Shown here one piece after another: positions 1 through 64,000 of a DNA stretch of 64,000 bases. How positions within the stretch are numbered: position 1 is the stretch's first letter; each line of letters begins with the position of its first letter. Made by a program: the position numbers and the translations under genes. A model generated the notes under the pieces. That model was not told the DNA's origin, searched no databases, and saw only the letters and a list, made by a program, of their open reading frames with translations. Source of the DNA: Schlesneria paludicola DSM 18645 (GTDB taxonomy: Bacteria > Planctomycetota > Planctomycetia > Planctomycetales > Planctomycetaceae); the NCBI GenBank assembly GCA_945876035.1, contig CAMCMU010000008.1:59311-123310 (forward strand). The letters are read 5' to 3'.

Positions 1-1
1 G

Positions 2-1669
2 GGCCCGGCGATGCATAGCCCCCGCGCCCAAGCTGACAAAAAGGCGTATCAGTTCGAGATGAAACGACGCATCGAAGACCAGAAAGAACTTACCTTAAGG
101 CAGGAGTCGGTGGAAGAGTTGTTGGTGGAGGAGATCGCGGAGCCGGGGCCGGAGTGCGAGGTCCCACGCCGAAAAGAGCCCTCTGCGGCGTCACCAATCG
201 CGAATCCTCCGCCGTGCCAACAATCGACGGCGACGAAACGCATCACGGGAGTTCGAGTTCGAGGCGGGGCCGTCTATCGTTGTCGGGCGGTTGTCATAAC
301 GACCGGGACTTTCCTGCAGGCGATCATGCATACCGGTGAAGCAAAAACAGCGGGGGGCAGGGCGGGGGACGGGACAACAGGAACAATGTCCGACTCACTC
401 CGCCAACTCGGCTTTGAATTGCAGCGATTCAAGACCGGAACGCCCTGCCGACTCAATGGGAGAACAATCGATTTTAAAGCGTGTCATGAGCAACCCGGTG
501 ATTCCGAGGCAAGTCCGTTCTCGTTTTTGACGGATAAGATCACCCAGACTCAACTGCCGTGCTGGCTGACGGAAACGAGTGAGCAGGTTCATCAACTGAT
601 TCGAGCAAACCTGCATCGATCACCGATGTATAGTGGCCAAATCCAATCCACCGGGCCGCGTTACTGCCCGTCCATCGAAGACAAGGTCGTTCGATTTGCG
701 GACAAGCCGTCACATCACATCTTTCTCGAGCCGGAAGGGCGGAATACTTGGGAGTACTATTGCAACGGAATCTCGACCAGCCTGCCGCGTGATGTGCAGG
801 ATCAGATGATCCGTTCGATCCGCGGACTCGAACGAGCGGAAATCATGCGGTACGGATACGCTGTCGAATATGACTTCGCTCCTCCAACGCAACTCCGGTT
901 GACGCTCGAGACCAAACGCGTGGACGGACTTTATTTTGCAGGGCAGATTAACGGAACAACGGGGTATGAAGAAGCGGCCGGTCAAGGGTTGATGGCTGGC
1001 AGCAACGCAGCGATCAAACTGGCGGCTAAGGAACCGTTTATTATTGATCGCAGTCAGGCGTACCTCGGTGTGTTGATCGATGACCTCGTCACGAAGGGGG
1101 TCGATGAGCCATATCGTATGTTCACCTCCCGTTCCGAATATCGCTTGCTTCTGCGACAAGACAATGCCGATCGTCGATTGACAGCGTTGGGGCGACGCAT
1201 CGGGCTGGTCGAACCTGCTCGATGGAACAGATTTGTACGACACGAAGCGGAAATCGCGTTGGCCACAGAACGGATCCATTCGGTTCGGCACGAAGGGGCA
1301 ACTTTGGAGGAGTGGTTGCGTCGCCCTGAAATAGAGTGGCAGGATCTCGAATCCATGTCGGGGGATCTCGCCACACTCGACGTTCAGACACGGGCAAAAC
1401 AACAAGTCCAAATCGAAACCAAATACGCGGGTTATATTCGCCGACAGGCTGCGGATATCGAACGACAAGCAAAAATTCAAGCCGTACGTATTCCCTCGAC
1501 GTTCGACTTTCTCGCCGTTCCTCAGTTAAGAAGTGAGGCTAAAGAAAAGCTGTCGAAAGTTCGACCGGCCGACCTCGGTCAGGCTGGTCGAATCAGCGGT
1601 ATCACCCCTGCCGACCTGTCTATCGTGCTCCTTTATCTTAAAGAGCCCAAGCGGGTGACTCATCCTTAA
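2..1669 (+). CDS. mnmG: tRNA uridine-5-carboxymethylaminomethyl(34) synthesis enzyme MnmG (GidA), 5' end cut by window start
   Basis: The frame is open from base 2 ([17 protein letters not shown], the conserved SRGPA..RAQADK region). Further MnmG blocks: [89 protein letters not shown]. Confidence 0.95.
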
Positions 1670-1838
1670 ACAGCCGTTTGTTGTGGAGTTCGTCTGAGTT
1701 TTTTCAGATCGCGTTCGTCGTCGCTCCAGCGGAATCACTCAATTTGCTCGGCCGACAATCGGTTTCCGGTTGAGCGAGGCGTTTTTTGGCGTAATCAGCG
1801 AACTCAATGTTGATTCATTCTTTTTTACAAGAATGCGC

Positions 1839-1883
1839 AAACCGCATGGGCCACCGAGTCCTCCTGTGCATCCCATACGGTTT
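1839..1883 (+). terminator. Probable intrinsic terminator downstream of mnmG
   Basis: Inverted repeat aaaccgcatggg (1839-1850) / cccatacggttt (1872-1883) with one G.T wobble; the 3' arm runs into a T-tract. Confidence 0.5.
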
Positions 1884-2193
1884 TTAATGCGTTTTTTATG
1901 TAAAAAATACGTGCTTATGGGGGGTTTCGGGTGGATTGCTGCTGTTGGGCCTATGGATGAGAGGCGGGGTATTGACTGAATTGTCAGAATAGATACAATT
2001 CCGATAATTGAATATTGGATGAAGTCCATTACAATCATCAATTTAGCTGCATCCAGAATGATTGTAGTATCACGCTATTTTTGTAGCTGTTGCCTCTCTC
2101 ATGGTTGGGGGTGTGCCTTAGGTGTCTGGGTGGAATCGGGGGTTTGGCTGTCGTGTTCAGCGACTTGCCCTCGGAAGGTAAGGAGACTGCCGC

Positions 2194-2772
2194 ATGAAAA
2201 CCGTATTTACCACTGGCGAGGCTGCCAAGATCTGCAAAGTCAGCCAACAGACAATCATTCGTTGTTTCGACTCCGGTCAATTGCGTGGATTTCGCGTCCC
2301 CGGATCACGGTTTCGCCGCATTCCTCGCGATATCTTATTCCGATTTATGAAAGACAACGGCATCCCGACGGACGCACTCGAAAGCGGCCGCCGTAAAGCA
2401 TTGATTGTGGATGACGACGAAGAACTCGTGGAATTGATTCGAGATGCCTTGGAAGCGGATGGTCGGTTTGAGGTTCGAGTTGCAAACAATGGTTTTGATG
2501 CAGGTATGAAGGTAAAGGAGTATCGTCCGGACATCATTGTTCTGGATGTGATGTTGCCGGATATCAATGGCAAGGAGGTCTGTCAGCGCGTCCGCATGGA
2601 TTCCGCTCTCGATGGAACTCAGATCATTTGCATCAGTGGGATGGTAGAGTCAAACAAGATCGCAGAACTGATTGAATGTGGTGCAAACGAATTTCTGCAG
2701 AAACCGTTCGAAGTAGACGTTCTCATTGAGCGGATGTGCAAACTGTTGGATGTCGAGCCGGCGCGTGCCTGA
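2194..2772 (+). CDS. Response regulator with N-terminal excisionase/MerR-like helix-turn-helix and C-terminal receiver domain
   Basis: N-terminus FTTGEAAKICKVSQQTIIRCFDSGQLRGFRVPGSRFRRI is an excisionase-type HTH. The receiver follows: ALIVDDDEE, DIIVLDVMLPDINGKEV, FLQKPFEVDVL. Confidence 0.88.
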   Translation: MKTVFTTGEAAKICKVSQQTIIRCFDSGQLRGFRVPGSRFRRIPRDILFRFMKDNGIPTDALESGRRKALIVDDDEELVELIRDALEADGRFEVRVANNGFDAGMKVKEYRPDIIVLDVMLPDINGKEVCQRVRMDSALDGTQIICISGMVESNKIAELIECGANEFLQKPFEVDVLIERMCKLLDVEPARA

Positions 2773-2835
2773 GGCCAACCCTCGTTCAGCGATCAGATTT
2801 TGTCAGCCGATTGTCGCAGACAAGCCAGGCGTCCC

Positions 2836-2876
2836 CGAAGACGGCAACTCGAGAGTGCCGTCTTCGTTTTATTTTT
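2836..2876 (+). terminator. Intrinsic terminator
   Basis: Perfect 11-bp stem cgaagacggca / tgccgtcttcg, 9-nt loop, followed by TTTTATTTTT. Confidence 0.9.
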
Positions 2877-2888
2877 GGGTCTCTGTGA

Positions 2889-3626
2889 ATGGATGAGTCC
2901 TCAAACCTCGCCGAACCATTTCGCTGCATCACCGCGTTTGTCTTGCCCGATGCTGCGAAACTCGAGGCGATGGCTGAATTTGCTGCGGGAGCCGGGCACG
3001 AGATCAACAATCCGCTCGCGACAATTATTGGTCGTGTTCAACTGCTCTTAAAGGACGAACGCGATCCACAGCGTCGCCAGATGCTGCTGTCGATCGGAAC
3101 GCAGGCCTACCGCATCCGCGACATGATTGGTGATGCCATGCTCTTCGGTCGCCCTCCCGCCCCCGAGTTGGCCGATGTCGATCTGGCCAACGCCGTCTCT
3201 AATATCTGTTTCAAGCATGCGGATGAGTTTTCCAAGGTCGACTGCCAGGTCACGTTGGATATCCCGCGGGAGATCGTGCTACGAGCGGATTCCGTTCAAC
3301 TCGCCATCGTGATCTCAGAGCTTTTTCGAAACGCAAGACAGGCCGGGGCAACGGCAATCGTCGTACGAGCTCTGTTGAAGAACAAGTCCGCGGCCATTCA
3401 ACTGGAGGACAATGGACGAGGATTCACGGACCTTGAACAGCAACATGCCTTCGATCCGTTCTTCTCCGGCAGACAAGCGGGTCGCGGCTTGGGATTCGGC
3501 CTCAGCAAATGTTGGCGGATTGTCCAACAACACAACGGCCAAATTCAAATCGAGTCTACTTCTCACGGCAGGACTCTCGTGGAAATCACTTGGCCGCACG
3601 TCAATCACCATCCGGGACAGCCCTAG
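2889..3626 (+). CDS. Sensor histidine kinase (HisKA + HATPase_c), no evident transmembrane segment
   Basis: H-box GAGHEINNPLATIIGRVQLL; N-box ELFRNARQAGA; G-boxes LEDNGRGF and GRGLGFGLSKCWRIVQQHNGQI. Confidence 0.88.
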   Translation: MDESSNLAEPFRCITAFVLPDAAKLEAMAEFAAGAGHEINNPLATIIGRVQLLLKDERDPQRRQMLLSIGTQAYRIRDMIGDAMLFGRPPAPELADVDLANAVSNICFKHADEFSKVDCQVTLDIPREIVLRADSVQLAIVISELFRNARQAGATAIVVRALLKNKSAAIQLEDNGRGFTDLEQQHAFDPFFSGRQAGRGLGFGLSKCWRIVQQHNGQIQIESTSHGRTLVEITWPHVNHHPGQP

Positions 3627-4106
3627 GGCGACTCCGAGACATGCGTTCCAGACGGCCACCAGCGTCAGCCCGGAAATCGATCCGGGTGTCTCGGGACTGA
3701 GGCATGAAGAAGACAACGGAACAGGAGTCCGACCTCTTGACTGCAGCGAGGAAGCCTCACCGTTGTTGGCAAGGCGTCCAGTGATATTGAACGTCTCCTG
3801 TGTCGCAGAATGCCTCGCCCCGACCACAAATATTCTGGCCGGAAGTGGAGATCCGTCATCGCCAGAGGGTGGCGGCTTGTCGACGTACCGTTCGCCGTAT
3901 GCCTCGGGACGAGGGTTAAGGGGTGTTCCTGACCGTAGGGTTGGGGCATCCGGAGGCGGATTGACCTGGTCGAGGAGTCTCACCGTGGCCCGCCGTCCGA
4001 AGGATGGACCGTCGATGGTACGGTAGATGAAGTTTCCGAGTCTTTTCGCCGGAGGTGTTTCGGCTAATTGACACTGGTACCTGTGTAACCTACCATTGTT
4101 GATCAA
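3315..4106 (-). CDS. Hypothetical protein with a possible transmembrane helix; overlaps the 3' end of the histidine kinase antisense
   Basis: Open 263-aa frame. Its non-overlapping part contains protein-like sequence (EAYGERYVDKPPPSGDDGSPLPARIFVVGARHSATQETFNITGRL) and a hydrophobic stretch (ISGLTLVAVWNACLGVALGL). Coding status uncertain. Confidence 0.35.
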   Translation of the reverse strand: MINNGRLHRYQCQLAETPPAKRLGNFIYRTIDGPSFGRRATVRLLDQVNPPPDAPTLRSGTPLNPRPEAYGERYVDKPPPSGDDGSPLPARIFVVGARHSATQETFNITGRLANNGEASSLQSRGRTPVPLSSSCLSPETPGSISGLTLVAVWNACLGVALGLSRMVIDVRPSDFHESPAVRSRLDLNLAVVLLDNPPTFAEAESQAATRLSAGEERIEGMLLFKVRESSSIVLQLNGRGLVLQQSSYDDCRCPGLSCVSKKL

Positions 4107-4178
4107 GTCCTGCCTGATGAATTACCTGCTTTATCCAACCCGCCAGCGTTTTGGATCTGCCCTCAGGAGCCAGCCTGT

Positions 4179-6482
4179 ATGTCCTTGCACGATCTCCACG
4201 GGCGAGTCAAGTGGTCCTTCATTCTCGTCAGTTTTTTTCTTTCACGGACCGCTCTGTGTTTCGGTCAGGAACCGGTGATCCAGTCGACTGTCCCAGCAGC
4301 CATCCCTCCGGGTGCGATGACGACAGTGCAAATCAATGGTGCTGGCCTTGCCGTTGCCAAGGCCTTATGGACGAGCTTTTCCTGTGAGTCCGTTCTGGCA
4401 GAGGGGGTCGAAAAAAACGGCGATGATCCCTCACGCGTGACGTTCAAAATCACTGTTCCACCCGGCATTGCCTGCGGCATTCATGGAATCCGTGTTGTCA
4501 CCGACAAAGGTGTCACTCCGATAAGTTTTCTCGTGGTAGACGATCTCCCGACCATTGCATCATCTGGGAAAAACACGAGTTTTTCTGCGGCTGAAGCGGT
4601 TTCCTTTCCGGTGGCCGTTGATGGAAGCGTTCCCAGTCTGGGTCGGCATTTCTTCAAGTTCACGGTTCAGGCGGGACAGACATTATCGATCGAAGTCCTC
4701 GCCCGACGAATCGGTTCCAGCCTCGATCCTCTGATTCGTTTGCTGGATCTGAAAGGTCGAGAGATCGCCTACAACGACGATACGGTCGGACTGAATGGTG
4801 ATGCCTCGATATTTTATAAATTCCAAGAGTCGGGTGACTACACGCTCGAATTGCGAGATATCAAGTACGGTCCGGGATCCTATCGGTTAAGGATAGGTGA
4901 CTTTCCCATAGCAACGGTTGCGTATCCCCTGGCTGTTCAGCGGGGAACCGCCGCGAATGTGACTTTGGCAGGGTACGGTGTGGAGGGATTGGTGCCACTG
5001 GCGGTGGTGCTGGCATCGGATCAGCCCGACGAATGGCTGCCTATCAGTCTGAAACGCGCCGCGAATGGTGCCAGCGGTTTCAGCATGGTCGCCGTCGTTT
5101 CGACACCCCAATTCTTGGAGCTCGAACCCAACAATACCCCTGAACAAGCGAACCGAATCGAATGGGGTCACGACGTCAACGGCCGACTGGAGCAGGTTGG
5201 TGACATCGACCACTTTGTGTTTGCGGCCAAGGCGGGTCAGTCAATGACCTTCACTGGAATCACTCGACAGCAAGGTTCACCCACCGATCTAGACTTCAAG
5301 ATTTTAAACAAGCAGGGGGTCGAGGTTGCTGCTGCGGAAGATTCCGGAACGAATGAAGGTTCACTAACGTTCAAATTTCCCGCCGATGGAGATTACATGC
5401 TGGTGGTTAAAGACCTCAATCACCGCGGTGGAAGTGAGCATGCGTATCGGATCGGTGTCACGACGAATCCGGACCAATTTTCGTTGGCCTCTTCGCTGGA
5501 TACCTTCAACATCCCCGTCGGTGGTTCTGTGTTGGCGACAGTCACGGCAGTTCGAACAGGTCATACGGGACCGATTGAATTAAGCGTCCTCAAACTGCCC
5601 GCCGGTGTGACGGCTAGTCCGTCGGTGATTGGTCTCGGTCGCAACGACGCCGTCCTGACGCTGCAGGCGTCCTCGGATTTCGCAGCCGGTCAATCGCACG
5701 GTATTTCCATCGTCGGGACTGCTCGCAGCGGTGATACTGTCGTTGTCATTCCGGCTGAGATTGGTGGAGTTCTGAAGGCTCGCAACAACAACATGCGGTG
5801 GCCTCCGTCCTCCCTGAAAAAGGATCTGGTTGCCTCTTCGGCACCCGCTCCGGGATTCACTTGGCGTATCGAACCTACGGAGGTTGGTTTTGTCAAAGGC
5901 CTGTCAGCACAAGCCAAATTGATCGTCACCAGAGCCAGCGGATTTGATGAATTAGTGGCCGTGACCACGGTCGCAAACAGCCTCCCGGCGGGGATGAGCC
6001 TCGTTGCGAAAAATATTGAAAAAGGTCAGTCGGAATCGGAAATCACGATTTCTGCAAATCCTCCGGCTCTGCTCGGCGACTTTACCGTGGGACTCAGCGG
6101 CACGCTGAAACAAGGAGACAAAACGGTCGTTCAAGGATTGATGCTGCGTTTGCACCTCGATCCGTCGATGACGATCACGCTGGAACCAGCCACGGTCAAG
6201 ATCGCGAAGGGAGGGGATTTTATTCTGAAGGCGGTTGTCGTGAGAAACCCGGTTTTCACCGGTGATCTGTTGATTACTCTTCAAAATTTGCCAGTCGGAG
6301 TTTCGGCGACTTCCGCAACGATCGCTGCGGATCAAACCTCTGTTGAGATCAAACTCACGGCTCTCAACGACGCCCCGGCGACCAGTGCGAGTATCAACAC
6401 GATGACGGCCAAGGGTGAGGGGATGGTCGGAACGGCGAAGGTGGAGGCGATCTCAGAAGTCGTGCCGGTGACGATTGAGTAG
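4179..6482 (+). CDS. Secreted protein with pre-peptidase C-terminal (PPC)-like beta domains
   Basis: Signal-like N-terminus. Two PPC-type repeats: RHFFKFTVQAGQTLSIEVLARRIGSSLDPLIRLLD.. and ELEPNNTPEQANRIEWGHDVNGRLEQVGDIDHFVFAAKAGQSMTFT..DGDYMLVVKD. Confidence 0.8.
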   Translation: MSLHDLHGRVKWSFILVSFFLSRTALCFGQEPVIQSTVPAAIPPGAMTTVQINGAGLAVAKALWTSFSCESVLAEGVEKNGDDPSRVTFKITVPPGIACGIHGIRVVTDKGVTPISFLVVDDLPTIASSGKNTSFSAAEAVSFPVAVDGSVPSLGRHFFKFTVQAGQTLSIEVLARRIGSSLDPLIRLLDLKGREIAYNDDTVGLNGDASIFYKFQESGDYTLELRDIKYGPGSYRLRIGDFPIATVAYPLAVQRGTAANVTLAGYGVEGLVPLAVVLASDQPDEWLPISLKRAANGASGFSMVAVVSTPQFLELEPNNTPEQANRIEWGHDVNGRLEQVGDIDHFVFAAKAGQSMTFTGITRQQGSPTDLDFKILNKQGVEVAAAEDSGTNEGSLTFKFPADGDYMLVVKDLNHRGGSEHAYRIGVTTNPDQFSLASSLDTFNIPVGGSVLATVTAVRTGHTGPIELSVLKLPAGVTASPSVIGLGRNDAVLTLQASSDFAAGQSHGISIVGTARSGDTVVVIPAEIGGVLKARNNNMRWPPSSLKKDLVASSAPAPGFTWRIEPTEVGFVKGLSAQAKLIVTRASGFDELVAVTTVANSLPAGMSLVAKNIEKGQSESEITISANPPALLGDFTVGLSGTLKQGDKTVVQGLMLRLHLDPSMTITLEPATVKIAKGGDFILKAVVVRNPVFTGDLLITLQNLPVGVSATSATIAADQTSVEIKLTALNDAPATSASINTMTAKGEGMVGTAKVEAISEVVPVTIE

Positions 6483-6601
6483 AGTTTCATGGAGATTGAT
6501 CGGTAAAGACACTCGAGTCGGGCGTGATGAGTTTCTGATGATTTATTCTGCTCGGAATTTGAGCTGCAATCATTCGCTATTCCAAGACGGGAACGACGAT
6601 T

Positions 6602-9064
6602 ATGGAAACGAAACGATTTCTCCGCTGTCTGTTTGTGGCGGCCTTAGGCCTCCTTTCGATGAAAGTCATCGCTGCCGCCGCCCCTTCGGCGACGGAGATT
6701 GGTCAACCAACCGGCTTGATCATCAGTCCTGAGCGGTGTGTCCTGCTCAGCAATCGATCACAGCAACTGCTGCTCGTCACGGGCAACTATGCTGGCAATG
6801 ACGTTCGTGATTTGACCTCGTTTGCGACCATTACCTCGTCCAATTCTACCGTCGTGAAGATCGAGCGTTCCATTGTCTTTCCGGTTGGCAACGGTGAAGC
6901 CAGCGTCACAGTCACCGTCGGTGGCCAGACGGCCACGGTACCCGTGACGGTGAAAAATTTTGAAGCCCCCGCGCCGGTCAGCTTTAAAAATGAGACGCAG
7001 ATGGCGATGACTAAGTCGGGTTGCAACTCGGGAGCCTGCCACGGGTCACCGTCTGGTAAGGGTGGGTTCCGGTTGTCATTACGCGCCTACGATTCCGAAC
7101 TTGATATCATGACCGTCCGTTCAGAATTTTTTGGCCGAAGAACCAACATTATGGAGCCAGATGCGAGTCTGCTGCTTCGGAAGCCACTCATGGAAGTGGC
7201 TCACGGCGGGGGAAAGCGACTCAAGAAGGGAGACGCTGCTCATCGTGTCCTCGAACAATGGATTGCCGAGGGAATGCCATTCGGTCAACCGAATGAACCG
7301 GACCTCATGAAGATTGAGACGGTCCCCTCTCAAAGAGTGTTGCACGCCCCGGCAGACCGACAACAGATCTTGGTCATGGGACATTTTAGCGACGGTTCGG
7401 TTCGCGATTTAACGGCACTCACAGACTTCAGTTCGTCAAGCGAAACAATTGGATCGGTCAGTCCTCAGGGACTGGTGACAAAGCACGGCCGTGGTGAGAC
7501 TGCGGTTTTGGCGCGTTATCTCGATAAGATGTCGACCACCTCTCTGGCGTTTCTCGAAGATGTTCCCGGATTTGTCTGGAGCAATCCTCCAGAAAACAAT
7601 TTCATCGACAATGCGGTGTTCGAGAAGCTCAAGCAGTTGCAAATTCTTCCGTCGGATGTTTGCTCTGACGACGAGTTCTTGCGTCGGCTGACTCTGGACT
7701 TGACCGGGCGATTGCCGACAGCAGACGAAGCGCAAGGATTCATTGCCGCGGCCGCCGATTCGAACCGCCGTACCGCCGCCGTGGATCGACTTCTCGACAG
7801 TAATGAGTTCGCGGCATTTTGGGCGCTCAAATGGGGAGACGTATTGAGGTCCAACAGCAAAAGGCTTAAATCAGCAGGTGTCCATAAGTTTCGGGAATGG
7901 ATCTACGAATCGGTTCGCAATGATAAGCCACTCGACGCATTTGCTCGTGAATTATTGACAGCCAACGGCAGCGTGTTTGAGAATCCCCCGGCTAATTACT
8001 GGAGGGCCAGTCGCGATCCACAAGACGCGACCGAAACGACAGCGCAGTTGTTTCTGGGAGTCCGAATTCAATGTGCCAAGTGCCACAACCATCCGTTTGA
8101 ACGCTGGACACAAGATAACTATTATGGAATCGCGGCCGCATTCGCGCGGGTTGGCCGAAAGAACTCAGTCGATGCGGACGAGGAAGTGATCTTTGTTCAA
8201 CCGACCGGAGAAGTAACTCAGCCACGAACGAACAAGCAGATGAAAGTCCATCTGTTGCTCACCGGTGATGTGGACATTCCGGCAGGCGAAGATCGCAGAA
8301 ACGTTTTTGCGACGTGGCTCACATCCCCGCAGAATCCATTTTTTGCGAAAAGCGTTGCGAACCGAATCTGGGGTCATCTCATGGGACGAGGAATCGTCGA
8401 GCCGGTCGATGATTTTCGAGATTCCAATCCCCCTTCCAACGCACGACTGCTCCACGACCTCACCAAGCAATTTGTGGCACACGACTTCAGCCAGAAGTGG
8501 ATCATTCGCACGATCTGCAACAGTCGCACCTATCAACTCAGCGGTCGAAAGAATTCATTCAATCAAGAGGACGAGATCTATTGTTCACACGCCAACCCTC
8601 GACTGCTCACCGCAGAGCAGCTGCTGGATGGGATTTGCGCAGTCACAGATGTCCCAGAACAATTTCCGGGGATGCCGCTTGGCACACGGGCCTGCGAATT
8701 GGCCGATCCCCCGGTCGACAATTACTTCTTGAAAGTGTTTGGTCAACCACAACGAGAAATGGCCTGTCAATGCGAACGATCTTCGGAATCCAACCTGTCG
8801 CAGGCTCTGCAGATGATCAACGGCCCAACGGTCCATGGTAAGCTTCGGGCCGACAACGGTCGGATCGCGACGATGCTCAAAGAGGGGAAGCCGGACGCGG
8901 AAATTATTTCTGCTCTCTATCTCGCCGCCTTAGCGAGAACTCCGTCCAGTGAAGAAATGACGGCGTCCCAAACCCACATCGCTTCGCAGTCGGATAGACG
9001 GCAAGCCATGGAGGATGTCGGCTGGGCGATCTTGAACTCAAAGGAATTTTTGTTTCAACATTGA
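6602..9064 (+). CDS. DUF1549/DUF1553 domain protein with N-terminal Ig-like (BIG2-type) domains
   Basis: Signal peptide, Ig-like repeats, KSGCNSGACHGSPSGKGGFRLSLRAYD, FLRRLTLDLTGRLPTADEAQGF (DUF1549), FAKSVANRIWGHLMGRGIVEPVDDFRDSNPPSNARLLHDL (DUF1553). Confidence 0.9.
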   Translation: METKRFLRCLFVAALGLLSMKVIAAAAPSATEIGQPTGLIISPERCVLLSNRSQQLLLVTGNYAGNDVRDLTSFATITSSNSTVVKIERSIVFPVGNGEASVTVTVGGQTATVPVTVKNFEAPAPVSFKNETQMAMTKSGCNSGACHGSPSGKGGFRLSLRAYDSELDIMTVRSEFFGRRTNIMEPDASLLLRKPLMEVAHGGGKRLKKGDAAHRVLEQWIAEGMPFGQPNEPDLMKIETVPSQRVLHAPADRQQILVMGHFSDGSVRDLTALTDFSSSSETIGSVSPQGLVTKHGRGETAVLARYLDKMSTTSLAFLEDVPGFVWSNPPENNFIDNAVFEKLKQLQILPSDVCSDDEFLRRLTLDLTGRLPTADEAQGFIAAAADSNRRTAAVDRLLDSNEFAAFWALKWGDVLRSNSKRLKSAGVHKFREWIYESVRNDKPLDAFARELLTANGSVFENPPANYWRASRDPQDATETTAQLFLGVRIQCAKCHNHPFERWTQDNYYGIAAAFARVGRKNSVDADEEVIFVQPTGEVTQPRTNKQMKVHLLLTGDVDIPAGEDRRNVFATWLTSPQNPFFAKSVANRIWGHLMGRGIVEPVDDFRDSNPPSNARLLHDLTKQFVAHDFSQKWIIRTICNSRTYQLSGRKNSFNQEDEIYCSHANPRLLTAEQLLDGICAVTDVPEQFPGMPLGTRACELADPPVDNYFLKVFGQPQREMACQCERSSESNLSQALQMINGPTVHGKLRADNGRIATMLKEGKPDAEIISALYLAALARTPSSEEMTASQTHIASQSDRRQAMEDVGWAILNSKEFLFQH

Positions 9065-9349
9065 TCGGGGCGGGTCGGGTGCGTTGGGGTTCTGTTGAGC
9101 CTCGGTCCATCACGGTCCACAGGGTCGACATCGCATGGCGCATGGGGACAGGCTGCCGACTCTCAGGCGATCCCGGCCAGGGTTCCGTTGGAGGAATCGT
9201 CATCGTGGTGACTCGCGATCACCGAACTCTTGCTGACTGCGTTCGCGCGGGACAGAGTTAGAGTGGAAATGTTAGAATGGAAATCCTGGGAGGATGCATC
9301 GCTGACGTTGTGTTTAGTTTTGGGCAGGCTTTGAGGATGCTTTCCTTCA

Positions 9350-9391
9350 TCAGTTTGTATTTTCTGAGAGTCAGTTTGTATTTTCTGAGAG
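9350..9391. repeat. Perfect 21-bp tandem duplication (tcagtttgtattttctgagag x2)
   Basis: Unit 1 at 9350-9370, unit 2 at 9371-9391, identical and directly abutting. Confidence 0.95.
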
Positions 9392-9596
9392 GAGGTGTGA
9401 CAATTCCGATCTTGCTCTTCAAACGGATAGCCGTGTCTGCCATCGCTTCGGTCATTCGGTTTTAAATCGGATCTGATTTGAGACGCATCCTTTGTGACCG
9501 AGGGTTGTTGTTGCTTCCCGTCGATGATTGGTCGGGGTATCATCAAGGCGTGGCTTGGTCAATTCGGCCGAATTCCAAATGCGTAAGGTAATAGTC

Positions 9597-9869
9597 ATGT
9601 CACAAGCCGTCGTCGATGCGACCGAGTTGCGGCGATTCGCGGGGATGTTGCGAGAATTTAACAACGATCTCCAAGCGAGACTGGGGACCGTTTCCGGACA
9701 GCTCAATTCGCTCAATCAAACCTGGCGTGATCAGGAGCATGAAAAGTTCACGGAAGAATTCAGCCAACATTTAAAGCTACTCAGCCGATTTGTTGAAGCG
9801 AATGAACGGCATGTCCCATATCTGCTCCGAAAGGCAGAACGGATTGACGAGTACATGCAGCAGCGATGA
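9597..9869 (+). CDS. WXG100/ESAT-6-like small helical protein (type VII secretion-like target)
   Basis: ATG at 9597 gives a 90-aa protein with a helix-turn-helix hairpin look: LRRFAGMLREFNNDLQARLGTVSGQLNSLNQTWRDQEHEKFTEEFSQHLKLL, with W-R-D at the turn. It lies upstream of an FtsK/EccC-like gene. Confidence 0.72.
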   Translation: MSQAVVDATELRRFAGMLREFNNDLQARLGTVSGQLNSLNQTWRDQEHEKFTEEFSQHLKLLSRFVEANERHVPYLLRKAERIDEYMQQR

Positions 9870-9991
9870 AGGATCGGCATCGAGGAGGGGAATGACGCTG
9901 GAGCAGATCGTCCGATCATCTTCGAACGCCGTCGGGATATTTCTTGCGCTCTCGATCCTTAGGTTCCCCAACAAACAATCAAGCTGAAATT

Positions 9992-10651
9992 ATGGCCAAT
10001 CCCGGCAACGCCAACGTGCAGTCCCTCGATGCCTTGCGAGACTTTCGTTTGGCGTTGGTGGCGTTTCATGAGCGGGCTCAAACCGCAATGGCGGAATTGC
10101 GGGCGAAAATTGACCGGACGAAGGGCTGGATCGACCAAGACCGACCGCTCTATTGGCGGGAGCAGCAGCGGCGGGCTTACGATGAGGTGACAAAGACACG
10201 GATCGCGTACGATCTGTGTCGCCTCCGGACTGTGGGCGGTCGTCATTCGGAGTGTATTGAGGAAGGAGTCGCCAAGCAGCGTGCCAAAGCCCGATTGGAA
10301 TACTGCCAACAGAAGATCGATGCCGTTCGCCGATGGTCCGTTAAAGTCGGTCAGGAAGTGGATGACTACCGAGGCCGAACGGGACCAATGCAGCGACAAC
10401 TCGAAGAGGATGTCCCGAATATGCTTGCAAAGCTGTCTCGAATGATCGATGCGATCGAAGGCTATGCAGACGTTGGAATTTCTACCGCCAATTCCATGGA
10501 CTCGCGTCCTATCCGTGTTCCGGAAACGGAAACTCAGGCCGTGGCTGAACGGGTGACCCAGATCGATCTAACGGCTGCAACGAACTCGAATCCTGAATTG
10601 GAACAGAAGATGGCAGAGTCAGAGATCACAAAAAAAAAAGGTCGAAAATGA
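9992..10651 (+). CDS. Coiled-coil hypothetical protein of the type VII-like locus
   Basis: ATG at 9992. Helical, charged sequence with W-R-E motif (LYWREQQRRAYDEV). Same strand and close spacing with the WXG100-like and FtsK-like genes. Confidence 0.75.
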   Translation: MANPGNANVQSLDALRDFRLALVAFHERAQTAMAELRAKIDRTKGWIDQDRPLYWREQQRRAYDEVTKTRIAYDLCRLRTVGGRHSECIEEGVAKQRAKARLEYCQQKIDAVRRWSVKVGQEVDDYRGRTGPMQRQLEEDVPNMLAKLSRMIDAIEGYADVGISTANSMDSRPIRVPETETQAVAERVTQIDLTAATNSNPELEQKMAESEITKKKGRK

Positions 10652-10770
10652 CAACATCCGCTGAACTGTGGAGTGTCGGCCAGTGATTCTTGCTGGTTGG
10701 ATCGCTAGGTTTGTTCGGCGTTCTCTCCTGAAACCGGCTGGGTGTCACATCGAAGGACGGAGTCAACAAC

Positions 10771-11001
10771 ATGGCGTTTGGTAGCTTGATCGACGGAGCA
10801 GGACAGCTTAAGTCAACGACGGACAGGCTTGAAGAGGTCTGGTCCGTAACACGGTCGGTCTGGAATGACGATGTCAGCCGCAGGCTGGAGGAAGATCATA
10901 TCGAACCGCTGTTCAGTCAGGTTCGAACGACACTGGACGCGATCACTCGGCTCAATAGCGTTTTGACAACCGCCTGCCGCGATTGTCAAGAAAATCAGTA
11001 A
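10771..11001 (+). CDS. Small helical protein (76 aa), possibly WXG100-like
   Basis: MAFGSLIDGAGQLKSTTDRLEEVWSVTRSVWNDDVSRRLEEDHIEPLFSQVRTTLDAITRLNSVL: two helices around a W-N-D turn; immediately upstream of the FtsK-like gene. Confidence 0.65.
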   Translation: MAFGSLIDGAGQLKSTTDRLEEVWSVTRSVWNDDVSRRLEEDHIEPLFSQVRTTLDAITRLNSVLTTACRDCQENQ

Positions 11002-11141
11002 ACACCTTGTGGGGTCATGTGGGATGTCATTTTCCGCCACCTCCCAACAGATCGTCAAAACCGCAATCGTTCCGTGTTGTCAGCAGTTGGGTGGACAACG
11101 GGCGATTTCATTCCCATGAGTCTCCAACTGAGTCTGCAACT

Positions 11142-14100
11142 GTGACCACAGAACTGACCCTCGAACAAGTGCGCGTTCTTTTGCGTCGTTTACTCGCATT
11201 GGTGGCGGATCGCGTACAGCGAGAACAGTCGGTCGAGAAACACCACGTTGCCGCAGTTTTAAACGACCAACGTCAGCATGACGAAGTCTTGAATCAGTTA
11301 ACGTTGGCCTATCACTCCGAAATGGCCTCACTGCAGCAGGACCAAGGGACCCAGCAAGTCGAGTTGGAGAGTCGTTGGCGCGCGGAGGCCGAGACAGTGG
11401 CGGATGAGTATCGGCGTGCGACCGTGGAGGTTGATTCGCTTCATGCCGAAGAAACGGGCTTGGCACTTCGCGAATTTGATGAAGCCACATGGTTGGTCGG
11501 ATCGCTCTTGGACGACGATACGGACGATAGCCCTCTGACGCGTTTGCAGGCCTTGCAATCGGGAGCACTCGCGAGTCGCACCGAGTTGCAGACAGCGTTG
11601 ACTTCGATTACCGGATGGTGCAAACATTCCACGGAATATCTGAAACGCTGCCGCTTACTGAGCCGATTCGAGGCACCGACGGCGTCGGATCTCCCTGCAG
11701 ATGCCGAAAAACTGCATCGCCTGTGTGTGGAATCTCTCCGGCAGGCGGAGTTGCTCGATCGCAAACTAGCTCAAAGCGTGTTACCGCGTCTGTTTTCAGG
11801 TGTCTGGCCAGTCGTTTGGTTTCTGATTCTTGGCTCTGTTTTGCTCGTCGCGATTCGCGTGTTTATTGACCCGAAACTGATTGGACTGAAATTACGGGCC
11901 GAGACTCTTGACTGGGTTTTCATCGCGGGCGGAACCGGTGCCGCGATCAGTCTGCTGTCTCTGTTTTTCCTGCATCTCATTGCCGGAAGCGGCACATTGC
12001 ACCTCTACGAACAACTGATGCAGCTCTCGGTTGATGCCGCCGCGGCCTACCAGAGATGGATCGTTGTTTCTCAAAGAGAAATGAAAAAGAGCGAGGTCGA
12101 GCTATCGCGTTTGCACGAGGCTCGTCAGCTGAAGCGAGGGAAGGCCATAGCCAACGCCGAAGAGCGACGAACAGCACGGCTCCAAGCGGCTGACCGACAA
12201 CGCGACACAGATCGTCAATCCACCCTTGCCGATTTTCCGGTTCGGTTGGCGGAGATCGAACGAACGGGTCTTTTCGCAAGTCAGCAACGAGGGGAACAGT
12301 TTGAATCTGCCAGACGGATCCGTCACGAACGACAGGACCATGACCTTCGACGATTGCAGGAGGAGTTTCAGGAAAGAAATTCAACACAGTTGAAAAATCA
12401 CCGACAGAATGAGCTTGATTTGATCCGCGATTGGCAGTGCACATTGCGTGAGTTGCTGCAGTCGTCGGATTCATTCCAAGAGGCGATGACTCGCAACAGT
12501 CCCGGATGGAGTCAAGTCGTTGAAAATCTGCAGCAGCAGATCGCATCTTCCAAAGCACGCTCTTCCAGCAGACTCAGCGCGGCGGACGTGGATTCGGTTA
12601 CCGCCACGGGAGAGGCCTTCGATGATCGCTTGCGATTGTCTCTCGGCCGGCTCATCGCGGATTTAAAAGACATCGAGCAGGGGGTTTCGAGCGATCCCCA
12701 ACTGGCAGTGGATCGGACTTGGTTTGATCTTCCCGTCATTGTTGCCTTGGCCGATCGGCCGTCGCTGTTCGTCCATTTTCAAGAAGCGACACGTACGGCC
12801 GCGACCGGTATCTTGCAGACGGCGATGCTTCGATTTCTCACCTCGCTCCCCGCCGGAAACGTGAGATTCACGATTTTGGATCCGGTGGGGCTCGGAGCCA
12901 ACTTCGCATCGTTCATGCATCTCACCGACATTGATGAGCAACTCGTGACCAGTCGTATCTGGACGGAAGCGGCGCACATCGAGACTCGCCTCGCTGATCT
13001 GACAGAGCATATGGAGACAGTTCTTCAAACCTATCTTCGCAATGAGTATTCGACGCTCGATGACTATAACCGCGAGGCCGGTGAAGTGGCCGAGCCGTAC
13101 CGCGTGTTGGTCGTTGCCAATTTTCCGGCCGGTTTTACGGAAGTGTCACTGCGTCGCATGGTCAGTATCGCGGAGGGTGGGGTCAAGTGTGGCGTATTCA
13201 TGCTGGTCAGCTTCGATGAATCTCAACCGTTGCCGCGAGGATTCTCGCTTTCTGAACTCCAACGCCATGCCGTCGTTTTACGCGTCCCTCCTGCGGTGAC
13301 AGCCGCCGGAGAGAAGAAGGGATTCCATCAAGATCTCCTCAGTGACGAAATCGGGGAATCCGAGGCGGTGGTGGGTCGGTCTCCTGACCGCGTGCACCGC
13401 ATAACCGAAGGTCTGCAAAGTCAACAGGCGGCCCGGAGTCACATCGAGGGGCGTGGTCGGGAGACCGCGTCACAACGAACGGGAATGCTCATTTCGCCAT
13501 TTCGATTCGCCGATCCTGAATTGAGTGTGTGGCCACTCCACATGGATGAGCCTCCCGACGCCGACCAGTTTGGCAGAATCGTGCGTCTTGCGGGTGAACT
13601 GGCCCGTTCGGTACGTCGTGTGGAAGTTCCGTTCGAGCGAGTCATGCCCCAGAAAGACTTGTACTGGACGTTCAGCAGTCGCGCAGGCCTGGACGTTCCC
13701 ATTGGACGAGCGGGGGCTACGAAGTTACAGCATCTGAGACTGGGAAAGGGAACCTCGCAACATGTGCTTGTCGCAGGGAAAACCGGATCGGGAAAGTCGT
13801 CTTTGCTTCATGCCCTCATCACAAATGCCGCACTTCATTACAGCCCGAATGAAGTGGAGTTTTACCTGATTGACTTCAAAAAAGGTGTCGAATTCAAGAC
13901 CTATGCCACTCAGCGACTACCGCACGCGCGCGTCATCGCTATCGAGAGTGATCGCGAATTCGGCGTCAGTGTGCTTCAACGGCTGGACGAATTACTCAAG
14001 GATCGCGGCGACTTGTTTCGTCGAGAGGGAGTGCAGGACTTAGCGGGCTATCGCGACGCCAAACCTGGTAGTCCGATGCCGCGTGTGATGTTAGTCATTG

Positions 14101-15605
14101 ATGAATTTCAGGAGTTCTTCGTTGAAGACGATGTCCTGTCGCAGCAGGCCAACCTGCTGTTCGATCGTCTGATTCGACAGGGTCGTGCCTTTGGAGTTCA
14201 CGTTCTACTCGGCAGCCAGACACTGGCCGGAGCCTATTCCCTGGCGCGTAGCACTCTCGGTCAAATCGCGGTCCGTATCGCGCTCCAATGTAGCGAAGCC
14301 GATGCGCATCTGATTCTCAGTGAGGATAATACAGCCGCACGGCTGTTGTCTCGTCCTGGAGAGGCAATCTACAACGATGCGAACGGTTTGATTGAAGGGA
14401 ATCATCCGTTTCAGGTCGTATGGCTGGACGACTCACAACGTGAAACAAGTCTCGGTTTGGTACGTGAGTTGTTGAATGAGCGTCCTCACGCCAGTCCTCG
14501 GACGCTTGGGTTGGAGACGGTCGTGTTTGAAGGCAACATCGCTGCGGATCCGCAGGCGAATCCGCAGTGGGTTGAAATCATCGAGGCTTTTTCGGCACCG
14601 TCCGATTCATCGTTGGCGAGCGCGTCCTCGAACACCGTGTCAACGCTCCGATGCTGGTTGGGTGAGTCGGTTTCGTTGACCGGGCCACTTGATCTGCGTT
14701 TTGGTCCCCGTGACGGTGGGCCGGTGATGTTGATTGGTCGTGACGACGATGCTGCTCTCGGTGTCTTGACGGCAACCGTCTTGGCGTTGATGGGGCAGGG
14801 GGCATCGGTCAACCCGGGGTTGCCTCGAGCAAAGTTCGTGGTTCTCGACGGCAGTCTTCCGGACAGTAACGCGAACAAGTGTTGGCTGGAGATTGCCAAA
14901 CTTGGCAAAGGAGATTGCTGTCAAGTCGCCGGGCCGCGTGAAACAACCGCCGCGCTGCAGTCTGTTGTGGAGGAGATTAAAAAGCGAGCGAATACCGTTG
15001 CCGAACCAATCTTTGTGATCGTGTACGACATCTCCCGCTTCCGTGATCTGAAGAAGGCCGAGGACGATTATGGAGGCTACGGCGGAAGCGATAAGGAACA
15101 GGTTGTGAATCCCTCTGCGCTCTGGTCCGAGATCGTCAAGGATGGGCCCGCCGCCGGAGTCTTTCCAATCGTATGGTGTGACGGCTTTCAAACGGCGCAA
15201 CGCTGGCTGGGTCGTGAACTGCTCAACCGCTTCGAGACACGAATCCTCTTTGCCATGAACGCCAACGATTCCAGTAACCTGATTGACAGCCCCGCCGCCT
15301 CTAAGTTGGGGCCAAACCGCGCTCTGCTGTCACGCGGTGATCTCGGGACGATCGACAAATTCCGCCCGTATGGGGTCCTCTCTCCAGAACGAATCGCCGA
15401 ACTGACGCAGCCTGAACGCCGACTGAACAGCGTTGCCGAATCGATCACGTATCCCCCTGCAGACGATCGTCCGGCAATCGCTGACGAGCCCGCCGAACAC
15501 CCGCCGAGTACAATCGCTCTGAATGCCGCAACCAGTCCCGTCGAGTCATCCAACGATGTGAGTCCGGTCGGTTGGACCAGCATCGACGAACTCAACGTCC
15601 TCTGA
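11142..15605 (+). CDS. FtsK/SpoIIIE (EccC/EssC-like) ATPase with N-terminal coiled coil and two transmembrane helices
   Basis: Walker A HVLVAGKTGSGKSSLLHALI; Walker B RVMLVIDEFQEFF; TM-like VWPVVWFLILGSVLLVAIRVF and WVFIAGGTGAAISLLSLFFLHLIAG; degenerate ATPase-like domains either side of the canonical one. The open frame extends to a TTG at 10983; GTG at 11142 is my preferred start but is not certain. Confidence 0.85.
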   Translation: MTTELTLEQVRVLLRRLLALVADRVQREQSVEKHHVAAVLNDQRQHDEVLNQLTLAYHSEMASLQQDQGTQQVELESRWRAEAETVADEYRRATVEVDSLHAEETGLALREFDEATWLVGSLLDDDTDDSPLTRLQALQSGALASRTELQTALTSITGWCKHSTEYLKRCRLLSRFEAPTASDLPADAEKLHRLCVESLRQAELLDRKLAQSVLPRLFSGVWPVVWFLILGSVLLVAIRVFIDPKLIGLKLRAETLDWVFIAGGTGAAISLLSLFFLHLIAGSGTLHLYEQLMQLSVDAAAAYQRWIVVSQREMKKSEVELSRLHEARQLKRGKAIANAEERRTARLQAADRQRDTDRQSTLADFPVRLAEIERTGLFASQQRGEQFESARRIRHERQDHDLRRLQEEFQERNSTQLKNHRQNELDLIRDWQCTLRELLQSSDSFQEAMTRNSPGWSQVVENLQQQIASSKARSSSRLSAADVDSVTATGEAFDDRLRLSLGRLIADLKDIEQGVSSDPQLAVDRTWFDLPVIVALADRPSLFVHFQEATRTAATGILQTAMLRFLTSLPAGNVRFTILDPVGLGANFASFMHLTDIDEQLVTSRIWTEAAHIETRLADLTEHMETVLQTYLRNEYSTLDDYNREAGEVAEPYRVLVVANFPAGFTEVSLRRMVSIAEGGVKCGVFMLVSFDESQPLPRGFSLSELQRHAVVLRVPPAVTAAGEKKGFHQDLLSDEIGESEAVVGRSPDRVHRITEGLQSQQAARSHIEGRGRETASQRTGMLISPFRFADPELSVWPLHMDEPPDADQFGRIVRLAGELARSVRRVEVPFERVMPQKDLYWTFSSRAGLDVPIGRAGATKLQHLRLGKGTSQHVLVAGKTGSGKSSLLHALITNAALHYSPNEVEFYLIDFKKGVEFKTYATQRLPHARVIAIESDREFGVSVLQRLDELLKDRGDLFRREGVQDLAGYRDAKPGSPMPRVMLVIDEFQEFFVEDDVLSQQANLLFDRLIRQGRAFGVHVLLGSQTLAGAYSLARSTLGQIAVRIALQCSEADAHLILSEDNTAARLLSRPGEAIYNDANGLIEGNHPFQVVWLDDSQRETSLGLVRELLNERPHASPRTLGLETVVFEGNIAADPQANPQWVEIIEAFSAPSDSSLASASSNTVSTLRCWLGESVSLTGPLDLRFGPRDGGPVMLIGRDDDAALGVLTATVLALMGQGASVNPGLPRAKFVVLDGSLPDSNANKCWLEIAKLGKGDCCQVAGPRETTAALQSVVEEIKKRANTVAEPIFVIVYDISRFRDLKKAEDDYGGYGGSDKEQVVNPSALWSEIVKDGPAAGVFPIVWCDGFQTAQRWLGRELLNRFETRILFAMNANDSSNLIDSPAASKLGPNRALLSRGDLGTIDKFRPYGVLSPERIAELTQPERRLNSVAESITYPPADDRPAIADEPAEHPPSTIALNAATSPVESSNDVSPVGWTSIDELNVL

Positions 15606-16017
15606 CGGAATGACACTGCTGGAATGTCAAGGCGATCACGGATTGCCTCGATGTTCAAGCAGGCAATGTCTGGTCCCCGCCACGGATTTAAAGCGGATCT
15701 GCTGAGGCAGTTGCCACGGTGAACGCAGTCGCTCCACGACCGGCGAAATCTGGGCACAGGAGTCCTCTGTGCCACCGCTTGATTTGCCGCTTGAGGGTCC
15801 GGTTCATACGTGTCTTGTCCTCGTGCGGAGACGGGGGTCGGCGCCACGTTCTCGCGGCTTGCCGTCTGCCACTCGGTGGTCAGTTCCCACGCCGAGCCTG
15901 AGAGTCACGAGAGCACTTCCAGCGACTCGCATTGAGCAGAGACATTCGTATAGACTCTTCGGGCGGTCAGCCCGCAGCCGTCCGCGTCAATCTTCAATCA
16001 GAAGAGAGGGCAAGTCG

Positions 16018-17331
16018 ATGTCACTCGTGTTCTTTTACCGCAGTCGCTGGATCAGCTTCGTCAGGGCATTTGTGGCCGTGTTGTTGTGGCTTGTTGCGGC
16101 AGATCGCTCTTCCGCTCAGTCTTCGTCCGCCCTATCTCAAGAGGCCGTAGCGGGTGAATGGTCGCAGTTCCTCGGCCCGCAACGCAACGGTCTATCGAGT
16201 GAGACCGGGTTGCTGGAAATGTGGCCCGATGGTGGCCCGAAACAAGTCTGGCGAGTCAGCGGTGGAGTGGGCATGTCCGGTTTGGCCATCAGTCGTGGTC
16301 GTGTCCTGACAATGCTTCAGCGCGAGGGACAGCAGTGGTTGGTGGCATTGAATGCTGCGACAGGTGAGTCGATTTGGAATGCACCGATTGCGAACGCGTA
16401 CCGCAATTCGATGGGAGACGGTCCCCGTGCGACGCCAACCGTCTCCGGTGATCGAGTCTTTATCTTTAGCGGTGAGGGTCGGCTGGCCGCGATCGATTTT
16501 AAGAATGGCTCGCCACTCTGGTCGCACGATGCGTTGACGGATTTGTCAGGCACAGAGGCGGAGTACGGGATGGCGAGTTCTCCACTCGTGATTGGCGATC
16601 AAGTCATCGTAAACGTTGGCGCTGCGAAGGGAACTCTCGTGGCCTACGACACGAAAACCGGAAAGCAGATTTGGGCGGCGGGCAAGGATTCGGCAGGCTA
16701 CTCGTCACCGATCCTGCTGGATCTTGGCGGCCGCTCTCAAATCGTGTCGTACACGGGCCAAGCGGCATTCGGAGTCGCTCCTAAGACGGGTGAGGTGCTG
16801 TGGCGATATCCCTTCGAAACAAGTTACGACTGCAACATCGCGATGCCTCTTGCAATCAAAGGACAACTCTTTCTGTCGGCAGGCGAAAATCACGGCAGCG
16901 TGTTACTCGATCTGAAACCGAAGGGTGACAAGTTTGAGATCACCGAAGTCTGGCAGTCGTTCGGACCGAAGAGCGTCCTACGCAGTGAATGGCAGACGCC
17001 GTTGCTGCTCGATGGTTTCCTGTACGGTATGGACAACGTCGGCGGTGCCGGTCCGGTAACACATCTGACGTGTGTCAACGCGATGACCGGCGTGCGCGCG
17101 TGGCAGGTGCTACGATTCGGTAAGGGCAATCTCATCGCCGCCGACGGTAAACTGTTCATGACGACGCTGGCTGGTGAGTTGGTCGTAGCGCGGGTGTCCT
17201 CGAAGAAGTACGACGAATTGGGACGAGTCACCCTCATGGAGACAACGCGACAACCTCCCGCATTGTCCAACGGATATCTCTACTTGCGAGACGGTCGTGA
17301 GATTCTCTGCCTCGACGTGCGCAAACCGTGA
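16018..17331 (+). CDS. PQQ-binding-like beta-propeller repeat protein, secreted
   Basis: Signal peptide from ATG 16018; repeated blades such as LVALNAATGESIW, LAAIDFKNGSPLW, LVAYDTKTGKQIWAAGKDSAGYSSPILLDLGG. Confidence 0.9.
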   Translation: MSLVFFYRSRWISFVRAFVAVLLWLVAADRSSAQSSSALSQEAVAGEWSQFLGPQRNGLSSETGLLEMWPDGGPKQVWRVSGGVGMSGLAISRGRVLTMLQREGQQWLVALNAATGESIWNAPIANAYRNSMGDGPRATPTVSGDRVFIFSGEGRLAAIDFKNGSPLWSHDALTDLSGTEAEYGMASSPLVIGDQVIVNVGAAKGTLVAYDTKTGKQIWAAGKDSAGYSSPILLDLGGRSQIVSYTGQAAFGVAPKTGEVLWRYPFETSYDCNIAMPLAIKGQLFLSAGENHGSVLLDLKPKGDKFEITEVWQSFGPKSVLRSEWQTPLLLDGFLYGMDNVGGAGPVTHLTCVNAMTGVRAWQVLRFGKGNLIAADGKLFMTTLAGELVVARVSSKKYDELGRVTLMETTRQPPALSNGYLYLRDGREILCLDVRKP

Positions 17332-17797
17332 TGCTGCTGCAAGCCGGGTGCTTGACGTGAATTCTCTTCCGTGCCGGACTCCGCCATTCATTGGATCAGC
17401 TTCTACTGCGGAATGGCTGAATCTGCACGAAGACGCATCGGATCTGGCGGAATCTGCGAACAGATGACATCGCCGACATGCCAGGCAACGTCGTCCGTGC
17501 CTTGAAACCTAGAAAATGCAAGCAGGTACTCCACCGGCACAATCATCAATTCGGAAGAGAACGAGCATTTCAGGTGTTTATTCCTCGCTGCGACGCGACA
17601 ACTGTCGATTGACCGATCCTCGTGCTGTGGGGTTGTGGCCATGCTGGCTGATCTTCCGAGCCTGTGCGGTCCCTGATAGAACTCTGTCAAGATGGAGCCG
17701 GTGGATGGGCACTTCTGTTTGTCCGCTGTTGCCAATCGGGTTCACAATGAGAAGGGGCCGGAGTGCTCCTTCTTCCTCATTGAGGCGGGAGATAGCG

Positions 17798-18571
17798 ATG
17801 CCGAGTTCAGAGCGGTCACGGAGGCTGGGTCTGTCACGTAGCCGACGGCTGACGATTGATGTCCTGCACTATCATCGCCGAATGCCGACGTGCGCTCACG
17901 ATCGGCAGTGTGATCTCTCTCGTCTTGCCGAGCTGCGGTCGCGACTGGTCGTTCGCATCTCGTGGTCGCTGTTGTTTATCAAGGCATTCGCTGTGGTGGC
18001 TGAGAAACATCGAGTGTTGCGGCAGACATATATCGATTGGCCATGGCCGCACGTGTTGGAAGAACCTGACAGCATCGCGATGCTGGCCACGCAACGCGAG
18101 TATCGGGGGGAACCTTGGCTGTTTTGGTCACGATTCATGCAGCCGGCACGATGCTCACTTGCAGAAATGCAGCAGAGTCTCGAACGGTTTCAAACGGAAC
18201 CTATCAAGAAGATCTTTCAGCGACAGTGGCAACTCAGTGGCTTTCCGACATTTGTGCGACGTTGTTTCTGGTGGTGGATTCTCAACATCGCGGTCGGTAA
18301 ACGGGCAGAACGCGTTGGTACGTTTTTTTTGACAACGTTGGCGGGGAAGGGGGTTGAGATTCAGGATCCGCCCGCATTTCTCACGAGTAACCTGACCTAT
18401 GGGCCGCTCGATAAACACGGACGTTGTCGGGTGACGATCTCTTATGACCATCGCCTGATGGACGGCTCGACCGTCGCGGACTGTCTGATCGAGTTAGAGC
18501 AGACACTGAACGGAGAGATCGCCGAAGAGCTTGAAAAGATGATTGCCACGAATGTTGGCACCGCAGCGTAA
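17798..18571 (+). CDS. 2-oxo acid dehydrogenase E2-type acyltransferase domain protein, no lipoyl domain
   Basis: C-terminal catalytic-like motif VTISYDHRLMDGSTVADCLIELEQTL (HRxxDG) of the E2/chloramphenicol acetyltransferase fold. ATG 17798 chosen as the start of plausible coding sequence. Confidence 0.7.
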   Translation: MPSSERSRRLGLSRSRRLTIDVLHYHRRMPTCAHDRQCDLSRLAELRSRLVVRISWSLLFIKAFAVVAEKHRVLRQTYIDWPWPHVLEEPDSIAMLATQREYRGEPWLFWSRFMQPARCSLAEMQQSLERFQTEPIKKIFQRQWQLSGFPTFVRRCFWWWILNIAVGKRAERVGTFFLTTLAGKGVEIQDPPAFLTSNLTYGPLDKHGRCRVTISYDHRLMDGSTVADCLIELEQTLNGEIAEELEKMIATNVGTAA

Positions 18572-18715
18572 CCGGTAACGGAACTTCGGGACCATTGCCA
18601 ATGACGCTTTTTGTGAGTCATCGACACGAAATAACAGACGACAGCGAATCCGGTTTTTCCGTGCTTGAGTGGCACGGCCATTGAAACATGTCAATCGATC
18701 AGGAAATCCACCAAC

Positions 18716-19537
18716 ATGCGAGATCTGCGGGGAAGAAATGCGATTGTGACAGGAGCGTCGGCCGGTCTTGGAGTGTGCGTTGCGCGCGCGCTGGCTCACG
18801 AAGGGATGAACCTCGTGCTGGCGGCTCGTTCCGTGGAAGCATTGGAATGCGTCGCTGTCGAGATGCGCGGACTAGGAGTCAAGGCCATCGCAGTTCCGAC
18901 GGATGTTTCGGACGAAGAGCATCTGCAGCGGTTGGTCCAATGCGCGAGGGATGAATTCGGGGCCATCGACGTTCTGGTCAACAATGCCGGGATCGAAGCC
19001 TTTAGAAATTATCACGAGATTGACCCTGTCGAGATCCGTCGCACCGTGGATGTGAATCTCACCGCGGCATTGCTGCTGACCCGTTATGTCCTACCACACA
19101 TGCTCCAAGCGGGGCGAGGTCATATCGTCAATATGGCTTCGGTTGCCGGTAAACACGGCCCGGCGTATGGCGCAGCGTATGGGGCATCCAAGGCGGGATT
19201 GATCGCCTTTGCGCAGGCTCTGCGTGGCGAGTATCATGGTCGAGGAATCAGTGCGTCGGCGATCTGTCCAGGGTTCGCGTCAGACGGCGGAATTTACGAA
19301 GTCATCAAACGGCGAATTGGTCGTGGTACACCTTGGTATTTCGGTTCGACGACTGCGAACGCAGTGGCTCGCGCCGTGGTCAAAGCGATTCAGTGCGACC
19401 GCCCGGACCTGATTGTGAACCAGCCAGCGTTGCGCCCGATCTTTGCGCTGACGGCGGCGTTTCCAAGAGTCGGCGAATGGATTGTACGACGCACAACCAC
19501 ACGATTCCTGAAGCAGGCCGGAAAAAGTCCCCGCTGA
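18716..19537 (+). CDS. SDR family NAD(P)-dependent oxidoreductase
   Basis: GRNAIVTGASAGLGVCVARAL (TGxxxGxG), DVLVNNAGIEAF (NNAG), YGAAYGASKAGL (YxxxK). Confidence 0.92.
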   Translation: MRDLRGRNAIVTGASAGLGVCVARALAHEGMNLVLAARSVEALECVAVEMRGLGVKAIAVPTDVSDEEHLQRLVQCARDEFGAIDVLVNNAGIEAFRNYHEIDPVEIRRTVDVNLTAALLLTRYVLPHMLQAGRGHIVNMASVAGKHGPAYGAAYGASKAGLIAFAQALRGEYHGRGISASAICPGFASDGGIYEVIKRRIGRGTPWYFGSTTANAVARAVVKAIQCDRPDLIVNQPALRPIFALTAAFPRVGEWIVRRTTTRFLKQAGKSPR

Positions 19538-19739
19538 GACTGCCCGCCGCCGATCGACGAAAGAGGCAGGAGCGTTCCCGCCGGCTGTTTCATGATTCAC
19601 GGACGTTTCGTGCAGAAAACAACGCGTCGGATGCCAACACGCGGCGTCTGCGAGGACAACGCGTTACCGTTGCGAGTCGTGATCGCAGCGTCTTCAAAAA
19701 CGTCATTGATTTTCGGATGGCCTCTGCGAGACACAATCT

Positions 19740-20582
19740 CTAGGCCACGCGACGTGTCTTGATTCTTGAATCCTGTGGACGACACGCATTTTTTTTGCGA
19801 CTGAAATGGTTCAAGAAGTCGAGGACATCGGGTGCCAGCCAGTTGGTCCACGCGAGGAGGTGTGCCAATGGTCCGATCAAGAGTTGGCGTTTGTTTCGGC
19901 GGATTGCTCGAATCGCCCCCATCGAAACAGCATCAATCGAACAACAGAGCCAGCGCGGTGGTTCGGGGGTCGGTTTGTCGGGTCGTAAGGAATCGCAGGA
20001 ACGATATAAATTGGTGAGAACCGGACCGGGGCAGAGGGCTGACACGCCGAGTCCCTGCCGTCCGAACTCCGCCCGGAGTGCGGCGGTGAATCCGATCAAG
20101 CCGAACTTACTGGTGTGATAGGCCGCGAAGCGTCCGCCAGCGACCAATCCCGAGATACTGCAAACGTTGAGAATGTGTGCGTTGGGCCGGCTTCGCAAGG
20201 TGGGAAGTAACTCACGTGTCATTTGGATTGGCGCGAGGAGATTGACTCCCATCAGCCGGCTCCATTGGGAGTCTGTCATCAATTGTGTCGGCCCGTAATA
20301 CGCGATCCCTGCGTTGTTGACCAAGATATCGATGTGCTCCCACTTCATCAGCATTGTCTGCACCGCGTGAGTAATCTCGGTCGGCTGAGCCAGATCACAT
20401 CGATCCGTCAACACGGAGACACCGAGTGCCGTTGCTTCATCAGCCACTGAGGCGAGGCCGACCTGATCAATATCGAGAAGGTAGAGATCGGCTCCCTCCC
20501 GGGCGAGAGCCAGAGCGATTCCGCGTCCTATGCCTGAGGCAGCGCCTGTGACAAGCGCCCGCTTGCCGCGAATGGTTTTCAT
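19740..20582 (-). CDS. SDR family NAD(P)-dependent oxidoreductase
   Basis: KRALVTGAASGIGRGIALAL, DILVNNAGIAYYG, FAAYHTSKFGLIGFTAALRAEF. Confidence 0.93.
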   Translation of the reverse strand: MKTIRGKRALVTGAASGIGRGIALALAREGADLYLLDIDQVGLASVADEATALGVSVLTDRCDLAQPTEITHAVQTMLMKWEHIDILVNNAGIAYYGPTQLMTDSQWSRLMGVNLLAPIQMTRELLPTLRSRPNAHILNVCSISGLVAGGRFAAYHTSKFGLIGFTAALRAEFGRQGLGVSALCPGPVLTNLYRSCDSLRPDKPTPEPPRWLCCSIDAVSMGAIRAIRRNKRQLLIGPLAHLLAWTNWLAPDVLDFLNHFSRKKNACRPQDSRIKTRRVA

Positions 20583-20788
20583 TAGAGTCGGCTTTCCTTT
20601 CGTCCTGTTTTAATTTGCGTTTCTAGAGGACTGCCGTCAGCAGGACACGGTGTCTATCGTGCTTGTCGGCTCTTGTTGATTCGTGACAACGCCCGAATGC
20701 CTGTCGTTCTGCCACGGCCTATCCCCCTCCAAAAATGGAAGATCAGCAAACCGAGAACGCAAAGATTCGACGATCACGCTCTGCGGGA

Positions 20789-22267
20789 CTATTTCGAATT
20801 CGCCAATCGAACGATTGCCTTCTTGATAAAATCTTCGAGCTGATTCCATTGAGCGATCACTCTGGCGAGTTCGGGATCGGTCGTGATGGGGGTCAGTGGC
20901 TGAGTCGGTGTTGGTCCCGGACTGGGTGTGATTGGCGGTGTTCCCGGAGGGGGTTCCATGCCGTGAGGGTAGGGGATCGGTCCCTCCGGCCCGTGGACGG
21001 CATTCGAGTATTGCAACTGTACCGGAACTAGGCCGCTGCCGTCGGCCAGTGGAACTTCGACAAAGACTTGTTTGAGTTGCCGGGCTTCGGCGATCGGATA
21101 GTCGCCGATTTCCAGACCGCTGTCGGAGGTCCAGCCGAGAAACCGTGTGCCGTTCGTCGTACCATCGCGGATCGCGTCATCGACGTCCGGGTCTGTGCGG
21201 GCTTCCTGTAACTCGTGATACACTGTTGCGACGACGTTCTTCCAGTTCTGGTCATAGACCGGAATACCGTTCGTCCCGCCATTCGGCAGCCGCTCGGAAT
21301 ACACCGCAGTCGAATAATAGACCGTCGCACTGCCGATATGCACCGAACCGTGGTACCCACCCAGTCCACCCGAAGAATCTTCGGCCTCTTCCTGCGGAAT
21401 CGTTTTGTTGGACAGGGCGAGTTGTTCCCCGCCGTTGGGATCGCCCAGAATCGTCCCACGCGGCAGGATGAAGTTGACGAGCGTGTTCGGCAGGTCAAGA
21501 CTGCTAAACGCGCCGCCAGAATGCAGGCCGCGAACTTGGCGTTCGATGTCTCCCTTGGCAACAAACTGCGGTCGCCAGCCGGAGAGAAAGAAAGATTTTT
21601 TAAAAGTCGAACTGATCGACTTGTTTCCAAAGTACTGGACGATGACATTGTTCAAATGAGCGTCGGCCATCGCTGCAGCCAACATCTTGTCGATGCTCCT
21701 CCAATCCTGCGGGTCCCACGAATCCTGACCGCCGACATACAGATTGACGTAACTCAGGTCGCGAATCGTTCGGCCGCCGCGATACTTTAGATCTTCCTGT
21801 GGTGTCGACGGGAGATCTGATACTTGGGCATTGGATGTGGGACGTCCGAGTTCCGCTGCTCGTATTGCCTGTTGACGCAACTTTGAACCGCCCGCGGAAG
21901 GGAGTTTCGTTTCGCGTTGCAACAGCGGGACAGGGCGCCCATCCACGAAATGTCCGTTCGCAGCCAGTAAATTCAGTGTTTGAGGACCGCCTTGAATTGC
22001 GAATCCGCCGCTCGCCATCAACCCGTTCTGAGTTTGAACGACGGTATAGGGGGGCAATGCGGCGAACGGTAAAACTCGGATTGAGGACGCCGCTTGTCCC
22101 GGTGCAAGCGTCGGCTGACTGGCGATCGGATGACGGGAAGGGGGGGCAACCATTTGTGGTGGTCTGCCAGAAGCGTAAGGCATGCGTGGCCCCATCAGGC
22201 CATTCGAGCATCCTACGCCCCAAACGAGCCATAAAATGCCTGCGCCGAGTAGTAACATCCGTGTCAT
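20789..22267 (-). CDS. Hypothetical lipoprotein-like secreted protein
   Basis: ATG at 22267 gives MTRMLLLGAGILWLVWGVGCSNG (lipobox-like). Long open frame with proline-rich C-terminal linker. Confidence 0.75.
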   Translation of the reverse strand: MTRMLLLGAGILWLVWGVGCSNGLMGPRMPYASGRPPQMVAPPSRHPIASQPTLAPGQAASSIRVLPFAALPPYTVVQTQNGLMASGGFAIQGGPQTLNLLAANGHFVDGRPVPLLQRETKLPSAGGSKLRQQAIRAAELGRPTSNAQVSDLPSTPQEDLKYRGGRTIRDLSYVNLYVGGQDSWDPQDWRSIDKMLAAAMADAHLNNVIVQYFGNKSISSTFKKSFFLSGWRPQFVAKGDIERQVRGLHSGGAFSSLDLPNTLVNFILPRGTILGDPNGGEQLALSNKTIPQEEAEDSSGGLGGYHGSVHIGSATVYYSTAVYSERLPNGGTNGIPVYDQNWKNVVATVYHELQEARTDPDVDDAIRDGTTNGTRFLGWTSDSGLEIGDYPIAEARQLKQVFVEVPLADGSGLVPVQLQYSNAVHGPEGPIPYPHGMEPPPGTPPITPSPGPTPTQPLTPITTDPELARVIAQWNQLEDFIKKAIVRLANSK

Positions 22268-22392
22268 GGGGACTTTCCTGCGCAATCCATCGCACGAGAA
22301 AACGAGATCCGCTCGATAACCGACCGGCAGTTTCAGCCGGTTGATAGCAGATGACAACGGATGTGGCTAGACGCAGTTTTACGGCACCTCGC

Positions 22393-23733
22393 CTACGGAC
22401 GACCCCGACGCCGTAATGCCTCGACAACAGCGTCGTCAAGTTGTTTTAAACCCTCATCAGGCCGGATTTTGTAGAATCCGATGTGATAATCAACCACCGT
22501 ACCATCACGACCAATGACGACCCATAAGGGGAGGGGGGAGCCGAGGCTCGGTGGGTCGCCGAACTGTGTCAAAATTGTTCCGTCATCGACCGCCACATCG
22601 TAACCCAGATTCATGAACTCCTGTATCTTTTTTAGAGAGAGTGTTGCCGCTTTCGATTTGTCGCCCCCTGCAAAGCGACCGTCCACGTTGATTCCAACCA
22701 CTTTCACTCCTCGTTTGCTGCGTTTGTTGTTCAGAAAATCGAGATAGCCAATTTGACCATAGGGCTCGACCAACGCTTCACCTCGATACTCCCAAAAGTG
22801 GAGAACAACAACTTTGTCCTGCAGTTCCGCTGGGGGAATGTGGGATCCGTTGGGCAGCTGTAGCGAGAATGGAGGAGCCGGTTGCCCCACAAATTTTTTG
22901 GCCAGTGCGTGTGCGCCTTCCAATCGGAGTTCTTGTTGAATGAGATCTTTGGAAATGACCGCGGTCAGACGCGACCATGGCGTGGCCTCGGACATCTTCT
23001 GAATTTTGCCAATCGTCGATTGGGACGACTTCAACTGCTCCGCCGTCAATTCGACATTTTTTTGATCGCCAGATCGGGTCAGCGACAACTGAATTTGATG
23101 CAGTGAGTCAAAGACGACGTGCGAGTTTTCCAGATCGCTTGCCGGTTGTGTTCGCTGAAACTGGAGTTCGATTTTTAGCTGAAACTCGTCACCTTGACCC
23201 ATAAAGAGCTTCTCATCCAGAGTCACCAAGATCCCTGTTGCCGCATCCACGGCCAGGGATTGAGAACGTCCAAGTCGAGAGTCAACGTTGACGATCCAGC
23301 ACTCTCGATCATTGACAGTACGTTTGCCGGAGACGGAGTATTCCACCAGACCATCGTTCCATGAGGCTGGGGCGGAAAGTTTTTCGCGGAATTCAAACAG
23401 CGGAGAACGGAGGGGCAGGGGATATTGCTTTCCGTCGTGCGTATGCAGAAGTTGCAATGAGCGTGATCTTTCTGTGTTGGATGATCCCGACAGGAGCAAA
23501 CCAAATCGCTCCGGCCAAGACCATCCGTCGCCTTGTTCGTCGAGACTCCAAGCCAGATGAGTCGCACTGTCGCCACAGGGAAGTGATACGGCATAAATAG
23601 AAAATGTCTTGGCTTCCCTCGGCCCCGTCTTCGTCTGCTGCAGGAGCGTGCCTGTGTATTGCAGTTCTGTTCCCGCCGGCAGGTTAAATACGGCAGGGAC
23701 GATGAGCATCAGTCCAATCATCAGAGAACTCAT
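22393..23733 (-). CDS. Thioredoxin-fold (TlpA/redoxin-like) domain protein, secreted, lacking a CXXC active site
   Basis: AKKFVGQPAPPFSLQLPNGSHIPPAELQDKVVVLHFWEYRGEALVEPYGQIGYLDFL; LPLWVVIGRDGTVVDYHIGF. Confidence 0.8.
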   Translation of the reverse strand: MSSLMIGLMLIVPAVFNLPAGTELQYTGTLLQQTKTGPREAKTFSIYAVSLPCGDSATHLAWSLDEQGDGWSWPERFGLLLSGSSNTERSRSLQLLHTHDGKQYPLPLRSPLFEFREKLSAPASWNDGLVEYSVSGKRTVNDRECWIVNVDSRLGRSQSLAVDAATGILVTLDEKLFMGQGDEFQLKIELQFQRTQPASDLENSHVVFDSLHQIQLSLTRSGDQKNVELTAEQLKSSQSTIGKIQKMSEATPWSRLTAVISKDLIQQELRLEGAHALAKKFVGQPAPPFSLQLPNGSHIPPAELQDKVVVLHFWEYRGEALVEPYGQIGYLDFLNNKRSKRGVKVVGINVDGRFAGGDKSKAATLSLKKIQEFMNLGYDVAVDDGTILTQFGDPPSLGSPLPLWVVIGRDGTVVDYHIGFYKIRPDEGLKQLDDAVVEALRRRGRP

Positions 23734-24122
23734 TCACGTCGCCTCTCAGGGAGTTAGGGGATTTCTCGCGATTTCAGATCTTCCTTGGGAACGAGTCATC
23801 TTGATCGAACGGAGGCAGCACGACAAGCCGCTGATGGAACGTGTTCGACGGCTGTGATGATGCAACTCTTCCGACACAGGGGAATCGAAACGAGGTTCCC
23901 AATCCGCTCCATTTCAATAGGCGACGTGACATCGGCAATCGAGGTGTTGACAATCGATTGTCCAAGTATGACGTTGATGATGGACCATGGGGCTGCGGAT
24001 CATAAAGCTCCGCAAGACTCGTTGACAGTGCCATCGGGAAGCCGATAGCTTAGACGAGATTAAATTTCCCCTGTTCCGGGCGGAACGCTTCATGTTTTTT
24101 GAACGGCAAGGATTGAGTCACT

Positions 24123-25250
24123 ATGCCTCGAAGTCGATTCAATGTCATCCGCCTGTGTGTCGCCGCCTGCTGTCTGACGGTGTCCGATCCGGATGTGAAC
24201 GGTCAGGAACCCAAATCTGGTTTGAAAGGGGGACTGCCGGTTGCCGCAGCCGGTGATCAGGTGATCGTGAAACGCGAGGCTTCGCGCATCATCGATCCGC
24301 ATAAATATCGTATCCCGTTGTCTCTCGAACCGATCCGAACAGTCACGCTCACTGCTCCCTTTGACGGTCTTGTCAAACAGATTAGCGGGAAGCCGAATTC
24401 AAAAGTTCAACCACAAGGTGAGATCGTTCGACTCGACACGACAATTGCCAGATTGCAACTGCTGCGTGCGGAAGCAAATTCAAGAGTTGTCGCCGGTGAA
24501 GCAAAACTGGTCAGTGAGAAAGACGATGCTCATAAGGCGGTCGCCGCGGCCCGATTGGAACTCGCCAATGCCGAGCTGGCAATCGTCAAATATAATCTCG
24601 AATTATGCGGTATCCGAGCACCGTTTGCCGGCGAGTTGCAGCGAATACTTGTGACGGACGGTCAGTTTGTGAAAGCAGGGGATCCCGTTGCGATTGTCGT
24701 CGATGTCGGCAAACTGCTGATTGAGATTCCGGCGGAACGCTCGTTGGTCGAAGTCGGAAAGACCATGACGTTGAAAATCGAAACGACGGACATGGAGGGG
24801 AAGGTGGATGCGGTACTGCCGCTGAACAGCCGGTTTGATGGACTGCGTGAGTTGTTTGATTCCGTGGCTTCGGCGGTGATTGTCGTCGAAAACCTAGACG
24901 GTCGATTCAAGCCCGGGCAATCGGTGTACGTCCCGTTGATTCCGCGTCAGCCGGTGGTGGAGGTTCAAGCGGGCTCCATCGGCAATTTGCCTGATGGGGA
25001 ACGCAAGGTTCAAGTCGTTCGCCAGTCGGTGGTCCGTGATGTGCCAGTGCTTTTAATGGGATCGGTTGGTGTGAACCGCGTGTTTGTCAGTGGTCCCTTT
25101 GCCGACGGCGACGAGGTGATCACCGAATCTTCACACCAACTCGGTGACGCCTTTCAATTGAAACAGTCGACAACGAATGGATCCGGTTCAGACAACTCGC
25201 CGGCGAGTGCCGGCGGAACAAAAAAACCGAAGACAGGAATCGGCTTCTAG
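24123..25250 (+). CDS. HlyD/RND-type periplasmic adaptor subunit
   Basis: Signal-like N-terminus; barrel/lipoyl-type pattern APFDGLVKQISGKPNSKVQPQGEIVRLDTT..LCGIRAPFAGELQRILVTDGQFVKAGDPVAIVVDVGKL. Confidence 0.85.
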   Translation: MPRSRFNVIRLCVAACCLTVSDPDVNGQEPKSGLKGGLPVAAAGDQVIVKREASRIIDPHKYRIPLSLEPIRTVTLTAPFDGLVKQISGKPNSKVQPQGEIVRLDTTIARLQLLRAEANSRVVAGEAKLVSEKDDAHKAVAAARLELANAELAIVKYNLELCGIRAPFAGELQRILVTDGQFVKAGDPVAIVVDVGKLLIEIPAERSLVEVGKTMTLKIETTDMEGKVDAVLPLNSRFDGLRELFDSVASAVIVVENLDGRFKPGQSVYVPLIPRQPVVEVQAGSIGNLPDGERKVQVVRQSVVRDVPVLLMGSVGVNRVFVSGPFADGDEVITESSHQLGDAFQLKQSTTNGSGSDNSPASAGGTKKPKTGIGF

Positions 25251-25329
25251 CCCATGTCGTGGTTCCAGAGCCGGATCAGGCAACGACGACTGAGACCATA
25301 ACATTCATGGCGATTCAGCAGGGGAGTGC

Positions 25330-26844
25330 ATGATGGCTGACGAAGAACTGATCGATGGAACGTACACTCTTGTGATGTGTATCGCCACGGGTGGTAGCAG
25401 CCAAGTTTGGGAGGTTGTCCAGAAATCAACCGGGCGAAACCTCGCCATGAAACTGCTGAAGGCGGGCTCGTCAGAGTTCAAGCAGAACAAGGTCAGTCTG
25501 AAAAACGAAGCCAGTATCTTGAAGACGCTCAATCACCCCTTAATTGTCAAGTTTGAATCGTTTTCCTCTAATCGTGACAATACTTATATGACGATGGAGC
25601 ACTTTCGTGCTGCCAATCTGAAGTTGCAACTGAAGATGGACATGACCGCCGTTCATGTCCGAGCGCGTCAACTGTTTGAAGGCATCTGCCAAGCAATTTC
25701 GTACGTACATTCGCACGGTTGGATTCATCGGGACATCAAACCTGACAATGTTTTGATGAACAAAGCCGGTGAAATTCGGCTGGTCGATTTTTCACTGACC
25801 AGCAAGTCTGTCAACTCATTCGTCCAAATGATCGGTGCCGGACGGCCCTCCTCGATTCGGGGAACACGCACTTACATTGCTCCCGAAACGATACGCAAGG
25901 AGACTCCGAGATTTCAAACGGACCTCTACAGTCTCGGCATTCTGTTTTTTGAGGTCCTGACTGGAAAAACACCGTTTCAGGCAACAACACCGGATGAACT
26001 GCTTCAGAAACACTTGCGTTCCGTCCCCTCCAATGCCTCAGAATTTAATACCAATGTCTCCGCGGAAATGGATCGATTGATCGGCAAACTTCTGAAGAAA
26101 AAAATCACAGACCGTCCCGCGAGCATTGATGAGGTTCTGTCGGAATTGAGGCGAATCAAGATCTTCAAGGAGGACGTCACGGAGGAGTTAATTGCGAAAC
26201 GGAAGACCGAGTCGAGCGATACAATGAGTGAACTGACCGAGGCTCGACTCGATAGTCGAGCCGATGCCAAGTTACGCGTGATCTTGGAGTCAAATCCGGA
26301 GATGGCTCAGCAGTTTGAAGAGGATAAGCGAGCGAAAGCCGCGAAAAAGACGACTCTCGAGGATCAGCGAAAAGCGAGCATTCTCAAATCCTCACCGAAG
26401 CCCAAACAATCCGACCCGGTTCCGATGCCTCAACCCGTTCCCGCTCCCCCACAGCCTTTCTATCCGCCTCAGGGACAATATCCATTTCCGATGATGCCGA
26501 TGATGGGTCCGCCCCCCGCAATGATGCCCGGATTTGCAGGCAGGCCGGTCTATCCCGGAATGCAGTATCCGCCCCAATTCCCGCCTCCCTATGCCATGCC
26601 GCCAATTATGCCCATGCCTCAGGGGTATCCTGGTGCTGCCGCTCCGATAGCCGCGGGCCCGCATCCGTTTCAGCAGACGCCATCACTACCGCTGCCGCCA
26701 CGTTTATCGGTTCCGACATCGCCTCTTGTTGCACCGAATACCCAACCGCCGGCCTCGCCTGGAGTGAATCCGCCCGCTGCAGTCACACCGCCGGTTTCAC
26801 CTCAAGAACTTGAATTCATGACTGAATTGCCCGATGTTCATTGA
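25330..26844 (+). CDS. Serine/threonine protein kinase with long proline-rich C-terminal tail
   Basis: Kinase motifs AMKLLK, HRDIKPDNVLMNK, GTRTYIAPETI, DLYSLGILFFEVLTGKTPF; Pro/Met-rich tail (FYPPQGQYPFPMMPMMGPPPAMMPG). Confidence 0.9.
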   Translation: MMADEELIDGTYTLVMCIATGGSSQVWEVVQKSTGRNLAMKLLKAGSSEFKQNKVSLKNEASILKTLNHPLIVKFESFSSNRDNTYMTMEHFRAANLKLQLKMDMTAVHVRARQLFEGICQAISYVHSHGWIHRDIKPDNVLMNKAGEIRLVDFSLTSKSVNSFVQMIGAGRPSSIRGTRTYIAPETIRKETPRFQTDLYSLGILFFEVLTGKTPFQATTPDELLQKHLRSVPSNASEFNTNVSAEMDRLIGKLLKKKITDRPASIDEVLSELRRIKIFKEDVTEELIAKRKTESSDTMSELTEARLDSRADAKLRVILESNPEMAQQFEEDKRAKAAKKTTLEDQRKASILKSSPKPKQSDPVPMPQPVPAPPQPFYPPQGQYPFPMMPMMGPPPAMMPGFAGRPVYPGMQYPPQFPPPYAMPPIMPMPQGYPGAAAPIAAGPHPFQQTPSLPLPPRLSVPTSPLVAPNTQPPASPGVNPPAAVTPPVSPQELEFMTELPDVH

Positions 26845-27070
26845 TCTGATATAGGAACAGTGAGTTTCCGCAGGGCCAGTACAGTGAATGCGATTTAAGA
26901 ATCTGTTTGCGGTACCAATCACCCTTGTTCGAAGTTGGTCTTCGGGCATTTCGCCGGACGAATTTCATCCGTCTCAATCCCAGTTCAAGTTCATCATTCG
27001 TTGATGCGGTAGGTTTTGCCACAGCCGTTTCACGTGAGGTCGAGCTTGCGTTGATAGTGTGGTCCATCCG

Positions 27071-28081
27071 ATGAAACCTCAGTCAGTCTTGCCCTTTGAA
27101 AAGCCGATTGCCGATCTTGAAGACCAATTGGTAACTCTGGAAAATCAGCCGAGCCCAACTCCGGCAACGCTCGATGCCATCCGCGCTGTGCGGGTCGAAA
27201 TCGTGAAGCTGAAACGAGAGGTGTTTGAGAATCTCGATGCTTGGCAAACGGTTCAAGTCTCACGGCATCAGGAACGACCGCAGGCGAAAGATTACATCGA
27301 ACTGATCTGCAGCGAGTTTGTGGAGTTGCATGGTGATCGAGCCTTTGGCGACGATCGCGCGATCCTGACAGGATTCGCTAAGCTCGACGACTTCAAGGTC
27401 CTATTGATTGGTCAGCACAAAGGACGGACGCTGAAGGAACGGACCGAGTGTAATTATGGCTGTGCTCATCCCGAGGGTTACCGAAAAGCGTTGCTCAAAA
27501 TGCAGTTGGCAGCGAAATTCGGAGTGCCGATCGTGTGTTTGATCGATACTCCCGGTGCGTATCCGGGGATTGGCGCCGAGGAACGGGGTCAGGCCTATGC
27601 GATTGCAGTCAATCTCCGTGAAATGTCGCGTTTGCCGGTACCGATTATTTGTGTGGTGATTGGTGAGGGGGGGTCCGGCGGTGCCTTGGGATTGGGGATA
27701 GGCGATCACGTCGCGATGCTTCAGTTTGCGTATTACTCGGTCATCAGCCCCGAGGGCTGCGCGGGCATTCTGTGGAAAAGCGTCAAGCACGCCGACAAGG
27801 CTGCGCGGGCACTTAAATTTACCAGTCGCGATCTGTTGAACCTTGGAGTGGTTGATGAAGTGATCCCCGAACCGCTCGGTGCGGCGCATCGGGATCATCG
27901 AGTGATGGCCGCGACCCTCAAGTCGACGATCATTCGAAACCTAAAATTATTGTTAGCGATCTCGACCGATGAATTACTAGAGAGACGCTACCAAAAGTTT
28001 CGACGCATTGGCGATTTCGAAGAGCAGGTGACTGGCGGGTCCACCGCCGGTGCCTCAGGAGTTGACGCCTCAGAGTCGTAA
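27071..28081 (+). CDS. accA: Acetyl-CoA carboxylase carboxyltransferase subunit alpha
   Basis: PFEKPIADLEDQL, ELHGDRAFGDDRAILTGFAKL, IGQHKGR, NYGCAHPEGYRKALLKMQLAAKFGVPIVCLIDTPGAYPGIGAEERGQ. Confidence 0.97.
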   Translation: MKPQSVLPFEKPIADLEDQLVTLENQPSPTPATLDAIRAVRVEIVKLKREVFENLDAWQTVQVSRHQERPQAKDYIELICSEFVELHGDRAFGDDRAILTGFAKLDDFKVLLIGQHKGRTLKERTECNYGCAHPEGYRKALLKMQLAAKFGVPIVCLIDTPGAYPGIGAEERGQAYAIAVNLREMSRLPVPIICVVIGEGGSGGALGLGIGDHVAMLQFAYYSVISPEGCAGILWKSVKHADKAARALKFTSRDLLNLGVVDEVIPEPLGAAHRDHRVMAATLKSTIIRNLKLLLAISTDELLERRYQKFRRIGDFEEQVTGGSTAGASGVDASES

Positions 28082-28406
28082 ATCGGTTCTCGTTTCGCTT
28101 TCCGTTGCGAGGGACTCGGTTTGCCATCGGTTTGCCATCTATCGTGTCGCCACCAATTGCCGAACGTTTGGTTCTCAGAATCGCCTGCCTACCGATTGTT
28201 GTTGGTCTGGCTTTTTGGGGGTGCGGGGCGTGAGGGTTTGCGATTGGCGGGCATTGGATCGTTCTTAAAACGCCATCTTCCACCCGATAGGCAACGTCCG
28301 ATAATGTCCGTTATGTTTCTTTTGCGTCAAAAAAAAGCCTATTTTTACAGGGCCAAAAATAATGAATCCGAATCGATCGGCAATGGACGGCTGCGGCGAA
28401 GCAACG

Positions 28407-28856
28407 TCAGAAGTCTTTATGGCTGTCGATCAGTAGCGTCACAGGACCGTCATTCACCAGCTCAACTTCCATGTGTTCTTGGAAGCGGCCGGTCGCGACT
28501 GGGATCCCTCGACCGGATACCTCGGCCACGAAGGTTTGGTACAAAAGCTCAGCTTGATCAGGTCGGGCGGCTTTGATGAAGCTTGGTCGTTTCCCTTTGC
28601 GACAGTCGCCGTAAAGAGTGAATTGGCTGACCACGAGCATCGCACCACCGATCTCCGCCAGCGAGTGATTCATCTTCTGATTGACGTCCGGGAAGATGCG
28701 CAGTCCGACCAGTTTTTCGGCAAGATAGACGGCGTCTTCCTGAGTATCCCCTTCCGCGACTCCAAGTAGCACCATCAACCCGAATCCGATTTCACCGGTG
28801 ACTTCACCGGCGACCGTGACTTTCGAGCGGGACACGCGTTGAACGACAGCTCGCAT
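28407..28856 (-). CDS. dtd: D-aminoacyl-tRNA deacylase
   Basis: [75 protein letters not shown]. Confidence 0.96.
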
Positions 28857-28883
28857 TGTGGACTCCTCAGATTCGAAACCACC

Positions 28884-30053
28884 TCACGGACATGCGCCCT
28901 CGGTTGAACTGCTCAGATCAACCGTCGTTGGTCTTTTGATTCCCCGCAGAGCATCGGGAGATGTGCAGCGGCCAAGAAGCTCGTTGGCCATGATCATCGC
29001 CGTAATCGGTGAGAGTTGGAGGCCCGCTCGAAAATGGCCAGCGGCTACGGACAGATTAGTCGTCCCCGGCAGTCGACCAATGTGTGGATGTCCGTCGCGC
29101 GCATGCGGCCGCAGTCCTGACCAGCATTTCTGAAAACGGGCCGATCCCAGTTGAGGAACCAGTCTGCAGGCGAATTCAATCAGGTCGCAGACCGCTTGGG
29201 CGGTATTCTGTTTTTCAAAGCCAACCCGTTCCTCCGTTGAGCCGATCAGGATCCGTCCGTCGGTTCGCGGGACGAGGTATCTCGATCCCTCCTGAATGAC
29301 ACAGTCAAACGGAGCGGGACAAGTTTCGAGCAACACGATTTGTCCACGAACGGGCTCAATCGGTATGTCATGCCCCGCGTGTCGAAGCAGTTCGCGTGAC
29401 CAAGCCCCGCCCGCGACGACAAATTCTGCTGCAGAGTGTTCCTCACCCGCCGCCGACACGGCAAGAACCCGATCTCCGGTAAAATTGAAGTGGAGCACGG
29501 GAGATCCCGTTCGCAGATCCACTCCACGCAAGGTACAGGCCGCGACAAGCGCCTTCAAATGACGCGGGTTTCGAATCTGCCCGAAATCGGGCAGAAAATA
29601 GCTGGAAGTGATGTTCGGATTGAGAGCCGGAAAACGGTCTCGAAGTTCCCCGGGTTTCGGGACTTCGACCTGTACGCCTTCGGCTCGCCAAGCAGTGACT
29701 TCCGCAGCAAGTTCCGAGCCGTTTGAACGCACTTCCAGTCCGCCAGTTCGGGAGTAGCCGTTATCGATGCCCGTTTCCTGGAGTAGTATTTCGGCCCAAT
29801 TCGGCCAGAGGACGTGACTCGCAGACCGGAGTCTTGCGTCTGGTGTTGTGGCCCATTCGGGATTGCCTGGCGGCAGCATTCCTGCACCGGCCCAACTCGC
29901 TTCTTTCCCAAACTGACCCTGTTCGAGGACGCGCACCGATGCCCCCTGCCCGGCCAATTCCCACGCCATCGACAAACCAATGACTCCACCACCAATGATG
30001 ATGACGTCAGGGCGCGGAGTGTGAGTCTTGGAATTGGAGGACATCGCAGACAT
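28884..30053 (-). CDS. thiO: Glycine oxidase ThiO (FAD-dependent)
   Basis: DVIIIGGGVIGLSMAWELAGQGASVRVLEQGQFGKEASWAGAGMLPP, EPVRGQIVLL, RYLVPRTDGRILIGSTEE, CWSGLRPHARDGHPHIGRLPGTTNLSVAAGHFRAGLQLSP. Confidence 0.92.
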   Translation of the reverse strand: MSAMSSNSKTHTPRPDVIIIGGGVIGLSMAWELAGQGASVRVLEQGQFGKEASWAGAGMLPPGNPEWATTPDARLRSASHVLWPNWAEILLQETGIDNGYSRTGGLEVRSNGSELAAEVTAWRAEGVQVEVPKPGELRDRFPALNPNITSSYFLPDFGQIRNPRHLKALVAACTLRGVDLRTGSPVLHFNFTGDRVLAVSAAGEEHSAAEFVVAGGAWSRELLRHAGHDIPIEPVRGQIVLLETCPAPFDCVIQEGSRYLVPRTDGRILIGSTEERVGFEKQNTAQAVCDLIEFACRLVPQLGSARFQKCWSGLRPHARDGHPHIGRLPGTTNLSVAAGHFRAGLQLSPITAMIMANELLGRCTSPDALRGIKRPTTVDLSSSTEGACP

Positions 30054-30068
30054 TGATTAAACTCTCCG

Positions 30069-30602
30069 TCAAAGCACCCCGACTGCAGTGCAGCGGGGGG
30101 CCAGGCCTCGTTGTGTGTGGAGCGACAACCCCGAAGATGCGTCAATCACGGCACGATCGGGCAGGGCGACCGACGGTTGATGATCGAGGCTCCGATATCG
30201 TGCCGCCGTGCCGAATTGGCCAAGTTTTTCGTTTTCCGAGGGGATCTCGGTCAGCCCAAGAGAGATCGAATGTCGGTGTTGCTGCCAAGCCCCGTCTTCA
30301 TCACCACGCACCCGCCATTGGCCAGGGAGATCTCGTTTGAGGGCGAGTAATTCAGACGTCTTCCGAGTGGCGGATTGAGTCTCCCAAAGTGGCTCGTCGT
30401 TTTGCGATGTGCCGAGACCGATCACGTCCTCGACGTTCCAACGGAAGTCGGCAAACTTCGTGGCATCATACGGGGCCTGAAAAACCAATGGATAATGATC
30501 CAAGAACCTGCTCATGCCCTCCTCCACGCTCGGGTCGTCACTCGCAATGATCGCCGCAATTTGGGGCTTTTGCCTTTTTTTCTTGTTCATGATTTCAGTC
30601 AT
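30069..30602 (-). CDS. Hypothetical protein (possible small CDS)
   Basis: ATG-initiated 177-aa frame just upstream of thiO on the same strand; N-terminal half looks protein-like (AAIIASDDPSVEEGMSRFLDHYPLVF). No recognisable domain. Confidence 0.35.
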   Translation of the reverse strand: MTEIMNKKKRQKPQIAAIIASDDPSVEEGMSRFLDHYPLVFQAPYDATKFADFRWNVEDVIGLGTSQNDEPLWETQSATRKTSELLALKRDLPGQWRVRGDEDGAWQQHRHSISLGLTEIPSENEKLGQFGTAARYRSLDHQPSVALPDRAVIDASSGLSLHTQRGLAPRCTAVGVL

Positions 30603-30734
30603 CTCTGTTGCACGCGGGCAAACGCAGGGATTCTCGTGTGTGTCTGATTGTCAAATAGTGATTCGATGGAAAATCCCGTTGATGGTGCGGCGAGCAGCGG
30701 TTGATGAAGGGTGTTTGGCTCTTGGCGAGTCACC

Positions 30735-32291
30735 TTATTTTTTACCTTTCTGAGTGGCGAGTGCGTTGGCATAGGCCAGAGCCAAGACTTTACCATCGGT
30801 CTGATAAATCTTTTGGAGAGCGGCTTCAGGGGTCTCACCCTCTTGGAGACGTTGTAGGAACTGATTGAATTTTTTCGGGCCGCCGCGTGTCATCATAAAA
30901 CGGACCAGCGTGAAGCCAATGGGACCGACATCGCTCGGTGCGAATGTGCCGTTCACAAAAATTTCTTCGGGCTTGGCCAGGTGAGCTGCCTTGAGGATTC
31001 GGCTGGCTTGGCTGGGGAGTGCCGCGAGGTAGGGGTTTGCCGACGAATGGTGATTGGCGAGGGCCAGTCCCACACCTCGAACCAACCAGTCGGGTGGAGT
31101 CACTTCGCTGCGTTTTAGGAACGCGCCAGTGAGGTGCTCAATCAGACTCAGTTGCATTCCGGGCGACGAGTCGCTCGCCTCATCGCCGACGTCGTGGATG
31201 GCGATGAATGCCTCGTCCATCGTCGATACGACCTGCGAGTGGCCGATGATCTCACGCGGAACGTCCCGCTTGTGAACGGAGTTGCTGAACTCTTCGTAAC
31301 CGAATCGTTCCTTGAAAACAAAAATGGTTAACCGTCCCTTCCAGAGTTGGTCGGTCGGTACGTTGAATGATTGACGGAGCGATGTCGAATAGTCTGATGC
31401 CCACGTGTCGATTTGCCTCAGGCGGTCTTCCGTGACGTTTCCCATGACGAGGAACGCGTTGCTGGTGATCTGACTGGGTGTCTCTGTTGGGAATGTCCGT
31501 CTCCATTGGTCTTCGGAGTCCCGCAATCGTTTTGCTGCGAACTCTTTCGGAGTCAGTCTCGCCAGTTTTTCGGCGGTCACCTCTTCGTCCGTCGGAATCA
31601 GTTGGCGGAGCGGTCGCTTGGCATCGGAAGCATCGAATTTGGCCCCCTCCTCGATCCATGTCCCCACGTCCGCATACCACTGTTTCTGAAATCTCGCCTC
31701 ACCACGAGGCATCTCGCCACTCGTGAGTAATTCAAACAGCTTGCTCCCTGCGAGATTCCCGGCAATGACGACTCGTCCACTGTCTCCACCCTGCATGAGT
31801 TTCTCAAATGTTGTCATCGACAAACCACCGCGCTTCTGGTCCTCGTTGTGACATCCTGCGCAGATGTTGACTAGAGTTGGGGCAATCTCCTTGATGAAGG
31901 AGACCTTTTCATTTCCGGTGGGTCTGGCAATCTCGATCATTGTCGTGGGGCTTGGCTGTTTCTGAGGATGCGGCAACGATCCGATCGCCCGACCAAACCG
32001 AGTTTTGGCTTTTTCGAGTTGGAGGCGGATTGGCTTCAGTGCCGAGTCGGTTTCGGAAATTGATGAACGGATGATGAAGTGGGCCAGTTTTTCCTCGACC
32101 TCGGTTAAGGCCGCTGCCGCATCCTCAAACTTCTGCTGGGTAGTCAGCGATGAAGCCCTTGTAATCTCGGAACCGATAATCTTCAATTCCTTTTTCTGTT
32201 CGAGAGTTGCTGCTGCTAAGGAATTGTTGAAAACCGCAACTGTCATCAGGATCGTAAAACACTCAGTCCGAAAAGTGCGGATTCGTGGCAT
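30735..32291 (-). CDS. Planctomycete cytochrome c (PSCyt-type) domain protein with C-terminal peptidase-MA-like region, secreted
   Basis: ATG at 32291; IAPTLVNICAGCHNEDQKRGGLSMTTFEKLMQGGDSGRVVIAGNLAGSKLFELL (CxxCH). Confidence 0.8.
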   Translation of the reverse strand: MPRIRTFRTECFTILMTVAVFNNSLAAATLEQKKELKIIGSEITRASSLTTQQKFEDAAAALTEVEEKLAHFIIRSSISETDSALKPIRLQLEKAKTRFGRAIGSLPHPQKQPSPTTMIEIARPTGNEKVSFIKEIAPTLVNICAGCHNEDQKRGGLSMTTFEKLMQGGDSGRVVIAGNLAGSKLFELLTSGEMPRGEARFQKQWYADVGTWIEEGAKFDASDAKRPLRQLIPTDEEVTAEKLARLTPKEFAAKRLRDSEDQWRRTFPTETPSQITSNAFLVMGNVTEDRLRQIDTWASDYSTSLRQSFNVPTDQLWKGRLTIFVFKERFGYEEFSNSVHKRDVPREIIGHSQVVSTMDEAFIAIHDVGDEASDSSPGMQLSLIEHLTGAFLKRSEVTPPDWLVRGVGLALANHHSSANPYLAALPSQASRILKAAHLAKPEEIFVNGTFAPSDVGPIGFTLVRFMMTRGGPKKFNQFLQRLQEGETPEAALQKIYQTDGKVLALAYANALATQKGKK

Positions 32292-32552
32292 GGCATCAAG
32301 TTCCCTTGGAGGCTCTGCGCCTCTGCCCGCCGCATCGCAGGAACAACACTCACGAGACGGACAGCACGTGACCAACAGTCTAGCCGGCTGCCTCACCTGG
32401 CAACAGACTGCACAATCTTTCACAGTACGGCAGATTTGTGTCGACGATCCCATTGAGACGCATCCTCCAACGCGATAATGTCAGATGCGGAATCCACTGG
32501 AAATGTTTGCTCCTCGTTCCCCCCTGCTCTGCCATGTGACTGGAACCCGCTG

Positions 32553-33404
32553 ATGACAACGGACCTCTCGGATATCGAACGAAAACGCGATCGACTGCTG
32601 GAAATCGTCGCCGATTACGGCCGTGTTGCAGTCGCCTTCTCTGCGGGGGTGGATAGTACGGTGGTTGCCATGGCGGCCCAGCAGGCTTGTGGTGAAAAAG
32701 CTGTCGCGGTCACAGCCGTGAGCGACAGTTTGGCAATCGGCGAACGTGAGCAGGCGGCAGAATTGGCGGGTCTGATCGGGATTCGGCATGTAGTGATCGA
32801 AACGGGCGAATTCTCGGACCCAAACTATTTAAAGAATCCGATCAACCGCTGTTATTTCTGCAAGTCAGAACTGTATGCGAGGTTGATCGAACGGGCACCC
32901 TCTCTGGGTGTCGATGTCCTCGCGAATGGTGCGAATCTGGATGATCAGGGTGACTATCGTCCCGGTCTGCGTGCGGCCAAAGAGTTCCAAGTCCGGTCGC
33001 CACTCATCGAAGCGGAGTTTACGAAGTCTGATGTCCGCGAGTTGGCTCGGAACTGGAACCTGCCCGTGTGGGACAAACCTGCCAGCCCCTGTCTGTCGAG
33101 CCGGATTGCCTATGGTGTTGAGGTCACGGCCGAACGCGTTCACCGGATTGATGCCGCAGAACGGTTCCTGCGCGGCGAGTTAGGACTGCGTGAGTTACGC
33201 GTTCGTTGCGAGGCCAATGAATTGGCGAGGATTGAAGTCTGCTCCGACGCCATTCCGTTGGTAACATCCCCTGCCCTGCTGGCAAGAGTCCGAGCCGAGC
33301 TGCATCGGCTCGGCTTCCGCTATGTCACCTTGGACTTAGATGGATTCCGATCGGGTAGTCTCAACGCTGCGATTGATACCGTGAATTTGGAAATTTTGCC
33401 CTGA
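32553..33404 (+). CDS. larE: ATP-dependent sacrificial sulfur transferase LarE
   Basis: PP-loop VAVAFSAGVDSTVVA; NRCYFCKSELY; DKPASPCLSSRIAYG (region of the sacrificial Cys); LGFRYVTLDLDGFRSGSLN. Confidence 0.93.
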   Translation: MTTDLSDIERKRDRLLEIVADYGRVAVAFSAGVDSTVVAMAAQQACGEKAVAVTAVSDSLAIGEREQAAELAGLIGIRHVVIETGEFSDPNYLKNPINRCYFCKSELYARLIERAPSLGVDVLANGANLDDQGDYRPGLRAAKEFQVRSPLIEAEFTKSDVRELARNWNLPVWDKPASPCLSSRIAYGVEVTAERVHRIDAAERFLRGELGLRELRVRCEANELARIEVCSDAIPLVTSPALLARVRAELHRLGFRYVTLDLDGFRSGSLNAAIDTVNLEILP

Positions 33405-33415
33405 GGGGAGAACCG

Positions 33416-33454
33416 AAGGCCGTTCGATCATTCGGCGTCACATCGAACGGCCTT
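33416..33454. terminator. Perfect 13-bp inverted repeat, candidate bidirectional terminator between convergent genes
   Basis: aaggccgttcgat (33416-33428) / atcgaacggcctt (33442-33454), 13-nt loop, 12 nt past the larE stop; no clear T-tract. Confidence 0.7.
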
Positions 33455-33541
33455 GGATCTGGCGCCAACCGTCCGGCGAAACGGTACCTCGAATGGTGAT
33501 CGTAGTCCGAGGAACGGTGGGCGTTGCTCGAGACAGTCCGG

Positions 33542-35239
33542 TCATCCCTGCAACAGTGTTGGATCAATTTCGACGGCGTGTCTTTTCCACCATTCCGCGG
33601 CGTTCTCGTATCGCCAGCGTCCGGCGTCGTGACATCCTGCGAGCGATTGTGCCATCTCGCTGGGCGTGTTGAAACGTTGCTCGGAATCCTTCGACAGACA
33701 TCGCAGCAATACGCTCTCGAGGTCTTTCGGAATTTCGGAATTCCAGTGTGACGGCGGCAGGAGTTCATCTTTGGCATGCGCCAGCATCAGTCGCCACGTC
33801 GATTTCCGCTCGAAGGGCGGCCGTCCGGTGAGCAGAAAGTATCCGACACCCCCCAACGAATAAATGTCAGTACGTCCATCGAGCTTTTGTCCGGCGGCTT
33901 GTTCTGGGGACATATAGAGCGGCGAACCGGCGAAGGGCGTCTCTGCGTGAGGATCATGGAAGTTGTTGCTTTCATTCCGCTGTAAGACGAGACCGAAGTC
34001 GAACAGTTTCGTCACGTCATAGACACCGCCTCTCTTCGCCGCAAAAATGTTTGCCGGCTTGAGATCGCGATGGATCAGCCCCAGATTGTGAGCTTCCTGC
34101 AGAGCCCAACAGGTTTGACTTAAGAAATGGATCGCTCGAGCCGGAGGCATTGGCCCAAACTTTTCGACCAAATCGGAAAGACTCGAACCCCGCAGGTACT
34201 CCATCACGTAGAAAAATGTTCCATCATCGGTGTGGCCGTAGTCGAAAATTTCGATGGTATTCCAGTGAGACAGGCGGGCGGTGCTGCGAACTTCCCGCTC
34301 AAATCGCCTCAACGCCGAAGGGTCGGCCCCGTGAGTTGTACGAATTACTTTGATGGCGCAGGGGCGTTTCAAAAGTTTATGCTCGGCAAGAAAGACGTTT
34401 CCCATCCCTCCTCGTCCCAACTCCTGCTTCAGACGGTATTGCCCGACATGGTCTGTTGGGTGAGACTTGCAACGCAGGGACGTCGACGCGTAGGTCCCGT
34501 AGGTCGCAACGATTCCCGTGACGATCAATGCCAAGCCGATTTCAACAAGTCGCATCGCGTCGATGACCTCGGTAATTTTTGGCGCAACGCACCAGACGAC
34601 AAACATGGCAACTGTGGGAGCGGTCACGGGCGGAATCATCATCAACGCCGTTCGTTTCCACCCATGGGGCATCAGCATCCCGTAGGCTAGCATGATCACG
34701 GCGAGTCCCAACGTTCCCGAATAGAAGACGGCAATCTGCTGAGGGACATCGCCCGCCTCGATGGCTCTGATCAGAAAGGCGATCTGAAAGAAAACCACGA
34801 ACGCACAGAGTGGCCCAAACAACAAAAGTTCGATTCGACGCAACTTCCGGGTCGAGAGTACGCCCGGTGAAGCCAGCATGCCGAGGCAGCCAACACAAAT
34901 CACCAGACTGACGCTGCGCATCAACGAAATCATGGGAACATCAAGAAACATCGCCCGCCCATAAAAGACGAGTAAGCAGGCAAGGCTGATGATCGATGCG
35001 GCCTGTAAACGTGATTGAAATAACTCCATCGGGTCGCCGACGGCTGCTGCTGCTGCTCGTCTGTCGTCTTCAGGGATTCTTAGGCCGAAGGCCGGACTCG
35101 TTGACGCCATGCTATCCGGAGTGGTGCTCTGACTTGGAACCTCATGAGGGTCCAAGGTCGAACAAAAATCGATGCTCCTCCCGATGAGAGTCGCTTCTAT
35201 CGATTCCCAGTCATCCCGAGGGGCACTGACGAGCGACAC
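33542..35239 (-). CDS. Serine/threonine protein kinase with N-terminal multi-pass membrane domain
   Basis: About six hydrophobic stretches, then YRLKQELGRGGMGNVFLAEHKLLKRPCAIKVIR, LIHRDLKPANIFAAK, LFDFGLV, GSPLYMSPEQAAGQKLDGRTDIYSLGGVGYFLLTGRPPF. Start codon uncertain. Confidence 0.9.
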   Translation of the reverse strand: MSLVSAPRDDWESIEATLIGRSIDFCSTLDPHEVPSQSTTPDSMASTSPAFGLRIPEDDRRAAAAAVGDPMELFQSRLQAASIISLACLLVFYGRAMFLDVPMISLMRSVSLVICVGCLGMLASPGVLSTRKLRRIELLLFGPLCAFVVFFQIAFLIRAIEAGDVPQQIAVFYSGTLGLAVIMLAYGMLMPHGWKRTALMMIPPVTAPTVAMFVVWCVAPKITEVIDAMRLVEIGLALIVTGIVATYGTYASTSLRCKSHPTDHVGQYRLKQELGRGGMGNVFLAEHKLLKRPCAIKVIRTTHGADPSALRRFEREVRSTARLSHWNTIEIFDYGHTDDGTFFYVMEYLRGSSLSDLVEKFGPMPPARAIHFLSQTCWALQEAHNLGLIHRDLKPANIFAAKRGGVYDVTKLFDFGLVLQRNESNNFHDPHAETPFAGSPLYMSPEQAAGQKLDGRTDIYSLGGVGYFLLTGRPPFERKSTWRLMLAHAKDELLPPSHWNSEIPKDLESVLLRCLSKDSEQRFNTPSEMAQSLAGCHDAGRWRYENAAEWWKRHAVEIDPTLLQG

Positions 35240-35652
35240 GGCTCCCCCTGTATTTATTTCTTTGAGTCACGCAGCTTAGTAACTGATATGAAAACCCAGA
35301 GGTCATCTCACCACGGTGCTCTAATATCGACCAAGTAGGTCAAGAAGTTACCGGCCGACTCGATTCAGATCTCAAATCAAACGAAATTTGTACCGAAAAG
35401 ATCGAACGTAGCATCGGAGTCAAATCGTCGCCGACACGTTCGCCCGTCAACCCCACTGCCGATCGTCTGCAGATGATCGGGGTGACAGCCCGAACCGAAT
35501 TTGCGGCATAACCGGAACCGTCGAATAGCCGTTCCATCGAGCGGATTTCCGCGATCGGTGGATCGCTTCAAGAGCATCGGTCGCAGTTCTTCCCCATGCC
35601 GAAAGCAGAAGGATTCCAACGGTGGTGTCGGCCCCGCTGGCATCGGATCCAG

Positions 35653-36894
35653 TCACCCGATGCCAGGCACCGGGAAGGCTTTGCAGAAGGATTGAATGTC
35701 GCCGCGCACGCGTGCGATCACCTCGACGTCATCCGGCGATTTCAGCACGGACAGAATCCACCGCCCCACGAGTTTCATCTCATCCTGCGTCATGCCGCGA
35801 GTCGTGAGCGCCGCCGTACCGATTCGGATTCCACTGGGGTCAAGTGCTTTCCTCTGATCGAATGGAATCATGTTCTTATTCACGGTAATGCCGGCCTGAT
35901 CGAGGGCTTTCTCGGCGATCTTGCCAGTCAGGTCGATGGACGTCACGTCGCACAGCATCAGGTGATTATCTGTGCCGTTACTGCTGAGTCTGATCCCGCC
36001 GCTGATCAGAGTCTCCGCTAGCGTCTTCGCATTGGTGACGATCTGTCGGGCATAAATTTTAAACGAGGGCTGTATCGCCTCCGCAAAACAAATGGCCTTG
36101 GCCGCCACCACGTGCATCAGCGGCCCGCCTTGCACTCCGGGGAAGACGGATCTGTCCAGATCCTTGCTAAACTCCTTTCTGCACAGGACGAAACCGGATC
36201 GAGGTCCACGCAACGTTTTGTGTGAGGTGCTCGTCACGAAGTCGGCAACCGGCACGGGACTATTATGGACACCACCGGCAACGAGTCCCGAGTAGTGAGC
36301 CATATCGACCCACAACTTGGCGCCCACATCACGGGCAATATCGGCGAATTTCGCATGATCGATTTCGCGAGGATAGGCACTCGCCCCGGCCAAGATCAGC
36401 TTAGGTTTGTGCTCGCGAGCCAATGCCGCCACCTCGTCAAAATCGATCCGGTGATCGGACTCACGCACGCCGTACGGAATTGGCCGATATAACTGCCCGG
36501 AGAAGTTGAGTGGATGACCGTGAGTCAGATGACCACCGTGAGACAGATTCATGGCGAGATACGAATCACCCGGCTTCATCAGTGTCAAATAGACAGCCAT
36601 GTTTGCCTGAGACCCCGCATGCGGCTGGACATTGACATGCTCGGCCCCAAACAACTGCTTGGCGCGCTCGATGGCAAGCAATTCAATCTGATCGACATAC
36701 TCGCACCCGCCGTAGTACCTGCGACCAGGGTAGCCTTCCGCATATTTGTTTGTGAGAATCGTCCCCGTCGCTTCGAGTACGGCCGCCGACGCATAATTTT
36801 CGGAAGCGATCAGTTCCAGACCATCATGCTGGCGAATTTGTTCAGCGCGGATGGCATCCCACAACGCGGGATCATTCGATTGTTGTGCTGACAT
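35653..36894 (-). CDS. glyA: Serine hydroxymethyltransferase
   Basis: [96 protein letters not shown]. Confidence 0.97.
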
Positions 36895-37077
36895 GACGTG
36901 CAAATTCCTTTGTTCACTAAAACAACGATTGAGGTGACCGCCGTAGTCAGACAAAACTGTCGTGATCTCTCGTGGTCAAGACACCGATTCCTCTTGTATC
37001 CGCGACGTTCACTTCCGGACTCTCAGTGCCTTATACTCTCCCGACCAAATTGTAGGCTACCCCTCCAGCGAAACACC

Positions 37078-38313
37078 ATGAATAATCCCGTCGATTCTGC
37101 TGCAAAGCCGATCCCCCATGCACCAATTTTGCTGGGTGAGCATGTTGCCTTTACGGGGACTCTGGCCTCGATGACTCATCGCCAAGCGATGAGTCTCGTC
37201 GAGCAGCATGGCGGTTCAGCAGGACAGAATGTCAGCCAACAAACGACCCTGATGGTGATTGGTGAGGAAGGTTGGCCGTTGGAAGCGGATGGTCGCATTT
37301 CCACTAAGCTGGAGCAGGCTCGCCTGCTCTTTGATCAGGGGAAACCGCTGCGCATTCTGTCCGAATCGGAATGGCTCAGACTCATGGCTGTTGAACCCCA
37401 AGAACGGAAACAGCAACAACTCTATACGCCTGCGATGCTCAGTCAAATTTTGAACATTCCAGTTCACCAAATTCGTCGATGGGAACGCAGCGGACTCATT
37501 CGTTCCGTGAAGAAAGTTTATCGACTGCCATACTTCGATTTTCAAGAAGTGACCGGCGCTCGGCGGCTTTCCGAGTTGGCCAATTCTGGAGTTAGTCTTG
37601 ACGAGTTGGCTGCTGGGCTAGAGCGTTTGAAATCAATTCTTCCGGACATCGAACGACCGCTGGCTCAGCTGGAAATTCTTTCACGCGGAACGAAAATTCT
37701 GTATCGCGACGCAGCAGGTCTGGTGGAACCTTCGAGCGGGCAACGGGTCTTTGACTTCGAGCCGGCAGCGATCCCCTGCCCTGACGAGGAAGTCGCAATC
37801 ATTCCACTGCGTCCGTGCGATCCCGTCGAGCCGAAACCGGGGGCAATCGATCACAAGGAATGGACTGCGGACGATTGGTTTCGGGAAGGCTGTCGCCTGA
37901 CGGAAGAGGAGCGGACGGATGCGGCCATTGAAGCATTTCGATTGGCGTTGATCGATGATCCGCTCAATCCCGCACACCATTTCCACCTTGCGGATGCCCT
38001 CTATCGTGAGCGACGAACGGAGGCGGCCATCGAAAGATATTACATGGTTGTCGAGTTGGATCACGATTTTCTCGAAGCGTGGGTCCAACTCGGATGTCTG
38101 CTGGCAGAGATCGGTAAGCTGGACGCGGCGTTGGATGCACTTCGAGTGGCTCTCGAACTGCATCCGGATTTCCCCGATGCGCACTTTCATTTAGCAGAGC
38201 TTCTTGAACGCTGCGGCGAACGCGAAGAGGCCGGGACTCACTGGCGACGTTATCTCGAATTTGACCGACGGGGACCTTGGGCCGAAATGGCGAGACAACG
38301 ACTCGATTCCTAG
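37078..38313 (+). CDS. BRCT domain + MerR-family HTH + tetratricopeptide repeat protein
   Basis: BRCT: LLGEHVAFTGTLASMTHRQAMSLVEQHGGSAGQNVSQQTTLMVIGEEGW. HTH: LYTPAMLSQILNIPVHQIRRWERSGLIRSVKKVYRLPYFDFQEVTGARRLSELANSGVS. TPRs: AIEAFRLALIDDPLNPAHHFHLADALYRERRTEAAIERYYMVVELDHDFLEAWVQLGCLLAEIGKLDAALDALRVALELHPDFPDAHFHLAELLERCG. Confidence 0.9.
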   Translation: MNNPVDSAAKPIPHAPILLGEHVAFTGTLASMTHRQAMSLVEQHGGSAGQNVSQQTTLMVIGEEGWPLEADGRISTKLEQARLLFDQGKPLRILSESEWLRLMAVEPQERKQQQLYTPAMLSQILNIPVHQIRRWERSGLIRSVKKVYRLPYFDFQEVTGARRLSELANSGVSLDELAAGLERLKSILPDIERPLAQLEILSRGTKILYRDAAGLVEPSSGQRVFDFEPAAIPCPDEEVAIIPLRPCDPVEPKPGAIDHKEWTADDWFREGCRLTEEERTDAAIEAFRLALIDDPLNPAHHFHLADALYRERRTEAAIERYYMVVELDHDFLEAWVQLGCLLAEIGKLDAALDALRVALELHPDFPDAHFHLAELLERCGEREEAGTHWRRYLEFDRRGPWAEMARQRLDS

Positions 38314-38324
38314 CCGCCCCCTGA

Positions 38325-38624
38325 TCACTCTGGGTGTGCAACCTCTTTGACTCCGCTGATGGCGTGCGGATCGTGACCCTGCGATTGGTGCTGACTTGTC
38401 CACCAGGTCACGCCGACCATCAGGAAAAGGGAGATACAGAACACCAGTGCCAGCAAAATGCCGACATGTTCCCCAGCGGATCGATCACTCTCAGCAAAGT
38501 CGTGGAGTTCTGATTTTTCGAAACGCATGCCGCCTCCTTCGGAAGCAGGTTCGTTTGTCAAATTGGATGCATGATCCGCGGAAATGGTGACACCATCAGT
38601 AGTCATGAACAATTCTCTCCCCAC
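38325..38624 (-). CDS. Small single-pass membrane protein
   Basis: 99 aa with one hydrophobic helix: GEHVGILLALVFCISLFLMVGVTWW. Confidence 0.6.
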   Translation of the reverse strand: MGRELFMTTDGVTISADHASNLTNEPASEGGGMRFEKSELHDFAESDRSAGEHVGILLALVFCISLFLMVGVTWWTSQHQSQGHDPHAISGVKEVAHPE

Positions 38625-38796
38625 CGATTCCTAGCGAAGCGCCTCAGACGACTCTCGTGAATCACACGGATTTTCCAGCCCAACATTGCGGAAGGGGACC
38701 CGTCTGTCAATCCTGAGACTCAGCCAGCCGAGTATTCTGAACGGAATCGGCATCGATGTCGAGTCTGTGCGATTGAACGACTCCGCTCCGTTAGAC

Positions 38797-39594
38797 TCAG
38801 TCCCCACAACAGGGACAAATGTCCGGAACGAAGACGGTGAGGGTCGCGGAATAATGGGTTGAGTCATATCCCTCGCCCTTCTCCTCGATCTTGTGACGTG
38901 TGACGGCGAGATAATAGTTGCCGGTTTTTGGCGTAAACGAACAGCGGCCCTTTTCGTTGGTTTTCCGTTCGTAATTTGCATCGAAACCCTCCGCGAGCAA
39001 CTCCCCTCGCGGAATGAATGAGACACGAGCATCCGGCAACGGCTGTCCCCGGAAGAGTACTTTGATTCGAATCGGGATACCGGGCGCCATCGGAGTCACA
39101 GGATTGGCCTCGGCCACGATCTCCAGTGTGTGGCCGAGGATCTTCTCGTAACCGGGATGCTCGTGTGGAATATTCTGCATTGATGTTGAGACGACAAAAA
39201 ATGTCTTGCCACTTTTCACGCTGCGGGTCGGTTGACCATGGTTCACGATCGTGTCAAGGGTATGGTCCACCATATACAGCCCGGGTTCTGAAGCGGCAAA
39301 TTTCGTGGTCCAATAGCCTTCCTTCGGCACGTAGCCGAGATCCACCAGCCGATCCTTGACGTCGAACACGTTGCCTGTCACGTCATGAATTTTCAACGAA
39401 GCATTGGCGAGCGTGATTTTGCCGGCCAGTTTGAAATCGCGATGATCGTTTCCGTGATTGCCAAGCATCAGGTCGACGTGAACAGAATCCCCCACTCGAA
39501 TAATGTTCGTATTGGTTTGTACCCAGGTGTCATGGGCATTTGATGTCAAATCCAGCCCTAGCAATAAGGTCAAAAAGACAAATGGACGTCGCAC
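38797..39594 (-). CDS. DUF4198-type periplasmic protein
   Basis: GTG start at 39594 gives a signal peptide then AHDTWVQTNTNIIRVGDSVHVDLMLGNHG..; VLFRGQPLPDARVSFIPRGE..TNEKGRCSFTPKTGNYYLAVTRHK. Confidence 0.75.
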   Translation of the reverse strand: MRRPFVFLTLLLGLDLTSNAHDTWVQTNTNIIRVGDSVHVDLMLGNHGNDHRDFKLAGKITLANASLKIHDVTGNVFDVKDRLVDLGYVPKEGYWTTKFAASEPGLYMVDHTLDTIVNHGQPTRSVKSGKTFFVVSTSMQNIPHEHPGYEKILGHTLEIVAEANPVTPMAPGIPIRIKVLFRGQPLPDARVSFIPRGELLAEGFDANYERKTNEKGRCSFTPKTGNYYLAVTRHKIEEKGEGYDSTHYSATLTVFVPDICPCCGD

Positions 39595-40390
39595 GACATT
39601 TCTCCCTAGACTGGAACGCAGTGGTGCAAAAACGGTGCGAAAATATCGCCGCGGTTTTTCACGATCGAGCAGATGATACCAACATTCTGAGGCAGCGGCA
39701 GCGGCGATATGCCAGATCCATGACCGTTGTTTGCGATGTCCCGTCGAGTTGGTTTTACGCAGGCTCAAAAAGAGCCTTCCTCGTCAGCGAGTTTCGAGGG
39801 TAGCCTGCCGATCGGGCACGATAAAAACGCCGCCGTGAATGTGATGTTTGGCGAGTTTTCTGTGTCCGTCCGGCAATTTTTCGGATACCACGTTCGTTAA
39901 AATCGAGTCGCCCGTGGAGATGTCCGAGACAGCGATTACGACGATGCCCGTTGCGGCTCTGTGGGTCCCGATCAAAACCAACGGACGCGTTGGGGAGGAT
40001 CTTCGGTCAAATCCGCACGAACGCGACACCGTGCACGAGAGAGCTCGCCACCTATGGAAATAAGGAATGCGGCCCAATGACGTTGCTGCGGTCAACGCCT
40101 AGGCACAGCTCGCCAATCGCGCCCTGCTTTCCGCGGTTGTGATGCGCCACGGGCTCGGAAAGAGTCTCAAAGGGTTAGAGAAAAGCTATGGCCGCCCGCA
40201 ATGCGTGTCCAGAGTGGATTGTGGATCGGTGGCAGCTGCTCGCTCGCTCGTTCCACAAGCCGTTAGACGAGTTTTCACACACGCGGATGGTTGGAGGTAA
40301 AAAGGGGTTTCGCGGGGAGTTCCACCCTCTGCAGAAATGCGATTTGTCAGATGCCGTGCATGAGTGGCGGCCGACACAGCGTTTCAACGC

Positions 40391-40430
40391 ATTTCGAAAA
40401 AACAGCATTGATTTCGAAAAAACAGCATTG
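40391..40430. repeat. Perfect 20-bp tandem duplication (atttcgaaaaaacagcattg x2)
   Basis: Unit 1 at 40391-40410, unit 2 at 40411-40430, identical and abutting. Confidence 0.95.
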
Positions 40431-40643
40431 AGAGGGGCGATGGATCGGTCCGGGGAATCAGCGAAGAGAGTGATTTCGGGGGACATCCAATCCTTCCATA
40501 CGGTGCGTGGGTCACAGGTTTTTGGGCCGCTTACAGTGCCGTGTTGACTTCGGTGGGAGTGTTGCACTCGAACGGACAATCCGGCTATACAGGAAGAATG
40601 CCTACGACAGTTAGGCCGCTTCTGATCAATTCCGGAGAGTGTG

Positions 40644-41771
40644 ATGTTAACTGCTGAATCGCGACTGCGTGACTTTCCTTCTTTGACGGGCATGACCTAT
40701 CTCAATACGGCGGCGGAAGGGATTCCGCCACTCGCTGTTCGAGCGGGTTTGGAACAATATTTTCGTGATAAGCAATTGGGCATGGACGGTCGGATCTTGC
40801 ATAAGCAGGCCTTCGCGGAAACGCAAGCTCTGGTGGCTGATCTGTACGGTTTGACAGCATCGGAAATAGGCATTTGCTCATGTTCTTCTGAGGCGTTCAA
40901 TCTGGCTTCAATGGCGCTGCAGTTGCGTGACACGGATGAAGTCATCATCAATGATCTCGACTATCCGTCAGGAGCATCTCCGTGGTTGCTAAGCACCTGC
41001 CCTGCGACTGTTCGTGTTTGGAAATCGAGAGAGGGCGCTCTGCGATTGGAAGACCTCGCCGGATTACTGACGCCAAAAACAAGATTGGTGGCGGTCTCAC
41101 TCGTCAGTTTTTTCAACGGTTTTCGTCTCTCTATTCCACAAGTTGCAGAAATCGTCCAGCGACATTCCTCCGCATTGTTGAGCGTTGATGTGACCCAGGC
41201 GCTTGGCCGCATTCCTCTGGTTCTCACCGGAGCCGACCTGATTGTCAGCAGTACACACAAATGGATCTTAGCCAGCCACGGGGGAGGGTTGGTGGGTGTC
41301 CCCCAGGCGCGAGAGCAAACTTGGCACGTTCCTGCGGGGGGATGGTACAACTTGAAGGACCCCTTTGGCCCGAATCGATTTGAGGAAGTCGTGACACTTC
41401 CTGGGGCTGCCGGGTTTTCTGTGGGGATGCCGAATTTCCCGGCGATTTATATGGTGCGTGCGGCACTGAGTTATCTGCAGGAGGTCGGTATCTCGGCCAT
41501 CGATGCTGCTGCGAAGCCGTTGGTGGAACAATGCCTGGAAGGCATTGCAAAGCTACCTGTGGAACTGCTGACACCACGCGACAACTCCGCAATCGCCGGA
41601 ATTATCGGATTCCGGCATCCTTCCGCCGAGTCGCTCAGCAAACAGCTTCGGGACAATCAAATTCACATCATGTCACATGCCGGACGGCTGCGCATTGCTA
41701 TCCACGGATACAACACACACCAAGACATCGAAACGTTTCTCCGTACGTTATCGACAATTTTAAAAGGTTGA
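40644..41771 (+). CDS. Class V aminotransferase-fold PLP-dependent enzyme
   Basis: TYLNTAAEGIPPLAVRAGLEQY, LLSVDVTQALGRIPLVLTGADLIVSSTHKWILASHGGGLVGVP (SxxHK PLP lysine). Confidence 0.9.
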   Translation: MLTAESRLRDFPSLTGMTYLNTAAEGIPPLAVRAGLEQYFRDKQLGMDGRILHKQAFAETQALVADLYGLTASEIGICSCSSEAFNLASMALQLRDTDEVIINDLDYPSGASPWLLSTCPATVRVWKSREGALRLEDLAGLLTPKTRLVAVSLVSFFNGFRLSIPQVAEIVQRHSSALLSVDVTQALGRIPLVLTGADLIVSSTHKWILASHGGGLVGVPQAREQTWHVPAGGWYNLKDPFGPNRFEEVVTLPGAAGFSVGMPNFPAIYMVRAALSYLQEVGISAIDAAAKPLVEQCLEGIAKLPVELLTPRDNSAIAGIIGFRHPSAESLSKQLRDNQIHIMSHAGRLRIAIHGYNTHQDIETFLRTLSTILKG

Positions 41772-41870
41772 GCTATCGGGCCGCGTCAGCGTCACTACGC
41801 AGCGGCTGATTCCATGCGGTCAGAATGAAGATTCGAGTTCTGACAAGAAATGGGTGTAAAACTTGCCCAT

Positions 41871-43301
41871 TCAGGCTAAGAGACCTTGGACGACGTTGCC
41901 CCGGACGTCGGTCAGGCGATAATCGCGGCCTTGGAAACGGTGGGTGAGCTGCGTGTGATCAAAGCCCAGAAGATGCAGTAGCGTGGCGTGCAAGTCATGA
42001 ACGTGCACCGGATCCTTGACCACATTGAATCCGAACTCATCGGTTTGCCCATGGATGTGGCCGGATTTCAGGCCGCCGCCAGCCATCCACATGCTGAAAC
42101 AGCGGTTATGATGGTCTCGACCATCGTCGCCACCTTGCACCATTGGTGTCCGACCAAATTCTCCGCCCCAGACGACCAGCGTCTCTTGGAGCAGACCGCG
42201 CTGTTTCAGGTCACGTACCAACGCGGCACTCGCCTTGTCCGTTTCAAGAGCATTTTGCTTGATTCGAGACGTGAGACCATTGTGATGATCCCAGACTTCG
42301 TTGAACAATTGCACGAATCGAACGCCCCGCTCAATCAGCCGCCGTGCAAGCAGGCAGTTGCGTGCGTAGCTGGCCTCCTTGGGGTCCTTGATGCCATACA
42401 TTTCCAAAACATCTGACGATTCGCTACTGAGATCCATCAACTCGGGCGCACTCGATTGCAGTCGATAGGCCATTTCATAACTTTGAATCCGCGCCGCAGT
42501 CTCTTGGTCACCGGCCGCTTCCAGCGTCATATGATTCAGTCGTTGCAATGTATCCAGCGTGGCACGTTGCGTTTCCTGATCGATGCCGTGAGGGTTCGAC
42601 AAATAGAGGACCGGATCACCCGCACTGCGAAAGGGAATGCCACTGTAGGGTGTTGGCAGAAAACCAGAACCGTAGTTGCTCGCGCCGCCACTGGTTCCTC
42701 GGGCACTTGTCAGCACGACAAATCCCGGCAAGTCATCACAATGGCTGCCCAGTCCATACAGGGTCCATGATCCGAAGCTCGGACGACCGAATTGTTGCGA
42801 TCCGGTATTCATCATGATCTGCGCAGGAGCATGATTCACCGCGTCGGTCTGCATCGATCGAACAAGGCAGATATCGTCAGCAAGGCTGGCTGTAAACGGC
42901 AGCAACTCACTCAATTCCATGCCACACTGACCGTGCCGCTCGAACTTGTACTTTGCTCCAAGGAGGGCCGAATTGGGGTTGATGAATGCCGCGCGATATC
43001 CTTTGAGCAGCTCCGCCGGTGGAAGTTCGCCGTTTCGTTTGGTCAACTCAGGTTTTGGATCGAATAACTCCAGATGGCTCGGTGCACCTGCGTTAAACAG
43101 ATAGATCACGCGTTTGGCCTTGGCGGGAAAGTGTGGCTCTCGCACGGACAGTGATTGGCTCGCTCCGGGAGGCGACGTCGCCTCACCCGCAGCCAATGAC
43201 CTCGCTGCAATTCCTGCAAGACCGATCCCGCAATCTCTCAGAAACCAACGGCGGCTGAGGTATTGTGCCCGTGCGGTTCGAAGCGCTTGATCGAGATTCA
43301 T
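41871..43301 (-). CDS. DUF1501 domain-containing protein (Tat-type leader)
   Basis: SRRWFLRDCGIGLAGIAARSLAAG, RVIYLFNAGAPSHLELFDPKPELTKRNGELPP, VVWGGEFGRTPMVQGGDDGRDHHNRCFSMWMAGGGLKSGHIHGQTDEFGF. Confidence 0.95.
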   Translation of the reverse strand: MNLDQALRTARAQYLSRRWFLRDCGIGLAGIAARSLAAGEATSPPGASQSLSVREPHFPAKAKRVIYLFNAGAPSHLELFDPKPELTKRNGELPPAELLKGYRAAFINPNSALLGAKYKFERHGQCGMELSELLPFTASLADDICLVRSMQTDAVNHAPAQIMMNTGSQQFGRPSFGSWTLYGLGSHCDDLPGFVVLTSARGTSGGASNYGSGFLPTPYSGIPFRSAGDPVLYLSNPHGIDQETQRATLDTLQRLNHMTLEAAGDQETAARIQSYEMAYRLQSSAPELMDLSSESSDVLEMYGIKDPKEASYARNCLLARRLIERGVRFVQLFNEVWDHHNGLTSRIKQNALETDKASAALVRDLKQRGLLQETLVVWGGEFGRTPMVQGGDDGRDHHNRCFSMWMAGGGLKSGHIHGQTDEFGFNVVKDPVHVHDLHATLLHLLGFDHTQLTHRFQGRDYRLTDVRGNVVQGLLA

Positions 43302-43309
43302 GGGGACCT

Positions 43310-46300
43310 TCAATTTTTGCTGATTGTTTCGTCGAGGTTCAAGAGAACGCGAGCCACTAGTGTCCATGCCGCAGCGTCTTGCGGCGTCACGTCGGGCGGA
43401 AGTTGCGGAAGTTTCGTTGAATCACCGGTTGCCACTTCACGGATGTCGAGCCACCCTTCCGCAAGACGTTTCCGCCGAGATTTCAGTAAGGCCATAACTT
43501 CTTCGCGTTCGACCGAGTTTGGTAATCTTGAGGTGCAAAGACGAAAAGCATGGTTGGCTCGCAGGGAGTCGTCGGATCCCCCCTCTCTCAGAATTCTTAG
43601 GGCCATCGCCTGAGCAGCTTCCATGAAAATGACCTCGTTTAATCCAGTCAACGCCGCCATCGGTGTATTGGAACGGATGCGCCGCGCGCAGGAGAAGTCA
43701 CTGCTCGGAGCATCGAAACTTGATAGGACCGGGTCTGGCATGGAACGCTTGCGAAATCCGTAAACCGTTCGACGGTAACGATCCGGTCCCTCTGCAGGTT
43801 TCCAATACTTCGGATAGGAGAAGTTGTATTCCAAAACATTCTGGGGAACAGGAGGAATGATTCCTGCTCCACCTAGCTTATGGGTCATCAGTCCCGAGGC
43901 CGACAAGGCGATATCCCGGACAACTTCCGCTTCTGCTCGAAATCGTGAACCCCGTGCAAGGAAACGATTGTGCGGATCTCGTTCTTTCAATTCTGGCGTG
44001 ACATTGGAATTCTGTTGATAGGTGGAACTCGTCACAATCCTTCGAATCAGATGCTTCTGACTCCACCCGTGTTCCATGAAATCGACAGCCAACCAATCGA
44101 GCAGATCGAGATACTCTGGCACAGCAGCGCGCGTTCCAAAATCTTCGGATGTCTCCACCAATCCCTCGCCGAAGAGTGCCTGCCAGACGCGATTCACGGC
44201 CACGCGAGCCGTCAAGGGAGAGCGTTTGTCGGCTAGCCAGCGCGCGAATGCCAAGCGATCAGGGACCGACGGAGTGTCCATCGGATGAAAGGCGGCCGGG
44301 ATCCGCGGTTGAATCATCCGCCCCGACTGATTCCACACTCCCCGTTCCAATAAATATGTCGGACGAACATACTCGTCCCGTCGTTCTGTGACGTGGAGCA
44401 CCGATGTCAGGGCCGAGGGATATTTTTTCCATTCCGCGTCGATTTCCGCATTCAGCGGTTGGATGTCAGACACGGTGTGACGCCAGGCAGAAAAAAGGGA
44501 TGCGTCTTGATCGGGAGTGCGTTCCGCTGGCGGAATCCGCATGGCCAAGATGGCTGAGTAATCGACGGGCAGAGCCACCACCGCTGGTGCTGTTGTCAGG
44601 CTCACTCGGCAACGGCCGAGCATCTCCTCCCCACTGGTTCGCAGAGCGAACTTCAGCTTCGTTCCTGCGGGCAGGTCCAGCGGGGTCGGGAATTGGATCA
44701 CAGCGACGGAGGCCTGATTTCGGCATCCATTCCCGCGATCGGCTTTCCACCACGTGTCAGCGACCCCGTCAATCAAAAGGGCCACAGGGCCTTTGACCGT
44801 CTTATCTTCTTTCTGCTCCGACTCAGAAAAATCGGCACTCGCATTGATCAATTGGATTTTTTCCCAATCCGTGGATCCTGGTTTCTGCGACGAGAGTTCG
44901 AGGTCTGTGATTCTCCATGCTCCTCCAACGCCACGTCCGGGCCCCCGGAATGGTAAGTCCCCGTGAGTCAAAACTTCGAGTTGCAAGCCTGTGAGGCCTT
45001 GTCTGTTTGGCTCGGAAATTATGAAAATATCGCCGCTGACATGACCTTGCATCAGAATCGATTTGTCAGGCAATTGCGTCGGATGATTGACGCCGCTGCT
45101 GCTGCCGAGTTCGCTGGCTTCCAGAGGAATCCAGTCCACTTGGTGCTTGATAACGTGACCCTCCCAGTCGGACAGTTCCTGTTTCCAGTGTGGGTGCTGG
45201 CTCCGGATCCGTCCCTCGATCTCCTGAATGGATTGGTGGATCTTATCGATCTGCTGCTGTTGCTCCGCGGTGTAAACCCACGATTGGGCTTCGTAAGAGT
45301 TATTGAGAAATGCAAACATTCCGTAGTAGTCTTCGTGGGAGATCGGGTCAAATTTGTGGGAGTGGCACTGAGCACATTGAGTGGAAAGGCCAAGGACAGC
45401 TTTTCCGAGACAGTCGATTCGATCGAACATCTCCACCGTTCGAAACTCTTCGGCGATGATCGCCCCTTCTTCGTTGATCATGCTGTTGCGGAGGAATCCG
45501 GTGGCAATCATCTGCTCCTGCGTGGAGCCTGGGAGCAGATCCCCGGCAATCTGTTCGATCAGAAATTGATCATAGGGGTGATCGCGATTGAGTGAATTGA
45601 TCACCCAGTCTCGCCAGATCCATTGGTCTCGTTTGAGGTCTTTTTCGTAGCCGTTGGTGTCGGAATAACGCGCCACGTCGAGCCAGTGTCGAGCCCATTT
45701 TTCGCCGTAACGTTCGCTCTTCAGAAGCGTCTCGATGGTCACGGTCATTCCTTGTTTTTCAAACGCATCGACATCGTCTGGCGTAGGACACAGCCCCACC
45801 AAATCGAGATACAATCGGCGACAGAGCGTCGATGTCTTCGCCGGTACGGAAGGCCGCAACTGTAACAACTGAAGGTGCGAGGCCACAAAAGCGTCTACGG
45901 GATGCGCAGGACCATTGGCAGGAAGCGGCTGTTTTTGCGGCGAAACAAAGGCCCAATGCGGCGAATAGTTCGCCCCCTGACTAATCCATCTCGTCAATGT
46001 CTCGATCTGATCACCTGTCAGAGGTTTGTTTTCCTTGGGAGGGGGCATGACCTGATCCGGATCGTGAGATGTCACTCGACGAATCATTTCGCTCATCCCC
46101 GATTTGCCAGAGACCACGGCCGGTATTCCTGAATCGCCTCCCTTGAGGACGAACTCGCGAGTATCCAGCCGCAATCCCCCCTGCCGACTGGCCTCGTCGC
46201 CTCCATGACACTGGAGGCAATGCTCGGCCAGTATGGACTGGACTTCTCGCTGAAAATCAACGGGCTGAGCGTTGGCCGCTACGCCCATGAAGAACGCGTT

Positions 46301-46357
46301 TGTGAGGCAGACGACGCAGACCACCTGCGTCGTGGATAATCGAAATCGACAAATCAT
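43310..46357 (-). CDS. PSD1 and planctomycete cytochrome C domain-containing protein (PSCyt1-DUF1549-DUF1553)
   Basis: ATG at 46357 gives a signal peptide. FQREVQSILAEHCLQCHGGDEASRQGGLRLDTREFVLKGGDSGIPAVVSGKS; FEKQGMTVTIETLLKSERYGEKWARHWLDVARYSDTNGYEKDLKR; VNRVWQALFGEGLVETSEDFGTRA. Confidence 0.95.
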   Translation of the reverse strand: MICRFRLSTTQVVCVVCLTNAFFMGVAANAQPVDFQREVQSILAEHCLQCHGGDEASRQGGLRLDTREFVLKGGDSGIPAVVSGKSGMSEMIRRVTSHDPDQVMPPPKENKPLTGDQIETLTRWISQGANYSPHWAFVSPQKQPLPANGPAHPVDAFVASHLQLLQLRPSVPAKTSTLCRRLYLDLVGLCPTPDDVDAFEKQGMTVTIETLLKSERYGEKWARHWLDVARYSDTNGYEKDLKRDQWIWRDWVINSLNRDHPYDQFLIEQIAGDLLPGSTQEQMIATGFLRNSMINEEGAIIAEEFRTVEMFDRIDCLGKAVLGLSTQCAQCHSHKFDPISHEDYYGMFAFLNNSYEAQSWVYTAEQQQQIDKIHQSIQEIEGRIRSQHPHWKQELSDWEGHVIKHQVDWIPLEASELGSSSGVNHPTQLPDKSILMQGHVSGDIFIISEPNRQGLTGLQLEVLTHGDLPFRGPGRGVGGAWRITDLELSSQKPGSTDWEKIQLINASADFSESEQKEDKTVKGPVALLIDGVADTWWKADRGNGCRNQASVAVIQFPTPLDLPAGTKLKFALRTSGEEMLGRCRVSLTTAPAVVALPVDYSAILAMRIPPAERTPDQDASLFSAWRHTVSDIQPLNAEIDAEWKKYPSALTSVLHVTERRDEYVRPTYLLERGVWNQSGRMIQPRIPAAFHPMDTPSVPDRLAFARWLADKRSPLTARVAVNRVWQALFGEGLVETSEDFGTRAAVPEYLDLLDWLAVDFMEHGWSQKHLIRRIVTSSTYQQNSNVTPELKERDPHNRFLARGSRFRAEAEVVRDIALSASGLMTHKLGGAGIIPPVPQNVLEYNFSYPKYWKPAEGPDRYRRTVYGFRKRSMPDPVLSSFDAPSSDFSCARRIRSNTPMAALTGLNEVIFMEAAQAMALRILREGGSDDSLRANHAFRLCTSRLPNSVEREEVMALLKSRRKRLAEGWLDIREVATGDSTKLPQLPPDVTPQDAAAWTLVARVLLNLDETISKN

Positions 46358-46887
46358 GGCAGACACAATCCTAGGAGAGTTCAAATCCCGCTTTGGCATC
46401 GTCACCGGATTGCCAAACTGCCGGACGGCACGACTTTCCACATGCGGGGATCGTACCCCAGTCGACCAACGTGGCACAACCAATTCCTCGGGTTTTCGGT
46501 GCCGCATCAATCCCGCATGGCCTGCGGAAGGAATTCCCTCAGCCCGATCGATCTCAAAGGTACCAAAAAACGTGTGCTGCTCGGTGTGGAATGGCTCGGG
46601 ACTCTCGCGAGCATCGGATTCAAGTGATGCGTTATCGAGCGGGACGATTGCCACGATTGAGTGAGACACCGTGAGCGGATGATAATCTCTTCGAATCTTC
46701 CCGCAACGTCCGGCCCGGCGAGGCATGAACAAGCAGCGGAGTTGGCACGAACCCCACGGATTCCGCAGTCAATCCATTACCTTATCCGTTCTGCGGTGGA
46801 AGAGCCCATAAAATCCGCTCCGACGGAAATGGGGTTGACTCTCGTGAAGCACGACCTTCGACCCAAGTGGTTGGAAAGGTTATGAGA

Positions 46888-46926
46888 CGTGCCTGCAAAC
46901 AGGGGTTTCACATGTTTGTAGGCACG
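46888..46926 (-). terminator. 14-bp inverted repeat downstream of the DUF1559 gene, candidate terminator
   Basis: cgtgcctgcaaaca (46888-46901) / tgtttgtaggcacg (46913-46926), one mismatched/wobble position, 11-nt loop. Confidence 0.55.
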
Positions 46927-46954
46927 CCAAATTCAAAAATGCCATCGCGGACGA

Positions 46955-48028
46955 TCAGTAGCCGCCCCCCCACAGACCCGAAGTCTGATTGGTTGTACCG
47001 CCGAATATCTCGGCCCCTGTTTTCGTTGCTAGGGCGAACCATGTTTCGCTGTCAATGTTGTCGCTGTTCCAGCGGACGCTGCTGTCACAGTAGAGCACCA
47101 TCACTCCGCCCGTATGCCGACTTCTCGCCGCGGTCAGCCCACAATTGTGAGATTTATTGCCGCAATCAAAACTCTGCGAGTTCGGCGTCAAGGCATGGTT
47201 GTAAAGCGTATCGCCGAAATGCCCATTCATCCACCGCGCGCCGCGAATACCAGACCAGAACCCTGTGGCTCCCACGACGCAATTTGTGGGACTGGTATCC
47301 GTTCCGGTGATCGTATCGTTCTGACTCGCGGTCAGTGTCAGTACTTGTTGGTCTGGCTTGATCGGAGTGGTTGTCGCCGCAATCGACGGAGCGGTGCTGG
47401 ATCCACTCCCACCGCTGTATCCCATCCCCAGGGTTTGCTCACTGAAGGCGACGGTGTTCGACATCCCGTCGAGGACATCGCGAAATCTGACGATCCCCAA
47501 CAACTTCAGGTCCATCATCACGCCATCGCCTTTGCGAATGTAACGCGTCGTAGCCGTTTTGCCGCTTCCCGTGCAAGCAACATAGTTTGTCGGTGCGTAT
47601 GTGTTCCCGAAAAATTTCCCGCTATCACTGGGGCAAAGATACGTGGGGATGATCGTCATCGCCGCGATCGTATTCGTGGCGAAAGGCGAGACGGGAGGCT
47701 CAGGAAATGAACCGGGAGCGGTGTTGAAGTCGATCAGATTGTAAAGACTTCCCTTGTCCAGATAGGGCAGGATTGCGGCGTGGGTCGAGAAAACCATCGG
47801 ATAGCCCACCCGACCCGGCGGAAAGCTTCCGTGCGTCGATTCGTAGTTATGAATCGCTAATCCGATCTGCTTGAGGTTGTTGCTACAGTGCGTCCGCCTC
47901 GCGGCTTCCCGAGCGCGTTGAATCGCTGGTAAAAGCAATGAAATCAAAACCGCGATGATGGCGATCACGACGAGTAATTCAATCAGAGTAAAGCCGCGCT
48001 GACGGACTCGTTGAATGGATGCTGACAT
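46955..48028 (-). CDS. DUF1559 domain-containing protein with type IV pilin-like N-terminus
   Basis: [64 protein letters not shown]. Confidence 0.97.
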
Positions 48029-48052
48029 GAGCTACCTTTGAAGTATTTAAAT

Positions 48053-48094
48053 TGTGCCGAATAAACAATGCGGTGTGCCGAATAAACAATGCGG
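48053..48094. repeat. Perfect 21-bp tandem duplication (tgtgccgaataaacaatgcgg x2)
   Basis: Unit 1 at 48053-48073, unit 2 at 48074-48094, upstream of the DUF1559 gene. Confidence 0.95.
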
Positions 48095-48350
48095 GCCGTG
48101 AAGACCGGCGGACCATTTCGCCTGTCCGGAGGATTGCCCCGTCGTTGGTGGTGGTGCGTCGAGTTGACCCGACCGGCGGCTGGATTGTTGAGCGTTCGTG
48201 TTGTGCGGGAAGACATCCGTTCCTCGAACGAAGACCCACACGACTCGTGGTACTTGAGAACCTGTTTCGTCGCTGTGAGAGCGAACGCTTCGGAGAGTGG
48301 CTTCAGTCGCATCCCCGCACGGGCGGTTCACTCTGTCCGAGACAACCAAA

Positions 48351-48986
48351 TCAGGCGACGCATGCCCATTTCGGAGGCGGAATATCGGGTCGAGACCGTT
48401 GGCCGTAAGAGGATTCCTCATCGGTGAAAAACGGATCCGACGGTAGGCAAAGTGTATTGAATGACGTCATTTGAACGCAAATCCGATGCTCCACAGAACT
48501 GAGGAGCATCGGCAAATCAGTCGGCCCGCATCCACAGACCGGATTCCAAGTGAGGACATTTTCGGGACGGGCGGCGTCGGTCTTGCCGTACCCGGTCTTC
48601 GAACGAGATTTAGTCTTTGAACAACATTGACGAGGCACGCTCGAGGAATCAGGAACGGGGACCGAAGCTGTGGATCGAACTGCGATACGCGTGCTCCCTT
48701 GATGGCCAGTGGAACAACAACTCTTGGCGGCAACTCCCCCGAATCTCTTCTTGCAGCAACAGCGACCGGATTGTTGGGCATTCGTTGAACAACGGCACCC
48801 AGCGGTTGACGCGAACTCCGATCGAGTCCACGTCGTCCACGCGCCGGTGGGAATACCGAGTGTCGATCCAAAGCAGGCGAGCAGAACGAGCCGTTCTCCC
48901 AGCCCCGAAAAACAACCCGTGTCACGCGGTTGTCGACGCACCCGAATCGATCTTTGAGGAATGTACCGTAACGGCCACATCGGCAT
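48351..48986 (-). CDS. Cys-rich secreted-like hypothetical protein
   Basis: Hydrophobic leader-like LGERLVLLACFGSTLGIPTGA followed by clustered cysteines (AGCRCSTNAQQSGRCCCKK, KSCCSTG, RQCCSKTKS, NPVCGCGPTD). Start codon uncertain; overlapping ORFs in other frames. Confidence 0.5.
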   Translation of the reverse strand: MPMWPLRYIPQRSIRVRRQPRDTGCFSGLGERLVLLACFGSTLGIPTGAWTTWTRSEFASTAGCRCSTNAQQSGRCCCKKRFGGVAAKSCCSTGHQGSTRIAVRSTASVPVPDSSSVPRQCCSKTKSRSKTGYGKTDAARPENVLTWNPVCGCGPTDLPMLLSSVEHRICVQMTSFNTLCLPSDPFFTDEESSYGQRSRPDIPPPKWACVA

Positions 48987-49233
48987 GCCTCAGGAAAAAC
49001 ACTGGGCGGAAGTGATGAGGTTGTGATACATCGCCGCAAAATCTAGGACAAGGATCGGCCGTCGATTTCCCGGTTTTCGGAAACGGTCTCGTGAGGTATC
49101 ACCACCTTCTGAAAAAAGAATGAAGGGCGGGCAAGACTTTCACGGTACCTGAAGGGACGGGAGGCTCGCGTCACACTCCGCAACACCAAGACGATCGCCC
49201 ACGCTTTTTCACCCGCCGGTGAAAGGCCTTGCG

Positions 49234-52200
49234 TCAGTTGTTGTCCGGACTCGGCGTTGCATCAGGCGCAGTCTGCGTTGCGGAATGATCGCGTGGCCGC
49301 AGTTTCACACGCAGGCTATACGATTTGAGCTCGATCGACGGTTCGTTCGGATTGAGTTCGAGGCTGTGGAATCCTGACTGGGCATTGGGATTTGTCGAAT
49401 CGTGCAAAACGGTGCCCGATTCCTTGTGAATGGCCTGCACCGACATCATCGCGTGATGGATCTTTCCTTTTCTTCGTTTCTGCTCAGAACTGCGTGAGAC
49501 AAACAGCAGCACCGGCAACGAGCGGAACCGTTCCACAATCAGGTTTTGATGTTGCAATTCACGGCTCCAAATCAGTCCGCCGTCAGATCGGTTCCAAGCA
49601 GAAACGCTGCCATGTGCCGGAATCGACTGCAACGTTTCACCGAAATGGTGGATGTGCCGCTCTGTGTCCAATTTGTTCGCGACAAAATAAATTTTGTCGC
49701 CATCGGTCAATGCATACTTGTGATCCCGATGACCGGACAGTGCGTTCGTGGGGAGCGTTGCCAGCATCGAACGATGACCGGTAACGATCTCGATCCGCTC
49801 CGCCTTGCCCTCCCGTGAGACAATGAGCAGTTCTTCTCCGTCCAGCAACGAAACGAACGTTCCCAGCGGGAACTCGAATTTCCACCGTTCCGCCTGAGTC
49901 AGTGGGTTGACGAGTCGCAGCACGGTCTTCGACGGGCGTTGGGACGATCCCCCCTGTTCCAAGACCACGAACGCATCGCCGGAAGTTGTCAACGTATTGG
50001 TCAGCAGCGTACGAAGCCCCTCAATGACCAGCGGCTGACCATCAAGGGCTCGAAACGCCCAAGCCGTGTCGGTGTCTGGCGTCAGAATGAAAATCGCATC
50101 GCGATGTCCGACGACCTGTGAGTATTGAGGCAATCCCTCTCGTCGCCACATTTCCTCGCCATTGGATGGGTCGAGGACCGAGATCGAACGACGTCCATAA
50201 ACACACAGATACCCAGGCTGCACGATCGCTAAGCGACCGGTGAAATGAGCGGACTGCAGCAGCGGTAATTGATGACCGGTGTCGCGACTGGCTTCCGCCA
50301 TTGGTTGGGGTTGCGGACGGGTGACATGTCGCCAAGACGGACCACCGTCGCCTGTTTCATCCAGCGTCTTGGACCACAAGTGCCGTCCTTCAATGGGTGA
50401 ATAGACATGCAACACGTCGCGGTTCACAATCACGATCTGATGGCCCAGAAAGTCAACTGAACAGAGTGTCTCATTCAGATTGTGTCGGCTTCCGCGCAGG
50501 GGTGCGAAGGAGACATAGGACCCATCGGCCAAAGACTCCAAAACCAAACGCTGCTCCTGCTCCTGCGAATGAATTTCGACAGACAATGAGTCATAGTACG
50601 GTAATCGAAGGGAGGGGGAAACGTCTTGAGCGGGTGACGCAAAATGCTGTGAGGCCGCGCCCTGTTGGACTATTTCCAAGGGTTGATTTCCCCAAGCCGA
50701 CAAGCGACGTGAGTCCTGCAAGCCCGTTTTCCCTGCGGTGCGTCGCTGCTGCACGAACTCGGCGACCGTTCGGCCATCACCCAATGAGACATCGGAGAAA
50801 TCGGTGGAGAGTTTCTGAATGTAGTAGGCGGCATCTGACGGCAGTTGAAATTGTTCCATCAATCTCGCCAGTCGTTCGACGGCCCGCGCTGCGACCGTAC
50901 GATCGGAACATCCGGCCAGACTTAATAACTCGATTTGAGCTGCTCCAAAGTGGCCGCTGGCCGCGAGGTCATCCACAAGCACTTCTCGAAGCTTGGTGGC
51001 TGCCGGGTGAAATGCCAGCAACTTCGCCGTTATGGAAGTGGCGGATCCCCTCGGCGGCGTCACCGCTGTCGGTTCTTGGGGTATGCCTGTTTTCAGCGTT
51101 TCCGCGACGAGACTCTCAACCGTCGAGTCGATCTTCGCCCGCTGATCACCTGTCGCCGTTGACCAAATATTCCACAGCCGACCAGAGATCCACGGAGCGC
51201 GCTGGGTCGACACGAGCATATCGTCCGTACGAGTCATCTCGGATCCTGTTCCGGCAGCCGATCTCTCCGTGCCGATATCATTCATGACTAACAACGCATG
51301 GAATGCGTCTGACGATCGTCCTTCGATAACGAATTTCTCGGCGATCAGTTCGCGGTGAAGTTGTCTTTCTGTCGCGGTGACAGCGAGACGCTCGAGCTCC
51401 GCCATCTCGTCGCTCCGAGCTTGAGGGTCGAGACGAATGACGGTTGCCAGCGATTCCACAAGAGCCGCATGATGCCGAATCTTCTCGCTCTCAGTCAGCT
51501 TCGTGACGTCGATCGCACGCAACAAGGGGAGCGCCGATGAATGCGCTCCGTCGAGTTCCTGAAGTTCGGACTCATGCAACAACGCCCAAGCGTCGGTTGG
51601 ATTGAGAGCCTGGCGACGTCGAATCTCTGAGAGAGTTGCTTCACGCTGATCAAATCCGACCAGCCCTTGTGGCCCGAGTGCAACCAGTTTTCCCTTGTGC
51701 ATCGCCAGATTACCGAGAGCCTGGAATCGGTCGGAAGCCTGTTTTCGATGGAGCATCTTGCCCGCTTTGATATCGAGAACAACCATCTCTCCCGTACTGA
51801 CGGGCTGGTAGAAGAGGTTCTCCACAACGAGTCCTCTTCCCGAAGGTCGGCCGACGTCTCTCAGGGATGCCGTCCAGATCTGCCTGCCGGTAGTGAGTGC
51901 GAACGCTCCGATCTCAGTTTGACCGACGAGGAGGACTTGTTCATCGAAAACTCCCGCTAGATACAGCCACGTTTCCTTCGGTTTTTCCCACAGTAATCGA
52001 CCATCTAAGACGTTGAGTGCTAGGATTACAGGTTCCTCGGGGGGAGTGAACACCACCACGCCAGCGGTGATCATCGGTGCGGACGGCGGCCACTGGGAAC
52101 TGAGGTTCCGCTGTGAGACGAGCTGTGTCCCGGGGTCGCGTTCCTGTTTTGTGCTGGCAGATTGATAGCGATGAGCCCACATCACCGATTGCCTCAATCG

Positions 52201-54159
52201 ATCCACTGCGACCAGCCACCCGACGGTTGTCGGGCACACGACAATTCCGCCTTCAGATCCCACCTGAGCGAGATACCAGCGGCGACCAATGTCCTTTTCA
52301 ATTTTGGTGTCAGAGTAGGCAATGAGTTGTGACCACAGAGGAACTCCAGTGGTCCGATCCAGTGTCCACAGACGAATTTCGTCCCCCTTCTCGGCCACGA
52401 CGAGCAATTCGTCGTGATCGATGGTCGGGACACCATGAAAATAGGAGCCCGACATCGGCAGGCTATAGGCCTCCTGCGATTCGGCTCCACCGATGCTCCA
52501 TAACGGTCGCCCCGAACGAAGGTCGTAAGAGGCAATCTGGTTTGTCCTCCACGGGACGCCATACGAATCCAGAACCGCATTCTCTCCGTCCCAGCCCCAG
52601 TGATGCCCCGGCTGTGTCCCCGAGAGAACTCCGTGATTCTCAATCATAAAAACCTGTCTTCCATCACTGCTGATGAGATTTGTTGTCCCGTCTCGAAAAA
52701 GCAGGCTTGTGAGAGGGTGATACTCAGCCGTCTGACCGAGAACATCATCCGTGATCGGCGGAACCCGCTTCTGCGGACCTCGCCAATCGTCGCCAGGCTC
52801 AATTTGCTGAGGTGCAAGTCCACCGATGATTTGTTCGGGCGAGATTCCTTCAATGCTCTCCCAATGTGTCTTGCCGGTTTCAATATCAACGGCACGAACT
52901 CCCCGAAGGTCACGGTAGAGGACATGGCCCTCGACGACCAAAGGCATCGACGTCAAAAGAGGCGTTTCGTCTTGGTCGAGTAAATCTTGGAGCAACCCCG
53001 TCACTTGCCGATTCACAGTTGGACTCGTCGTCATCGGAACGGACCAGATCGGTGACAGCAATGGATCGCCGCCGATGGACTTTCCGACTCGAGCGGCAGT
53101 GCCATGAAGTTGACGCCAGTCCGACAAGGACGGGACGCTGCGTTGACGACTGGGCGACAGACGGTTCAGCCACGTCGCCGGGTCAACGGGTCCGGTGCCG
53201 ATCATCACCGGCTTCCAAGCACCGCCTTTTGGGGACGCAATCATTGCGAGACTCGCTTTTTCGTGACCAGCGTTCCGAAAAGCAAACGCCGCTTTGAGAC
53301 GCCATGCACCGTTGTTGGTCACGTCCGCAGAGGCTTCCAAGAGCTCCGTAAACCACGCTGCCGCCAAACCGAATTCACTGCGATCAAGGTGCATACTGCC
53401 AAGATAATTCGCCGCTTCGTGACCTGCCGGTGTGTGGAAAAAACGAGTGGCAATGGTCACATAGTCAGCAACACGACCGGTTCCCTTTGCGCTCGCCAAC
53501 ATCCGCTGAGACAGTCCGGAATACTGCGCCCGATAATCGTTCAACAACTCGCTCGATGCCGATCCAAGGAGCTTTTTTGCAGAACGCCGAACAGACTGCC
53601 AGTGACCGTCCGGCAATCGGTGCAGTGAATCCTCGGGAAGGTCGAGCAATCGCTGCAACAGTTCCCCCGAAGCCTTCCAATCCTTGCGTTGGATGGCCGT
53701 TTCCGCCGTCCGCAGCATTTGCTCCACTTTCATGTCGCGCGGTGCACGACTGTCGATGACGTCGTGTTCACTCGAACGGCTGTGGTCTGTGTTGCCCGGG
53801 TTTTCGTTCGCTCGTAGGGCACCCCGCCTAGGTTGAAACCATCCCTGAATCCACTTTCGTAGCGGCTCAGGGTCGACGCGCGGTTCTTGTTGATTGTCGG
53901 GTTTGGCCGGTGCTGGCTCCGCTTGCGGTGTGTTCTTCGCGTCGTTAACAGCCGTGCTCTCCGAGGGATTGGCGTCGCCGACTTGAATTAGAATGGCGCT
54001 GCTGAACTCGGTGGAAAACATCAGCAAAAATGGACAGCCTGCGACGGCGGATCCACGTCCCAATACGTGCCACACGAGGTTCATCAACAGCGTGAATCGA
54101 CAACAGGAGTTGAATGAAAAACCGAATCTCTCACGGCGATACCGACGATTTTCAGTCAT
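49234..54159 (-). CDS. Very large PQQ-binding-like beta-propeller (BamB-like) repeat protein
   Basis: ATG at 54159; many blades: GVRAVDIETGKTHWES, IASYDLRSGRPLWSIGG, ILALNVLDGRLLWEKPKETW, IGAFALTTGRQIWTASL, ISVLDPSNGEEMWRREG. Confidence 0.88.
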   Translation of the reverse strand: MTENRRYRRERFGFSFNSCCRFTLLMNLVWHVLGRGSAVAGCPFLLMFSTEFSSAILIQVGDANPSESTAVNDAKNTPQAEPAPAKPDNQQEPRVDPEPLRKWIQGWFQPRRGALRANENPGNTDHSRSSEHDVIDSRAPRDMKVEQMLRTAETAIQRKDWKASGELLQRLLDLPEDSLHRLPDGHWQSVRRSAKKLLGSASSELLNDYRAQYSGLSQRMLASAKGTGRVADYVTIATRFFHTPAGHEAANYLGSMHLDRSEFGLAAAWFTELLEASADVTNNGAWRLKAAFAFRNAGHEKASLAMIASPKGGAWKPVMIGTGPVDPATWLNRLSPSRQRSVPSLSDWRQLHGTAARVGKSIGGDPLLSPIWSVPMTTSPTVNRQVTGLLQDLLDQDETPLLTSMPLVVEGHVLYRDLRGVRAVDIETGKTHWESIEGISPEQIIGGLAPQQIEPGDDWRGPQKRVPPITDDVLGQTAEYHPLTSLLFRDGTTNLISSDGRQVFMIENHGVLSGTQPGHHWGWDGENAVLDSYGVPWRTNQIASYDLRSGRPLWSIGGAESQEAYSLPMSGSYFHGVPTIDHDELLVVAEKGDEIRLWTLDRTTGVPLWSQLIAYSDTKIEKDIGRRWYLAQVGSEGGIVVCPTTVGWLVAVDRLRQSVMWAHRYQSASTKQERDPGTQLVSQRNLSSQWPPSAPMITAGVVVFTPPEEPVILALNVLDGRLLWEKPKETWLYLAGVFDEQVLLVGQTEIGAFALTTGRQIWTASLRDVGRPSGRGLVVENLFYQPVSTGEMVVLDIKAGKMLHRKQASDRFQALGNLAMHKGKLVALGPQGLVGFDQREATLSEIRRRQALNPTDAWALLHESELQELDGAHSSALPLLRAIDVTKLTESEKIRHHAALVESLATVIRLDPQARSDEMAELERLAVTATERQLHRELIAEKFVIEGRSSDAFHALLVMNDIGTERSAAGTGSEMTRTDDMLVSTQRAPWISGRLWNIWSTATGDQRAKIDSTVESLVAETLKTGIPQEPTAVTPPRGSATSITAKLLAFHPAATKLREVLVDDLAASGHFGAAQIELLSLAGCSDRTVAARAVERLARLMEQFQLPSDAAYYIQKLSTDFSDVSLGDGRTVAEFVQQRRTAGKTGLQDSRRLSAWGNQPLEIVQQGAASQHFASPAQDVSPSLRLPYYDSLSVEIHSQEQEQRLVLESLADGSYVSFAPLRGSRHNLNETLCSVDFLGHQIVIVNRDVLHVYSPIEGRHLWSKTLDETGDGGPSWRHVTRPQPQPMAEASRDTGHQLPLLQSAHFTGRLAIVQPGYLCVYGRRSISVLDPSNGEEMWRREGLPQYSQVVGHRDAIFILTPDTDTAWAFRALDGQPLVIEGLRTLLTNTLTTSGDAFVVLEQGGSSQRPSKTVLRLVNPLTQAERWKFEFPLGTFVSLLDGEELLIVSREGKAERIEIVTGHRSMLATLPTNALSGHRDHKYALTDGDKIYFVANKLDTERHIHHFGETLQSIPAHGSVSAWNRSDGGLIWSRELQHQNLIVERFRSLPVLLFVSRSSEQKRRKGKIHHAMMSVQAIHKESGTVLHDSTNPNAQSGFHSLELNPNEPSIELKSYSLRVKLRPRDHSATQTAPDATPSPDNN

Positions 54160-54815
54160 CCGACTGTCCCTCAATGGGTCTTGCAGGCCTCGAAATCCGA
54201 CTCGGCATGACAACAGGGAGTTATCGAAGTCCCCGCAGCGACGAACACCGATCATCCGTCACTCGCGGAATTATTGACAAATCCACGCCACAGGTCGAGT
54301 CCAGCCCCGACGCACGCAGCCACGTGCCTATTTGAAGAAAGCTCAGAAATTCGGTCAACTTTCTCGGAACGACGGATCACTTCGTCCGTACACAACACCC
54401 CCCCCCTGTGGTTCTCCGAATTTTCGGATGTTATCACGGGGATCTTCAGTCTATCGGCACGCCTCGGTGACACGAAATGCAATAAATCAGCGGATGGTTT
54501 CGTCGGGCTCGCTCCTCGCTCACCCAATCGACCGTAGCCTTCTTAATGAAATCGCCGATTTTATCAAGAATAACCCAAACTGCCCGCAGGCCGAGTTCCG
54601 TTAGGGACTCTTCACGTCAGCGGATGGCTATGTTTTTGACTTTCTGTTGTTGGACAGACCGATTCGTTGCAGGCTCCTGCGTGCATCGCTACACTGATGG
54701 GTCTTAATATTAATGCTTGGATTTGCGGTGGATGATATGAGCGGCTATGGTTCGACTCGTGTCCAACGAGCCGGGCCGTTTTTGAATATTTGCAACTCGA
54801 AAGGCGAAGAGCGTC

Positions 54816-55466
54816 ATGTCGAAGGAAGCGAAGTTGGTTGTCGAGCCGCGTGCTGAATTGGGTTCTGCGGCATGTCGTCGACTCCGCAAACGCGGTCTGG
54901 TTCCCGGCAATGTTTACGGACATGATGCCGATGCACTTGCCGTCGTTGTGTCATCCGAGGTCTTAACTTCGGTGATTAAGTCTGGCTCGCGAGTCGTCGA
55001 TCTCGAAGTCTCCGGAAAACACAATAAAGCGGTGATTCGCGACGTTCAATGGGACGTGTTTGGTCGGTTCATCGAACACTTTGATCTGCTGCGAGTCGAT
55101 CCGAACGAACGCGTTAACATTAGCGTTCCTATTGAGCTCAAGGGGACTGCCCCCGGTTCGTTGGCTGGTGGAATTCTCGAGCAACCGATGCACGCGTTGC
55201 TGATTGATTGCCTGGCCTACCAAATCCCCGATGTGATTCAGGTTCGGGTCGGCGCGTTGAATGTCGGTCAAGTGATCCACGTTCGTGATCTGGAATTGCC
55301 AGAGGGATGCCACCCACACGCTCAGCCAGATGCGATTGTGGTGCATGTGGTCAGAGTCCGTGAAGACGAAGCCAAGGACAACGCCGGTTCTGCCGAGCCT
55401 GAAGTGGTTGGCAAAAAGGTGGCGGATGCGGATGCCTCAGCAAAGGACGACAAGAAGAAAAAATGA
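54816..55466 (+). CDS. rplY: 50S ribosomal protein L25 (Ctc-type)
   Basis: LVVEPRAELGSAACRRLRKRGLVPGNVYGHDADALAVVVSSEVL; VIRDVQWDVFGRFIEHFDLLRVD; C-terminal TL5-like domain then lysine-rich tail. Confidence 0.93.
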   Translation: MSKEAKLVVEPRAELGSAACRRLRKRGLVPGNVYGHDADALAVVVSSEVLTSVIKSGSRVVDLEVSGKHNKAVIRDVQWDVFGRFIEHFDLLRVDPNERVNISVPIELKGTAPGSLAGGILEQPMHALLIDCLAYQIPDVIQVRVGALNVGQVIHVRDLELPEGCHPHAQPDAIVVHVVRVREDEAKDNAGSAEPEVVGKKVADADASAKDDKKKK

Positions 55467-55514
55467 TGGGGAAGAACACGGGTGGATTGATCTGATCTTC
55501 AGCGGAGGCCGCCG

Positions 55515-56096
55515 ATGAAGATCGTCATCGGGTTGGGAAATCCCGGCGACAAGTATGTGGGGACGCGACATAACGTCGGTTTTGATGTGCTTGCGGAGCT
55601 TGGGAAGCGTTGGGGTTTCAGTAGGCCGAAGTCTCGATTTGAGGCGGAGTTTACCGAGATTGCCTGTGGGGTTGAAAAGCTCCTGCTCGTCGCTCCCCAG
55701 ACATTTATGAACCTGAGTGGGCGAAGCGTGCACCAATTTGCCCGTTTTTTTCAGATTCCCTTGGTGGATCTTTTGGTTGTTTGTGATGATTTGAACCTGA
55801 GATTGGGACAATTGCGAATGCGACCATCGGGTTCCGCTGGCGGTCAAAAGGGGCTTTCCAGCATTTTGACATGTCTGGGAAGTGAAGAGATCCCAAGGCT
55901 GAGACTCGGAGTCGGTCGCCCCCCACCGGATTGGGATCCGGCTGACTATGTGCTATCGCGGTTCCGAAAAGAGGAATTGGGTCAAATCGATGAAGCAATC
56001 AGTCGAGCGGCTTCGTCCATCGAAGTGTGGGCCAAGGACGGAATGACGATAGCGATGAATCTGTTCAACGGAGAATCCGGCGTCGGGACAGAATGA
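55515..56096 (+). CDS. pth: Aminoacyl-tRNA (peptidyl-tRNA) hydrolase
   Basis: MKIVIGLGNPGDKYVGTRHNVGFDVL, LLVAPQTFMNLSGRSV, LLVVCDDLNLRLGQLRMRPSGSAGGQKGLSSI. Confidence 0.97.
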   Translation: MKIVIGLGNPGDKYVGTRHNVGFDVLAELGKRWGFSRPKSRFEAEFTEIACGVEKLLLVAPQTFMNLSGRSVHQFARFFQIPLVDLLVVCDDLNLRLGQLRMRPSGSAGGQKGLSSILTCLGSEEIPRLRLGVGRPPPDWDPADYVLSRFRKEELGQIDEAISRAASSIEVWAKDGMTIAMNLFNGESGVGTE

Positions 56097-56403
56097 AAAC
56101 TCGATGCCTGATCTGGCGGATTCGCGAACAGCGGGTTTTGCTTGGCGTGTGGATCACTCGAAGAGTGAATTTTGGTGTAGAAAAGCTATTGAGACCTCGA
56201 CCGAGTTGCAAATCGCTGCGAATGCGGTACAAAGTTTGACTTGCTTTAGTTGACAATTTCGTGACGGATGGCTGCGTGTTGGTTTGACTCGTCAAGGATG
56301 TCCTTATTTTGACGTGATGATTCAATCGGTTTTCAGTAGACAAAAACAAACCGGTTTCACGGTTGTTGTATTCAGTCGGCAGTAATTCTCGAAGGGGTTT
56401 ATT

Positions 56404-56841
56404 TTGGCAGAGTATCAGTATGAGGGGATGTTTCTGCTCGACAGCAACCGATTTGCAGCGGATGCCGAAGGGACGCAGCAAGTTGTTCACGGCATTCTTG
56501 ATCGCGTCGGTGCCAAAGTTGTGGCCTCCCGGCCTTGGCAGGACGGACGACTTTGCTACCCCATCGAGAAGCAACGCAAAGGGTTGTACTACCTGACCTG
56601 CTTCACCATGGAGGGAGATCAGATGCCAGAACTGAATCGCCTCTGTAAGCTGAACGAGACCGTTCTGCGGCAGTTGGTGATTCGACATTCGAAGGTGATT
56701 TTTGATGCCATGGTGGATGCTTTGACCTCGCATGACGGAGCGTTGCACAGCCCCGAACAACGTGCCGATCCTCGTGACCCCCGCTCCGGTGGATATGGCG
56801 AACGCGAACGAACACCGGATTCTATCGACGAAGGTCGCTGA
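56404..56841 (+). CDS. rpsF: 30S ribosomal protein S6
   Basis: AEYQYEGMFLLDSNRFA..; GRLCYPIEKQRKGLYYLTCFTMEGDQMPELNRLCKLNETVLRQLVIRH. Confidence 0.92.
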   Translation: MAEYQYEGMFLLDSNRFAADAEGTQQVVHGILDRVGAKVVASRPWQDGRLCYPIEKQRKGLYYLTCFTMEGDQMPELNRLCKLNETVLRQLVIRHSKVIFDAMVDALTSHDGALHSPEQRADPRDPRSGGYGERERTPDSIDEGR

Positions 56842-56928
56842 GTGACCGTTTTCAGTAATCGAACGACGCGATTCTGCGGAATTGTCGTGTCACGTGTTTT
56901 TGGAACTGGCCGCGAACGGAACTAAGTC

Positions 56929-57432
56929 ATGGCGAGCTTCAACAAGGTCATTTTGATTGGCAATCTCACTCGTGATCCTCAAGTGAAGTATACGACTGGT
57001 GGAACGGCTGTGACCGAACTCGGTCTAGCGGTCAGCCGCCAGTGGTTTGACAAACAGTCGAATTCCAAAAAAGAAGAAACGACGTTTGTCGATATCACCC
57101 TCTGGGGCCGCACTGCGGAAATCGCGGGTGAATACCTGGCCAAGGGCCGGCCAGTCTTGATCGAAGGCCGGCTTCAACTCGATACGTGGGATGACCGCGA
57201 AACGGGGCAGAAGCGGAGTAAGCTCAAGGTCGTCGGTGATAACATGACCATGCTGGGCAGCCGAGCGGATGGTGCCGGCGGGGGTACAGGTCGTGCCTCT
57301 CCTGCGTCACGAGAAAATAGTGGGGCTGATCAGGCTGGATTTTCGCAGGAACCGACGGACTATCCCAGCTTTGAAGAAACTTCCAGTGGCCCGTCGAGCG
57401 TTAGTCCACCGAACGATGAAGTACCCTTTTGA
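56929..57432 (+). CDS. ssb: Single-stranded DNA-binding protein
   Basis: MASFNKVILIGNLTRDPQVKYTTGGTAVTELGLAVSRQW; FVDITLWGRTAEIAGEYLAKGRPVLIEGRLQLDTW; acidic tip ...PPNDEVPF. Confidence 0.97.
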   Translation: MASFNKVILIGNLTRDPQVKYTTGGTAVTELGLAVSRQWFDKQSNSKKEETTFVDITLWGRTAEIAGEYLAKGRPVLIEGRLQLDTWDDRETGQKRSKLKVVGDNMTMLGSRADGAGGGTGRASPASRENSGADQAGFSQEPTDYPSFEETSSGPSSVSPPNDEVPF

Positions 57433-57566
57433 CCGAGATGAGATTGGCTGACGGATCGATTCCTGTTTGAGGACCGCCTGTCAGTCGGATGATGATCGCC
57501 AACGGCGGTCAAGCTTGTTTGAAATACAGTAACCAGTGGCGACTCGATCAGGGTCGTCGACTTTTC

Positions 57567-58085
57567 ATGGGATTGAGCACGATGCCACGCAGTACACATA
57601 CCGCTTCCGGTCGTCCACGAGTCACCCGTCAAATTGAACTTCTCTTGGCGGACGATGTTGAGTCGCTCGGCAAGCGGGGGGATGTCGTTCGTGTACGCCC
57701 CGGCTATGCACGGAACTATCTTCTCCCGAATGGTCTGGCGACAGTCGCCACGGAAGAAAACAAACGGCGCGTCAAACGACACCAGGAAAACCTCGAAGCC
57801 TTGGAAGTGGATCGTCTGAAGCAACTCAAGGCACGAGCCGAAGCGATTGGCAAGTACAGTGTCACGCTGGAAGCGAACGCCAACGAAGAAGGCCACTTGT
57901 ACGGATCAATCATGGGTCACGAGATTAGCAAGGCTTTGAAGGCTGCAGGATATGCGGTTGAACCGGACAATGTTCGTCTCGATGGCCCGCTGAAGGAATT
58001 GGGAATGTACACCGTCAAGATCCATCTGCATTCTGAGGCACAGTCCGAGGTCAAAGTCTGGGTTGTCCCTGCCGCGAAGAAGTAA
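57567..58085 (+). CDS. rplI: 50S ribosomal protein L9
   Basis: QIELLLADDVESLGKRGDVVRVRPGYARNYLLPNGLATVATEEN; LYGSIMGHEISKALKAAGYAVEPDNVRLDGPLKELGMYTVKIHLHSEAQSEVKVWV. Confidence 0.96.
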   Translation: MGLSTMPRSTHTASGRPRVTRQIELLLADDVESLGKRGDVVRVRPGYARNYLLPNGLATVATEENKRRVKRHQENLEALEVDRLKQLKARAEAIGKYSVTLEANANEEGHLYGSIMGHEISKALKAAGYAVEPDNVRLDGPLKELGMYTVKIHLHSEAQSEVKVWVVPAAKK

Positions 58086-58113
58086 TCGACAGGATTCCAA
58101 TTGTGTTTCGATG

Positions 58114-58142
58114 ACGACGCGCCCTGCCCTGTGGCGCGTCGT
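58114..58142 (+). terminator. Hairpin downstream of rplI
   Basis: Perfect 10-bp stem acgacgcgcc / ggcgcgtcgt with 9-nt loop, followed by ttcgtttc (weak T-tract). Confidence 0.65.
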
Positions 58143-58214
58143 TTCGTTTCCGCTGAAAATAACCGATGGTGAATCCTTCGGTGAGCGTTGCCTGTCAAAT
58201 GAGGACTGGTTGTC

Positions 58215-59588
58215 ATGTCCGAGTCACGGTCGCGAGCGGATTTTTCCGGGACGCATCTTCCGCCACAAAATCTCGTTGCTGAACGCAGCGTGTTGGGGAG
58301 TGTTCTGCTGGAAAATCATGCGATCGATGAGATCGCGGACATTCTTCGGCCCGAGCACTTTTACAGCGATATTCATCAATCGATCTATGCCGGAATTCTG
58401 CGACTGCATGAGAGCAACCGCCGTTCGGACGTCGTCACGCTGGCGGAAGAGCTCGATGCGCGTCTGCAGTTGGAAGACATTGGAGGTGCTCCCTACCTGC
58501 TCGAAATTTTGGAAACGGTACCGCATGCGGCACACGCGAAATACTACGCAGAGATTGTCCGTGACAAGTGGATTCAACGCAGTTTGACCAACGTCTGTAC
58601 GGAAATTCTTCGAGAGTGCTACGATGGTTCGGACGACACCGCCGAGGTGTTGCAGCGAGCGGAGCAGGGAATCTTTCAGATCTTGGAAAACCAGGAAATT
58701 GGCGTCAAGCTGAGCATGGACGAGATCATGCTGGCGACGCTCGATCGGATCAACACGCGACTGGGCAAGGACGGCTCGATCAGTGGACTTTCGACAGGAT
58801 TCGTCGAACTCGACCGTCAGACGAACGGCTTTCAGCCTTCGGAATTCATCATCATCGCCGCCCGACCTTCGATGGGAAAGACCGCGTTCGTTTGCAATAT
58901 TGCGGAATGGGTTGCGGGAGCGGGTGAGACCGCCACATTGATCTTTAGCTTGGAACAATCGAAGCTCGAACTCGCCGAACGGTTTCTGTGTATTCGTGCG
59001 AAGCTTGACGGACATCGCCTTCGCAAGGGGCAACTTGAACCCGCCGAACGACATGCCCTGCTCGAAGCCTCTTCGGAGTTGAGCAGGCTGCCCTTGTTCA
59101 TCGACGATCAACCCGGACGAACGGTCGGTCAGATCAGTGCGATTTGTCGGCGATTGAAGCGGCGTAACAATATTGGACTTGTGATCATTGACTACCTGCA
59201 ATTGATCGAGTCCGATGACAAGCGGGCCAACCGTGAACAGCAGATCGCACAGATCACCCGGCGTCTTAAGGGGATTGCCAAGGAATGCGAATTGCCTGTG
59301 ATTGCGTTGTCACAGCTCAATCGCGGAGTGGAACTGCGTGAAGACAAGCGACCACGCCTTGCTGACCTGCGTGAAAGTGGTGCGATCGAGCAGGATGCCG
59401 ACATCGTCATGTTTCTCCACCGTCCGGAAGCGTACAACCCCGATGATCGGCCCGGTTTGGCTGAGATCGTCGTCGCCAAGCACCGCTCAGGCCCCACAGG
59501 CATTGTCAACCTTCAATGGCGGCGTGAATCCATGCGATTCGAAGACTACGATGGAGGTGTTGATCATTCCATCGTCTCCGGTTTCTGA
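58215..59588 (+). CDS. dnaB: Replicative DNA helicase DnaB
   Basis: LPPQNLVAERSVLGSVLLENHAIDEI; LSTGFVELDRQTNGFQPSEFIIIAARPSMGKTAFVCNIA; LVIIDYLQLIE; LSQLNRGVELREDKRPRLADLRESGAIEQDADIVMFLHR. Confidence 0.98.
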   Translation: MSESRSRADFSGTHLPPQNLVAERSVLGSVLLENHAIDEIADILRPEHFYSDIHQSIYAGILRLHESNRRSDVVTLAEELDARLQLEDIGGAPYLLEILETVPHAAHAKYYAEIVRDKWIQRSLTNVCTEILRECYDGSDDTAEVLQRAEQGIFQILENQEIGVKLSMDEIMLATLDRINTRLGKDGSISGLSTGFVELDRQTNGFQPSEFIIIAARPSMGKTAFVCNIAEWVAGAGETATLIFSLEQSKLELAERFLCIRAKLDGHRLRKGQLEPAERHALLEASSELSRLPLFIDDQPGRTVGQISAICRRLKRRNNIGLVIIDYLQLIESDDKRANREQQIAQITRRLKGIAKECELPVIALSQLNRGVELREDKRPRLADLRESGAIEQDADIVMFLHRPEAYNPDDRPGLAEIVVAKHRSGPTGIVNLQWRRESMRFEDYDGGVDHSIVSGF

Positions 59589-59729
59589 CGTCGAAAATTC
59601 GGTCATTCGGCTCAAAAAAGACTGCTGCGAAGTCGGTCGCTGCCTGAGTGCGCGATCCAGCCCTAGCAAACAGGCCTGTCCCTGTGAGGGTATCGATTCC
59701 GCCTAGTTCCCTCATTCGCAGAGGTTCCC

Positions 59730-60833
59730 TCATTCGAACAGCGTGGCTTCGGCTGCCAGTCCCGGCCCGAAACCAATCGCGATATACGGCCCCACCGCCT
59801 TCAAGGCCTGTAATCGGTTGAGAATGAATAACAATGTCGGTGACGACATGTTGCCATGTTCGCGCAGGACATCACGCGAGACATCGAGATGACTCGGATC
59901 GAGTCGCATGGCCTCCGCAAAAGCCTGCAGGATCCGCGGTCCACCGGGGTGAACAGCCCACGCTCCGATGCTCTCCGGTCGAAGACCGAGATTTCCCAGC
60001 CATTCCGACAGCCACGGGTAGAGGTGCCGAGCCAGTAGTCCAGGAACACTTGACGACAAGGTCATGCGAAAGCCGTGATCGCCGACACGCCATGTCATGG
60101 CATCGCGGGAGTCCGGTAAGATCGTTGATCCGCTGGCCAAGATGCGAAACCGCTGCAACGAACCGGAACGATCGGCATCGGTGGATTGGATCACACACGC
60201 CGCAGCGCCATCGGCGAAGAGCGAGTTGGCGACGATCTGTTCCGGATCCCAACCGTATTGATAGTGCAGGCTGCACAGTTCGACACAACAGACCAAGACA
60301 ACGGCTGTGGGATCTGCAACAACGAATGAGTGGGCCACCCGCAACGCATTGAGCGCGGCGTGACAACCCATGAACCCGACCTGTGTCCGCGCCACCGTCG
60401 GCCGCAACGGCAACTGGTCGACCAAGTCGTAATCGAAGCCCGGAGCCGAGAAACCGCTGCAACTGACCGTGATCAGATGAGTGATACACCGAGACTCGAT
60501 GCCGCTCTGTTCCAACGCATTTCTCGCTGCCTCGACCGCCAAAGGCCCCGCCGCTCTCTCAAAAAATCTCAATCGCTCAGCTGTGGTCGGACCGACAGGG
60601 GATTCGGATGTGCGGGGTGGATAAAAATCTTGGCGTTCCGTTAATGTCCCGGCAGATTGTTTCAAGATCACCAACCGCCGAGTCTCGACGCCGGACATGC
60701 GATACAGAGCAGCGACAGACCGTTCCTGTCCCGCCGCTTCACAACAGAAGGAAACCGATGCTTCCCCCGCCAAATCCTGAGGAATTTGATGACTTGGAAG
60801 AGCTGTTCCCAACCCGGCAATGGACACACTCAT
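59730..60833 (-). CDS. Type III polyketide synthase (chalcone/stilbene synthase-like)
   Basis: Catalytic triad contexts: VGFMGCHAALNALRVA (Cys), IGAWAVHPGGPRILQAF (His), VLREHGNMSSPTLLFIL (Asn); C-terminal GFGPGLAAEATLFE. Confidence 0.95.
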   Translation of the reverse strand: MSVSIAGLGTALPSHQIPQDLAGEASVSFCCEAAGQERSVAALYRMSGVETRRLVILKQSAGTLTERQDFYPPRTSESPVGPTTAERLRFFERAAGPLAVEAARNALEQSGIESRCITHLITVSCSGFSAPGFDYDLVDQLPLRPTVARTQVGFMGCHAALNALRVAHSFVVADPTAVVLVCCVELCSLHYQYGWDPEQIVANSLFADGAAACVIQSTDADRSGSLQRFRILASGSTILPDSRDAMTWRVGDHGFRMTLSSSVPGLLARHLYPWLSEWLGNLGLRPESIGAWAVHPGGPRILQAFAEAMRLDPSHLDVSRDVLREHGNMSSPTLLFILNRLQALKAVGPYIAIGFGPGLAAEATLFE

Positions 60834-61036
60834 TCGCAAACCACCCTTTCCTGAAGGCTTCAAAAATTGTCCACCCCATTGCAGCACTGAGCAGAATTTG
60901 GAAAATTCCACCCGTTCTCGAGACCAGCGAAGCCACGCTGTTTGCCATCTTCGATGACAATGCTTCTTGATGGGCGGGGTTTTGTGCATCGAAAAAACGG
61001 TCGATAACCACGTGACGCAGGTATGCTACTGAGTGC

Positions 61037-61834
61037 GTGTTGACTTTGTCGGATTCCGTACGAAAAATCGTGACGCCGCTGTTTGGTGAATCTTTACGGG
61101 GAGTTTTTCGATTGGCGCATTTCCCGTGGCTGACCGAACGAATTTGTGAGCTCGAAGTCATGGATGATCCGGAACTGGATCGTCAACGTCACTTCACGGC
61201 CTTGCGGGGCTTGACCCGGCTGAATGGTCTGAGTGCGAGTACGAACATCGTTTGGTCGCCGATCGCGAGATTGGCTCAGCAACAGAATATCAACCGACTG
61301 CGCGTGCTCGATGTCGCGACGGGTGCTGGCGATCTGCCGCTCAGGCTCTGGCGAAAGGCTCGTCGAGCCAATCTGCAACTCGAAATTCATGGGATTGACA
61401 TCAGTCCTCAAGCACTCGATTTCGCCAGACAGAATGCCGAGGCTCAGGGAGCCAATATCAAATTCGGTCAACTCGACGTGTTGAATGGCGAGTTACCTCG
61501 CGGATTTGACGTGGTCATCTCGTCATTGTTCTTTCACCATCTGTCCAACCCTCAGGCCGCGGAATTGCTGCGTGGGATGGCGGCTGCGGCAAATCGGCTG
61601 GTCCTCGTCAGCGATCTCAGGCGGAGTTTGTCTGGATGGCTGTTGGCGCATGCGGCGTCGCGACTCTTCACAAGGTCTGATGTCGTTCATACCGATGCAC
61701 CGCTCAGTGTCCAAGCGGCGTTGACACTGTGTGAGATGCGCGCTTTGGCGGCCAAGGTCGGTCTCGAAGGTGCCAATGTGAATCGGCGTTGGCCCTGCCG
61801 TTTTTTGTTGGAATGGAGCCGCCCCCGTCATTGA
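61037..61834 (+). CDS. Class I SAM-dependent methyltransferase
   Basis: RVLDVATGAGDLPLRLWRKA (motif I), LEIHGIDISPQALDFARQNAEAQGANIKFGQLDVLN, FDVVISSLFFHHLSNPQAAELLRGM. Confidence 0.93.
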   Translation: MLTLSDSVRKIVTPLFGESLRGVFRLAHFPWLTERICELEVMDDPELDRQRHFTALRGLTRLNGLSASTNIVWSPIARLAQQQNINRLRVLDVATGAGDLPLRLWRKARRANLQLEIHGIDISPQALDFARQNAEAQGANIKFGQLDVLNGELPRGFDVVISSLFFHHLSNPQAAELLRGMAAAANRLVLVSDLRRSLSGWLLAHAASRLFTRSDVVHTDAPLSVQAALTLCEMRALAAKVGLEGANVNRRWPCRFLLEWSRPRH

Positions 61835-61968
61835 ACGGACCCGGTTGTCGTGAGGTTTCAGAGTCTTGGTTATCGAACGGCTGGTGTTCGTCGCAAATGA
61901 CGCTGCCCCCATCGGAGATCAGCCGGATTTTGATTAGGATACGGTGAGGCATAACAATCGTCGGAGAC

Positions 61969-63195
61969 TTACGAGCGGGGCGCGGTTTCATCGATCACCA
62001 GACGGGCCTTGCCGCTGAGGCGGGCACCCCATGTCAGCAGACGAGGGCAGCGGCGCAGGAGCGGAACCGTCGCGGCCACCCATTGAGGATGCATCGCCCA
62101 GTGCGCGACTGCGGCAGCCGCTCGGATCCGAGGAGCAAAGCAACGACGCCATTCGGCTTGATACTGCCGGCCGACATTTTCAGCAACGTGACGCTCGTGC
62201 AGTTTCATTCGTGCGGTAATCAGCCTGCGAGTCAGCAGGCACGCCGATTGAACCGCCATGCTGATCCCTTCGGCCACCACCGGATGCGCCTCGCCCGCGG
62301 CATTCCCCACAACAAAAATGCCGTCACGGTAACACGGGCGGAGGCCGGGATGAATCGGCCCGGACGATAGCCACGGTTCGTCTCGAATCGCCTTGTCCAG
62401 CACTGGACGCACGGCCGGACACGAAATGAGGATATGCCGTAGTACGGCTTCACCAGCAGTTTCCCCGTCCGCACGCTGTAACCGTTCCAGACGTCCGCGT
62501 CGCAGGCAACAGGAGAGACTCGTCTGACCATGATCGCACTGGACCATGCCGCCGTATCCGTCGGTGAAACTCAATAGAGGCATCAGCCCGGGGGGCAACG
62601 ACGCGTCACGAAAGTGAGCCTTAAAGGCCAGTAGGTCATGCGGATGCGCGGCGACAGGCTGCGGTTGCGTCACCAGCGGACCCAGCTCCCAAGAACCATG
62701 AGCGGCGATCACCAGTCCGGCACGCAACTCCACAGATTGCCGCGTGGCTTGCGACTCGATGCGACAGGCATACTCATAGCCCTCACGCCGCAATTCCGCA
62801 CAACGCCACGGTTGACGCACATCCACACCCGCGCTCGCCGCACGAGCGAGTAGCAAAGAGTCGAGATGCTCGCGAGACAGCGCGCGTCCCCACGGGCCAT
62901 CCCGCGGCCTCGGCAAATCGGCTTGGACGCTGGTCCGGCCAACAAAAATTGCGGTCCGCGTGACAGAAGGTCCCGCCATCTCGCCGAAGGCCTCCGCCAG
63001 ACCGAGCAGTTTTAGCAACGGCCAATTTGTCGCTGACAAATACTCGCCACAAACCTTCCGCCGTGGAAAGACCTTCCGCTCCACGAGGACCACCGACCAA
63101 CCCGCCTGAGCCAATAACAACGCGGCCGTCGCGCCCCCCGGCCCGCCGCCAATCACTAACGCGTCAAACCGATCCGCCGGAGTGCCCCTCATCAT
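61969..63195 (-). CDS. FAD-dependent oxidoreductase (geranylgeranyl reductase/monooxygenase-like)
   Basis: FDALVIGGGPGGATAALLLAQAGWSVVLVERKVFPRRKVCGEYLS; RDGIFVVGNAAGEAHPVVAEGISMAVQSACLL. Confidence 0.93.
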   Translation of the reverse strand: MMRGTPADRFDALVIGGGPGGATAALLLAQAGWSVVLVERKVFPRRKVCGEYLSATNWPLLKLLGLAEAFGEMAGPSVTRTAIFVGRTSVQADLPRPRDGPWGRALSREHLDSLLLARAASAGVDVRQPWRCAELRREGYEYACRIESQATRQSVELRAGLVIAAHGSWELGPLVTQPQPVAAHPHDLLAFKAHFRDASLPPGLMPLLSFTDGYGGMVQCDHGQTSLSCCLRRGRLERLQRADGETAGEAVLRHILISCPAVRPVLDKAIRDEPWLSSGPIHPGLRPCYRDGIFVVGNAAGEAHPVVAEGISMAVQSACLLTRRLITARMKLHERHVAENVGRQYQAEWRRCFAPRIRAAAAVAHWAMHPQWVAATVPLLRRCPRLLTWGARLSGKARLVIDETAPRS

Positions 63196-64000
63196 CGTCC
63201 CTCCTGTATTTCAACCGCCGTCGTGTCTCAACCTCACTCCGACACCGTCCGTTCTCGTCTATTGCAGGACTCTTGACCAGTGTGGATTTAAAGTGAATTT
63301 CTCCCGTGAGCGAGGGCGTATTCAGAAAGGGTTTCACCACGCTCCGACTCAATCGCCGGACTACCGTTCTTGATTTTCAAACGCAGTCCTCAAAAAAATG
63401 GCACTCACTCACGGCCAATACCAACGGTGAGAGTTGTTGTTCTGACCTAAAACAGCGTGACGCCGAGTGCCAAAAGGCATTTCGAAACGGTTGCCTAGAC
63501 CCTCAGTGAAAGGAAACCCGGCGGTGAACCACTAGTCTCATCACCGTTTGGCAATCGAAATAGGCTCGATCCAGTCTTGATCCATGAACGTCCGGAGTTA
63601 CGGAATTCGCACCGCAGCGAAAGCCGATATTCGTCTCAATAGATGCCAAGTCATCGAAATAAGTGCCCTGGACTCGGCCGCACTCGGTGGGTGATCGGGG
63701 AACTTGAGCAAAAACGTTGATCTGCATCGCGAGGGTTAGCAACGGACGTGTGAGTCACATCCTGAACGTGGGTTCTATTCTTCAATGCACGGCAGTCATC
63801 TCTGGCCGCATCGGCCCAGACTCCTCGCACGGCGATCGATCCACAACCCGTATCATACTCGTAACACCGATAAATCCCAATAAAATACATGCAACCCAGA
63901 TTAACTTAGGTGAGGTTGCTGCTTTTCGTGTTTTAAGTGTTTATTAAAGTCAAAAAAAATGGCCGATTGATACTCTGGGGTGTCTGTCGGCGATGTTCGG

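Follow-up and report, generated by a model that had tools for sequence, protein, structure and literature searches.

Four consecutive genes on the forward strand form the locus described here. They lie within the window, the whole 64,000-nucleotide stretch of DNA that was analysed. An earlier note on this DNA had placed four same-strand genes in a row at this position and all four open reading frames are confirmed (A to D, Table 1). The start of gene D is a GTG codon assigned from homologues and its exact position is uncertain. In the window the genes are separated by gaps of about 120 nucleotides; elsewhere a 4-nucleotide overlap of B with C is seen at roughly half of the loci. The flanking genes are unlinked to the block in other genomes.

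Table 1. Genes, domains and flanks of the locus, with positions in the window
Feature	Position	Strand	Description
Gene A	9597..9869	+	90 aa, WXG100-family helical hairpin, W43-R-D45; HP0062-like
Gene B	9992..10651	+	219 aa; conserved core of ~180 aa, predicted antiparallel helical hairpin, low-confidence tail of ~50 aa
Gene C	10771..11001	+	76 aa, WXG100-like protein, invariant W31-x-D33
Gene D	11142..15605	+	1487 aa, membrane-anchored EccC/EssC-type ATPase
D, hydrophobic segments	approx. 11811..11972	+	probably transmembrane (Kyte-Doolittle), residues ~224-242 and ~259-277, between coiled-coil stretches
D, first RecA-like domain	12624..13283	+	degenerate, P-loop in 0/79
D, middle RecA-like domain	13641..14426	+	Walker A AGKTGSGKS, Walker B LVIDEFQE; 79/79
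D, third RecA-like domain	14631..15416	+	degenerate, P-loop in 0/79
Flanking genes	4179-9064 and 15769-17331		common planctomycete families: PPC, DUF1549/DUF1553, PQQ beta-propeller

The ATPase

Gene D had been described as an FtsK/SpoIIIE protein with two transmembrane helices, and both elements were found: an FtsK_SpoIIIE domain (Pfam, 105 bits) and two hydrophobic segments, which Kyte-Doolittle analysis also places in 59 of 78 D proteins. Three tandem RecA-like domains follow the two helices, the latter assigned by hydropathy only. The GxxxxGK[ST] loop is confined to the middle domain, where all 79 D proteins carry it.

The NCBIfam models for EccC and EssC score D at 86-104 bits, compared with 28.7 bits for FtsK, and this ranking is repeated in five other PVC D proteins. 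The scores of the PVC proteins, 86-119 bits, fall below the curated EccC/EssC cut-offs of 346-778, which places D in the EccC/EssC superfamily but not among the members of those equivalogs. A structural model covering residues 495-1425 has a mean pLDDT of 82.5. EccC heads the results of both a profile search of the PDB and a Foldseek search with this model (4nh0, E 2e-29 by fold); EssC follows, and by fold FtsK and TcpA come after these. The EccC match spans all three RecA-like domains, the FtsK match one. The FtsK gamma domain is absent among the Pfam matches of D up to E 10.

Judged by these scores and the predicted fold, D is an EccC/EssC-type ATPase and not a chromosome FtsK, an identity that the model scores and fold match rule out. 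The concern raised in the earlier note, that the ATPase might sort with the chromosome FtsK/SpoIIIE proteins, is answered in the same way, D being nearer EccC/EssC by sequence and by fold. Like EccC of actinobacteria and EssC/YukB of firmicutes, its best matches on both counts, D is membrane-anchored, has three tandem RecA-like domains and is accompanied by WXG100 partners. It differs in the restriction of the P-loop to the middle domain, in the long coiled-coil stretches that flank its transmembrane helices, in scores below the curated cut-offs and in the company it keeps, since EssB and YukD were not detected in ten carrier genomes. The chromosome translocases FtsK and SpoIIIE belong to the same ATPase superfamily but match more weakly, over one domain. 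One locus (L035:10761) carries a second D-like open reading frame, with A, B and C not beside it.

The three small proteins

Protein A exceeds the Pfam WXG100 cut-off (PF06013; 28.2 bits against 27.3), as the earlier note's WXG100-like reading would have it, and all 59 homologues match the same family. Their length is 89-91 residues without exception. With a size near 100 residues and a variant of the W motif, W-R-D in place of W-x-G, predicted between two helices, A qualifies by sequence as a member of the WXG100 family. A profile of A against the PDB returns Helicobacter pylori HP0062 first (3fx7, 1.1e-10), with EsxB and EsxA next, and the hairpin that the earlier note had required of the small proteins is to be expected of A from these solved relatives. 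HP0062 (PDB codes 3FX7 and 2GTS) is a dimeric hairpin that, like A, carries WRD at its bend, and its gene is clustered with one for an FtsK/SpoIIIE protein, as A is with D (PMC3397514). The similarity amounts to only some 45 bits across different phyla. The four-gene set supplies a family context for HP0062, a protein of solved structure.

A is the only WXG100 protein found in the source genome and is present in a single copy. Across 31 carrier genomes it is likewise the sole WXG100 match, with two exceptions: an additional match in G360, which falls on gene C of the same locus (cf. L102), and a weak one in G137. A second candidate in the source genome, at C49, was rejected: the match is weak (17.9 bits, below the cut-off) and lies over a coiled-coil open reading frame that we take by eye to be FliJ-like and that adjoins an ATPase taken in the same way to be FliI-like.

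Protein C has an invariant W-x-D in 64 of 64 aligned members, of which six match WXG100 weakly, and its profile finds A with a weak score. By sequence, C is weakly WXG100-like.

The earlier note had grouped all three small proteins by a W-x-[D/E] motif. This stands for A and C but not for B, in which W55-R-E lies within a continuous predicted helix (residues 12-79), away from the hairpin turn. An AlphaFold2 model from a 57-row alignment pairs this helix with a second (86-166) in antiparallel fashion, with pLDDT mostly above 90 over the hairpin. There is no family match for B, nor WXG100 among the Pfam families listed, and the core of about 180 residues compares with the approximately 100 expected of a WXG100 protein. 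As modelled, B is a long helical hairpin and not a WXG100 protein. A fold search gave generic coiled coils only, none of them reaching E <= 0.001; a chain of the TelA-LXG complex appeared at E 0.46, which does not count as evidence.

The family comprises 62 homologues of B, counting that of the window, all at the same position. Most PVC B proteins stop at the core and carry no payload, while some from Phycisphaerae have an Imm33-like C-terminal domain. Such an extension, Imm33-like by Pfam, is seen at four loci (L034, L041, L042 and L054), and those at L084, L089 and L090 read as similar to it.

Conservation, linkage and co-occurrence

A scan of contigs for D-related proteins yielded 236, of which the best 80 were kept; with the window these make 81 loci. 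The order A-B-C-D is the same in 59 of the 81, in Planctomycetota, Verrucomicrobiota and Lentisphaerota, and the neighbourhood survey proposed in the earlier note thus finds the linkage kept. Clustering of the flanking open reading frames at these loci showed no further gene to be associated with it. The flank clusters that recur consist of opposite-strand open reading frames over the block, common planctomycete families and synteny shared by a few close relatives.

In 22 genomes A is missing from the D locus; 19 of them carry A elsewhere, in one copy each. In two of the remaining three (L048 and L056) the contig breaks off shortly before B, and the absence of A may simply reflect the assembly. 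A search for B in 21 genomes, chosen mostly for an unlinked A, gave strong matches in 19, a weak match in one and none in the remaining one. In G024, a single-contig genome, megabases separate A, B and D from one another.

The co-occurrence extends to whole phyla. Of 392 Planctomycetota genomes, 60 carry A and 60 carry D: both genes are present in 57, A only in three and D only in three. The six discordant genomes are all assemblies of at least 320 contigs. The Fisher value for this co-occurrence, 5e-61, takes no account of relatedness and should not be read as a calibrated probability. Both genes are present in 14 of 289 Verrucomicrobiota genomes. There the one genome with D alone (G400) has a contig that breaks off shortly before B. 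A without D is represented by a weak match in G599 and by G609, in which a longer open reading frame beside a divergent D includes the A-like part as a fusion. In the latter (L178:4554-5939) the A-like WXG100 domain occupies the C-terminal end, residues 371-458, of a 461-residue open reading frame, followed by the D-like ATPase and then by an open reading frame that reads like a VWA protein. The set is present in about 15% of the Planctomycetota and 5% of the Verrucomicrobiota genomes sampled. Singulisphaera acidiphila and Tautonia sociabilis are among the carriers, and methods for genetic manipulation have been described in some planctomycetes (PMC4910669).

The blocks at 59 of 81 loci, together with the near-coincident sets of genomes with A and D, rule out chance co-location. 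All four genes act like a single functional unit: they are kept together in a block or, if dispersed, each persists in one copy within the genome; the 4-nucleotide overlaps of B and C were counted as coupling in support of this. The genome-wide co-occurrence of A and D is new as far as the openly searchable literature goes. Searches, with subscription journals outside their reach, found nothing on B, on C or on the co-occurrence, and those for type VII secretion or WXG100 proteins in planctomycetes or verrucomicrobia gave nothing direct.

Inheritance and divergent relatives

In a tree of D proteins the Planctomycetota stand apart from the Verrucomicrobiota plus Lentisphaerota. The phylum labels change twice, which is the minimum, compared with a mean of 17 when shuffled, so vertical inheritance accompanied by many losses seems to account for the PVC copies. 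Going by this tree, the PVC branch does not look mobile. Two records titled Candidatus Kuenenia stuttgartiensis (L051 and L053) have a D that falls among Planctomycetaceae; the titles may be wrong.

A second branch of D, partly on plasmids, has nuclease-like proteins in the position of B, and outside PVC the proteins at this position are larger than B. An island on a Caballeronia plasmid (L174) encodes, in order, a VWA protein, an A-like protein, proteins of 436, 113 and 76 residues, a D-like ATPase, a CARF protein, a second VWA protein, a PP2C and a kinase. On a Helicobacter plasmid (L176:9131-13533) the row is an A-like gene, a WHH/colicin-DNase protein, a SUKH-family gene, a 77-residue gene and a D-like ATPase. 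The order on a Rhodococcus plasmid is D-like, the protein in B's position, 73 residues and A-like. When A was searched against plasmid records a single, divergent match resulted. A B-like N-terminus was sought in these relatives; the Rhodococcus match (E 1.6e-7) lies over a coiled-coil stretch and is not convincing, and those in Caballeronia and Helicobacter are not significant.

The verrucomicrobial genome G625 has the PVC block and, in addition, an island (L179:6666-14553) that resembles that of Caballeronia: VWA, A-like, proteins of 442, 125 and 82 residues, a D-like ATPase and a Card1-like protein. We read the 436- and 442-residue proteins of the two islands as nucleases; Pfam gives no match for either.

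The nearest published description is that of Zhang et al. 2012 (PMC3482391), a system with the same type of ATPase and a WXG protein for which planctomycetes and verrucomicrobia are named. B and C are not described there, and a table footnote calls the ATPase type 'mobile versions of T7SS', whereas the PVC branch here follows the phyla.

Function

What might such a set do? WXG100 proteins pair with EccC/EssC ATPases in type VII secretion, which has been studied mostly in actinobacteria and firmicutes and which employs several membrane proteins besides the ATPase. The matches of A and D support the pairing of a WXG100-type protein with an EccC/EssC-type ATPase, as had been supposed for this locus. 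YukC/EssB and YukD were found in none of ten carrier genomes, with Bacillus subtilis matched as a positive control; by this search the set is not a canonical T7SSb, in which both are present. EccB was likewise found in none of the ten, in a search where no positive control matched either. Within the final 30 residues, the C-terminal export motif YxxxD/E occurs in no A protein (0/59), in no C protein (0/64) and in 3 of 62 B proteins. No toxin-immunity pair was seen at PVC loci.

Our preferred explanation, at a probability of roughly 0.5, is that the set constitutes a compact translocase that resembles type VII secretion and is passed on vertically. It draws on the nature of D and A, on a conserved block devoid of conserved neighbours, on the co-occurrence of A and D even where unlinked, on the single-copy A and on the P-loop of the middle domain. 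The larger proteins in B's position outside PVC, among them the Helicobacter nuclease followed by SUKH, and the Imm33-like B proteins of Phycisphaerae point the same way, as does the finding that LXG effectors require two WXG100-like partners for export (PMC9600955). Against it stand the scarcity of export motifs, the bare core of most PVC B proteins, the lack of toxin-immunity pairs at PVC loci, of EssB and YukD and of a known outer-membrane route, and the VWA and CARF/Card1 genes near the relatives, which would fit an intracellular role equally well. With no export motif in A, no payload on most B proteins and no outer-membrane route, we regard export by the set as an even call.

In such a translocase A, C and B would assemble into a helical complex, comparable to WXG100/Lap/LXG or PE/PPE complexes, that may bind to the tandem ATPase domains of D in the cytosol. 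A and C might target B to D, by analogy with LXG, Lap1 and Lap2, where two small WXG100-like hairpins bind a longer helical protein in a set-up like that of B, A and C (PMC9600955). Hydrolysis of ATP in the middle domain of D would then drive B into the inner membrane or across it, either by itself or together with a C-terminal domain. The analogy has its differences: B has no significant similarity to LXG effectors, most B proteins have no toxin domain, and the FxxxD motif is present in only 8 of 64 C proteins. A bolder version, that the four proteins alone form a complete diderm translocase, an ancient branch of type VII secretion with no need of EccB/D/E or EssA/B/EsaA and with B an exported adaptor and A and C its targeting factors, is in our view doubtful. 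Four genes with an EccC-type motor and one WXG100 protein, maintained jointly in three diderm phyla in the absence of the other membrane proteins, would show what the motor core needs, and the set offers a small system in which to test these requirements.

The main competitor, which we consider unlikely though no more so than that bolder version, is an intracellular machine for conflict or stress response, in which membrane-anchored D keeps the hairpin proteins inactive, in some lineages a nuclease as well, until a signal causes it to release or remodel them, with nothing exported. The plasmid-borne Caballeronia and Helicobacter relatives, the islands of the second branch with their VWA, CARF/Card1, PP2C, kinase and nuclease-like genes, and the paucity of export motifs all suit it. 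The PVC block, stably inherited, has no such neighbours, and PADLOC gave nothing beyond generic FtsK/HerA-type matches. A SUKH gene beside a WHH nuclease, as in Helicobacter, is moreover an arrangement typical of secreted toxin-immunity pairs. Less probable again is a structural machine of the cell envelope, such as an anchored scaffold or a division-related motor, with A, B and C as permanent subunits and no translocation. Single copies, vertical inheritance, B proteins mostly free of payload and the long coiled coils of D and B would be in keeping with this, but the patchy distribution indicates that the set is not core, and D is closest to a secretion motor.

Two further explanations are more improbable by a clear step. 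That the set is a mobile version of the type VII system spreading between genomes, following the footnote of Zhang et al. 2012 (PMC3482391), we consider very unlikely; it would account for relatives on Caballeronia, Rhodococcus and Helicobacter plasmids but agrees poorly with the grouping of PVC D proteins by phylum. That the set is a DNA translocase similar to FtsK, SpoIIIE or TraB, together with its accessory proteins, is already disfavoured and ranks marginally lower still: the shared FtsK/SpoIIIE domain and the FtsK and TcpA fold matches are set against the pairing of D with WXG100 proteins, the three-domain match to EccC, the missing gamma domain and a lead of about 75-90 bits for the best EccC/EssC model over FtsK in every PVC D protein tested. 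With respect to mobility, the lone plasmid match of A is divergent, and in several genomes the genes of the set are scattered over the chromosome.
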